Below are positions 1 through 35,535 of a DNA stretch of 35,535 nt, one piece after another. The first letter of the stretch is position 1, and every line of letters begins with the position of its first letter. Location: NCBI GenBank assembly GCA_944381505.1, contig CALWLK010000034.1, positions 1-35,535 on the forward strand. The letters are read 5' to 3'. Both the position numbers and the translations under genes were made by a program. The notes under the pieces are model-generated. The model was given only the letters and a program-made list of their open reading frames with translations, was not told the origin of the DNA and made no database searches. The DNA comes from an uncultured Lachnospiraceae bacterium. Lineage in GTDB: Bacteria; Bacillota; Clostridia; Lachnospirales; Lachnospiraceae.

Positions 1-218
1 AGTATCTGAGAGGAGGTGTTGGCCTCGGATCTGATATTTACGTAGTCCGTCACCCTCGCTATGGCGATGTTCTCGTAACTTCCCGAAGCGGACACGTCCG
101 CGTAGGCTGTTATTTGCGTCTGCCCTCCGAAGGTCGCTGCGGTCAAAAACGCGGCTATCGCCGTGCAAACTATAATGTTTTTCTTTTTTAAAGCACGTCC
201 GCTTATATATTCCGTCAT
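1..218 (-). CDS. Secreted SH3-domain protein, 5' part only
   Basis: This is the first 72 codons of a gene that runs off the left edge. It starts at ATG 216-218, and an AGGAG ribosome site lies just upstream. The N-terminus has the form of a signal peptide: KKKN, then a hydrophobic stretch (IIVCTAIAAFLTAATFGG) and a likely cleavage site near AYA. After it comes the opening of a bacterial SH3 domain (VTDYVNIRSEANTSSQIL), which usually binds cell-wall peptides. In Clostridia such a start commonly belongs to NlpC/P60 or amidase-type wall hydrolases, but the catalytic domain is outside the window, so the enzyme class is inference. Confidence 0.75.
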   Translation of the reverse strand, partial: MTEYISGRALKKKNIIVCTAIAAFLTAATFGGQTQITAYADVSASGSYENIAIARVTDYVNIRSEANTSSQI

Positions 219-230
219 CCCTGTTCTCCT

Positions 231-268
231 AAAAAAGAATGCTCTTATGTTATTCACACAGAGCATTC
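231..268 (-). terminator. Rho-independent terminator after phoR
   Basis: The 9-bp inverted repeat GAATGCTCT / AGAGCATTC (237-245 and 260-268) reads on the minus strand as a hairpin followed by six T. It should end the pst-pho transcript. The T-run lies only a few bases before the ribosome site of the SH3 gene, so the same hairpin sits in that gene's leader. Confidence 0.75.
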
Positions 269-347
269 TATCACAACAGCCGTATAATCTTATAACTTTT
301 TTTACATCTAATTTCTTACGATTTTAAATTGGAGCTGCCCTCAAGAC

Positions 348-2009
348 TCAGGACAGAGGAAGCTTAAGGATAAAGCAGCTCCCTACTCCGGGAGTGCTCT
401 CCACCGAGATGCTTCCCTTAAGTGAAGCCACGCCGTGCTTTACAATGGAAAGCCCGAGCCCCGTTCCCCCTATGCTCCTCGAGTGGCTCTTGTCCACCCT
501 GTAGAACCGCTCAAATATATGCTCGGTCTCGCTCTCCGGTATACCGATGCCGGTGTCTTTGAACTTTAAGATTATCTCGTCCCCTGCTTTTTCAGCGCTG
601 ATACTTACGCTTCCGCCATCCCTGTTATATTTTACGGCGTTATCGCAGAGGTTGAATATTATCTCCTCAAAAACAGCCCTCACAGTGAATATACTGATAT
701 CCTCTCCCTCAAAGCTCAGGCTTATGTCCCTCTTTTGGGCCACAGGCCTCAGGGCCGAGAGAACTGTGTTTATCTCATTGGAAACATTGATATTTTCTCT
801 TTTGTAATCTGTTTTTTCTTCGTCAAGCTTCGATATTTCTATTATATCCTCAACAAGTCTGATAAGTCTCCCTGCTTCCTCAAATATCCTTCCCGCAAAT
901 TTCTTTGTGTCCTCGGGCCTGGCCATCCCCTCCTTTAAGAGCTCGGCAAAGCCCGATATGGAGGTAAGGGGGGTCTTCAGCTCATGGGATACGTTGGCCG
1001 AAAATTCCCTGCGCATCTCCTCGCGCCTTTCTTTCTCCGTCTCGTCTGTTATGAGGATCACAGCTCCGGCCGTCTTTCCCGAGGCATCTGTTACGGGGCT
1101 TGCAGCCACACGGCATATCCTGTCCCCCATCTCCATGTAGATCTCGGCATGTTCGCCGGAAAGCCCCTTCTCCACGGTCTCACAGAAGCTCTCCTTCCTT
1201 CCGAGAAGATACACGCTTTTTCCCGTCTCAGCCTTTTCGGCATTCAGAAGCCTGAGAGCGCTTCTGTTGTAGGAGAGCAGATCTGTGCTCTCATCTATCA
1301 CCAGAAGTCCCTCCTGCATATTGTCTGTGATGAGAGAAAACTCCCTCTGCTGGCGTTTGGCCTCCTCCAGCTGCCGGCCTATGGTGGTCTGCTGTCTCTT
1401 TATCTTTGTCGTCAAAGGCGTCAGCTCATCGTAGATATCAGCTTCATCCGGCCTTTCAGGGTCTATAGCGTTTATGGGGCCGATGATGGCCTTGGCGGCT
1501 CGGCCTGCGACGAGCCACGACACAAGAAGAAGCAGGACAAGCACTGTGACGAAGGGCCATATGAGCCCGTAAAGCAGAGCTGTTATGGTGTTTTGTGTGG
1601 TGGACACCCTCAGCACATCCCCGTTTTCAAGCCTCAGGGCATAGTACATGGTCCTCTCTCCCATGGTGTCGGAGCTCCTTACGGCACTGCCGCTCCCTTT
1701 GGACATTGCCTCCCTTATCTCCTCCCTGTCAGAGTGGTCCTCCATGAGCATGGGATCCGCCTCATTGTCGTATATAACATCTCCCCGAGCGTCCACAAGG
1801 GTTATCCTCTCATCCGTATCCAGATCCTCCAGTATTCTCGCTCCGCTCACTTCTATAGCAGCCGAGAGGTAGCGCGCCTCATTGTGGAGCTCCCTCGCAA
1901 GCCTGTCCCCGAAATAATTGTAGAGTACCGCAAATATGAAAGCCATCCCCGCAAGGAGGACAGCCGCCGCCGTCAAAAATACAGATCTGAATATCCTTTT
2001 GCCCATCAA
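348..2009 (-). CDS. phoR: Phosphate-regulon sensor histidine kinase PhoR
   Basis: Membrane histidine kinase that senses phosphate limitation and phosphorylates PhoB/PhoP. In order it has a transmembrane helix at about residues 7-33, an extracytoplasmic sensor of about 110 residues, a second helix at about 143-168, a PAS domain at about 222-325, the HisKA helix with FSANVSHELKTPL (phospho-acceptor His342), and a HATPase with N-box NLCDNAVKYN, G1 DTGIGIP and G2 GGTGLGLSIVK. The length of 553 is normal for Gram-positive PhoR. The start could be TTG 2009 or ATG 2006; a GGGAGG site serves both. It begins a few bases after phoB, as the last gene of the operon, and a terminator follows. The kinase family is certain; the phosphate specificity comes from its position next to pst-phoU. 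Confidence 0.93.
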   Translation of the reverse strand: MMGKRIFRSVFLTAAAVLLAGMAFIFAVLYNYFGDRLARELHNEARYLSAAIEVSGARILEDLDTDERITLVDARGDVIYDNEADPMLMEDHSDREEIREAMSKGSGSAVRSSDTMGERTMYYALRLENGDVLRVSTTQNTITALLYGLIWPFVTVLVLLLLVSWLVAGRAAKAIIGPINAIDPERPDEADIYDELTPLTTKIKRQQTTIGRQLEEAKRQQREFSLITDNMQEGLLVIDESTDLLSYNRSALRLLNAEKAETGKSVYLLGRKESFCETVEKGLSGEHAEIYMEMGDRICRVAASPVTDASGKTAGAVILITDETEKERREEMRREFSANVSHELKTPLTSISGFAELLKEGMARPEDTKKFAGRIFEEAGRLIRLVEDIIEISKLDEEKTDYKRENINVSNEINTVLSALRPVAQKRDISLSFEGEDISIFTVRAVFEEIIFNLCDNAVKYNRDGGSVSISAEKAGDEIILKFKDTGIGIPESETEHIFERFYRVDKSHSRSIGGTGLGLSIVKHGVASLKGSISVESTPGVGSCFILKLPLS

Positions 2010-2015
2010 GCCCTG

Positions 2016-2705
2016 CTACCTCCCGGTGTTTTCAGGAGCCGCCGCCCTGTAGCCGACGCCCCTCACTGTCTCTATAAGCTTTCCTGCAGACTTGAGCTTA
2101 AGTCTGAGAGTCCTTATGTGTACGTCGAGAGTCCTGCTCTCTCCGTCGAAATCATAGCCCCATATCTTTTTTAGGAGGGTCTCCCTCTCAAATACTATCC
2201 CGGGCTTTGACATGAGGAGGCACAGAAGCTCATACTCCTTCAAAGTGAGGTCGATCTTTTCCCCCTCCACCTCCACCAGATGTTTTTCAGGCACCACCAC
2301 AAGGGAGCCCACGCTGTAATTTGCGGGCTTTTCCTCGGCTCCCTTCGTCCTTCTGAGAAGGGCCTTTATCCTTGAGAGGAGCTCCATTATCCTGAAGGGC
2401 TTTGAAATGTAATCGTCGGCCCCGCAGTCAAGGCCGTATACTGTGTCATACTCGCTGCCCTTTGCGGTAAGCATTATAATAGGAAGCTTTTCGGTATCCC
2501 TTGACAGCCTGAGCTTTTTCAGTATGCTGATGCCGTCCTCCCCGGGGAGCATGATGTCAAGGAGCAACAGATCCGGAAGCTTTTCCTTCATAGCTTTCCA
2601 AAAGGCTGAGGGCTCCGCAAAGCCCACAGCCTCCATATTTTGATTCCCCAAGGTGTATATGATCAGCTCTCTTATGCTGTCGTCATCTTCCAATAAATAG
2701 ATCAT
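2016..2705 (-). CDS. phoB: Phosphate-regulon response regulator (PhoB/PhoP)
   Basis: OmpR/PhoB-family DNA-binding regulator of 229 residues. The receiver domain (about 1-120) shows the acidic cluster EDDD, the phospho-acceptor Asp50 in LLLLDIMLPGEDG, the Thr of MLTAKG and the Lys of YISKPF. The winged-helix domain (about 130-225) ends with the typical TLDVHIRTLRLKL recognition helix and ETVRGVGYR. It lies between phoU and phoR in one transcript. The likely target is the TTTAACA box array upstream of pstS, which would give the operon positive autoregulation. In Bacillus the orthologue is named PhoP. Confidence 0.93.
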   Translation of the reverse strand: MIYLLEDDDSIRELIIYTLGNQNMEAVGFAEPSAFWKAMKEKLPDLLLLDIMLPGEDGISILKKLRLSRDTEKLPIIMLTAKGSEYDTVYGLDCGADDYISKPFRIMELLSRIKALLRRTKGAEEKPANYSVGSLVVVPEKHLVEVEGEKIDLTLKEYELLCLLMSKPGIVFERETLLKKIWGYDFDGESRTLDVHIRTLRLKLKSAGKLIETVRGVGYRAAAPENTGR

Positions 2706-2716
2706 AGTCCTGTCCT

Positions 2717-3379
2717 TTATAAATTATCATCCTTAATGTCGTATTTCTTGTGGACGCCTGTTATGGAATACTCCACCCACTCGGCAACGTTCACCGCATG
2801 ATCCGCTATCCTCTCGAAATACTTTGCGGCCATTATAAAATCAAGGGCCTCCTCGGGGCTTACGGTCTTCTTCTCAATGAGTACCATGAGCTCGCTCTTT
2901 ACCTTGTCAAAAAGTCCGTCCACTATGTCGTCCTGCTTCTGAATGTCTCTCGCAAGCTCAAGATCCTGCTTTACGTAGGCGTCTATGCTCCCTGTAACCA
3001 TGCTTGAGGCCATCTTTGCCATGGCGTCCAGGTGGAGCTTTGAGTGGCTGCCCCTCGCTATGTGGGGGGCGAGCTCCGCGATATCGTCGGCCTGATCCCC
3101 TATCCTCTCCAGATCGGATATCATCCTCAAGGCCGCGGATATGGCTCTTAGATCCTTTGCCACCGGCTGCTGCAAAAGAAGGAGCTTCATGCATATGGAC
3201 TCTATCTCCCTCTCGAGGCTGTCTGTCTCCAGCTCGAAGTGAGATACCTGACTTCCGTTTTCTCCCTCCTCGCCGTGGAGCATTTTCAAGCAGAGGGCTA
3301 TCGCCTCCTCGCAGACGCTTCCCATCTTTATGAGCTTTACCTGCATTTCCTTTAATTGTTCCTGAAATTCTCTCCTCAT
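2717..3379 (-). CDS. phoU: Phosphate transport regulator PhoU
   Basis: Cytoplasmic protein of 220 residues made of two PhoU helical repeats, the normal family size. It has the metal-binding style repeats seen in PhoU, such as the ERIGDQADDIAE region in the first half and YFERIADHAVNVAEW in the second. PhoU damps PhoR kinase activity and Pst uptake when phosphate is plentiful. It starts two bases after the pstB stop, consistent with translational coupling. Confidence 0.95.
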   Translation of the reverse strand: MRREFQEQLKEMQVKLIKMGSVCEEAIALCLKMLHGEEGENGSQVSHFELETDSLEREIESICMKLLLLQQPVAKDLRAISAALRMISDLERIGDQADDIAELAPHIARGSHSKLHLDAMAKMASSMVTGSIDAYVKQDLELARDIQKQDDIVDGLFDKVKSELMVLIEKKTVSPEEALDFIMAAKYFERIADHAVNVAEWVEYSITGVHKKYDIKDDNL

Positions 3380-3381
3380 AA

Positions 3382-4143
3382 TTAACCAAATCTCCCTGTG
3401 ATATAGTCTTCTGTTTGTTTTTCCTTGGGCCTTGAGAATATCTCCTCCGTGTCTCCGTATTCTATAGCCTCGCCCAGAAGGAAAAATGCCGTCTTGTCGG
3501 AAATTCTTGCAGCCTGCTGCATATTATGAGTAACTATTATAATAGTATAATTCTTCTTAAGTTCCGTAGCAAGCTCTTCTATCTTTAATGTTGATATGGG
3601 GTCAAGGGCAGAGGTGGGCTCGTCCATGAGAAGCACCTCCGGCTCAACCGCAAGGCTTCTGGCTATGCAGAGCCTCTGCTGCTGTCCTCCTGAAAGTCCC
3701 AGGGCGGATTTTTTGAGCCTGTCGGACACCTCGTCCCAGAGAGCGGCTCCCTTTAAGCTCCTCTCCACTATCTCGTCGAGCTTCTCCTTGCTCTTTATGC
3801 CGTGTATCCTGGGCCCGTAGGCGATGTTGTCGTATATGCTCATGGGGAAGGGGTTGGGCTGCTGGAACACCATTCCCACCTTCTTTCTCAGAAGCGTGGT
3901 GTCCACCTGCGGATCATATATATCCTCGCCGTCCAAAAGCACCTTTCCCTCTATCCTGACGCTCTCAATGAGATCGTTCATGCGGTTAAGAGTCTTAAGA
4001 AAGGTGGATTTTCCGCAGCCTGAGGGTCCTATGAAAGCCGTTATCTCTTTCTCGTAAAGATCAAGGCTTATATTTTTGAGAGCGTGGTTTTCCCCGTAAT
4101 ATAAGTTCAGATCCTTAGTTGAAATCTTCACTTTGTTTTCCAC
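3382..4143 (-). CDS. pstB: Phosphate ABC transporter ATP-binding protein PstB
   Basis: ATPase subunit of the high-affinity phosphate importer, 253 residues. It shows the Walker A motif GPSGCGKST, a Q-loop ([15 protein letters not shown], where the PNPFPMS stretch is typical of PstB), the ABC signature LSGGQQQR, Walker [12 protein letters not shown] and the H-loop IIVTHN. The start codon is GTG, with an AGGAG site at good spacing. It follows pstA after a gap of about 46 bases. Confidence 0.97.
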
Positions 4144-4189
4144 TTTGATTCTCCTTTATTATCGTGATTTCAGTTTTTTCGCGATCCTT

Positions 4190-5071
4190 TTATCTCTCGG
4201 TCTGCGCATTGAATTTGAAGGAGAGATACTTGGCAAGAGCATTGATCCCCAGCACTATCACCAAAAGCACCACAGCCACTCCGAAGGCCTCGTCATACTG
4301 AGCCTTCTGCATGAAGAGGTAGAGCTGTATGGTCAAGGTCCCGCTCGACTCGAATATCTTTGTAAAGAAATTTCTCGGAAGTATATATCCGCTTCCCGCC
4401 GTGAAAAGGAGGGCTGCCGATTCTCCCACTATTCGCCCTATGGCAAGGATTATCCCCGTGATTATTCCGGGCATTGCGCTGGGAAGGAGTATGGTCCTTA
4501 TCATATACCACTTCGTGGCACCTATACCGAGGGCTCCCTGCCTGTAGCTGTCAGGCACTGTCTTTAAGGCCTCCTGAGTGGTCCTCGTTATGAGGGGAAG
4601 CATCATGAGAGTAAGGGTCAAGGCTCCCGTAAGTATCGAGTAGCCCAGCTTCAAGGTATTTCCGAAGAACACCATTCCGAAAAGTCCGAATATGATGGAG
4701 GGTATGCCTGAGAGTATCTCCGTGGTGAACTCAATGAGCTCCACCACCCTTCCCCTCTTTGCGTACTCATTCAGATAGATCGCCGAGCCGACTCCTATAG
4801 GTGTGGCTATGAGCAGAGTGATCACTATTATGTACAGGGTATTGATGATATTTCCGAGTATTCCCACCGTACCCTTTATATTGTTGGTGGCCGTAGAGAG
4901 GAAGGTCCATGAGATGTTAGGTATCCCCCTCACGAACACATATCCCATTATCACCACCAAGAGAAATATTGCAAAGCCCGCGCAGAAATATATAAGTCCT
5001 CTCAGGACCTCGTCATACATCCTGAATCTCTTTCCGTAAATGCTCAGGCTTGCGGAGGTATTATTACTCAT
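4190..5071 (-). CDS. pstA: Phosphate ABC transporter permease PstA
   Basis: Inner-membrane permease of 293 residues with about six transmembrane segments, beginning near residues 28-48. The cytoplasmic EAA-type loop is visible as TQEALKTVPDSYRQGALGIGATKW, where the permease docks on PstB. The gene overlaps the end of pstC by eight bases, so the two permeases are probably made in equal amounts. Confidence 0.95.
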   Translation of the reverse strand: MSNNTSASLSIYGKRFRMYDEVLRGLIYFCAGFAIFLLVVIMGYVFVRGIPNISWTFLSTATNNIKGTVGILGNIINTLYIIVITLLIATPIGVGSAIYLNEYAKRGRVVELIEFTTEILSGIPSIIFGLFGMVFFGNTLKLGYSILTGALTLTLMMLPLITRTTQEALKTVPDSYRQGALGIGATKWYMIRTILLPSAMPGIITGIILAIGRIVGESAALLFTAGSGYILPRNFFTKIFESSGTLTIQLYLFMQKAQYDEAFGVAVVLLVIVLGINALAKYLSFKFNAQTER

Positions 5072-5996
5072 TGTCCGCCTCCTTCTTCAAAATTCGGGTA
5101 AGGCTCACGTTGATTATCATGATGAAAGCAAAGAGCACCAAGCCTATGGTAAACAGCACCTGCCTGTGAAGTCCCGATGCGTAGCCCATCTCAGCCACTA
5201 TAGCCGTTGTCAGGAAGCGGACCGAATTGAAGGGCAGAGGTATATTTACCGAGCTTCCGGAAACCAGTGTTATGGCCATGGCCTCTCCTATAGCCCTTCC
5301 TATGCCCAAAACTATGGCCGTTATGATACCCGATCTTGCCGCAGGTACTATGACCTTGAAGATGGTCTGTATGTGTGTGGCCCCCAGAGCAAGGGAGGCG
5401 CTCTTTAAATGTGCCGGCACAGCCCTAAGGGAGGTCTCGCTTATATTTATCACAGTGGGCAGTATCATGAGGGCAAGGACCAGCACTGCTGATATGAGGT
5501 TTGCTCCTCCGGTGAACTGATGCGTCTCCGAGCCCTTGAAGATCATGAGCTCCAGCTTGTACATAAGAGGATTTAAAATTATTACTCCCAAGAGCCCGTA
5601 TATCACGGAGGGTATGCCTGCAAGAAGCTCTATGGCAGGCCTCACTATGTTCGCAAGCCTCTTCGGCGCCACCTCTGCGAGAAATATTGAAGTCATGACC
5701 CCTATGGGAACTCCGATGAGTATGGCCAAGAATGTTCCCACTATGGAGGTGAGTATTATGTAGAGTATTCCGAAGCTCGGGTCCTTTGCCGCAGGCTGCC
5801 ATACGTCTCCGAAAAGTATCTCTCCAAGTCCCACCTTGAAAATTGCGGGCGTACCGCTTACTATCATATAAAGTGTAATTGATGCAACCGCCAATACAGC
5901 GAAAAAGCCGCACACCGTGAATATCACCTGTGCGGTTTTTTCTACTGTTGACTTGCTGCCATGATGTGAAAGTATTGATTCCACCCTTCCTACCAT
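5064..5996 (-). CDS. pstC: Phosphate ABC transporter permease PstC
   Basis: Partner permease of PstA, 310 residues with about six membrane segments; the first is at about 25-50. The EAA loop is seen as SETSLRAVPAHLKSASLALGATH, and the GIPSVIYGLLG stretch is characteristic of Pst permeases. It lies 28 bases after pstS and overlaps pstA. Confidence 0.95.
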   Translation of the reverse strand: MVGRVESILSHHGSKSTVEKTAQVIFTVCGFFAVLAVASITLYMIVSGTPAIFKVGLGEILFGDVWQPAAKDPSFGILYIILTSIVGTFLAILIGVPIGVMTSIFLAEVAPKRLANIVRPAIELLAGIPSVIYGLLGVIILNPLMYKLELMIFKGSETHQFTGGANLISAVLVLALMILPTVINISETSLRAVPAHLKSASLALGATHIQTIFKVIVPAARSGIITAIVLGIGRAIGEAMAITLVSGSSVNIPLPFNSVRFLTTAIVAEMGYASGLHRQVLFTIGLVLFAFIMIINVSLTRILKKEADNE

Positions 5997-6024
5997 TGCA
6001 GTCAGTCTCCTCTCCCGAAATTTG

Positions 6025-6951
6025 TTATTCTACTGTGATAAGTCCTACAGACTTAACGATCTCCTGTCCCTCATCGGAAGCGATGTAGTCAAAGAGTGCC
6101 TTGACAACGTCGTTCTGCTCCTCGATGGGGCCGTTTGTAGCCATTACGAAAGGTCTGCTGAGGAAGTAGTCGCCTGCCTTTATGTTCTCCTCTGTGGGAG
6201 CAACTCCATCAAGGTTGAGCGCCTTTACGCTGTCGTCAAGAACATCGAGAGATACATATCCGATAGCTCCGGGTGTTGATGCAACTCTTGCCATAACAGC
6301 TCCGGTGCTGTCAAGCTCGTTTGAATATGCGCATGCATCCTCAAGCTCGAGAAGCTCCTCAAAAGCCGACCTTGTTCCTGAACCTGCCTCACGTCCTACT
6401 ACTACTATAGGGGCGTCCTCACCGCCAACCTCGCTCCAGTTCTGTACGGTTCCCGCATAGATGTCTGTGAGCTGCTGCTTTGTAAGGTCTGAAACCGTGT
6501 TTGCAGGGTCAACCACTACTGCGATTCCGTCTATAGCTACTATGTTCTCCGCTATACCTGCCGCCTTCTCATCCTCTGTGAGAGCTCTTGAAGCGTTTCC
6601 GATGTCAGCCGATCCGTTTGTCACAGCCTCGATGCCTGCTCCCGATCCTACGAACTCTGCTGTCGCAGTCACATTTGGATACTTTAACATGAAGGACTCG
6701 CAAAGGGCGTTTGCAAGCTTCTCCATTGATGTGGAACCTACCATGCTGAGAGTTCCGCTTACGTCTGCCGCAGGCTCCTCTTCAGCCTCCGTCTCTGCTG
6801 CCGTTGTCTCCTCTGCCTCTGCCGCAGCCTCTGTCTCTGCTGCCGTTGTGGTGGTCTCAGCCGCTGCTGTTGTCTCCTCCGCATTTGATCCGCATGCCGC
6901 AAGGCTAAGTGCGAACATTCCCGCCATTAAGGGCAATACAAACTTTCTCAT
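6025..6951 (-). CDS. pstS: Phosphate-binding lipoprotein PstS
   Basis: Extracellular phosphate-binding protein that feeds PstCAB. I place the start at ATG 6949-6951, because a GAGGAG site precedes it and the protein then opens with a lipoprotein signal (MRKFVLPLMAGMFALSLAAC; lipobox LAAC). A longer frame to 7017 lacks both. After the lipidated Cys comes a low-complexity Thr/Ala/Glu linker of about 50 residues, which probably spans the cell wall, then the PBP-like domain. That domain has GSTSMEKL and GSGAGIEAV, and the phosphate-contacting REAGSGTRSAFEEL. First gene of the pst-pho operon. Confidence 0.95.
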   Translation of the reverse strand: MRKFVLPLMAGMFALSLAACGSNAEETTAAAETTTTAAETEAAAEAEETTAAETEAEEEPAADVSGTLSMVGSTSMEKLANALCESFMLKYPNVTATAEFVGSGAGIEAVTNGSADIGNASRALTEDEKAAGIAENIVAIDGIAVVVDPANTVSDLTKQQLTDIYAGTVQNWSEVGGEDAPIVVVGREAGSGTRSAFEELLELEDACAYSNELDSTGAVMARVASTPGAIGYVSLDVLDDSVKALNLDGVAPTEENIKAGDYFLSRPFVMATNGPIEEQNDVVKALFDYIASDEGQEIVKSVGLITVE

Positions 6952-7021
6952 AATTTTTTCTCCTCTTTTTTTATTCTTTGTGAATACCATGTTTTGCATT
7001 TCTTTCCTTATGCACAAGTAC

Positions 7022-7084
7022 AGTATATTCAGGGAATGTTAAATCCGTAATCGGAGTTATGTTAAATCTGTGTTAAATGTTAAA
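7022..7084 (-). promoter_or_regulatory. Pho-box array and promoter of the pst-pho operon
   Basis: On the minus strand four copies of TTTAACA occur at 7078-7084, 7071-7077, 7060-7066 and 7037-7043. They are followed by a TATACT -10 at 7022-7027 with no good -35. TTAACA repeats at roughly 11-bp spacing are the known binding site of the Gram-positive PhoP regulator, so this is very likely a PhoP/PhoB-activated promoter. The two middle copies are 11 bp apart and the last is two turns further on. Confidence 0.75.
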
Positions 7085-7092
7085 TCTGATAC

Positions 7093-7130
7093 AAAAAACC
7101 GGCACATGGGTTTTTAAGCCCCTGTGCCGG
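7093..7130 (-). terminator. Rho-independent terminator after the serC-serA-DUF1015 operon
   Basis: The minus strand carries a GC-rich stem, CCGGCACAGGGG pairing with CCCATGTGCCGG, around an A/T loop and followed by six T. It ends transcription 18 bases downstream of the DUF1015 stop, and the Pho boxes start right after it. Confidence 0.85.
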
Positions 7131-7147
7131 CCGACCGGATCCCTATT

Positions 7148-8401
7148 TTAAAATTCATGTATCAAAAGCCCGCTTCTAAGCTTCGGTTCAAACCAGGTGG
7201 ACTTCGGCGGCATCAAAAGCCCCGCGTCAGCCACCTTCATAAGCTCCTCTATGGAGGTTGGATACATCAGAAATGCCACTCCCTTACAGCTGTCCGCCTT
7301 CTCCTTCAATATCCTGTCTCCTCGTATCCCTCCCACAAACTCTATGCGTTTGTCGGTCCGTGGATCCTCTATCGAAAATACTCGTGAGAGGACCAGCTCC
7401 TGAAGCACAGAGGCGTCAAGGCTTTCCACAGGGTCCTCCTTTCGCTTTAAGCTCTCCTCCTTTGAGAGCTCAAGCATGTAAAAAGAGGAGTTCTCGGAAA
7501 TATACATTCCCACCTCGCCCTTTTTTCGCGGCCTCCACTCCTCACCGGAAACCTCCCTGATTTCAAAATGCTCGGATATCCTTCTCCGGATATCCTCCGC
7601 ACACAGACCTGACACGTCTCTTACCACTCTGTTGTAGTCAAGTATCTTCAGCTCATCGTCGGGGAAGATCACCGAGAGGAAAAAATTGTACTCTGCATCA
7701 GGGAAAGCGCCCTTATCCTCCTCCATTCTCTTGAGAGAAGCCCTTACGGCAGACGCCGCCCTGTGGTGTCCGTCGGCTATATACGCCGCCTCCACCTTAT
7801 TCGCAAATATATCCTCTGTCTCCCTTATGAGAGCCTCGTCCTTTATTCGCCAAAGCTCATGCCTCACCCCGTCCTCGCTCTCAAAGCTGTAAAGGCTCTC
7901 CTCCTCCATAACGGAGCGAAATATCTCGGAAAGTCTGTCGTTTTTCCTGTAGGCGAGAAATATAGGTCCCGTCTGAGCGGAGAGGGCGGTGATGTGCCTC
8001 ACCCTGTCCTCCTCCTTCTCTCTCACGGTGTTCTCATGCTTTTTTACTGCTCCATTTAAATAATCGTCAACACTCACGCAGGCGGCAAGGCCTGTCTGAG
8101 TCCTTCCGTTCATTGTCAGGGAATACAAGTACAAGGAGGGGCTGTCCTCCCTCACATACACGCCCTTTTTGATGTCCTCCGAAAGGAGCAGGGCCCCCTT
8201 CTCATATACCTCGGGAGCATACATGTCATACCCTTCCGGAAAAGCCGTCTCCGGCCTGTCTATTCTCAGAAAGCTCATGGGCTTTCCCTCCACCGCCCGG
8301 CGGGCCTCCCCCTCGTCATATACGTCGTAGGGCAGAGCCGCCACAGCTTTTGCATACTCGGGAGCGGGCCTCAGAGCCCTGAAAGCTTTTATGTGGACCA
8401 T
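7148..8401 (-). CDS. DUF1015 family protein
   Basis: 417-residue cytoplasmic protein of the DUF1015 family. The recognisable features are the opening (VHIKAFRALRPAP, then AALPYDVYD), SFLRIDRPE, and the central DGHHRAASA. It starts at an ATG behind GGAGGAGAAA and lies 13 bases after serA. DUF1015 genes are commonly found beside serA and serC in Clostridia and some other bacteria, which points to serine metabolism. I know of no settled reaction for this subgroup, so function is left open. Confidence 0.85.
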   Translation of the reverse strand: MVHIKAFRALRPAPEYAKAVAALPYDVYDEGEARRAVEGKPMSFLRIDRPETAFPEGYDMYAPEVYEKGALLLSEDIKKGVYVREDSPSLYLYSLTMNGRTQTGLAACVSVDDYLNGAVKKHENTVREKEEDRVRHITALSAQTGPIFLAYRKNDRLSEIFRSVMEEESLYSFESEDGVRHELWRIKDEALIRETEDIFANKVEAAYIADGHHRAASAVRASLKRMEEDKGAFPDAEYNFFLSVIFPDDELKILDYNRVVRDVSGLCAEDIRRRISEHFEIREVSGEEWRPRKKGEVGMYISENSSFYMLELSKEESLKRKEDPVESLDASVLQELVLSRVFSIEDPRTDKRIEFVGGIRGDRILKEKADSCKGVAFLMYPTSIEELMKVADAGLLMPPKSTWFEPKLRSGLLIHEF

Positions 8402-8414
8402 TTTCTCCTCCGAA

Positions 8415-9590
8415 TCACTCCAAAGTGCCCTTTATGAGCCTTACCTTGCACACTCCGTCCACGGCCTCTATGGCCTCCACTGTCTCCTTCTTGGGCATGC
8501 TGTTAAGATCTATCAAGGCGTAGGCAAATTCATCCCTTACCTTATTGGTAAGGTCGGCGATATTCGCCCCTTGCCCCGCCAGAGCCGCCGTTATCTGTCC
8601 CAGCATATTTGGTATATTTCTGTGCAGCACGGCTATCCTGGCCTCTGTCCTGCAGACGCCCATGTCGCAGTTTGGATAGTTGACGGAATTTTTGATGTTA
8701 CCGTTTTCTATATAATCCATTATCTCCTCCACAGCCATGACGGCGCAGTTGTCCTCCGACTCCTCGGTGGAGGCTCCCAAGTGAGGAAATACTATGGCGT
8801 TTTTCATATGTACGGATATGGAGTTGGGGAAATCCGTCACATAGCATCTCAGCTCTCCCTTCTCCAAGGCCTCCGCTGCCGCCGCCTCGTCCACCAGAAC
8901 ATCTCTGGCAAGATTCATGAGCACGGCTCCCTTTTTCATCTTTGCGATCTGCTCCCTGCCTATCATGCCCTTTGTATCCTCGGTGGCAGGCACGTGGACC
9001 GTTATGTAGTCGCACTCCTCATATATGGTTGCGGGATCCATGATATGCTTTACGTCCCTTGACAGGTTCCAAGCCGCATTCACCGATATATAGGGATCGT
9101 AGCCGAAGACCTCCATTCCGAGAGCGGAGGCGGCGTTTGCTATCTCCGAGCCTATGGCTCCGAGGCCTATCACGCCGAGCTTTTTTCCCTTTATCTCGGT
9201 TCCCGCAAAAGCCTTCTTCTCCTTCTCCACATTCTTCTTTATCTCAGGATCCTCGGAGTCGCCCTTTACCCAGTCTATGCCTCCGACAATATCTCTCGCA
9301 GCCAAAAGTATGCCCGCCAAAAACAGCTCCTTGACTCCGTTCGCGTTGGCCCCGGGAGTGTTAAACACAACTATCCCCTCTCTCGCGCAGCGGTCGAGAG
9401 GTATGTTGTTTACCCCGGCTCCGGCTCTGGCTATGGCAAGAAGGTCCTCGGAAAAGTCCATCTCCTTCATATCCGCAGAGCGCACCAGTATACCGCAGGC
9501 CCCCTCTATATCCTCTGTTATCTCGTAGCCCTCGGAAAGCTTTGAAAGCCCCTTTGAGCTTATCTTATTTAAGCAATGTATCTTTCTCAT
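8415..9590 (-). CDS. serA: D-3-phosphoglycerate dehydrogenase
   Basis: First enzyme of the phosphorylated serine pathway: 3-phosphoglycerate + NAD to 3-phosphohydroxypyruvate. It is a 391-residue short form. It has the NAD-binding Rossmann motif GVIGLGAIGSEIA, a substrate and catalytic region (ARAGAGVNNIP, HVPATEDTKGMI, NLARDVLVDE, FPHLGASTEESE), and a C-terminal ACT domain from about residue 320 (ARIAVLHRNIPNMLGQITAAL), which usually gives feedback control by serine. It lacks the long intervening domain of the long SerA forms. It lies 33 bases after serC. Confidence 0.95.
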   Translation of the reverse strand: MRKIHCLNKISSKGLSKLSEGYEITEDIEGACGILVRSADMKEMDFSEDLLAIARAGAGVNNIPLDRCAREGIVVFNTPGANANGVKELFLAGILLAARDIVGGIDWVKGDSEDPEIKKNVEKEKKAFAGTEIKGKKLGVIGLGAIGSEIANAASALGMEVFGYDPYISVNAAWNLSRDVKHIMDPATIYEECDYITVHVPATEDTKGMIGREQIAKMKKGAVLMNLARDVLVDEAAAAEALEKGELRCYVTDFPNSISVHMKNAIVFPHLGASTEESEDNCAVMAVEEIMDYIENGNIKNSVNYPNCDMGVCRTEARIAVLHRNIPNMLGQITAALAGQGANIADLTNKVRDEFAYALIDLNSMPKKETVEAIEAVDGVCKVRLIKGTLE

Positions 9591-9623
9591 AACTCTTCTC
9601 CCTCTTAATCGGAACTCCCGGGT

Positions 9624-10706
9624 CTATATATGCTCCCGCTCGAATTCATTTATGAAATCAACCAGCTTTTCCACTCCCTCAAAGGGCATGGCGTTATATA
9701 TGGAGGCTCTCATTCCTCCCACCGTCCTGTGCCCCTTAAGGTTTACAAGGCCTCTCCCGGAGGCGGCCTTTACAAATTCCTTGTCAAGCTCCTCCTTTCC
9801 TGTGACAAAGGTCACATTCATCATGGATCGGCTGTCCTTTGCCACGGGATTTGAGAACAGACGGCTCTCGTCAAGGCAGTCGTAGAGACGCTTCGCCTTC
9901 CTCTCGTTCTTCTCCTTCATGGCGTCGAGGCCGCCCTCCTTGAGGAGGTGCTTGAACACCTTCCCGCATATATATATGCCATAGCAGGGGGGAGTATTGT
10001 AGAGCGAGCCCGCGTCCACCTGAGTCTTGTACTTAAGCATGGTGGGCACGGTCTCGGGAACATCCTCTCTTATGAGGTCCTCCCTTATCACAGCTATGAC
10101 GACCCCCGCAGGGCCAACGTTTTTCTGAGCTCCCGCAAATATCATTCCGTATCTCGTTATATCCATGGGCTCCGACAAAAAGCAGCTTGAGACGTCCGCC
10201 ACAAGATCCTTGCCCTTAGTGCCGGGAAGGCTGTGATACTTCGTGCCGTAGATAGTGTTGTTTTCACATATATATACGTAATCCGCATCCTCGTCAACAA
10301 GAAGGTCCGAGCAGTCCGGGATGTAGCTGAAGGTCTTGTCCGCTGATGAGGCAAGGATATTGACCTTACCGTACTTTTCCGCCTCCTTTGCGGCTTTCTT
10401 CGCCCACTGTCCGGTGACTATATAATCTGCCACTCCGTTTTTCATAAAAGTCATGGTCCCCGCCGCAAACTGCTAGGAAGCTCCCCCCTGAAGGAAAAGC
10501 ACCTTGTAATTATCCGGGATCCCTACCAATTTTCTGAGATCCGCCTCCGCCTCGTCAATTATCTCCTGAAAAAGGGAGGATCGATGGCTCATCTCCATCA
10601 CTGACATTCCCGACCCCTTATAATCGCACATCTCCGAGGCGGCCTCTTTCAAGACCTCCAATGGGAGGCATGCGGGTCCCGCGCTGAAATTATAGACTCT
10701 GTTCAT
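9624..10706 (-). pseudogene. serC: Phosphoserine aminotransferase, interrupted by in-frame TAG
   Basis: Second enzyme of serine synthesis, a PLP enzyme. The frame opens at ATG 10706 behind AGGAGGAG and reads [17 protein letters not shown] to VLFLQGGAS. It then meets TAG at 10473-10475 and continues in the same frame (QFAAGTMTFMKNGVADYIVTG) to the normal end at 9624. Read through, it is about 360 residues, the usual SerC size. It contains YICENNTIYGTKY, the PLP-lysine region MIFAGAQKNVGPAG and the ending GGMRASIYNAMPFEGVEKLVDFI. The stop falls one residue after GGAS, the conserved loop that binds the PLP phosphate, so neither half alone should work. There is no frameshift. The cause may be a real nonsense mutation, a base-call error or readthrough; the sequence alone cannot decide. 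Confidence 0.9.
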
Positions 10707-10739
10707 AAACTCCTCCTTTTTTCAGGTAAATTTTAAATA

Positions 10740-10767
10740 ATTATATCACTTTATCCCGGCAGCGCAA
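10740..10767 (-). promoter_or_regulatory. Promoter of the serC-serA-DUF1015 operon
   Basis: Minus-strand -10 TATAAT (10740-10745) and a weak -35 TTGCGC (10762-10767) are separated by 16 bp. They lie about 35 bases before serC, in the 120-base gap after hemZ. Confidence 0.55.
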
Positions 10768-10826
10768 CAAATTTTTGTTCTTCTCAAGGGAATGTTTGTC
10801 TTTTTACGGCATACAATTACCAGCTG

Positions 10827-12371
10827 TTATGACAGTGCCCTCAAAAAACTCTCCTTTTTGTCAAGGAGCTCATCTATCCTCGACATATATTCCGAGACGT
10901 TCTTCATATTCTCAAAGCGCTCCACTCTGTTCTCGTTTCCCGAAAACACAGCCTTGTCGTCATTTTCTATGACAGCCTTTGAGGAACTTCCCGCACCCAC
11001 TCCTATCACGGTGTGGAGTTCCTCCATCATCAGTATGTTATAGAGATTTACCTTGTCCTCCCCTGCATATCCGACGTTTTCCTGATTTCCCGCCATATTT
11101 TTTTGTCTGTAAAGATAGTAGGGCACCATGCCCATCCCCAGGGCACACTGCCTGCCGAGCTCTGTCATTAAGGAGGCCTCCTCTCCCGCGGCCCTCGCCA
11201 CATTCACCCAATTATCTCTCTCTGTATTGAGCCTTGCCGCCCGCTTTATAGCGAGGGCGTGGACTGTGAGGCTGTCCGGAGAAAGCTCCTCTATCTCCTT
11301 AAGTGTATGCCTTACGTCTGATATGTCCTCTCCGGGAAGGCCCATTATCAAATCCATATTTATGTTGTCAAAACCCTTCTTTCGAGCCATATGAAAGGCT
11401 CTCTTTACGTCCTCCACGCTGTGCCTTCTTCCTATGAGCTCAAGGGTCTTTTGGTTCATGGTCTGAGGATTTATACTTATCCTCCCCACATTGAATTCTC
11501 GTAAAATGTCAAGCTTCTCGGGGCTTAAGCTGTCCGGCCTTCCGGCCTCCACAGTAAATTCCGCCACCGAGCTCATATCCGTCTCCTCGTATATTATCTC
11601 CATCAGCTCCCTCAGATACTCCTCGGGAAGGGAGGTGGGAGTGCCTCCGCCCACATATACGGTCTGAAGCCTTCTTCCGAAGAGGGGATTCCCCTCCTCC
11701 CGGGTGCACCGGCTTATGAGCCTCAGCTCTTTTCTGATACAGTCCAAATACTCTTTAAGTCTTCCGCGCCATTTTTCTATGGGGTAGGAGGTAAAGGAGC
11801 AGTAAAGGCAGGTGGTGGGGCAGAAGGCTATGCCTATATAGAGGCTCCATCCGTTTTTGTAATCCAAACCGGACAGGACCCTCTCCTGTCTTCGGGCTAT
11901 GTCGGTTATGAGATTGAGCTTTTCATCCGATATGAGGTAGACGGACTTCATATGCTCCCCTATCTCCCTGTCGTCTTTGCCCTCTGCTATCTGTCTTTCT
12001 ATGAGCTTCACAGGCCTTATGCCTGTGAGGGTCCCCCAGGGAAGCTCCCTTCCCGTCAGTTCCTTTAAGGCTTCGTACAGAGCTTTCTTTATGGCCGACT
12101 TGTTGTCTCTCCTGTCCTCCGTAAGCTTAAATCCCGCTTCAAAGCGTCTCTTTTCCCCGCCTGTGTCAGCGTCCTTCTCGATCACAAGGATAGTAAAATC
12201 CCCGTCTTCGACTCTGCGCGCCCTTACAGAAAGGCGGGCCTCAGTTTTTTCTTCATATACAAAAGGCTCGCCCGGGCAAAACGCCATAGCGAGCTCTCTT
12301 ATGTCCTGTTCATAGCTTTGAGTGCCGTCCTTAAGTAAGATCTCTATCATCTTTTTTTCACGCGGCTTCAT
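10827..12371 (-). CDS. hemZ: Coproporphyrinogen III dehydrogenase-like radical SAM protein HemZ
   Basis: 514-residue radical SAM enzyme of the HemN/HemZ group. After an N-terminal domain of about 165 residues it has the [4Fe-4S]/SAM motif in AFCPTTCLYCSF (CX3CX2C), then VYVGGGTPTSLP, EFTVEAGRPDSL, RISINPQTMN and IMGLPGED, the normal order for the family. Named HemZ proteins act in oxygen-independent porphyrin synthesis, but most homologues are untested and no heme genes are seen nearby, so the substrate is uncertain. The start may be ATG 12371 or the in-frame ATG 12350 (MIEILLKDG); neither has a strong ribosome site. Confidence 0.85.
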   Translation of the reverse strand: MKPREKKMIEILLKDGTQSYEQDIRELAMAFCPGEPFVYEEKTEARLSVRARRVEDGDFTILVIEKDADTGGEKRRFEAGFKLTEDRRDNKSAIKKALYEALKELTGRELPWGTLTGIRPVKLIERQIAEGKDDREIGEHMKSVYLISDEKLNLITDIARRQERVLSGLDYKNGWSLYIGIAFCPTTCLYCSFTSYPIEKWRGRLKEYLDCIRKELRLISRCTREEGNPLFGRRLQTVYVGGGTPTSLPEEYLRELMEIIYEETDMSSVAEFTVEAGRPDSLSPEKLDILREFNVGRISINPQTMNQKTLELIGRRHSVEDVKRAFHMARKKGFDNINMDLIMGLPGEDISDVRHTLKEIEELSPDSLTVHALAIKRAARLNTERDNWVNVARAAGEEASLMTELGRQCALGMGMVPYYLYRQKNMAGNQENVGYAGEDKVNLYNILMMEELHTVIGVGAGSSSKAVIENDDKAVFSGNENRVERFENMKNVSEYMSRIDELLDKKESFLRALS

Positions 12372-12406
12372 AGCTTTAATGCTGTAAGCTCTTACAGCCT
12401 GAAAGC

Positions 12407-13096
12407 CTATTTTCCCGCCGCCTCTCTCTCCTTGTTTTTGCGGTATATAACGTTGCAGATATTGTAGGTGCGCTCATGGCCTATGGTGGTGGGCTCCTCA
12501 TGTCCGGGGAACACAGTCACGTCATCAGGCAGAGCCATAAGCCTTACGGCTACGGACTCCACTATCTGCTTGAGGCTTCCCGTAGGGAAGGTATATTTTC
12601 CGTAGGACTCGCAAAAAAGCGTGTCTCCCGAAAACAGAAGCTTCGAGTCCTCGACGTAATAGCAGCACCCACCCTTCGTATGTCCCGGAGTGGCAATCAC
12701 CTTAAAGACATGCCCGAGAAGCTCTATCTCCTCCCCGTCACAAAGCTCTTTGCAGCCTGTCAGGGAGAAGGAGGTCTCAAAGCGCTCCGAGAGATTCTTC
12801 TTCGGGTCCTCGGCGACATCCGTCTCCTTATCGAGAAGGTAAGCGTCTATGCCGTACTCCCTCCTCAGATCATCCACAGCCATGACGTGATCGAAATGTC
12901 CATGGGTCAGAAGTATGGCGCAGGGCCTCACCTTAAGCTCATTTTTAAATATGTCCATAAGCCTGTCGGACTGAGCTCCCGGGTCTATCACCACCGCCTG
13001 CCGCAGCCCCTCCTTGGGCTCCTCGGCCTCGTCATAGACCACGTAACAGTTTTCTCTCAGCATCCCCAATGTGTAGGGGCAAACTCTCAGCGCCAT
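12407..13096 (-). CDS. MBL-fold metallo-hydrolase (glyoxalase II-like)
   Basis: 229-residue metallo-beta-lactamase-fold enzyme. The metal site is visible: THGHFDH (HxHxDH), the later His in ATPGHTKGG, the Asp in LLFSGDTLF and the His in VFPGHEEPT. Small stand-alone enzymes of this type hydrolyse thioesters such as S-lactoylglutathione or related bacillithiol or CoA adducts. The substrate cannot be read from sequence. Its placement between rel and hemZ is common in Clostridia. Confidence 0.9.
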   Translation of the reverse strand: MALRVCPYTLGMLRENCYVVYDEAEEPKEGLRQAVVIDPGAQSDRLMDIFKNELKVRPCAILLTHGHFDHVMAVDDLRREYGIDAYLLDKETDVAEDPKKNLSERFETSFSLTGCKELCDGEEIELLGHVFKVIATPGHTKGGCCYYVEDSKLLFSGDTLFCESYGKYTFPTGSLKQIVESVAVRLMALPDDVTVFPGHEEPTTIGHERTYNICNVIYRKNKEREAAGK

Positions 13097-13129
13097 TTTT
13101 CTTTACCTCTATCTGTTATAATATATTTT

Positions 13130-15508
13130 TTATCCTGCAGTTCTTGTTATATCTATTACACCCGAAACAGATCTTATCTTTTCAGATATCTGTGCCAGCT
13201 CATCCTTGCCCCTTGTGTCAAAGCTCAGGTTTATGGTTATAGTCCCGTTCTTTGCCACCTTGGAGTTTATGGAGGTTATGTCTATGTTCCTCTCAGTGAA
13301 TATCCTTGAGACGTCAACGATCATTCCCACCCTGTTGTGGCAGAATATCCTTATCTCGGTGGAGTACTTCTCTGTAGTGCTCTCTCCCTCGGGAAGCTGC
13401 CACTCGGCCTCTATGAGCCTTGAGCGCTCCTCGTCAGGAAGATTTATCATGTTTACGCAGTCCGTCCTGTGGATGGTTATCCCCCTTCCTCTGGTGACGA
13501 ATCCCACTATCTCGTCCCCGGGCACAGGATTGCAGCAGTGGGCATATCTGACGGCCACGTCGTGGATACCCTTTACGATTATGCCCCCCGCATCCTTCTT
13601 TATGACGGAATTGCGGTTCTCCCCCACCTCGAGAGTGGACTCCAATACCTCCTCGTCAGTGAGCTTCTCCTTCTGCTTCCTTCTGCTGATATCAAGGAGC
13701 TTTCCTACCACTTGGCTCTCTTTGATGCTTCCGTGGCCTATGGCGGCCAGAACGGATTCCCAGTCCTTAAAGGCGTAGCGCTTCAATACGCCGCTCATGT
13801 ACTCGGGCTTTGTGAGGTCGCTGTATTGCAGGGAATGGGCCTTGCAGTATTTCTCCAGCATATCCTTTCCGCGGATGATGTTGTCCTCCTTCATCTCCGC
13901 CTTGAACCACTGGTTGATCTTATTTTTGGCTTGGGTGGACTTGACAAGCTTGAGCCAATCTCTCGAGGGTCCCTTTGAGTTCTGTGAGGTGATTATAGAG
14001 ACTCTGTCACCGTTTTGGAGCTTGTAGTCTATGGGCACAAGCTTATCGTTAACCTTGGCCCCCACCATCTTGTTTCCCACAGCCGAGTGTATGTTATATG
14101 CGAAATCTATAGTGGTCGAGCCTCTGGGGAGATGCTTTACCTCTCCTGTGGGAGTGAAGCAATATACCTCGTCTGTAAAGAGATCGAAGTCCGATTTTAC
14201 AAGGTTCAAAAATTCCCTTGAGTCCGAGGCGTCCCTCTGCCACTCCAGCACCTGAGACAGCCAGTTCATCTTTGCGTCCTCGGCCGAGTCCGCCGATACC
14301 CCCGAGCCCACCTCCTTATATTTCCAGTGGGCGGCGATACCGTACTCCGCCGTGCGGTGCATCTCATAGGTCCTTATCTGAACTTCAAAGGGAGTTCCGT
14401 CGTTTCCTATGAGGGTGGTGTGGAGGGACTGGTACATATTGGGCTTCGGCATGGCGATATAGTCCTTGAACCTTCCCGGGATGGGGGTGTAGAGCTCATG
14501 TATAACGCCAAGAGCCGCATAGCAGTCCTTCACATTGTCCACAAGTATCCTGACGGCAAACAGATCGTATATCTGGTCGAGAGTCTTGTTCTGATTCACC
14601 ATCTTTTTGTAGATGCTGAAAAAGTGCTTTACTCTGCCCATCACCTGAGCCTTGATAGCCGCCTCCTTCATATGTGTGGACACGTCGGATACTATCTTTG
14701 CAATGAAAGCCTCCCTCTCATCCTTCTTGAGCTCTATCTTCTCGGCAAGATCATAGTAGACCTCGGGCTTGAGATACTTGAGTGAGAGATCGTCAAGCTC
14801 TATCTTTATCTTACTGATACCGAGCCTGTCGGCTATAGGAGCGTAGATATCGAGAGTCTCTCTCGCCTTTTCCTTCTGCTTCTCCTTGGACTGATATTGG
14901 AGGGTCCTTAAGTTATGGAGCCTGTCGGCAAGCTTTATGAGGATGACTCTTATGTCCTTTGCCATGGCAATGAACATCTTCCTCAGGTTTTCCGCCTGTA
15001 TCTCTATCTTGTCCTTGTCGCCCCAGTTGATATTGGTGAGCTTTGTGACACCGTCCACAAGGAGGGCCACCTCCGGCCCGAACTCCTCCTCGACTTCCTT
15101 TAAGGTCATGCCGGTGTCCTCCACCACGTCGTGTAGAAGGGCCCCCGCTATGGTCTCCTTATCCATCTCCAGATCCGCCAATATTATGGCAACGCAAAGA
15201 GGGTGAATTATATAGGGTTCACCCGAACGTCTCTTTTGATCCTTATGTCTCTCCTTCGCCACCTCATAGGCTCTCCTTATCATGCTAAGGTCGGCGGAGG
15301 GATGGTATTTTTTTATCGTCTTTATAAGGTCGTCATACAGCTCCTCGGGAGGAGTGAAGGAGGGGGGCTGTTCCAGCTCCCGCTCCGCCAAGGGGACGTA
15401 GGCCGCGGGATATTTAACCGTCACTCCCGTCTCGCCTATGTCTGTTCCTATGCCGGCTCTCCTGTGCTCCTCGTCAATGTTGAGACCTGTGTTCAATCTG
15501 TCGGGCAT
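13130..15508 (-). CDS. relA: Bifunctional (p)ppGpp synthetase/hydrolase Rel
   Basis: 792-residue stringent-response enzyme. Domains in order: HD hydrolase (about 75-230; LLHDVVEDTGMT, KLADRLHNLRTL); synthetase (about 290-440; RFKDYIAMPKPNMYQSLHTT and EVQIRTYEMHRTAEYGIAAHW); TGS (about 450-515; CFTPTGEVKHLPRGSTTIDF); a helical/CC region with the conserved RYAHCCNPVPGDEIVGFVTRGRG written in part as AHCCNPVPGD; and a C-terminal ACT domain. The RFKD motif is the RxKD form found in bifunctional Gram-positive Rel enzymes. An intact HD site means it should both make and destroy (p)ppGpp. It is 20 bases from glnS, with GGAG before its ATG. Confidence 0.95.
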   Translation of the reverse strand: MPDRLNTGLNIDEEHRRAGIGTDIGETGVTVKYPAAYVPLAERELEQPPSFTPPEELYDDLIKTIKKYHPSADLSMIRRAYEVAKERHKDQKRRSGEPYIIHPLCVAIILADLEMDKETIAGALLHDVVEDTGMTLKEVEEEFGPEVALLVDGVTKLTNINWGDKDKIEIQAENLRKMFIAMAKDIRVILIKLADRLHNLRTLQYQSKEKQKEKARETLDIYAPIADRLGISKIKIELDDLSLKYLKPEVYYDLAEKIELKKDEREAFIAKIVSDVSTHMKEAAIKAQVMGRVKHFFSIYKKMVNQNKTLDQIYDLFAVRILVDNVKDCYAALGVIHELYTPIPGRFKDYIAMPKPNMYQSLHTTLIGNDGTPFEVQIRTYEMHRTAEYGIAAHWKYKEVGSGVSADSAEDAKMNWLSQVLEWQRDASDSREFLNLVKSDFDLFTDEVYCFTPTGEVKHLPRGSTTIDFAYNIHSAVGNKMVGAKVNDKLVPIDYKLQNGDRVSIITSQNSKGPSRDWLKLVKSTQAKNKINQWFKAEMKEDNIIRGKDMLEKYCKAHSLQYSDLTKPEYMSGVLKRYAFKDWESVLAAIGHGSIKESQVVGKLLDISRRKQKEKLTDEEVLESTLEVGENRNSVIKKDAGGIIVKGIHDVAVRYAHCCNPVPGDEIVGFVTRGRGITIHRTDCVNMINLPDEERSRLIEAEWQLPEGESTTEKYSTEIRIFCHNRVGMIVDVSRIFTERNIDITSINSKVAKNGTITINLSFDTRGKDELAQISEKIRSVSGVIDITRTAG

Positions 15509-15528
15509 CTCGAAACTCCAAAAAGTAC

Positions 15529-17226
15529 TTATCGGGGAAGCTTGAAGGAGGATTTAAGCCCCACTATCCTGTTAAATACGGGCTCTCCCTCTCTGCTGTC
15601 CCTCTCGTCCACGTTAAAATATCCGTTCCTCACAAACTGGAAACTGTCATAGGGCTTTGCCTCCCTCAGTGTGGGCTCCAGCATACAATCCTCAAGTACG
15701 GTCAACGAATTCGGATTCAGATTCAAAGTGCCGTCTTCGTTGAGCTTTCCCTTCTCCTCGTCCACAAGGTTCTCGTAGAGCCTTACGGTAGCTCTGTAGC
15801 AATCTTTTGCGTTCACCCAGTGGATGGTCCCCTTGACCTTCCTTCCCGGATCTCCCGAGCCTGATTTTGTCAGAGGATCATAGGTGACGTGGACGCAGGT
15901 GATGTTTCCCGCCTCGTCCTTGTCAAAGCCCACACACTTCACAAAGTAAGCTCCCATAAGCCTTACCTCGTTTCCGGGGAACAGCCTGAAATACTTGTGT
16001 GGAGGCACCTCCATGAAATCGTCCTGCTCTATGTAGAGCTCCCTTCCGAAGCTAACCTTCCTCGTGCCCATCTCGGGGACCTCAAGGTTGTTGGGGATGT
16101 CAAGTATCTCCTTTTTCCCCTCCTCCCAGTTGTCTATTATGAGCTTCAGGGGCTTTAACACGGCCATCATCCTGGGCTTTTTAAGCTTTAAGTCGTCTCT
16201 TATGCAGTACTCCAGCATATCCAGCTCGCAGGAGGAGTTGGCCTTTGAAACTCCTGCCAGCTTTACGAATTTCTTTATGGATTCAGGGGTATAGCCCCTT
16301 CTTCTGAGAGCGGCTATGGTGACAAGCCTGGGATCGTCCCAGCCGTCAACGACTCCGTCCTCCACCAGCTTCTTTATGTATCTCTTTCCCGTTACCACAT
16401 TGGTCAAATAAAGCTTCGCGAACTCTATCTGTCTGGGAGGATTCTCGAATTCGCACTCTCTCACAAACCAGTCATAGAGAGACCTGTGGTCCTCAAACTC
16501 AAGTGTACAGCAGCTGTGGGTTATACCCTCAATAGCGTCCTCCAAGGGATGGGCAAAGTCGTACATGGGATAGATGCACCACTTGTCGCCTGTGTTGTGG
16601 TGGGTGAGCCTCGCTATCCTGTATATGACAGGATCCCTCATGTTGATGTTTCCCGCAGCCATATCTATCTTTGCGCGAAGTACCTTCTCCCCGTCCGCAA
16701 ACTCACCGTTTTTCATCCTCTCAAAGAGGTCAAGATTTTCCTCAACGCTCCTCTCCCTCGAAGGATCCTCTTTTCCGGGAGTGTTGAAATCGCCTCTGTA
16801 CTCCCTTATCTCCTCGGCGGAGAGATCCGATACGTAGGCCTTCCCCTTCTTTATGAGGAGCAGGGCGCACTCGTACATCTTTTCAAAATAGTCAGAGGCA
16901 AAAAACAGTCTGTCCTCAAAGTCTGCTCCCAGCCACTTCACATCCTCAATGATGGACTCCACGAACTCCGACCTCTCCTTGGTGGGATTTGTGTCGTCAA
17001 AGCGGAGATTGAACTTTCCTCCGTACTCCTCGGCAAGGCCGTAGTTTAAAAGTATTGATTTCGCGTGGCCTATGTGGAGATAACCGTTTGGCTCCGGAGG
17101 GAATCTGGTGTGTACGTGATCGTATACTCCCTCTGCCAGATCCTTGTCTATCTCCAGCTCTATGAAATTCTTTGAAACGACTTCCGCGGCTTCGTTTCTC
17201 TCGTCAGTTACGTTCTCTTTAGCCAT
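15529..17226 (-). CDS. glnS: Glutaminyl-tRNA synthetase
   Basis: 565-residue class I synthetase that charges tRNA-Gln. It has the HIGH motif in [22 protein letters not shown], the GlnRS block [19 protein letters not shown], and a C-terminal anticodon-binding beta-barrel (about 350-560). The usual MSKR form of KMSKS is replaced by [10 protein letters not shown] directly before that block, a variant also seen in related Clostridia as I recall. AAGGAG precedes ATG 17226. The next gene downstream is rel, which suggests that tRNA charging and the stringent response share a transcript. Confidence 0.95.
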
Positions 17227-17271
17227 AGCAAAGCTCCTTATATCCTAAAAATAAAGACAAATTTGGTATTG

Positions 17272-17300
17272 ATTATAACATAGTATTGTTTATTGGAAAA
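17272..17300 (-). promoter_or_regulatory. Likely promoter of glnS
   Basis: A perfect TATAAT (17272-17277) on the minus strand lies about 46 bases before glnS. The matching -35 (TTTTCC or TTTCCA near 17294-17300) is weak. Confidence 0.4.
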
Positions 17301-17329
17301 GGAAAAGTTAACATTTTCACTCAGTCCCC

Positions 17330-17406
17330 GCCCAAAATAAAGAGCCCGGGCACCCCCTTCCGGCTGTCCTCACGGACAAAGCCCCCAAAGCGGAGGATCC
17401 GAGCTC
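17330..17406 (-). terminator. Structured element, probable deoD terminator
   Basis: On the minus strand GAGCTCGG (17399-17406) pairs with CCGGGCTC (17342-17349) through one G-U. These arms enclose an inner hairpin GTCCGTGAGGAC, and a T-rich run (CTTTATTTT) follows. It stands 57 bases after the deoD stop and upstream of the glnS promoter, where a terminator would be expected. It is longer and more branched than a simple hairpin. Confidence 0.45.
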
Positions 17407-17462
17407 ACAGATTCAGTAAACTCTATACATTATGTGTTTTTAAATCTTTATATCGCCCCGGA

Positions 17463-18197
17463 TCAAGCTATCTCCAGAGCCACCTCCATCATGTTGGTAA
17501 AGCAGGTCTGCCTCTCCTCGGCGGTAGTAACCTCGTCGTCGGTGTCGGATATGGTGAGGAGTGCAAGAGCGTTTGCCCCTGCCTTCGCCGCATTTGAGTA
17601 GAGGGCTGCAGTCTCCATCTCCACCGCCAATACTCCCATCTCGGACCAAGTATTGGCCGATGGCAGATCGTAGCCGTAGAACATATCGGAGCTAAGGACG
17701 TTTCCGACATGGTATCTGAAGCCCTTCTCCTCGGCAGCCTTCACCCCCTTTGAGAGGAGCTCATAGGAACAGATGGGCGCGAAATCCCCGGGAAGGCCGA
17801 AGAGCTTCACGTAGTTCGAGGTAGTGCAGGCTCCCATGCCGAACACCAGATCCTTTACCTTGAGCTTCTTTGAGAGGGCTCCCGCTGTTCCCACTCTGAT
17901 GAGATTCTTGACTCCGTAGAAATTCATGAGCTCGTAGGAATATATACCCATGGAAGCGCATCCCATGCCTGTTCCCATGACCGATACTCTCTTTCCCTTG
18001 TACTCGCCTGTGTAACCAAACATATTCCTCACCGAGTTGAACTGCTTCACATTCTCAAAGAAATTGTCCGCTATAAACTTCGCCCTCAGCGGATCTCCCG
18101 GAAGGAGCACTGTCTCCGCTATCTCCGCCCTGTCTCCGCAGCCTATGTGTGGTGTGGGTATCCCTGTCGAGTGTGACAAATCGTTTATATGTGCCAT
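17463..18197 (-). CDS. deoD: Purine-nucleoside phosphorylase, DeoD type
   Basis: Splits purine (deoxy)nucleosides with phosphate into base and (deoxy)ribose-1-phosphate for salvage. It is 244 residues. The start is set at ATG 18195-18197 because AGGAGG precedes it and the family sequence begins there (MAHINDLSHSTGIPTPHIG); the frame upstream is unrelated. Family motifs are LLPGDPLRAKFIA, the phosphate loop VSVMGTGMGCASMGIYS, and GVLAVEMETAALYS, which contains the purine and ribose contacts. The catalytic Asp is in LLTISDTDDE. It lies downstream of rlmB. Confidence 0.95.
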   Translation of the reverse strand: MAHINDLSHSTGIPTPHIGCGDRAEIAETVLLPGDPLRAKFIADNFFENVKQFNSVRNMFGYTGEYKGKRVSVMGTGMGCASMGIYSYELMNFYGVKNLIRVGTAGALSKKLKVKDLVFGMGACTTSNYVKLFGLPGDFAPICSYELLSKGVKAAEEKGFRYHVGNVLSSDMFYGYDLPSANTWSEMGVLAVEMETAALYSNAAKAGANALALLTISDTDDEVTTAEERQTCFTNMMEVALEIA

Positions 18198-18280
18198 GAT
18201 ATACCTCCTGATAAAATTAAGAATTAAATATATAAGCATCGGCCTGCCAAGGCCGTAACACTTCCGATGGCATGTCAGTA

Positions 18281-19027
18281 TCATCCCCTCAGCCTTTGGC
18301 GAACTATCTCGTAGGCCAGAACTCCGGCCGCCACAGAGGCGTTCAGGGAATCTATATCCCCCTTCATGGGTATGGCCGCAGTCATATCACATTTTTCCCT
18401 CACAAGTCTGGACACCCCCGAGCCCTCGTTTCCTATTACCAAGCCTATAGGTCCCTTGAGATCGAGGTGGTACATTACCTCTCCCTTCATGTCGGCGCAG
18501 ACGAACCAGAGCCCCTCCTTCTTCAGCTTCTCTATGGTCTCGGATATGTTGGTGACCTTAGCAACAGGAGTGTAATTCAAAGCTCCCGCCGAGGCCTTCG
18601 CCACGGTGGCGGTGAGCCCCACAGCCCTGTTCATGCGTATAATAACTCCGTGGGCTCCACAGAGGTTTGCAGTCCTTATGATTGCTCCCAGGTTATGGGG
18701 GTCCTCTATTCCATCAAGGATGAATACAAAGGGCGGCTCTCCCTTGGCTCTTGCAGCCTCAAGTATGTCCGAGACCTCTGCGTAATCATATGCCGCCGAA
18801 TAGGCTATGACACCCTGATGTTTTCCTGTCTCCGAGAGCTCGTCAAGCCTCTCCTTCCTGACAAAATCTATCCTTGTCTCTCTGTGCTTTTTGGCTTCCC
18901 GCACTATTGTCGATAAGGGTCCATCATGAGCGCCCTCAAGGACGAAGACCCTGTCTACGGATTTGCCTGAGCGAAGAGCCTCCAACACCGCATTTCTGCC
19001 CTCTATTATGGTCTCGCTACTGTGCAT
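18281..19027 (-). CDS. rlmB: 23S rRNA (guanosine-2'-O-)-methyltransferase RlmB
   Basis: 248-residue SPOUT-family (TrmH/SpoU) methyltransferase with an N-terminal substrate-binding domain (IIEGRNAVLEALRSG) and a C-terminal knotted SAM domain. The three family motifs are present: DGIEDPHNLGAIIRTANLCGAHG (motif 1, cited in part), LVIGNEGSGVSRLV (motif 2) and IPMKGDIDSLNASVAAGVLAYE (motif 3, cited in part). It modifies a conserved guanosine of 23S rRNA. GGGAGG precedes the ATG, and it has its own promoter. Confidence 0.93.
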   Translation of the reverse strand: MHSSETIIEGRNAVLEALRSGKSVDRVFVLEGAHDGPLSTIVREAKKHRETRIDFVRKERLDELSETGKHQGVIAYSAAYDYAEVSDILEAARAKGEPPFVFILDGIEDPHNLGAIIRTANLCGAHGVIIRMNRAVGLTATVAKASAGALNYTPVAKVTNISETIEKLKKEGLWFVCADMKGEVMYHLDLKGPIGLVIGNEGSGVSRLVREKCDMTAAIPMKGDIDSLNASVAAGVLAYEIVRQRLRG

Positions 19028-19074
19028 CTGATAAAAGCCTCCCTTTTTTCGATTTCAGTCTTATCTTGATTTTG

Positions 19075-19103
19075 AGTATATCAAAATTGCAAAACATTGG
19101 CAA
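19075..19103 (-). promoter_or_regulatory. Promoter of rlmB-deoD
   Basis: Minus-strand -35 TTGCCA (19098-19103) and -10 TATACT (19075-19080) with a 17-bp spacer, about 48 bases before rlmB. It stands back to back with the plus-strand tRNA promoter. Confidence 0.7.
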
Positions 19104-19110
19104 ATCAAAG

Positions 19111-19139
19111 TTGACAAGTTTTTTAGCTTATGCTATATT
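19111..19139 (+). promoter_or_regulatory. Promoter of tRNA-Thr
   Basis: Consensus -35 TTGACA (19111-19116), 17-bp spacer, and -10 TATATT (19134-19139). The mature tRNA begins 20 bases later. Confidence 0.8.
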
Positions 19140-19158
19140 AATTAAGCTTTAGATATAA

Positions 19159-19231
19159 GCTACTGTAGCACAGTCGGTAGTGCGTCGCATTGGTAGTGCG
19201 GAGGTCACGGGTCCGATTCCCGTCAGTAGCT
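19159..19231 (+). tRNA. tRNA-Thr (anticodon GGT)
   Basis: A complete 73-nt cloverleaf. Acceptor GCTACTG pairs with CAGTAGC, D stem GCAC with GTGC, anticodon stem TCGCA with TGCGG, and T stem ACGGG with CCCGT. The anticodon loop is TTGGTAG, giving anticodon GGT, and the discriminator base is T. CCA is not encoded. Loop and stem lengths are all normal. It is the only clear plus-strand gene before the IS at the far end. Its 3' end is where the base composition and gene content change to phage, so it is the probable attachment site. Confidence 0.93.
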
Positions 19232-19244
19232 TTTTTGATGCAAG

Positions 19245-19296
19245 CACGGTAAAATAAGGATTTTAGCGCAAAAGCCTTTATTTTCCGTGTTTTTTC
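19245..19296 (+). terminator. Terminator after tRNA-Thr
   Basis: CACGGTAAAATAAGG (19245-19259) is a near-match to the reverse complement of CCTTTATTTTCCGTG (19275-19289), and T7 follows at 19290-19296. The long stem probably also stops transcripts coming from the phage side. Confidence 0.7.
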
Positions 19297-19359
19297 TATG
19301 TCCGAAGTATATGTTTTATATATATTGCAGAAGCTTTTATATACCGTTTTTGACATAAA

Positions 19360-19381
19360 ATTTGTCACGAATTTGTCACGA
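19360..19381. repeat. Tandem 11-bp repeat at the prophage edge
   Basis: ATTTGTCACGA occurs twice head to tail (19360-19370 and 19371-19381), about 130 bases inside the tRNA. A third, looser copy (TTTTTGACATA) precedes it. Short direct repeats next to an attachment site may be arm-type integrase sites, but that is inference. Confidence 0.5.
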
Positions 19382-19489
19382 AAAAAATTCAGGAAAATCC
19401 TCAGCCTTCATATTTTTAGCTCGTTTATACCATTCAGCCTCTAACCCCTTTTCTTCGGTAATTACTTTCTTCTCCATTATCTTCATCAT
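19376..19489 (-). CDS. Small hypothetical phage protein
   Basis: A 37-residue frame (MMKIMEKKVITEEKGLEAEW to EDFPEFFS) just downstream of the methyltransferase gene. Its stop lies inside the tandem repeat. A GGCAGG sits against the first ATG, so ATG 19477 is an alternative start; a longer in-frame extension into the methyltransferase gene is less likely. It is rich in Lys and Glu and I recognise no family. Confidence 0.4.
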   Translation of the reverse strand: MMKIMEKKVITEEKGLEAEWYKRAKNMKAEDFPEFFS

Positions 19490-19517
19490 CCTGCCACAAC
19501 TAATTAAATCAAAGCGT

Positions 19518-22091
19518 CTATAGGGATTTTGATTGATTGATTGCCCTACCGACCGCCTCGGCAACATTAACGGTTATTCCATTCCCTGCCTGCTTGTATA
19601 GCTGACTGTCACTATTTACTAATGCGGCTCGGTCAAAATATTCATCATTCCATCCCTGTAACCTGAAACACTCTCTTGGAGTTAATTTTCGGATAGCCAT
19701 ATAGCACTCATACTTTTGGCTCCAAACGGCACAAATTTCGGCACCATTTTTTGTTTTTAGTTTTATATATTGTTCAGGAACATCTTTAGCTTCAGCAGAT
19801 ATACTATACACAACGCCCGCATCATTATTACTGGATTTTAATGTTCTTGCTTTATCTTTACAAATACCTCTTTGAAACTCCGGAGAAGCATTCGTATATA
19901 TACCCCCTACCTCAACATTTACCGCTACTCCATGTTTGTCTTGGGCGGTTAATGTAAACATAGGTTTCCCGTTCTCCTTAAAGCGTCTGCCGTTTTGGCG
20001 TTTCTCAGCTCTATCCGGAGTAAGCACCGGTACGGCAATCCCGGAATTATCTCCTTGTCTGTTGGTTACTCCGGCATTATACCTTGCCTTGAGACATCTC
20101 GCAGTATCGGTAAACACAGCTCCTGCCGTGCTCATATCGACAAATACAGGAACCGGTACTTGAGGCTCCCTGTTCCCTCCTCCCATCGAATTTAAGCACG
20201 GAGCAATGCCGTCCGGAGAATATACACGCCAGTCATTCGGATTGTCTCTATTATCCCTTGGTGTTCTGCCTATCTGCTCTACTTTAATAGGAATACCTAC
20301 TTTTACCGGGGATTTATAGATCGTTGCCTTTAAGCAATTTCCCGCTCCTTTTACATCCAGTATTTCATCTCCCTGATGTGTTTTGCCGTTATGAAAGACA
20401 TTCCCTATAACTGAAATACTATTTTTTTGGTTTGTTCCTCCGACAGGAAATATTTTTCGAGAACCTCGGGATCTAAGATGTCCCACAGTGTAGACACGCT
20501 CTCTGTTTTGGGGCACTCCCCATTCACAACTGTTGAAAAGCTGCCATTGCACATCATACCCGAGTGAGTCCATTTCAATGAGGATTGAGGCATAATCCCA
20601 TCCCTTATTTGAACTAAGCATTCCCTTAACGTTTTCGTAGATAAGCCATTCGGGTCTATCTTCTTCTGAGATTTCATTAAGTAGCCGGAAGATTTCTCTG
20701 ATAAGACTTGATTTATCTCCTTCGAGCCCCGCTCTTTTTCCGGCAATAGAGAAATCTTGGCAGTTATGGGCTCCCATGTTGTTTGCTGTGTAGCTGTTAT
20801 CATCTTCTACCTCCATATTATATACTGTTTCTACACGTTTTGGATTATATGTGATTTCTTTAATAGGGCACCATAGACAATCATCAATATAGTATGATAG
20901 TGATTTTTGAGGCTCGGCTCTATAATTTATAATCCACGAATCTTTTTGATTCACTATACGACCTTCAATTGTTGTTGTTTTTTCGTTTTCATGAAAAAAT
21001 ATACTATATCCTTTTTTATAAGCTTTCTCAATGCATTGCCCTAATTGATAGATTAGTTTTTTACTTATTGAAGTAGCTTTGTAAACATTTTTTGAATAAC
21101 TACCATCTCCGCTCATATATCCGTCAATAAATATTTTTAGTAAATCAGATGGAAGGTTTAATATATATTGCGGAATAATTTTATTTTCAGCTCCTCTGCC
21201 ACATTGCAGACATAAAGCAAATAATTTTTTATTCCCCGCACTATATTTTATTGCAGTTCTTTCATTGATTTTCAACATTTTTATGTTTGAAATATGTTTT
21301 TCAAAATCCTGGGCTTTTTGTTTTCCAATACAAAATACAACTTTTTGATTATGAGAGGGGCGATCTTTCCTTATATCGTCTCTGATATATCCATCTGCAA
21401 TATATCTTCCTATTAACCAACATTCTTCTTCCGTAAGATTATAAATGTTTTCATTTTTGAGATTATTAGGGAATTGAATAAGCTCATTCCCGGTAAAATC
21501 TTTTACTTCTCTCCAAAAAGGCTCTGAGATATGGTATTCATACATTCTTTTTTCATTGTTCCATTTTTTTTGTTTTTCTCTCACATAAAATCGGTGATTG
21601 CCGGTTACTTCTGTGTTTGGGCTACCTTGGACTTTTAAAGTATAAATTCCTCTCTTAATATTTATCATTGGAGTTATTACTCTTTTGAATCTATTTTTAT
21701 GAGTCAGCACCAAATCTCCTGCTTTTATTTCTTCAATAGGAATCAATCCTCTATGTGTTGTAATTAAAGTTCCTTTTGTAAAACAAGGACTTCCATATCC
21801 CCATATATCGGCTTTTGGGATATCTCCTCCTTTGATACTTCTAATATCTCCGGCATACCATTCACCATTTCTGTATTCCTCCTTTAAAATTTCTTTCTGT
21901 CGCTGTTTCATCGGCAATGATTTAATATATTCCAACTGTTCGGGGGTAGCTAAGTGCATTGCGGTATAACTCATTACGGGAAATTTATCATATTCACAAA
22001 AACCTACGCATTCACAGCCCGCAAGTTCCAGCCCCCTTCTCATTCCACCGACTCCCGCAAAAAAATCTATAAATTTTAACTTGTTTTGCAA
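19518..22091 (-). CDS. Phage DNA (cytosine-5) methyltransferase containing an intein
   Basis: The precursor is 857 residues, and about 516 after splicing. The methyltransferase motifs are complete once the intein is removed: I FIDFFAGVGGMRRGLELAG, IV GYGSP+CQDFS (catalytic Cys444), VI IYENVKGML, VIII QNRERVYTVG, IX RKLTPRECFRLQGWND and X YKQAGNGITVNVAEAVGRAI. The target-recognition region lies between VIII and IX. It methylates cytosine C5 in DNA, probably to shield phage DNA from restriction. The start is TTG 22091 with GAGGT at good spacing. As it stands, the precursor has its PCQ motif split and cannot be active before splicing. Confidence 0.93.
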   Translation of the reverse strand: MQNKLKFIDFFAGVGGMRRGLELAGCECVGFCEYDKFPVMSYTAMHLATPEQLEYIKSLPMKQRQKEILKEEYRNGEWYAGDIRSIKGGDIPKADIWGYGSPCFTKGTLITTHRGLIPIEEIKAGDLVLTHKNRFKRVITPMINIKRGIYTLKVQGSPNTEVTGNHRFYVREKQKKWNNEKRMYEYHISEPFWREVKDFTGNELIQFPNNLKNENIYNLTEEECWLIGRYIADGYIRDDIRKDRPSHNQKVVFCIGKQKAQDFEKHISNIKMLKINERTAIKYSAGNKKLFALCLQCGRGAENKIIPQYILNLPSDLLKIFIDGYMSGDGSYSKNVYKATSISKKLIYQLGQCIEKAYKKGYSIFFHENEKTTTIEGRIVNQKDSWIINYRAEPQKSLSYYIDDCLWCPIKEITYNPKRVETVYNMEVEDDNSYTANNMGAHNCQDFSIAGKRAGLEGDKSSLIREIFRLLNEISEEDRPEWLIYENVKGMLSSNKGWDYASILIEMDSLGYDVQWQLFNSCEWGVPQNRERVYTVGHLRSRGSRKIFPVGGTNQKNSISVIGNVFHNGKTHQGDEILDVKGAGNCLKATIYKSPVKVGIPIKVEQIGRTPRDNRDNPNDWRVYSPDGIAPCLNSMGGGNREPQVPVPVFVDMSTAGAVFTDTARCLKARYNAGVTNRQGDNSGIAVPVLTPDRAEKRQNGRRFKENGKPMFTLTAQDKHGVAVNVEVGGIYTNASPEFQRGICKDKARTLKSSNNDAGVVYSISAEAKDVPEQYIKLKTKNGAEICAVWSQKYECYMAIRKLTPRECFRLQGWNDEYFDRAALVNSDSQLYKQAGNGITVNVAEAVGRAINQSKSL
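20763..21785 (-). other. LAGLIDADG intein in the cytosine methyltransferase
   Basis: 341 residues, from Cys103 to Asn443 of the precursor. Block A starts at Cys103 (CFTKGTLITTHRGLIPIEEI), and block B is TEVTGNHRFYV with the conserved TxxH. Two LAGLIDADG-type motifs follow, CWLIGRYIADGYI (about 224-236) and IFIDGYMSGDGSYS (about 320-333). Block F is VYNMEVEDDNSYTANN and block G is AHN, followed by +1 Cys. So it is a full-length, bifunctional class 1 intein with classical Cys1, His-Asn and +1 Cys. The extein junctions rejoin as SP|CQDFS. Splicing looks intact; whether the endonuclease still cuts cannot be told. Confidence 0.95.
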
Positions 22092-22115
22092 AATATTACC
22101 TCATTATTATTTATT

Positions 22116-22577
22116 TTAATCTCCGTTCCATATTCCGTCAGGTCTCAGTCTCGCCATTGCAAGAAGTTGATATAAGGGCTTGATTGCATTGGAGCGAGTC
22201 GGAATCCAATATCCGTTTACATTGTGTTCCTCACATTCTCTGATCTCTTCTTCACTCAAATCCTCTTTCATGTCTTCAAGAGTTTTAATGGCATGTTCCA
22301 AAACAGGAATGCTTTCCCCTCCGGAAAGTCCATAAATAGCCCTGATACCGCTACAGTCTATTGTATAAGCCTCCCCTTCCGAGTTCTTAAACTCCACTTC
22401 GCCTCTGTCCGGGAAAACCCCATCCTTGTAATACCATTGAGCGTAGTTATATGTTATATTGAGCCACAGTTCTCTCATTCCACCGACCGCATAAGTACCA
22501 CCTTTCATAAAATGAAGGTCGTTAAGCTCCAATGTTTTATTAGTGACAGGATCTTTCAGACTGATGTCATAACTCAT
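22116..22577 (-). CDS. Conserved phage protein of unknown function
   Basis: 153 residues, starting MSYDISLKDPVTNKTLELN. It has the central phrases GGTYAVGGMRELWLNITYNY and IRAIYGLSGGESIPVLEHAI and ends PLYQLLAMARLRPDGIWNGD. Proteins like this recur in Firmicute phages without an assigned role. It is acidic and soluble, with no signal peptide or membrane helix. It lies 24 bases upstream of the methyltransferase gene. Confidence 0.75.
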   Translation of the reverse strand: MSYDISLKDPVTNKTLELNDLHFMKGGTYAVGGMRELWLNITYNYAQWYYKDGVFPDRGEVEFKNSEGEAYTIDCSGIRAIYGLSGGESIPVLEHAIKTLEDMKEDLSEEEIRECEEHNVNGYWIPTRSNAIKPLYQLLAMARLRPDGIWNGD

Positions 22578-22593
22578 TTATTTTATTCCTTTC

Positions 22594-23151
22594 TCATACC
22601 TTAATTTTTGCATAAAAATCACAATATGTTGAATCCCAGTAGTCATCCACCCTATCAAGAAACCAAGGCTGATTTAATATATCTTGCTTTTCTTCATAAT
22701 ACTTCCAATTATTCCCGCCCATTCTTGAGTGAATATACAAAACATCATCATGACCGGCATATTTATTCCACATATCATATTGTTTTTGAATATTGCGGTT
22801 GTTTTTCTTAATCGCAAACTTTAGAATTTTACGCTTTTCCCCGTGAATTCTGTCCCATCTTATACCTATATATTCACCCGAACCGTTTTTTATAAGAAAA
22901 TAATCTTTTATCGCATCCGTATACTCACTTATGGTATGCCAATCTGCGGTCGGGCACCAAAAGGGATCTGCTTCACACAACCGTTTCGCAACAGATACTT
23001 CCCCCTCTTTTTTCATCTCATTGATTTCAGCTTTAGAAATCGGCTCCTCATACTTCATGAGCCTATACCCTCTCAGACGAGGAATATCTATGTTATTTTC
23101 TTTTGCTATCTTCTCTAATCCATCAATCTGCTCATACACATGCAGATCCAT
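22594..23151 (-). CDS. Hypothetical phage protein
   Basis: 185 residues, soluble, with many Trp and Tyr in the second half (IRWDRIHGEKRKI, QYDMWNKYAGHDD, MGGNNWKYYEEKQDI). The middle phrase DPFWCPTADWHTISEYTDAI contains its only Cys pair partner candidates but no metal motif. I recognise no family. Spacing of 16-19 bases on both sides fits the phage operon. Confidence 0.65.
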   Translation of the reverse strand: MDLHVYEQIDGLEKIAKENNIDIPRLRGYRLMKYEEPISKAEINEMKKEGEVSVAKRLCEADPFWCPTADWHTISEYTDAIKDYFLIKNGSGEYIGIRWDRIHGEKRKILKFAIKKNNRNIQKQYDMWNKYAGHDDVLYIHSRMGGNNWKYYEEKQDILNQPWFLDRVDDYWDSTYCDFYAKIKV

Positions 23152-23170
23152 TAAATCACCTCACAAAGCA

Positions 23171-23776
23171 TCAATTGACCCATTTTATAGTAGGCTCACC
23201 ACTATACCCTTTCTCCCATATATACCAACCGCAAGCCATGGCAGAACCACCACCGGCTCTCATTTTTTCAAACTCTCCGTTCTTGGCACACAATATCCTG
23301 CTGCTACTTACCATTAAAGATTTTAACGGATATTTTTTATACAATTCTTTCCGAGCTTTACCCTCTAAAAACTGTAGCTTTAAAAACATAATCACCTTAC
23401 ATCCATCATCAACAATATCTAAAGCATGTTCTACAAACTCTTTTGCATACTTATATGGAGGGTTTGTGATTATATCTCCGTGCCATAGGCGATTGTCGGT
23501 GAGAAAGTCAACTCCTCCCTCACCATAGCCTCTATCTATTAAATCGGAGGAATATACATTATATCCGTATTGCTTAAGCCGCTCAGATAAATGGCCTTCT
23601 CCACAGGCACACTCCCATATGGGATTTTTAAGTTTTACCCCCCCCTGTTGTAAAAGTACATCTATAGCTATAGGGTCGGTAGCATAGTAATCATTTTGCT
23701 CCCTGTCTTTGTCGGTATGGTTAGAGGCCCCGAGGGTTGTATAGATGCTTTTGGAATTACCTGTCCAATCACTCAT
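23171..23776 (-). CDS. Phage DNA N6-adenine methyltransferase-like protein
   Basis: 201 residues with the amino-methyltransferase signature NPPY in HGDIITNPPYKYAKEFVEHA, and a SAM-binding motif in IWECACGEGHLSERLKQYG followed by NVYSSDLIDRGYG. These fit the phage adenine-methylase group. The C-terminal half has GGGSAMACGWYIWEKGYSG, common in this family. The target is probably adenine N6, since NPPY is typical of that reaction. With the cytosine methylase it suggests double protection of phage DNA. It is directly followed by the next small gene without a gap. Confidence 0.85.
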   Translation of the reverse strand: MSDWTGNSKSIYTTLGASNHTDKDREQNDYYATDPIAIDVLLQQGGVKLKNPIWECACGEGHLSERLKQYGYNVYSSDLIDRGYGEGGVDFLTDNRLWHGDIITNPPYKYAKEFVEHALDIVDDGCKVIMFLKLQFLEGKARKELYKKYPLKSLMVSSSRILCAKNGEFEKMRAGGGSAMACGWYIWEKGYSGEPTIKWVN

Positions 23777-23965
23777 TTATACCTCCAATCCCCAAGCACG
23801 AGCTTGCAATTTATATCTGTATAAATTATCTTCAACATTCCATAAACCTTGCCGAAGATGCTTCTTTACTGTGGAATTAGAAGTTTTTTCTAAACATTCT
23901 TTTATTTCATCTGCTTCTTTTTGTAAATCTCTGATATAATCCAAGATATTATCCTTAGTCAGCAT
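23777..23965 (-). CDS. Small hypothetical phage protein
   Basis: About 62 residues from ATG 23963-23965, which overlaps the upstream stop (TAATG) behind GAGGA. The sequence is mostly charged helix (DYIRDLQKEADEIKECLEKT), probably a short coiled coil. No family is recognised. Confidence 0.55.
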   Translation of the reverse strand: MLTKDNILDYIRDLQKEADEIKECLEKTSNSTVKKHLRQGLWNVEDNLYRYKLQARAWGLEV

Positions 23966-24273
23966 TAACACTCCTCTTTCTTGTCTGTTTCAGACTTCTT
24001 TTCCACAGTAACTGCGTTTTTGATGCATTTTTTGAATTTTGAATACCCACCGAAATATTTCTCGGCTATCGCCATAGCCAATCCCTTCTCTTTATCAAAT
24101 CTATCTCTCTCACTACATTTAACGACTGTTTTCTCACCATTAGACCAATAAACTATTGTTGCGGGATCATGGAAGATCACCTTTTTTATATCGGCGCGAA
24201 TAATGTATTTAACAACCGCAAAATTGTCTTCAAGTGTACTTACATCTATACTTATCAAATCATCAACTATCAT
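23965..24273 (-). CDS. Conserved phage protein of unknown function
   Basis: 102 residues. The phrases KKVIFHDPATIVYWSNGEKTVVKC and KGLAMAIAEKYFGG mark a small protein that is common in Firmicute prophages and has no assigned role. The C-terminus is Lys/Glu-rich (EKKSETDKKEEC). Confidence 0.7.
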   Translation of the reverse strand: MIVDDLISIDVSTLEDNFAVVKYIIRADIKKVIFHDPATIVYWSNGEKTVVKCSERDRFDKEKGLAMAIAEKYFGGYSKFKKCIKNAVTVEKKSETDKKEEC

Positions 24274-24286
24274 TTCTTATTTCCTC

Positions 24287-24517
24287 CTAAACACTAAATG
24301 GTTTTATATCTTCATGAAAACCATTTTTAACAGATTCTTTGTTGGTTAATATACAAACCTCTAACTCTTTATTCAGCCCCAAAGCGAGTAACCCGAGAAA
24401 ACTTTTACCGTCTACCATATATTTTCCGCGGCTCACATCTACATCATACTGTTCATACTTATTACAAATTTCTGCAAATCGTGTTGCCTCTCCGATATTA
24501 TTTAAAAATATTTTCAA
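24287..24517 (-). CDS. HPr-like protein
   Basis: 76 residues resembling the HPr phosphocarrier fold. The best part is the region around the regulatory serine of HPr (Ser46): YMVDGKSFLGLLALGLNKELEV. The phosphotransfer His15 site (usually GxHARPA) is missing: the first helix reads NIGEATRFAEICNKYEQYD. It therefore cannot carry phosphate from enzyme I and, if it acts, more likely binds like Crh-type regulators. It overlaps the dUTPase gene by 20 bases. A structural rather than functional match. Confidence 0.65.
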   Translation of the reverse strand: MKIFLNNIGEATRFAEICNKYEQYDVDVSRGKYMVDGKSFLGLLALGLNKELEVCILTNKESVKNGFHEDIKPFSV

Positions 24518-25007
24518 GTTTCATCTCCTCACTTGTGCTGCCTATCCCACCGTTTCTGACTGTAGTTACCGTCTCACTATCTGCCGTACCGAAAGGAACA
24601 AAAATAGCTTGACAAAAAGCCTTTCCTTGAGGAATAACCAACACTTCCCTGCCGTTATTTTTTATGGATATGAAAATATGTCCTTCGTTGTCGGAATAAT
24701 AATAATCCTCATCTATAACCGCTACAGTATTATTTAACGACATTTTATGTTTTATTCCCATGCTGCTCCGAGGGAAAATCAACATAACCCATCCCGAGCT
24801 TATTTTACATCTTATTCCGGTAGGTACTGTCATTGTTTGTCCCGGCTCAATGAATATGTCCATAGGAGCATATATATCATGCCCCGCAGAACCTTTCGTA
24901 GCTCTTTTTGGGAGCTTTATATGACCGTAAATATCTTCATTTATACGATTAATATCATCAAAAAACTGTTCTTTTGATACTTTTTTAAATTCGGCTATCT
25001 TTACCAT
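24498..25007 (-). CDS. dut: dUTPase / dCTP deaminase-family trimeric nucleotidohydrolase
   Basis: 169 residues. The trimeric dUTPase motifs are visible: KGSAGHDIYAP (I), FPRSSMGIKH (II), NNTVAVIDEDY (III, near the uracil hairpin), QGKAFCQAIFVPFG (IV) and a glycine-rich tail RNGGIGSTSE (V). It hydrolyses dUTP to dUMP and pyrophosphate, keeping uracil out of phage DNA and supplying dTMP synthesis. The ATG overlaps the upstream stop (ATGGTAA) behind GAGGAGG. The tail RNGGIGSTS differs from the common RGxGGFGSTG, so activity is likely but not certain. Confidence 0.85.
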   Translation of the reverse strand: MVKIAEFKKVSKEQFFDDINRINEDIYGHIKLPKRATKGSAGHDIYAPMDIFIEPGQTMTVPTGIRCKISSGWVMLIFPRSSMGIKHKMSLNNTVAVIDEDYYYSDNEGHIFISIKNNGREVLVIPQGKAFCQAIFVPFGTADSETVTTVRNGGIGSTSEEMKLENIFK

Positions 25008-25192
25008 TCATCCTCCTCAAAAATTTCCAACGACGGTTCACTTATATCCGCCTCAATATCTGTAGGTATTATTTTTTCAATTTTATCTGTGATTTTTTCG
25101 ACCTCTCTCATTATGTAATCTTCATCGTTTCCCGAGTTAAACATAGAAAGAGAAACCGCAAAATCTATTACCGCATTATATTTCTTCTTCAT
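25001..25192 (-). CDS. Small hypothetical phage protein
   Basis: About 63 residues from ATG 25190-25192 (MKKKYNAVIDFAVSLSMFNSG); a TTG start at 25213 would add seven residues. It ends in a strongly acidic tail (SLEIFEEDEW). It overlaps folD at its start and dut at its end. No family is recognised. Confidence 0.55.
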   Translation of the reverse strand: MKKKYNAVIDFAVSLSMFNSGNDEDYIMREVEKITDKIEKIIPTDIEADISEPSLEIFEEDEW

Positions 25193-26042
25193 ATAAGTTC
25201 TCAGCCGCCTCAATAGTGTTTTCCAGTAACGCCAGTCTCGTAAGCAAGCCGACCCCGCCTATGCCACTTATAATTACTTGAGATGAATCTTCCTTACCTT
25301 TTTCCAAAGCCATGTCTATAACTCTCTTAGCGTAGTTACCGTGAAGCTTCCCATCCTCTCCCTTCCCGAGCCCTATATCTACAAGATTGGCGTTCCCTAT
25401 ACCCTCATTAAAATATTCTATTTTATCTATACAAGTAAAAATAAAATCAGAGTAATCCATTGCGTCACATAAATCTGCAGGATTGGTTTTGCTGTGACAA
25501 AGGGTAACGGTCATATCGGCGTCTGTCAGTAATTCAGCCAGAGGTTTCCCTACAAGATCGCTTCTGCCGATTACTACCGCACGTTTGCCGGCAAGGTCAA
25601 CTTTCTTATATTTTAAGAAATCAACTACTCCTTTAGGTGTACATGGAGTAAAATCACTCTTCCCGGTCAATCCGTCCACATCATATTCCCCCGGAATATG
25701 TCTTATAAGTCTCTTAGTTTCCTCGTTCATAAACGGTACGGGTAACTGTAATATTACTCCGGCATATTTCTTTGAACTTGCTATAGTCACAAATTTTCCG
25801 TATATATCCAAAACAGCGGCGGTGAGATTATAGTCGGGAATTTTAGCAACTTCTATACCCATACCGACCTCATTGAAGTCTTTTACTTTTCCTTTTATAT
25901 AGCTGTTGGAGGCGGGATTATCTCCCACCTGAATAACCAACAGCTTTTTAGCGGCAATCCCGGGATGTTTTTCAAGGTATTTCTTAATCCCGGCTTTCCG
26001 CAGTATAACATAATCTTGTATATCTTTATTTGTTATCATCAT
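25176..26042 (-). CDS. folD: Phage-borne methylenetetrahydrofolate dehydrogenase/cyclohydrolase FolD
   Basis: 288 residues, full family length. Motifs present: SNSYIKGKVKDFNEVG with the catalytic Tyr/Lys, GVILQLPVPF, DVDGLTGKSDFTPCTPKGVVDFL and the NAD(P) motif VVIGRSDLVGKPLAELL. It interconverts methylene-, methenyl- and formyl-tetrahydrofolate, the carbon carriers for dTMP and purines. It overlaps nrdG by 17 bases. A folate enzyme inside a phage dNTP cassette suggests supply of one-carbon units for DNA precursor synthesis. Confidence 0.93.
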   Translation of the reverse strand: MMITNKDIQDYVILRKAGIKKYLEKHPGIAAKKLLVIQVGDNPASNSYIKGKVKDFNEVGMGIEVAKIPDYNLTAAVLDIYGKFVTIASSKKYAGVILQLPVPFMNEETKRLIRHIPGEYDVDGLTGKSDFTPCTPKGVVDFLKYKKVDLAGKRAVVIGRSDLVGKPLAELLTDADMTVTLCHSKTNPADLCDAMDYSDFIFTCIDKIEYFNEGIGNANLVDIGLGKGEDGKLHGNYAKRVIDMALEKGKEDSSQVIISGIGGVGLLTRLALLENTIEAAENLYEEEI

Positions 26043-26646
26043 TCACACTTTCATCTTTAAACAATACCAGCTTATTCTTTCCGAGAGATTGTCGTACATC
26101 AATTACTCGTTGATTTGCAGATCCTCTCCAAGGCAAGGATAGGTCTTTTTGATATTCCACAAAAGTTCCGTCAACAAATACATCGCAGTTTCTTACCAAC
26201 CATGCGGCCATATATTCCCTCTTGGTTTTGGCTACGGCTTTGGCGGTTGAAAGGAGTTCTTCTATAGGACAACGACCTCCTCGCATTTCTTTTACCGCAG
26301 TATAAAATGGTATATCCAAAGACTCCCATGTATACCCCGACCAAATCCATACATCTTTCCCTAATGCATGTGTTTTATGCACTAATTGAAGGAGCTTCTC
26401 CATGTCTTCTAAAGTCTGACAAAGAGGATCTCCGCCGAGAATACTTAAGCCTTTTATGTTGGGGTTGTCAAGGAGATTTAATATCAGTTCCTCTGTTTCT
26501 TTTGTATAGGGTTTGCCGTAATCAAAATCTTGAAGCTCTTGATTGAAGCAATTATGACAGTGAAAATTACATCCTGAGACAAAAAGGGAAACTCTCCACC
26601 CTACCCCGTTCACACAGTCATAATTCAATATTTTACTGTAAAACAT
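26026..26646 (-). CDS. nrdG: Anaerobic ribonucleotide reductase-activating protein NrdG
   Basis: 206-residue radical SAM activase. It has the cluster motif VSGCNFHCHNCFN (CX3CX2C), GLSILGGDPLCQ (the SAM-binding GGD/E region) and VWIWSGYTWE. It makes the glycyl radical on NrdD by reductive SAM cleavage. GAGGT precedes the ATG, which lies two bases after the nrdD stop, so both subunits are co-translated. Confidence 0.95.
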   Translation of the reverse strand: MFYSKILNYDCVNGVGWRVSLFVSGCNFHCHNCFNQELQDFDYGKPYTKETEELILNLLDNPNIKGLSILGGDPLCQTLEDMEKLLQLVHKTHALGKDVWIWSGYTWESLDIPFYTAVKEMRGGRCPIEELLSTAKAVAKTKREYMAAWLVRNCDVFVDGTFVEYQKDLSLPWRGSANQRVIDVRQSLGKNKLVLFKDESVNDDNK

Positions 26647-26648
26647 TA

Positions 26649-29203
26649 TTATACCTCACAACCGGTATGCTTTACTCTCTGCTCCGTCTCTTGTCGTTTT
26701 CCTTTATTAAAGGCGGTTGTGTATGAGCTTGTCAAATATCCCGTCACACGGCGAAGTCTTTGTATATCCGTCCCACCGCAAATAGGACACTTATCTCCCA
26801 TTTCATCCATATACCCACAACTCAGACAAGTATCATTTGGTACATTTATAGCAAAATAAGGGATATCCTTGTCCATAGCATAGTTTACCAGCACTTCCAT
26901 AGCAAAAATATTATTTTTAACCCCACCGTCCAATTCGACATAAGTGATGCATCCCGCATTCGAATATCCCGTAAGCTGGGCTTCTAAGTTAATTTTTTCA
27001 AATGGAGACATTTTTTTCCAAACCGGAATATGCATTGAATTGGTAAAATACTCTCTGTCTGAAACATTAGGGATTATACCGTATTTTTCTTTGAATTTAT
27101 TCATTGCGGTATGGCATAAGTTTTCTGCCGGAGTATAGTAAACACCGAAATTTAAACTATATTCCTTTTTATATTTGGCGCACTTTTCTTTGAATAAACT
27201 TTCAATTTTTTTGGCTAACTCCATACCTCTCGGCTCTGTGTGATCACATCCGATTAATATTTGAAGTGTTTCCGCAAGTCCCAGTTGACCTATTGCCAAT
27301 GTACCATGCTTCATAGCGCTCCTTATGCCTTCTTCAGGAACATATCCTGCCATCAGATTATTTTCATACATGAATTTGGCACTGTCGGGTGACTGCGAAC
27401 ATATCCATTCAAATCTCTCAAGAAGCATATCTTTAGCTTCTGCTATTTTATTTTCAAGGAGCTGCATAAATGATTCTGTAGCATTGCCGTCTCCTACGGC
27501 ACTACCGGTTTCCTGTACGGCTTCCATTGCGATTGTAGGCAAAATAATTGTCACAGGGCAAATATTCCCTCTACCGTCTTTTAATTGTCCTAATCCGTTT
27601 ATATCAAAGCCGTTATACGTTCTACACAAGGCTTTCACCTTGGAGTACATCATCACTGTTCGATCAGTGCTTGGCGCTTTACCGCAGGATTTTCACCTAC
27701 TGATTACCCTACTCGGTTATTCTCTGTTGCAACTCGAATTACGCAGCAGATATCCTTTCGATACTCTCTTCACATACATAGTCAAAATATAATCATATAA
27801 TTTGATTATGTTTAGCACGGCGATTACTCTTCCGAGGTTCCCCGTTAGCAAGAATATTAACAAGTCATTGTCCTACTTGAAGCCGCAGCTATTCTCACAC
27901 CCTATATTTATAGGTTCACCAAGTTTTACATGGGCCATAGTGTAGGTTTTTAACCCATGGTTGAGGTATATGTACGAGGATCATCTCTGTCATACCCCTC
28001 ATTTACAGACCAATCCACATTCACATAATTAGGATAAAGTCTTAGTGCTGTTGATTTTAATGCAAGTCTGAATAAATCATAGTTCGGATCCCCAAAGACG
28101 CGATTCACACCTTTCATACACTGAAAAATCCCACAGGGGAAAATAGATGTTTTGTGTAATTTCCCCATCCCTTTTATGGATGTTTCAAGTAACGCTTTTA
28201 TTACCATCCTTCCTTCGGGTAAAGTACACGTTCCATAATTAATACTGCTAAAAGGCAACTGATTCCCGGAACGTGACTGCAATGTATTTAAGTTATGATA
28301 CATTGCTTCGACCGCCTGATTTGTCTCTTTAACGGTCATGTCTAAAGCATATGAATAAGCTTTAGGGTATCGTGTTTTATAGTAATCGGCTTCAATGCTG
28401 ACATCTTCCGGCGCAATTGGTTCAATATTATTTAGAGATATTCCTTCACAATACTTAATACCATCTTGCCAATGTTTATAAAAACTCTTCCTCACATAAG
28501 GAACCATAGTCCAATCTAAATGTGTCGCCGCCACTCCCCCGAACTGCTGTAAGCTCTGCAGCTGAAAAATTACAGCAACCAACTGAAAAGCCGTATTAAT
28601 ACTTTGAGCCGGGCGTACATCAGTCTGTCTTGTGTTAAATCCATTTTTTAGCAGATCGTCAAATGGAATACTTAGACAGTTATGATTTCCAACTGCATAG
28701 TTGTCCAAATCATGAATATAAATTTCGTTATTTTCATGATTGGCTTTTGCCATCGGGCTTAACAAATAATCAAGAGCAAATGTTTTTGTAAGAACTCTTG
28801 TGGCTTCTCCTAATCTGCCACCAAAAGATTTTTCATCTACATTTGCATTTTGATTTTCAACATCCTGTGCTTCAAGCTTGTTGGCAACCGCTCTCATTAA
28901 CAAGGAATATCTGTCTCTTCCCATCTCATGCAGATACCTATATCTTATGTAGGCTTTTGCAACATCTTTGCGGTAAGAACACATTAAAGTAAGTTCTACC
29001 GAATCTTGAATTTCTTCTACGTCCAAAACAGGTTTCGAATTATTTATCTCTATTGTTTGAACTGCTTTATCTGCAACTTCTTTGGCATATTCATCAACCT
29101 TTCCATCAACCTCTTTGAAAGCTTTGAATATTGCATTGACAATCTTATTTTTATCAAAACCAACAATTCTGCCGTCTCTTTTTTTTACTTTTGTTTCAAT
29201 CAT
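26649..29203 (-). CDS. nrdD: Anaerobic (class III) ribonucleoside-triphosphate reductase NrdD, split by a group I intron
   Basis: Two exons: 29203-27953 (417 codons) and 27626-26649 (325 codons plus stop). Joined in phase they give 742 residues, normal for NrdD. The N-terminal ATP cone is residues about 1-95 (KVKKRDGRIVGFDKNKIV), and the barrel includes GVNRVFGDPNYDLF. The splice makes STMG+CRTYNGFDINGLG, restoring the conserved MGCR motif. Cys418 matches the thiyl-radical cysteine, because the distance to the glycyl radical Gly713 in RRVTGYL is close to that known in E. coli NrdD. A zinc site, CLSCGYMDEMGDKCPICGG, lies before it. Unspliced, exon 1 ends at a TAA three bases into the intron. 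The ATG overlaps the upstream stop. Confidence 0.95.
27627..27952 (-). ncRNA. Group I intron (IA2-like, no homing endonuclease gene) in nrdD
   Basis: 326 nt on the minus strand. Exon 1 ends in CATGGGT, whose last seven bases pair with the guide GCCCATG (27935-27929), giving P1 with the required U-G at the splice site. Exon 2 begins TGTAG, which pairs with CTACA (27945-27941) as P10. The last intron base is the conserved omega-G (27627). The core CTAACGGGGAACCTC ... CCGTGCTAAA (about 27848-27811) closely resembles the P4-P5-P6 segment of the phage T4 td intron as I recall it. No frame for a homing nuclease fits inside. The intron is phase 0. Confidence 0.9.
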
Positions 29204-29448
29204 TCATTCCCCCTTTCTTTGAAATATTGATTAATATCTTTAATTCTGCAATCAGTCAAATAGAAAAATTCAGTGTGCGAGCCAACATCTATTTGAATAT
29301 CGCTTCCTGATTGCATATATCTGTAATATGGAGCTTTATAGTTATGATCTATCAAAAACACATTGATAGTTCTCATAGCTATATCCATATCTACATTCTT
29401 AGTTATTACTCTTTTTTCTCCGGCGCTGTTCTCAAATACTACATTCAT
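29200..29448 (-). CDS. Conserved phage protein of unknown function
   Basis: 82 residues: MNVVFENSAGEKRVITKNV, then INVFLIDHNYKAPYYRYMQ and QIDVGSHTEFFYL. This pattern is frequent in prophages of gut Clostridia and has no known role. It overlaps the nrdD start by four bases (ATGA). Confidence 0.7.
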   Translation of the reverse strand: MNVVFENSAGEKRVITKNVDMDIAMRTINVFLIDHNYKAPYYRYMQSGSDIQIDVGSHTEFFYLTDCRIKDINQYFKERGNE

Positions 29449-29463
29449 TATCTAAGTCTCCAA

Positions 29464-29829
29464 TCATCTCTTATCGCTCTCTTGGCTACCGGTATCAGGG
29501 AGAGACTCTGTACAGTATTCCTTCATAAAATCAAATTCTCCTTTTAAACTTTTGAGGCTTCTTTCCACTGTTTCAAACGCGTCTGTAGCCATTTTAAAAT
29601 TCTGTTGCTTTGCGGGGAGCTGAAACCCAATGTACCTGAGTAAATACCAAACAGCTTTTGCCAAATCCTCCCCCTCTTTCTCAGGATTTTTCTTTCCGGC
29701 TCGACAGATATATTTAATCGCCGACCCTAAATGAAATCCGAGTTTTTTATCCTCAATAAAATCTATTACTTCTATTCTCCCTTCATTATAATAAGAAGGG
29801 CTATTGACTGGTTCAGTTAAATTTTTCAT
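29464..29829 (-). CDS. DUF3310 / SaV-like phage protein
   Basis: 121 residues. The N-terminal half matches the DUF3310 pattern: NSPSYYNEGRIEVIDFIED, LGFHLGSAIKYICRAGKK, EDLAKAVWYLLRYI. These small phage proteins are related to the T7 gp1.7 nucleotide-kinase-like group and often sit among nucleotide-metabolism genes, as here. The C-terminal 40 residues are variable. Enzymatic activity is not shown by the sequence. Confidence 0.8.
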   Translation of the reverse strand: MKNLTEPVNSPSYYNEGRIEVIDFIEDKKLGFHLGSAIKYICRAGKKNPEKEGEDLAKAVWYLLRYIGFQLPAKQQNFKMATDAFETVERSLKSLKGEFDFMKEYCTESLPDTGSQESDKR

Positions 29830-29868
29830 ATTTTTACCTCAATATTATTTGTTTAAATATACATAATC

Positions 29869-30045
29869 TTAACTCATCCATTCGGATATAGGAGTTAGAT
29901 CCTGTTTTTTGTCTAATTTACAAAACCGAAATGATAAATTATTATTTTTTATTATACTTATATTCCTAATATTATCCGGAGAATCTCTACTTACCCAAAG
30001 TTCCTTTATCTCTCCGGTAGGAAGCTTGTACTGCACCCAACCCAT
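29869..30045 (-). CDS. Small hypothetical phage protein (58 aa)
   Basis: ATG 30043-30045 behind GAGAGGAGAG, an excellent ribosome site. It reads MGWVQYKLPTGEIKELWVSR to ISEWMS and stops at 29869. The spacing fits the operon, and it fills what would otherwise be an empty gap of about 280 bases. No family recognised. Confidence 0.65.
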   Translation of the reverse strand: MGWVQYKLPTGEIKELWVSRDSPDNIRNISIIKNNNLSFRFCKLDKKQDLTPISEWMS

Positions 30046-30113
30046 ACACTCTCCTCTCTTTTGGTGTTATTATATCACAACGGCGAGCATAATTAAATAT
30101 CAAATAATATTAT

Positions 30114-30896
30114 TTATTTATATTTATCAACATTTTTTCGCAAAGAAAGATCGTTTTCCTGAAATAAATTTATCTGATTATCCATTATGTAAAACTGCTC
30201 CTCCTTGTCATGCAAGCTTGTCTGTGTCAGAGTGTTCCATATTGGACCTGCAAGGTTTGGTTCATTCTCCAGGGCAAGGAGCCTTTGCCATAGTTCAGAA
30301 TGGTTGTCTCTTAAGTGTCTTAACTCTTTATCCTTGGCGTTCATACAAAACCAACATCCCCCTCTATTTGTAAAATCATATATAGGACTTAAAAGATTAT
30401 ATTCCTTGCACAATTCAAAAGCCATCTGTTCTGTATACTTATATTTAGCAAGTAAACTTACTCTATTGGCTTCCAACCGAGCAAGTCTCTTAGGCTCATC
30501 TAATGCTATTCCAACATACTGAATAAGGTTTTTAGGTTGCTCCTTCATATACTTTCGTATAGGAGCAAGTTTGCAATTCCCATTAACATTGCAATGTCCC
30601 TGCATTGGAAATCCTCTTTTCTTGCCCTGCGTTTTCCCTCTGACAACTATATGATTGAAACAATCCATATATGTTTTTTCACTTCTCAACACCTTCACAG
30701 GATAGCCCCAACTCTCAAGCTTCGGAATTGCTTTGTTGTAAATAAAGTCTGTATGTTCAGGTGTTTCACCACTTATTTCATTATCAAACATAACCTCAAC
30801 ATATACTATTTCATCAAGTGGCTCTCCATGCTCGTGGGCTAATATTACAGTGGCCAAGCTATCTTTGCCGAACGAACAGGATGCTATGTACTTCAT
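30114..30896 (-). CDS. PP-loop (PAPS reductase-like) phage protein
   Basis: 260 residues of the adenine-nucleotide alpha-hydrolase superfamily. The PP-loop ASCSFGKDSLAT at residues 5-16 binds the ATP pyrophosphate. Downstream are Cys-containing motifs, QGHCNVNGNCKLAPI and RGGCWFCMNAKD, of a kind that could bind metal or an Fe-S cluster. Phages often carry such PAPS reductase-like genes. A sulfate-assimilation role is unlikely for lack of partners. Nucleotide or base modification with sulfur (DndC-like chemistry) is possible but unproven. It overlaps the YopX gene by four bases. Confidence 0.8.
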   Translation of the reverse strand: MKYIASCSFGKDSLATVILAHEHGEPLDEIVYVEVMFDNEISGETPEHTDFIYNKAIPKLESWGYPVKVLRSEKTYMDCFNHIVVRGKTQGKKRGFPMQGHCNVNGNCKLAPIRKYMKEQPKNLIQYVGIALDEPKRLARLEANRVSLLAKYKYTEQMAFELCKEYNLLSPIYDFTNRGGCWFCMNAKDKELRHLRDNHSELWQRLLALENEPNLAGPIWNTLTQTSLHDKEEQFYIMDNQINLFQENDLSLRKNVDKYK

Positions 30897-31318
30897 CTGT
30901 CAATCTCCTTATAGTCAAAAACATTTCCTAACACTTCGCATTCATCTAAAACCTCCCACGATTCAGCGGACAACCTGTTTATCACATGAAAACAGCCCTC
31001 TTCATCATCCCACACAACTTCTTCTATGCAATAATGCTCTGAACATCCGTTTTCTGTTGAGGTTATATCAAGGAATCCGACAATATCTCTCTCAAAAATT
31101 TTTCTGCCGTTTTTATCCGTTTTACCTATGTACTGGCAGAGGGTTTCGGGGTCGATTTCAAATAAAAGAAAATCATCTTCAATGGCAACCCCATCCCCTT
31201 TTCTAATTTTGAGTTTCGGTGTAAGAATATAGCACCCGCTCATTTTAGATTCGTAATAGTTGCCCTCTACCCACTCTCCATTATCCTTTCGCTTGGCTTT
31301 AAACAGTATCTTTCTCAT
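30893..31318 (-). CDS. YopX family phage protein
   Basis: About 141 residues from ATG 31316-31318, chosen because GAGGTGAAA precedes it. It carries the family phrases ILFKAKRKDNGEWVEGNYYE, LCQYIGKTDKNGRKIFERDIV and EVLGNVFDY. YopX proteins are common in Firmicute prophages (named from SPbeta) and have no settled function. Confidence 0.85.
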   Translation of the reverse strand: MRKILFKAKRKDNGEWVEGNYYESKMSGCYILTPKLKIRKGDGVAIEDDFLLFEIDPETLCQYIGKTDKNGRKIFERDIVGFLDITSTENGCSEHYCIEEVVWDDEEGCFHVINRLSAESWEVLDECEVLGNVFDYKEIDR

Positions 31319-31330
31319 TTTCACCTCTAT

Positions 31331-31600
31331 TCAATATTCATAAGGGATTTCTATCTCCACTCCCATAGTTATAAGTTTCCGTATCAATTGGATCCTTTCT
31401 TTTCTTAGAATTCTTAATAGAATATCAATGACTTCTTTAAATAATAATTTATCATCTCCATCATCTCTTAAAACTAAATCCTCAGATTTAAGTGTACAAA
31501 ACTTTATTGTATATGCGTTTTCTAACGAAGTTATTTTTTTATCTAAAATTTCCTTTTCTTTCATAAGGCAATTTATTTCCGTCAACTCTTGTAAAGTCAT
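31331..31600 (-). CDS. Hypothetical phage protein
   Basis: 89 residues, mostly helical and charged (LTEINCLMKEKEILDKKIT), probably a coiled coil at residues 5-30, with an Arg/Lys/Ile-rich second half. No family recognised. ATGA overlap with the gene upstream. Confidence 0.55.
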   Translation of the reverse strand: MTLQELTEINCLMKEKEILDKKITSLENAYTIKFCTLKSEDLVLRDDGDDKLLFKEVIDILLRILRKERIQLIRKLITMGVEIEIPYEY

Positions 31601-31953
31601 ACTTCCTCCTTGGCTATTCGTCTCATTTCTTTTAATACAAAAGTTGCTTTTTCAAAGGCGTTAACAAGTTTCTTTTCTGTGATATCCCGGCTATCTGCAG
31701 TAACAAACCCTGCATATGTCATATAGGGCATATCCCCGTGTTCACCTCCATAAAAAAAACACATATCCAATGTATCACAATACATATAGCTGTTTTTCAC
31801 AGGCCGTGGCCTTCTGCCATTCCGAAATCGAGCAGAAATTTTCTCCGCCCATGTATATGCATCTACCGCTTTTGTATGCCATGTGATGTGACCATCCAAT
31901 CCCAATGTTTTACAAGCCTTAGTAATTGCTTCAGCTTGTTGTTTTTCCGTCAT
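31597..31953 (-). CDS. Hypothetical phage protein
   Basis: 118 residues from ATG 31951-31953, chosen for the GGAGGGG site just upstream; the frame extends eight codons further. It has MTEKQQAEAITKACKTLGL, a Tyr/Cys/Phe-rich centre (SYMYCDTLDMCFFYGGEHGD) and a helical C-terminus. No family recognised. Confidence 0.6.
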   Translation of the reverse strand: MTEKQQAEAITKACKTLGLDGHITWHTKAVDAYTWAEKISARFRNGRRPRPVKNSYMYCDTLDMCFFYGGEHGDMPYMTYAGFVTADSRDITEKKLVNAFEKATFVLKEMRRIAKEEV

Positions 31954-32242
31954 TTTCCCCTCCAAACATTTCATCAATCAGCCCATTCCTACCGTTTACG
32001 ATTCCATCATCGTACTCGTCCATGATATTTGACCGATTCCACCGCTCAGGTTGAGGCCGTATCGGACACCATGAAGGCTTAGTATTAAGCTCTTTTTTTG
32101 TTATGTATGCCGGCCTGTCTGTGTAAGGAAAATTAATTATGCAATTATAAAAAGGATCTTCAATTTTATTAGAAGCTTCAAACAAAAACTGACAATTTCT
32201 ACATCTGTCCGGCATATCTGTTACTATATATCCTATAGCCAT
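31931..32242 (-). CDS. Cysteine-containing hypothetical phage protein
   Basis: 103 residues. The opening IVTDMPDRCRNCQFLFEA carries a CxxC, and SWCPIRPQPERW follows later, a pattern common in small gut-phage proteins and suggestive of a zinc site with CYNC-type partners (YNCI). It overlaps the next gene by 23 bases. Function unknown. Confidence 0.6.
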   Translation of the reverse strand: MAIGYIVTDMPDRCRNCQFLFEASNKIEDPFYNCIINFPYTDRPAYITKKELNTKPSWCPIRPQPERWNRSNIMDEYDDGIVNGRNGLIDEMFGGENDGKTTS

Positions 32243-32320
32243 CTATCCCTCCTCAAACCAATCTTCAATTTTGCTTCATTTATTCAATTATTTACTAAGT
32301 ATCTTTCCTGCTTTATATTT

Positions 32321-32527
32321 TTAAAAACCTCCACTAAAATTATCTACATCAGGACGAGAATAATTTACTTCCACTTCTCCGTTGTAGTATACATCAGAAT
32401 ACCTACAAGTCTCTGCTTCTCCATTGAAAATAGTATTAGAATAGTTACCACGCTCTCTTTTCATTTTATTTTTTGATGTAGACTTTTTTATAGTTAATCT
32501 TCCTCGGCTTATTAAATCATCGCTCAT
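32321..32527 (-). CDS. Small hypothetical phage protein with MSxDLIxR tag
   Basis: 68 residues, MSDDLISRGRLTIKKSTSKN, then polar and Tyr/Asn-rich repeats (YSNTIFNGEAE and YSDVYYNGEVE) that look like two copies of a short unit. It begins with the same N-terminal peptide as its upstream neighbour. Function unknown. Confidence 0.6.
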   Translation of the reverse strand: MSDDLISRGRLTIKKSTSKNKMKRERGNYSNTIFNGEAETCRYSDVYYNGEVEVNYSRPDVDNFSGGF

Positions 32528-32817
32528 TCAATTCCACCTTTCTCGACAATCTTAACAGCTTCCTCGGCTCTGCATGCATCACAATCAACATATTCTTCAC
32601 AATGCTCACATTTGCATGTGCCAACTTGTTTTCTAATTTCCTCAATTACTTTTTCCTTGTCAAAGGCTGCCGGTTGATTCCGAATAATTTCTTTCATATC
32701 TTTTATAGGAATCGTGGTCGGAAAATTATCAATATCATATTCCAGAATTCTCCTCCCATCAACAGAGATCGTAAGGTATCTTATCAACATTTTTCGGTCT
32801 ATTAAATCATTACTCAT
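32524..32817 (-). CDS. Hypothetical phage protein with MSxDLIxR tag and Cys cluster
   Basis: 97 residues from ATG 32815-32817 (MSNDLIDRKMLIRYLTI). The C-terminal part has a Cys cluster, VGTCKCEHCEEYVDCDACRAEE (CxCxxC ... CxxC), likely a zinc site. The N-terminal MSNDLIxR peptide is frequent in small proteins of gut Clostridia phages. Four-base overlap with the next gene. Confidence 0.65.
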   Translation of the reverse strand: MSNDLIDRKMLIRYLTISVDGRRILEYDIDNFPTTIPIKDMKEIIRNQPAAFDKEKVIEEIRKQVGTCKCEHCEEYVDCDACRAEEAVKIVEKGGIE

Positions 32818-32818
32818 C

Positions 32819-33067
32819 CTATTCACCTTCCCTCCTGTTCCATGCTTTTATAGCTTTTCTTTCTGCATCACCTAATTCAACATTCATTGATTTACGGTAA
32901 CGTGCATTCCGCACTTGTATTTCAGAGCCTTTTGCTTTACAGCATATGCATTCAACCCAATACAGGTCATGATCGTAGTCAAACTGCATATCTACACGCC
33001 AATGTTCATGTCTTAATATAGCCTCCCCTCCGCAGAAAGGGCACTTCTTGAGCCTAATCTTCTCCAT
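32819..33067 (-). CDS. Lar-like restriction-alleviation zinc protein
   Basis: 82 residues with the family pattern KKCPFCGGEAILRHE, then CICCKAKG, and the C-terminal AIKAWNRR. The two CxxC pairs form a zinc ribbon. Lar of the Rac prophage relieves type I restriction. Many phage homologues share the fold without tests, so the role here is inference. Confidence 0.75.
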   Translation of the reverse strand: MEKIRLKKCPFCGGEAILRHEHWRVDMQFDYDHDLYWVECICCKAKGSEIQVRNARYRKSMNVELGDAERKAIKAWNRREGE

Positions 33068-33317
33068 CTATACCTCCCAAGTAAGCTTCATAATCGCTTT
33101 CAATATCTTTAACTATTTCAGAAAATCTTTCGTCCGTAGCTAAAGCATATAGATACGGATAGACCATTCTACACGGCACCATTGTTATGCCATAGGAAAA
33201 TTCCTTAAACGCCGCTTGCTCGGCGGTATTATGATTGTGTGCTGCGAGATATTCATCGGGAAGATCTTTATTGCCCATTTCTCTCCACATATTTCTAAGT
33301 ATCTTTTTTAATTCCAT
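33054..33317 (-). CDS. Hypothetical phage protein
   Basis: 87 residues from ATG 33315-33317, chosen because GGAGGTGGAG precedes it and the ATG overlaps the upstream stop (TGATG). MELKKILRNMWREMGNKDLP, then EYLAAHNHNTAEQAAFKEFS. Soluble and helical; no family recognised. Confidence 0.6.
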   Translation of the reverse strand: MELKKILRNMWREMGNKDLPDEYLAAHNHNTAEQAAFKEFSYGITMVPCRMVYPYLYALATDERFSEIVKDIESDYEAYLGGIDGED

Positions 33318-33673
33318 CACTCCACCTCCGAAAGCCAATAGGCTTTACGACATTCAATGCAACCATTTAGTGCTTGGCAGTATATTTTTTTAATACCTTT
33401 GTCTATATGGCACGGGATAACCGTAAGTACCCCCTCCTTGTCTATATCTGCATTCGGAAACAACTCCAAAAACTCGTCCTGGCGTGTTTTTACAGGATGT
33501 TCCTTTACCCATTGCTCTACTATTGCAATGGCTTCTTCAGGATATTTACTTTCAAACTCGGTGCATAAAAGTCTCTTCTTATTATTTTTGAAATTTAATG
33601 GACAATCTTCACACACCATTGAACAAAAATCTGACATCCTTCCCTTTTCTTTAAAATATTTAACAGCATCCAT
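33317..33673 (-). CDS. Hypothetical phage protein
   Basis: 118 residues. N-terminal Cys group FCSMVCEDCPLNF, then HPVKTRQDEFLELFPNADID, a phrase recurring in Clostridia prophage proteins, and a C-terminal CIECRKAYWLSEVE. Possibly zinc-binding. Function unknown. Confidence 0.65.
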   Translation of the reverse strand: MDAVKYFKEKGRMSDFCSMVCEDCPLNFKNNKKRLLCTEFESKYPEEAIAIVEQWVKEHPVKTRQDEFLELFPNADIDKEGVLTVIPCHIDKGIKKIYCQALNGCIECRKAYWLSEVE

Positions 33674-33690
33674 TATGCATCCTCACATTC

Positions 33691-34296
33691 TTATCCCTCG
33701 ATTCTTTGTCCGCACATCGAACAATATTCAAAATCCTTTGTAACATCTGGATGATAAACATTTCTTCCAACTGCACATCCGCAATTAGGACACTTGTATC
33801 TCCATCCGTCCTCATAAAGCAATCCATTTCTAAGTGGTAGTATTTTCTTCGCCTTCTGCTTCTCCATCGCTTTCCTACACTCTTCCACAGTACCGCCACA
33901 ATATTTTTTTAAAAACCCTTGTAACCATTCAAATAAAGATATTTCCTTCGGCTTTGATGGATAAGTAAACTCTTTCCATAAAGTGTTTGATGTAACAATG
34001 TGTTCTCCCCAGGGAAGATAACGAGACATAAACCATTCAAAACCTGTTTCTGTGTATCTTGCATAATAAAAATTTTCTAAATTTTGTCCAATATAATAAT
34101 CATCTTCAGACTCGCAATAGTAGAATTTGAGCATATTTTCTTCTTTTACTGACTTATTAAACTCTTCTACAGTTCCTATTTCTCGGTACTGCTTCAGTTC
34201 TTCAAGATCAGAAATTACAGTGTCCCATGCTTCTTTTAATCCTAACTCGCTATTATTATTTTTCATTTCTCCAACCGGACACCTCTTATAATTCAT
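33691..34296 (-). CDS. Hypothetical phage protein with C-terminal zinc ribbon
   Basis: 201 residues. It starts at ATG 34296 behind GGAGGGAATGGGAG; ATG 34266 is possible. The final 35 residues form a zinc ribbon, YKCPNCGCAVGRNVYHPD with EYCSMCGQRIEG (two CxxC pairs). The module GTVEECRKAMEKQKAKKI is shared with the upstream neighbour, so the two are related in that part. Function unknown. Confidence 0.65.
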   Translation of the reverse strand: MNYKRCPVGEMKNNNSELGLKEAWDTVISDLEELKQYREIGTVEEFNKSVKEENMLKFYYCESEDDYYIGQNLENFYYARYTETGFEWFMSRYLPWGEHIVTSNTLWKEFTYPSKPKEISLFEWLQGFLKKYCGGTVEECRKAMEKQKAKKILPLRNGLLYEDGWRYKCPNCGCAVGRNVYHPDVTKDFEYCSMCGQRIEG

Positions 34297-34675
34297 CTCC
34301 CATTCCCTCCAAATTTTCGTCCCACCGAATAGCCTGTCCGCAATTTATACAGTAGTCATATTCAAAAATGCAATTATCGTAAACTGTATAGCATTTAGGG
34401 CAACAATATTCTCCTTTTCTTATTTTTATAATTTGCTTTGCCTTCTGTTTCCCTACCGCCTCCCGGCACTCTTCTATTGTCCCTATTTCCCAAAACTCTT
34501 TTAAAGCCTTGGTCATAACTCCTAATGTCATATCTTTTATTGACCTATAGCTTTGCACTTCTCTGAGGACCTCTATAGCCATATCACAGGCTTCACAGGC
34601 CTCTTTTTCCTTTGGGGAGCCCTTATATGTCCTCTTAAAGGCATCCATCCAATCAATAGCTTCCTGATATGTCAT
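34286..34675 (-). CDS. Hypothetical phage protein with C-terminal zinc ribbon
   Basis: 129 residues. After a helical N-terminus (EAIDWMDAFKRTYKGSPKEKEA, cited in part) comes GTIEECREAVGKQKAKQI and a zinc ribbon YCCPKCYTVY with YCINCGQAIRW. The linker and ribbon are paralogous to those in the next gene. Overlaps that gene by 11 bases and the HNH gene by four. Confidence 0.65.
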   Translation of the reverse strand: MTYQEAIDWMDAFKRTYKGSPKEKEACEACDMAIEVLREVQSYRSIKDMTLGVMTKALKEFWEIGTIEECREAVGKQKAKQIIKIRKGEYCCPKCYTVYDNCIFEYDYCINCGQAIRWDENLEGMGDEL

Positions 34676-35016
34676 TGTTTGCTCCTTTCGAAGTAAAATT
34701 TCACATCCCTGTTGGATTTTATGATTCCGAACCTTACCCCTACTTGATAGGGAATACTGTCTCTCTGCAATCTGTCAGGGATTTCTTGTATATATCTACG
34801 GAATTCCGTTGGTGTAAAAGTAGCCTTGTAATGATTACAGCTTCTGCATGCCGGGACCATATTATCTTCAGTGTCGCTTCCACCCTTCCGAAGTGGGATT
34901 ATGTGGTCTACTTGCATATCCTTATATTCGAGTTCACACCCGCAATAGGCACAGTGTCCGTTGCATTTTTTGTATATCTTCATCCGCTCAGACTTACTCA
35001 ATTTTTTTCTGTTCAT
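34672..35016 (-). CDS. HNH endonuclease
   Basis: 114 residues. The HNH site reads HCAYCGCELEYKDMQVDHIIPL, then NMVPACRSCNHYK. It has two CxxC zinc pairs, the catalytic His in VDHIIPL and the Asn of DNMVP. It could be a free-standing homing nuclease or a phage DNA-processing enzyme. It is not next to the intron or intein, so a link with either is only a guess. Confidence 0.85.
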   Translation of the reverse strand: MNRKKLSKSERMKIYKKCNGHCAYCGCELEYKDMQVDHIIPLRKGGSDTEDNMVPACRSCNHYKATFTPTEFRRYIQEIPDRLQRDSIPYQVGVRFGIIKSNRDVKFYFERSKQ

Positions 35017-35374
35017 CTTTGTTCCTTTCAGGCTGATACGGCTCTGGAAGAGGACTCCATGCAGTCAGGATGCGATGTACATTATTAGTTTTATCCGACA
35101 GAAATACAACTCGTGGTACATCTCCTCTTTCAAGATCTATTTCTTTATTCAAGCATCTTTCTGTCATAAACCAAATCAGAATAAACCAACCTTTTGCATT
35201 TGGTTTATACCAGCCGTCTGTAACTCCATATTTTGTCATAACCTGATACTTTGGACAAAATTCCCCTTCATGTTTTGAATTTGGTGGTAATTCTTTCTCC
35301 ACTGAAATCCAACCGTCATTCATGTGCTCGCGGATGATATTCCGACAATTATTACACGCGTTGCAACTTATCAT
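34994..35374 (-). CDS. DUF551-domain phage protein, probably truncated at its 5' end
   Basis: 126 residues as read from ATG 35374. The DUF551 phrases are WISVEKELPPNS, KYQVMTKYGVTDGWY and HRILTAWSPLPEPY. The first residues, ISCNACNNCRNIIREHMNDG, resemble the end of a Cys-rich N-terminal part that longer relatives carry. No ribosome site precedes the ATG, and the IS begins at the next base, so the gene has probably lost its start. Confidence 0.65.
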   Translation of the reverse strand: MISCNACNNCRNIIREHMNDGWISVEKELPPNSKHEGEFCPKYQVMTKYGVTDGWYKPNAKGWFILIWFMTERCLNKEIDLERGDVPRVVFLSDKTNNVHRILTAWSPLPEPYQPERNKDEQKKIE

Positions 35375-35535
35375 TGGAGCTATACTAAAAAAGTAGACAC
35401 AAAATAGGAATGTTTGTTACAATTATTCAGACACGAAAAAGGAGGTCATACCATGTCTAAAAATGCTCCCAACAAATACGATGAGGATTTCAAGAAATCC
35501 CTTGTCTCCCTTTATCAAAACGGTAAGTCCCAAAC
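35375..35535 (+). mobile_element. Insertion sequence, left part (IS3-like)
   Basis: From TGGAGCTATACTAAAAAAGT at 35375 the sequence leaves the minus-strand phage row and leads into a plus-strand transposase gene. An end beginning with TG fits the IS3 family. The exact boundary and the other inverted repeat cannot be confirmed, as the element runs off the right edge. Confidence 0.6.
35453..35535 (+). CDS. IS3-family transposase OrfA, 5' part only
   Basis: ATG 35453 behind GGAGGT. It reads MSKNAPNKYDEDFKKSLVSL, then YQNGKSQ, the start of a helix-turn-helix transposase OrfA (IS3/IS911 type) that binds the IS ends. The rest is outside the window. Confidence 0.75.
   Translation, partial: MSKNAPNKYDEDFKKSLVSLYQNGKSQ

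Follow-up and report, generated by a model that had tools for sequence, protein, structure and literature searches.

The window (the whole stretch analysed, 35,535 nt of a contig from an uncultured Lachnospiraceae bacterium) holds part of a prophage, which is visible only from a tRNA-Thr gene at 19158 to the contig end at 35535 (Table 1). The last 29 bases of the tRNA gene occur once in the assembly (up to one mismatch allowed), and the tests of a subset of the prophage ORFs brought up no integrase. Two prophage genes are interrupted, nrdD by a group I intron and a cytosine methyltransferase gene by an intein. The initial annotation had set these two elements in a single span, 20763-27952; both are present, and the span is corrected to 20763-21785 and 27627-27952.

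Table 1. Features of the two interrupted prophage genes and their surroundings in the window.
Feature	Position	Strand	Evidence
tRNA-Thr	19158..19232	+	Junction: host chromosome left, phage genes right; host-type genes seen on the host side
C-extein, opening with the catalytic Cys codon (20760-20762) of motif IV CQDFS	19518..20762	-	M.HhaI alignment from position 79, Cys at 81
Intein with LAGLIDADG endonuclease domain, 341 aa, CFTKGT...GAHN	20763..21785	-	Profile matches, structure model
N-extein of C5-cytosine methyltransferase	21786..22091	-	Part of 857-aa ORF
nrdG, NrdD activase (radical SAM)	26026..26646	-	TIGR02491 E 2.1e-42
nrdD exon 2, first codon the thiyl-Cys TGT (27624-27626)	26649..27626	-	PF13597 E 8.8e-77; Cys alignment
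ORF-less group I intron, 326 nt, between GGT (Gly417) and TGT (Cys418) of nrdD	27627..27952	-	Exon ORFs abut in PRK07111; P1 and P7 complete
P7 3' strand GTACTC	27643..27648	-	Pairs with GAGTAT; position by counting
P7 5' strand GAGTAT	27761..27766	-	6/6 paired with GTACTC
Internal guide sequence GCCCAT (P1 3' strand)	27930..27935	-	Pairs with ATGGGT; position by counting
P1 5' strand, final six exon bases ATGGGT	27953..27958	-	6/6 paired with internal guide GCCCAT
nrdD exon 1 (ATP cone and N part of NrdD)	27953..29203	-	PF13597 E 1.1e-59, PF03477 E 4.3e-22

The nrdD gene appears as two minus-strand ORFs, 27950-29203 and 26649-27656. On the NCBIfam model PRK07111 the match of the exon-1 ORF ends with residue 417 on position 431, and the CRTY Cys of the exon-2 ORF takes position 432; the exons thus abut, and nothing has been lost between them. 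With its ATP cone, thiyl Cys and NrdG partner, the product is the large subunit (NrdD) of a class III RNR. In L013, a viral relative with an intact gene, the matching Cys is aligned with C290 of T4 NrdD (1h78; number counted off the alignment), the thiyl residue there, and with C400 of chain 9d3x. Cys418 of the window NrdD corresponds by alignment to the thiyl-radical position, and the intron ends directly before its TGT codon, as the initial annotation had proposed. Empty alleles, with the same two codons joined, are found in five intact relatives (L013, L016, L019, L022 and L023).

The nrdD 5' exon ends in U, the last intron base is G, and a U.G pair lies at the splice site in P1. In five same-site relatives P7 reads GACTAT/ATAGTC (four) or GATCAT/ATGATC (one), indicating compensatory changes; six sequences were compared here base by base, since MAFFT had placed the 3' intron ends wrongly. 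The fold energy has a z of -3.3 against 100 shuffles (plain fold). Rfam RF00028 matched no group I intron in the window, at the gathering score or at E up to 10, which is weak evidence against an intron because, in a control run on 14 loci that have an intron or a match resembling one, the model scored T4 alone and missed the 13 others. A same-site relative (L277) was recovered by nhmmer at E 1.2e-7, and an intron relative adjoining a DNA polymerase gene (L007) at E 6.1e-12; further kin occur in SPO1-like and Lactobacillus phages, within polymerase genes or next to them. The SPO1-type introns, as in Bacillus phage Goe26 and Lactobacillus phages Satyr and Semele, are the best nucleotide relatives of the ribozyme among the loci compared and the phage collection, although they lie in or beside DNA polymerase genes and so differ from the window intron in gene and site. 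We suspect that the intron, which is similar to the SPO1 type, belongs to subclass IA2. Most of the 13 relatives aligned with it look like one family, with a common start and a GATATAGTC-type end.

The methyltransferase is encoded by a single 857-aa ORF and is identified as a C5-cytosine DNA methyltransferase by PF00145 (E 3.5e-52), an ENV motif and, after predicted splicing, the PCQ of motif IV. The intein sits between this Pro and Cys. Residue 444 aligns with M.HhaI position 81, and the earlier proposal that the intein ends just before the catalytic Cys of motif IV holds. Within the ORF, Hint_2 (E 5e-9) and Intein_splicing (E 4e-8) are matched, the latter up to residue 443; Intein_splicing scores 33.5 bits in the whole protein and 37.0 bits for the isolated intein (cut-off 35.8), and LAGLIDADG_3 matches the isolated intein at E 6.6e-4, under its cut-off. 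Cys1, TxxH, the terminal HN and the Cys+1 encoded by the codon right after the intein are all present. In 23 sequences including the window intein, C1, H64 and N341 are invariant and T61 and H340 are at least 90% conserved, as are D131 and D227, the acidic residues of two LAGLIDADG-type motifs. The AlphaFold2 model (pLDDT 93.5) has a Hint fold with an endonuclease domain and resembles VMA inteins, with the TliVMA intein (7qsu, E 5.9e-18) as the best Foldseek match, followed by PI-SceI. An empty methyltransferase allele, GFP|CQD (the bar marks the bond at issue), occurs in L010.

Very probably, the window carries two mobile self-splicing elements, independent of each other and each of a known kind, placed at two recurrent sites, each at the codon of a catalytic Cys. 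From the positions, the residues and helices required for splicing, the empty alleles and the relatives at the same sites, we infer how the elements would splice in the cell, home and come to occupy these sites. The group I ribozyme, now without an endonuclease gene, would remove itself from the nrdD mRNA and restore MG-CRT, the predicted ligated exons reading ATGGGTTGT. The intein would excise itself after translation, with the catalytic Cys as the +1 nucleophile, restoring P-CQDFS, and its LAGLIDADG domain probably cuts empty alleles and so enables homing. Alternatively, one or both elements may be dead and the gene part of a decaying prophage relic, as the lack of an endonuclease in the intron, the partial prophage on the contig and the general decay of prophages would suggest. 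We regard this as distinctly unlikely, since the reading frames are open, the splicing residues and checked helices are intact, and the intein structure is modelled with confidence.

Relatives were surveyed in viral scans that each kept the best 80 loci, and the resulting counts are samples of close relatives whose carriers share ancestry and do not represent independent events. Inserts at or within 4 nt of MG|C were present in 11 of 69 distinct nrdD genes when loci were ranked by exon 2 (survey A, a ranking that disfavours inserts there) and in 16 of 65 when ranked by exon 1 (survey B); the remaining 58 and 49 have no insert at the Cys. Introns precisely at MG|C occur in at least 22 viral contigs beyond the window. 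Some contain GIY-YIG-like or HNH-like ORFs (labels assigned from motifs by eye or regular expression, not from HMM scores) and some are ORF-less (278 and 304 nt), as is the 320-nt intron of Lactococcus phage 949, which shares the MG|C bond with that of the window (site read by eye). At least nine contigs have an intein instead of an intron at this bond, and BLASTP found no real similarity between that intein type and the window intein.

Among the 64 distinct methyltransferases of the best 80 loci, an intein lies at P|C in three, 60 have no insert, and no intron was found in any. A wider set comprises 32 intein loci (at most 31 distinct) whose exteins are homologues, in some cases weak ones, of the window methyltransferase (accepted at phmmer E up to 0.01 within a small set; the weakest may be chance matches). 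A Cys follows the intein in all 32, the bond being P|C in 29 and PD|C or PT|C in three, and in PS1 ThyA an intein lies before CHF. Lactobacillus phage Nyseid, P1 Dmt and Propionibacterium phage B22 have similar inteins, 30-33% identical to the window intein, at the same P|CQ site of cytosine methyltransferases. Three methyltransferase inteins served as seeds of the intein survey, in which methyltransferases are over-represented. Some relatives of the window intein occupy non-catalytic places, for example HI|CPLQ in a methylase. In sum, elements recur at both sites in the relatives, and the unrelated positions that would have argued against the initial annotation are not what most relatives have.

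As to whether the two elements travel together, the window intein, searched for in 20 records with interrupted or intact nrdD, matched only in phage 949, where it lies at an nrdD site different from MG|C. NrdD exon 2 matched in seven of 18 records selected as intein, methyltransferase or Lactococcus loci; among these, the MG|C bond is occupied by an intein in L237 and uninterrupted (MGC) in L238, L240 shows the motif HN|CRLRLD, and no motif was found in L239 and L241. Nyseid gave no NrdD exon 2 match. Of the nine contigs in which an intein occupies MG|C, one carries a further intein at the methyltransferase P|C. Across 60 other host-related genomes the top NrdD exon 2 match had 40% identity. 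The top methyltransferase match (G066, 28%) is interrupted by an intein at GSP|CQ, and its contig gives a weak NrdD match as well.

That both elements end at reactive cysteines, together with published redox- or stress-responsive inteins, could point to conditional splicing, the elements being kept since their splicing would follow redox state or host physiology and in this way control dNTP synthesis and DNA methylation. We regard this as highly improbable: empty alleles are the majority among the relatives of both genes in the best-80 surveys above, and neither element is therefore needed.

The initial annotation suggested that both elements had been selected to hit the least changeable codon of the host gene. 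Among 74 intact nrdD genes, amino-acid comparison places MG|C within the top 0.4-1.4% of boundaries, nucleotide comparison no higher than the top 9-10% (two or three codons on each side), and the site is therefore not the least changeable DNA in nrdD. A first ranking (113 of 166 loci kept), in which MG|C stood at 99-310 of 718-734, was replaced by this one because it included interrupted genes, in which the edges of the alignment make the site indistinct. Taken together, the eight insertion sites in nrdD are conserved above chance (P about 1e-4 by amino acids, with uniform random ranks as the null). Nor is the Cys the sole attractor: among the best 80 loci per survey, nrdD takes inserts at seven sites besides MG|C. 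The shared placement before a Cys does recur, but other nrdD sites are used and part of the pattern is chemistry, with Cys at +1 in 92 of 101 inteins among the best-ranked loci and a U required at -1 by the ribozyme. GGT precedes the site in all 23 intron carriers counted versus 24 of 74 intact nrdD genes (Fisher 1.4e-9), and in none of eight intein carriers.

These data also bear on the idea that the Cys is irrelevant, homing endonucleases reading any conserved DNA and MG|C having been hit early and spread by homing and descent. The conserved stretches in which the eight sites on average lie, the apparent single family of most of the aligned introns and three introns inserted 4 nt upstream of MG|C (among the best 80 loci per survey) all fit it. 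We nevertheless hold it to be rather unlikely, given that MG|C takes 16 of the 22 inserts in survey B (best 80 loci), that many boundaries with lower nucleotide entropy have no insert, and that inteins dissimilar to that of the window use the same bond.

Our tentative reading is that the nrdD bond before the thiyl Cys is a contested homing site, for which unrelated inteins compete with introns of at least two types, and at which one may replace another. It is proposed because ATG GGT/TGY can serve a ribozyme as its 5' exon and an intein as its +1 site while also being an active site that cannot be lost; the sequence suits both ribozyme and intein, and RNA and protein elements can therefore meet at one bond. 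With equally limited confidence, the methyltransferase P|C might be a second such site, so far with inteins only. In the main reading given above, arrival would depend on endonucleases that read conserved active-site DNA and retention on the fact that only exact loss keeps the enzyme alive; the exact bond is set by the chemistry of the element, U at -1 for the ribozyme and Cys at +1 for the intein. The window elements themselves are of known kinds, and it is the shared bond that is of interest. At this one nrdD bond sit inteins as well as ribozymes whose endonucleases differ, and the many empty alleles serve as natural controls. Three things can be told apart at MG|C, namely the DNA sought by the endonuclease, the U at -1 or Cys at +1 demanded by splicing chemistry, and the active site, tolerant of exact loss alone, that selection preserves. 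Arrival versus retention, an old question, becomes testable there.

The preference of self-splicing elements for conserved sites has long been published. Derbyshire and Belfort reportedly noted in 1998 that introns and inteins coincide in RNR genes, at different sites of one gene. SPbeta nrdE likewise has RNA and protein elements at different sites of one nucleotide-metabolism gene, whereas the window has them in two genes, and across phages one nrdD bond takes both kinds. The T4 nrdD intron (I-TevII) is also self-splicing but lies near residue 167 (counted from locus L009), far from Cys290, and encodes a GIY-YIG enzyme, unlike the ORF-less window intron. No report of introns and inteins sharing one nrdD bond was found in the mainly open-access literature searched. 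The view that two splicing systems in one phage module are unusual was not upheld, as an intron and an intein within one phage RNR gene are published for SPbeta nrdE and Lactococcus phage 949 nrdD; the available text of that source notes the phage 949 intron without relation to the active site (PMC3653736). Among jug phages, 95 of 104 genomes have a fragmented nrdD, its pieces separated by endonucleases or intein domains; insertion positions relative to the catalytic Cys were not found in the accessible part of that paper, in which splicing is backed by RNA reads for 37 of 76 predicted introns (PMC12363816).

The two splicing elements of the phage module, an intein in a C5-cytosine methyltransferase gene and an intron in nrdD, are real and ordinary in kind; it is the site that is remarkable. 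Host chromosome (RelA/SpoT, glutamyl/glutaminyl-tRNA synthetase, SpoU methylase) makes up the left 19 kb of the window, and phage genes, those discussed here all on the minus strand, extend from the tRNA-Thr gene to position 35535, where the contig ends. That contig, which the window covers in full, comes from a 1.80 Mb assembly of 100 contigs.

Coordinates of features in the window
Feature	Position	Length	Remarks
tRNA-Thr	19158-19232		between host genes (left) and phage genes (right)
Intein	20763-21785	341 aa	residues 103-443 of the 857-aa methyltransferase
FolD-like and dUTPase genes	24498-26042		beside nrdDG in the same phage module
nrdD intron	27627-27952	326 nt	minus strand

The intein is matched by Pfam Hint_2 and Intein_splicing, and across 23 sequences conservation is complete or at least 90% at its Cys1, T61, H64, H340 and N341 and at D131 and D227, the acidic positions of two LAGLIDADG-type motifs. 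Its AlphaFold2 model (pLDDT 93.5) retrieved VMA inteins and PI-SceI at the top of a Foldseek search. The residue directly following the intein is the cysteine of CQDFS, which aligns with position 81 of M.HhaI (this bond is written P|C).

The window nrdD consists of two ORFs. Against NCBIfam PRK07111, exon 1 reaches position 431 and exon 2 supplies its first cysteine at position 432, so the protein pieces abut, never being joined. U closes the 5' exon and G closes the intron; in P1, ATGGGT pairs 6/6 with the guide GCCCAT, the splice site having a U.G pair. P7 (GAGTAT/GTACTC) is likewise paired 6/6. P7 is kept with different bases in same-site relatives, as GACTAT/ATAGTC in four of five checked and as GATCAT/ATGATC in locus L021. 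The predicted RNA fold was better than 100 of 100 shuffles (z -3.3), and no homing-endonuclease ORF was seen in the intron. Its closest kin among the compared loci are the 830-nt intron of locus L277, which lies at the same bond, carries an HNH-like ORF and matches with nhmmer E 1.2e-7 (85% over 54 nt), and introns of SPO1-like and Lactobacillus phages that interrupt DNA polymerase genes or lie next to them.

The exon 2 cysteine aligned with that of intact viral NrdDs, and the cysteine of one relative, L013, aligned with C290 of T4 NrdD, C400 of 9d3x and the TMGCRT cysteine of 8p23; we take T4 Cys290 to be the thiyl radical carrier. Viral nrdD genes were surveyed with exon 2 (scan A; 89 loci, 72 distinct, 69 spanning the cysteine, with a second list of the best 80 loci) and with exon 1 (scan B; best 80 loci, 68 distinct, 65 spanning it). 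Among the best loci of scan A, 11 of 69 distinct genes had an insert at the cysteine site, 10 exactly at GGT|TGY (L021 placed by eye) and one, L101, 4 nt upstream, and nine further inserts followed residues near 180, 228, 320 and 331. The best 80 loci of scan B gave 16 of 65, comprising 14 introns exactly there, one 4 nt upstream (L278) and an intein (L256, placed by direct reading), with six further inserts at 544, 597 (four) and 727. Counting contigs common to both scans once, an intron lies precisely at the bond between Met-Gly and Cys (MG|C) in at least 22 contigs. The contig start falls within an intron of this type in L050 and L062, and Thomasclavelia phage TR-TP2 has one of the 4-nt-upstream type. 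Lactococcus phage 949, with an NrdD just ~25-35% identical in matched pieces, also has an intron at this bond, 320 nt long and ORF-less; in P1048, a relative of phage 949, the nrdD match is uninterrupted at the bond.

Single nrdD genes hold two or three inserts in L047, L056 and L079, and another insert lies in exon 1 of L021 (L021:1800-3170), upstream of its intron, where the gene is apparently split into two frames. An intron at RRVTG|YL (L264) adjoins the NrdD site of an intein, QRV|CGYL, in Lactococcus phages (L227, L228), presumably near the glycyl-radical loop. In-frame TAG codons occur at conserved positions, some being Gln in relatives, in nrdD of L016, L017, L018, L026, L043 and L064, which are likely TAG-recoded phages.

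Inteins use the same nrdD bond. That of L256 (363 aa) lies in frame between ATG GGA and TGC, and a scan with it returned eight loci, one being the L256 contig itself; in each of the seven other contigs the intein stands at MG|CR despite widely differing NrdDs. L237 is a ninth contig with an intein at MG|C, and a related intein in Eggerthella phage EL753P1 ends at HN|CRT, only the C side being placed in the alignment. BLASTP gave no real similarity between the L256-type intein and the window intein. L237 and L107 are one 150,785-base viral contig; the L107 methyltransferase intein matches that of the window at 64%, the closest among the best 80 scan loci. This phage has inteins at both MG|C, occupied in the window by an intron, and P|C, where the window likewise has an intein. 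A 1651-aa frame in L240, which matches NrdD weakly and ends like an intein (HN|CRLRLD), belongs to the same record as a methyltransferase intein, L132.

A survey of the window intein's family covered 132 loci, 101 with a full-length match in one frame; 92 of these have Cys at +1, 6 have Ser, and for 3 the residue is unclear. An extein is homologous to the window methyltransferase in 32 loci (at most 31 distinct, L004 and L119 representing one phage), with the intein at P|C in 29 and at PD|C or PT|C in 3. Aeromonas phage PS1 has an intein of the family in ThyA at LTP|CHF, a placement apparently shared by L148 and L150 (identified by motif). Catalytic cysteines are not the family's only sites, since other members lie at CPLQ motifs of methylases or in further places. 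When methyltransferases were scanned blind to inserts (best 80 loci, 64 distinct), P|C was empty in 60, held an intein in 3 and was not assessable in 1; no intron at P|C was found among these 64. Distantly similar inteins precede a cysteine (YGR|CVFCG) in archaeal iron-sulphur-type proteins (L187-L192). In L011, a methyltransferase relative, an internal deletion brings residues near 78 and near 824 together, and stops follow further on.

The initial annotation held that each element lies directly before the catalytic cysteine of its host enzyme, and suggested that both were selected to hit the least changeable codon of the gene. The literature reports that inteins and group I introns favour conserved sites, arguing that only precise loss is tolerated there (PMC2814812, PMC2988022), that active sites are often encoded by the recognition sequences (PMC2988022), that phage 949 nrdD has an intron and an intein, with SPbeta nrdE a further case (PMC3653736), and that in RNR R2 inteins and introns lie close to the radical Tyr and to metal ligands (PMC8772380); the idea is therefore sound but largely known already. 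Introns and inteins sharing one bond before the NrdD catalytic cysteine were not found in the literature searched. Conditional splicing of either element is speculation.

Among 74 intact distinct nrdD genes, MG|C ranked in the top 1.4% of boundaries for amino-acid conservation with two residues per side and the top 0.4% with three, whereas its nucleotide rank was just within the top 9-10%. Widening to five residues per side gave 4.3% for amino acids and 21% for nucleotides. MG|C fared less favourably in a previous ranking in which interrupted genes were kept. The eight insertion sites jointly exceeded random ranks in conservation, with P ~0.0001 at the amino-acid level and 0.0006 to 0.03 at the nucleotide level. 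GGT stands at codon 432 in 24 of the 74 intact genes, in every one of the 23 intron carriers counted (the window plus 22 contigs; Fisher P 1.4e-9, a value that ignores shared descent) and in none of the 8 distinct contigs from the scan with the L256 intein. By these counts the ribozyme has its U there and the intein its Cys next, and ATG GGT|TGY meets both.
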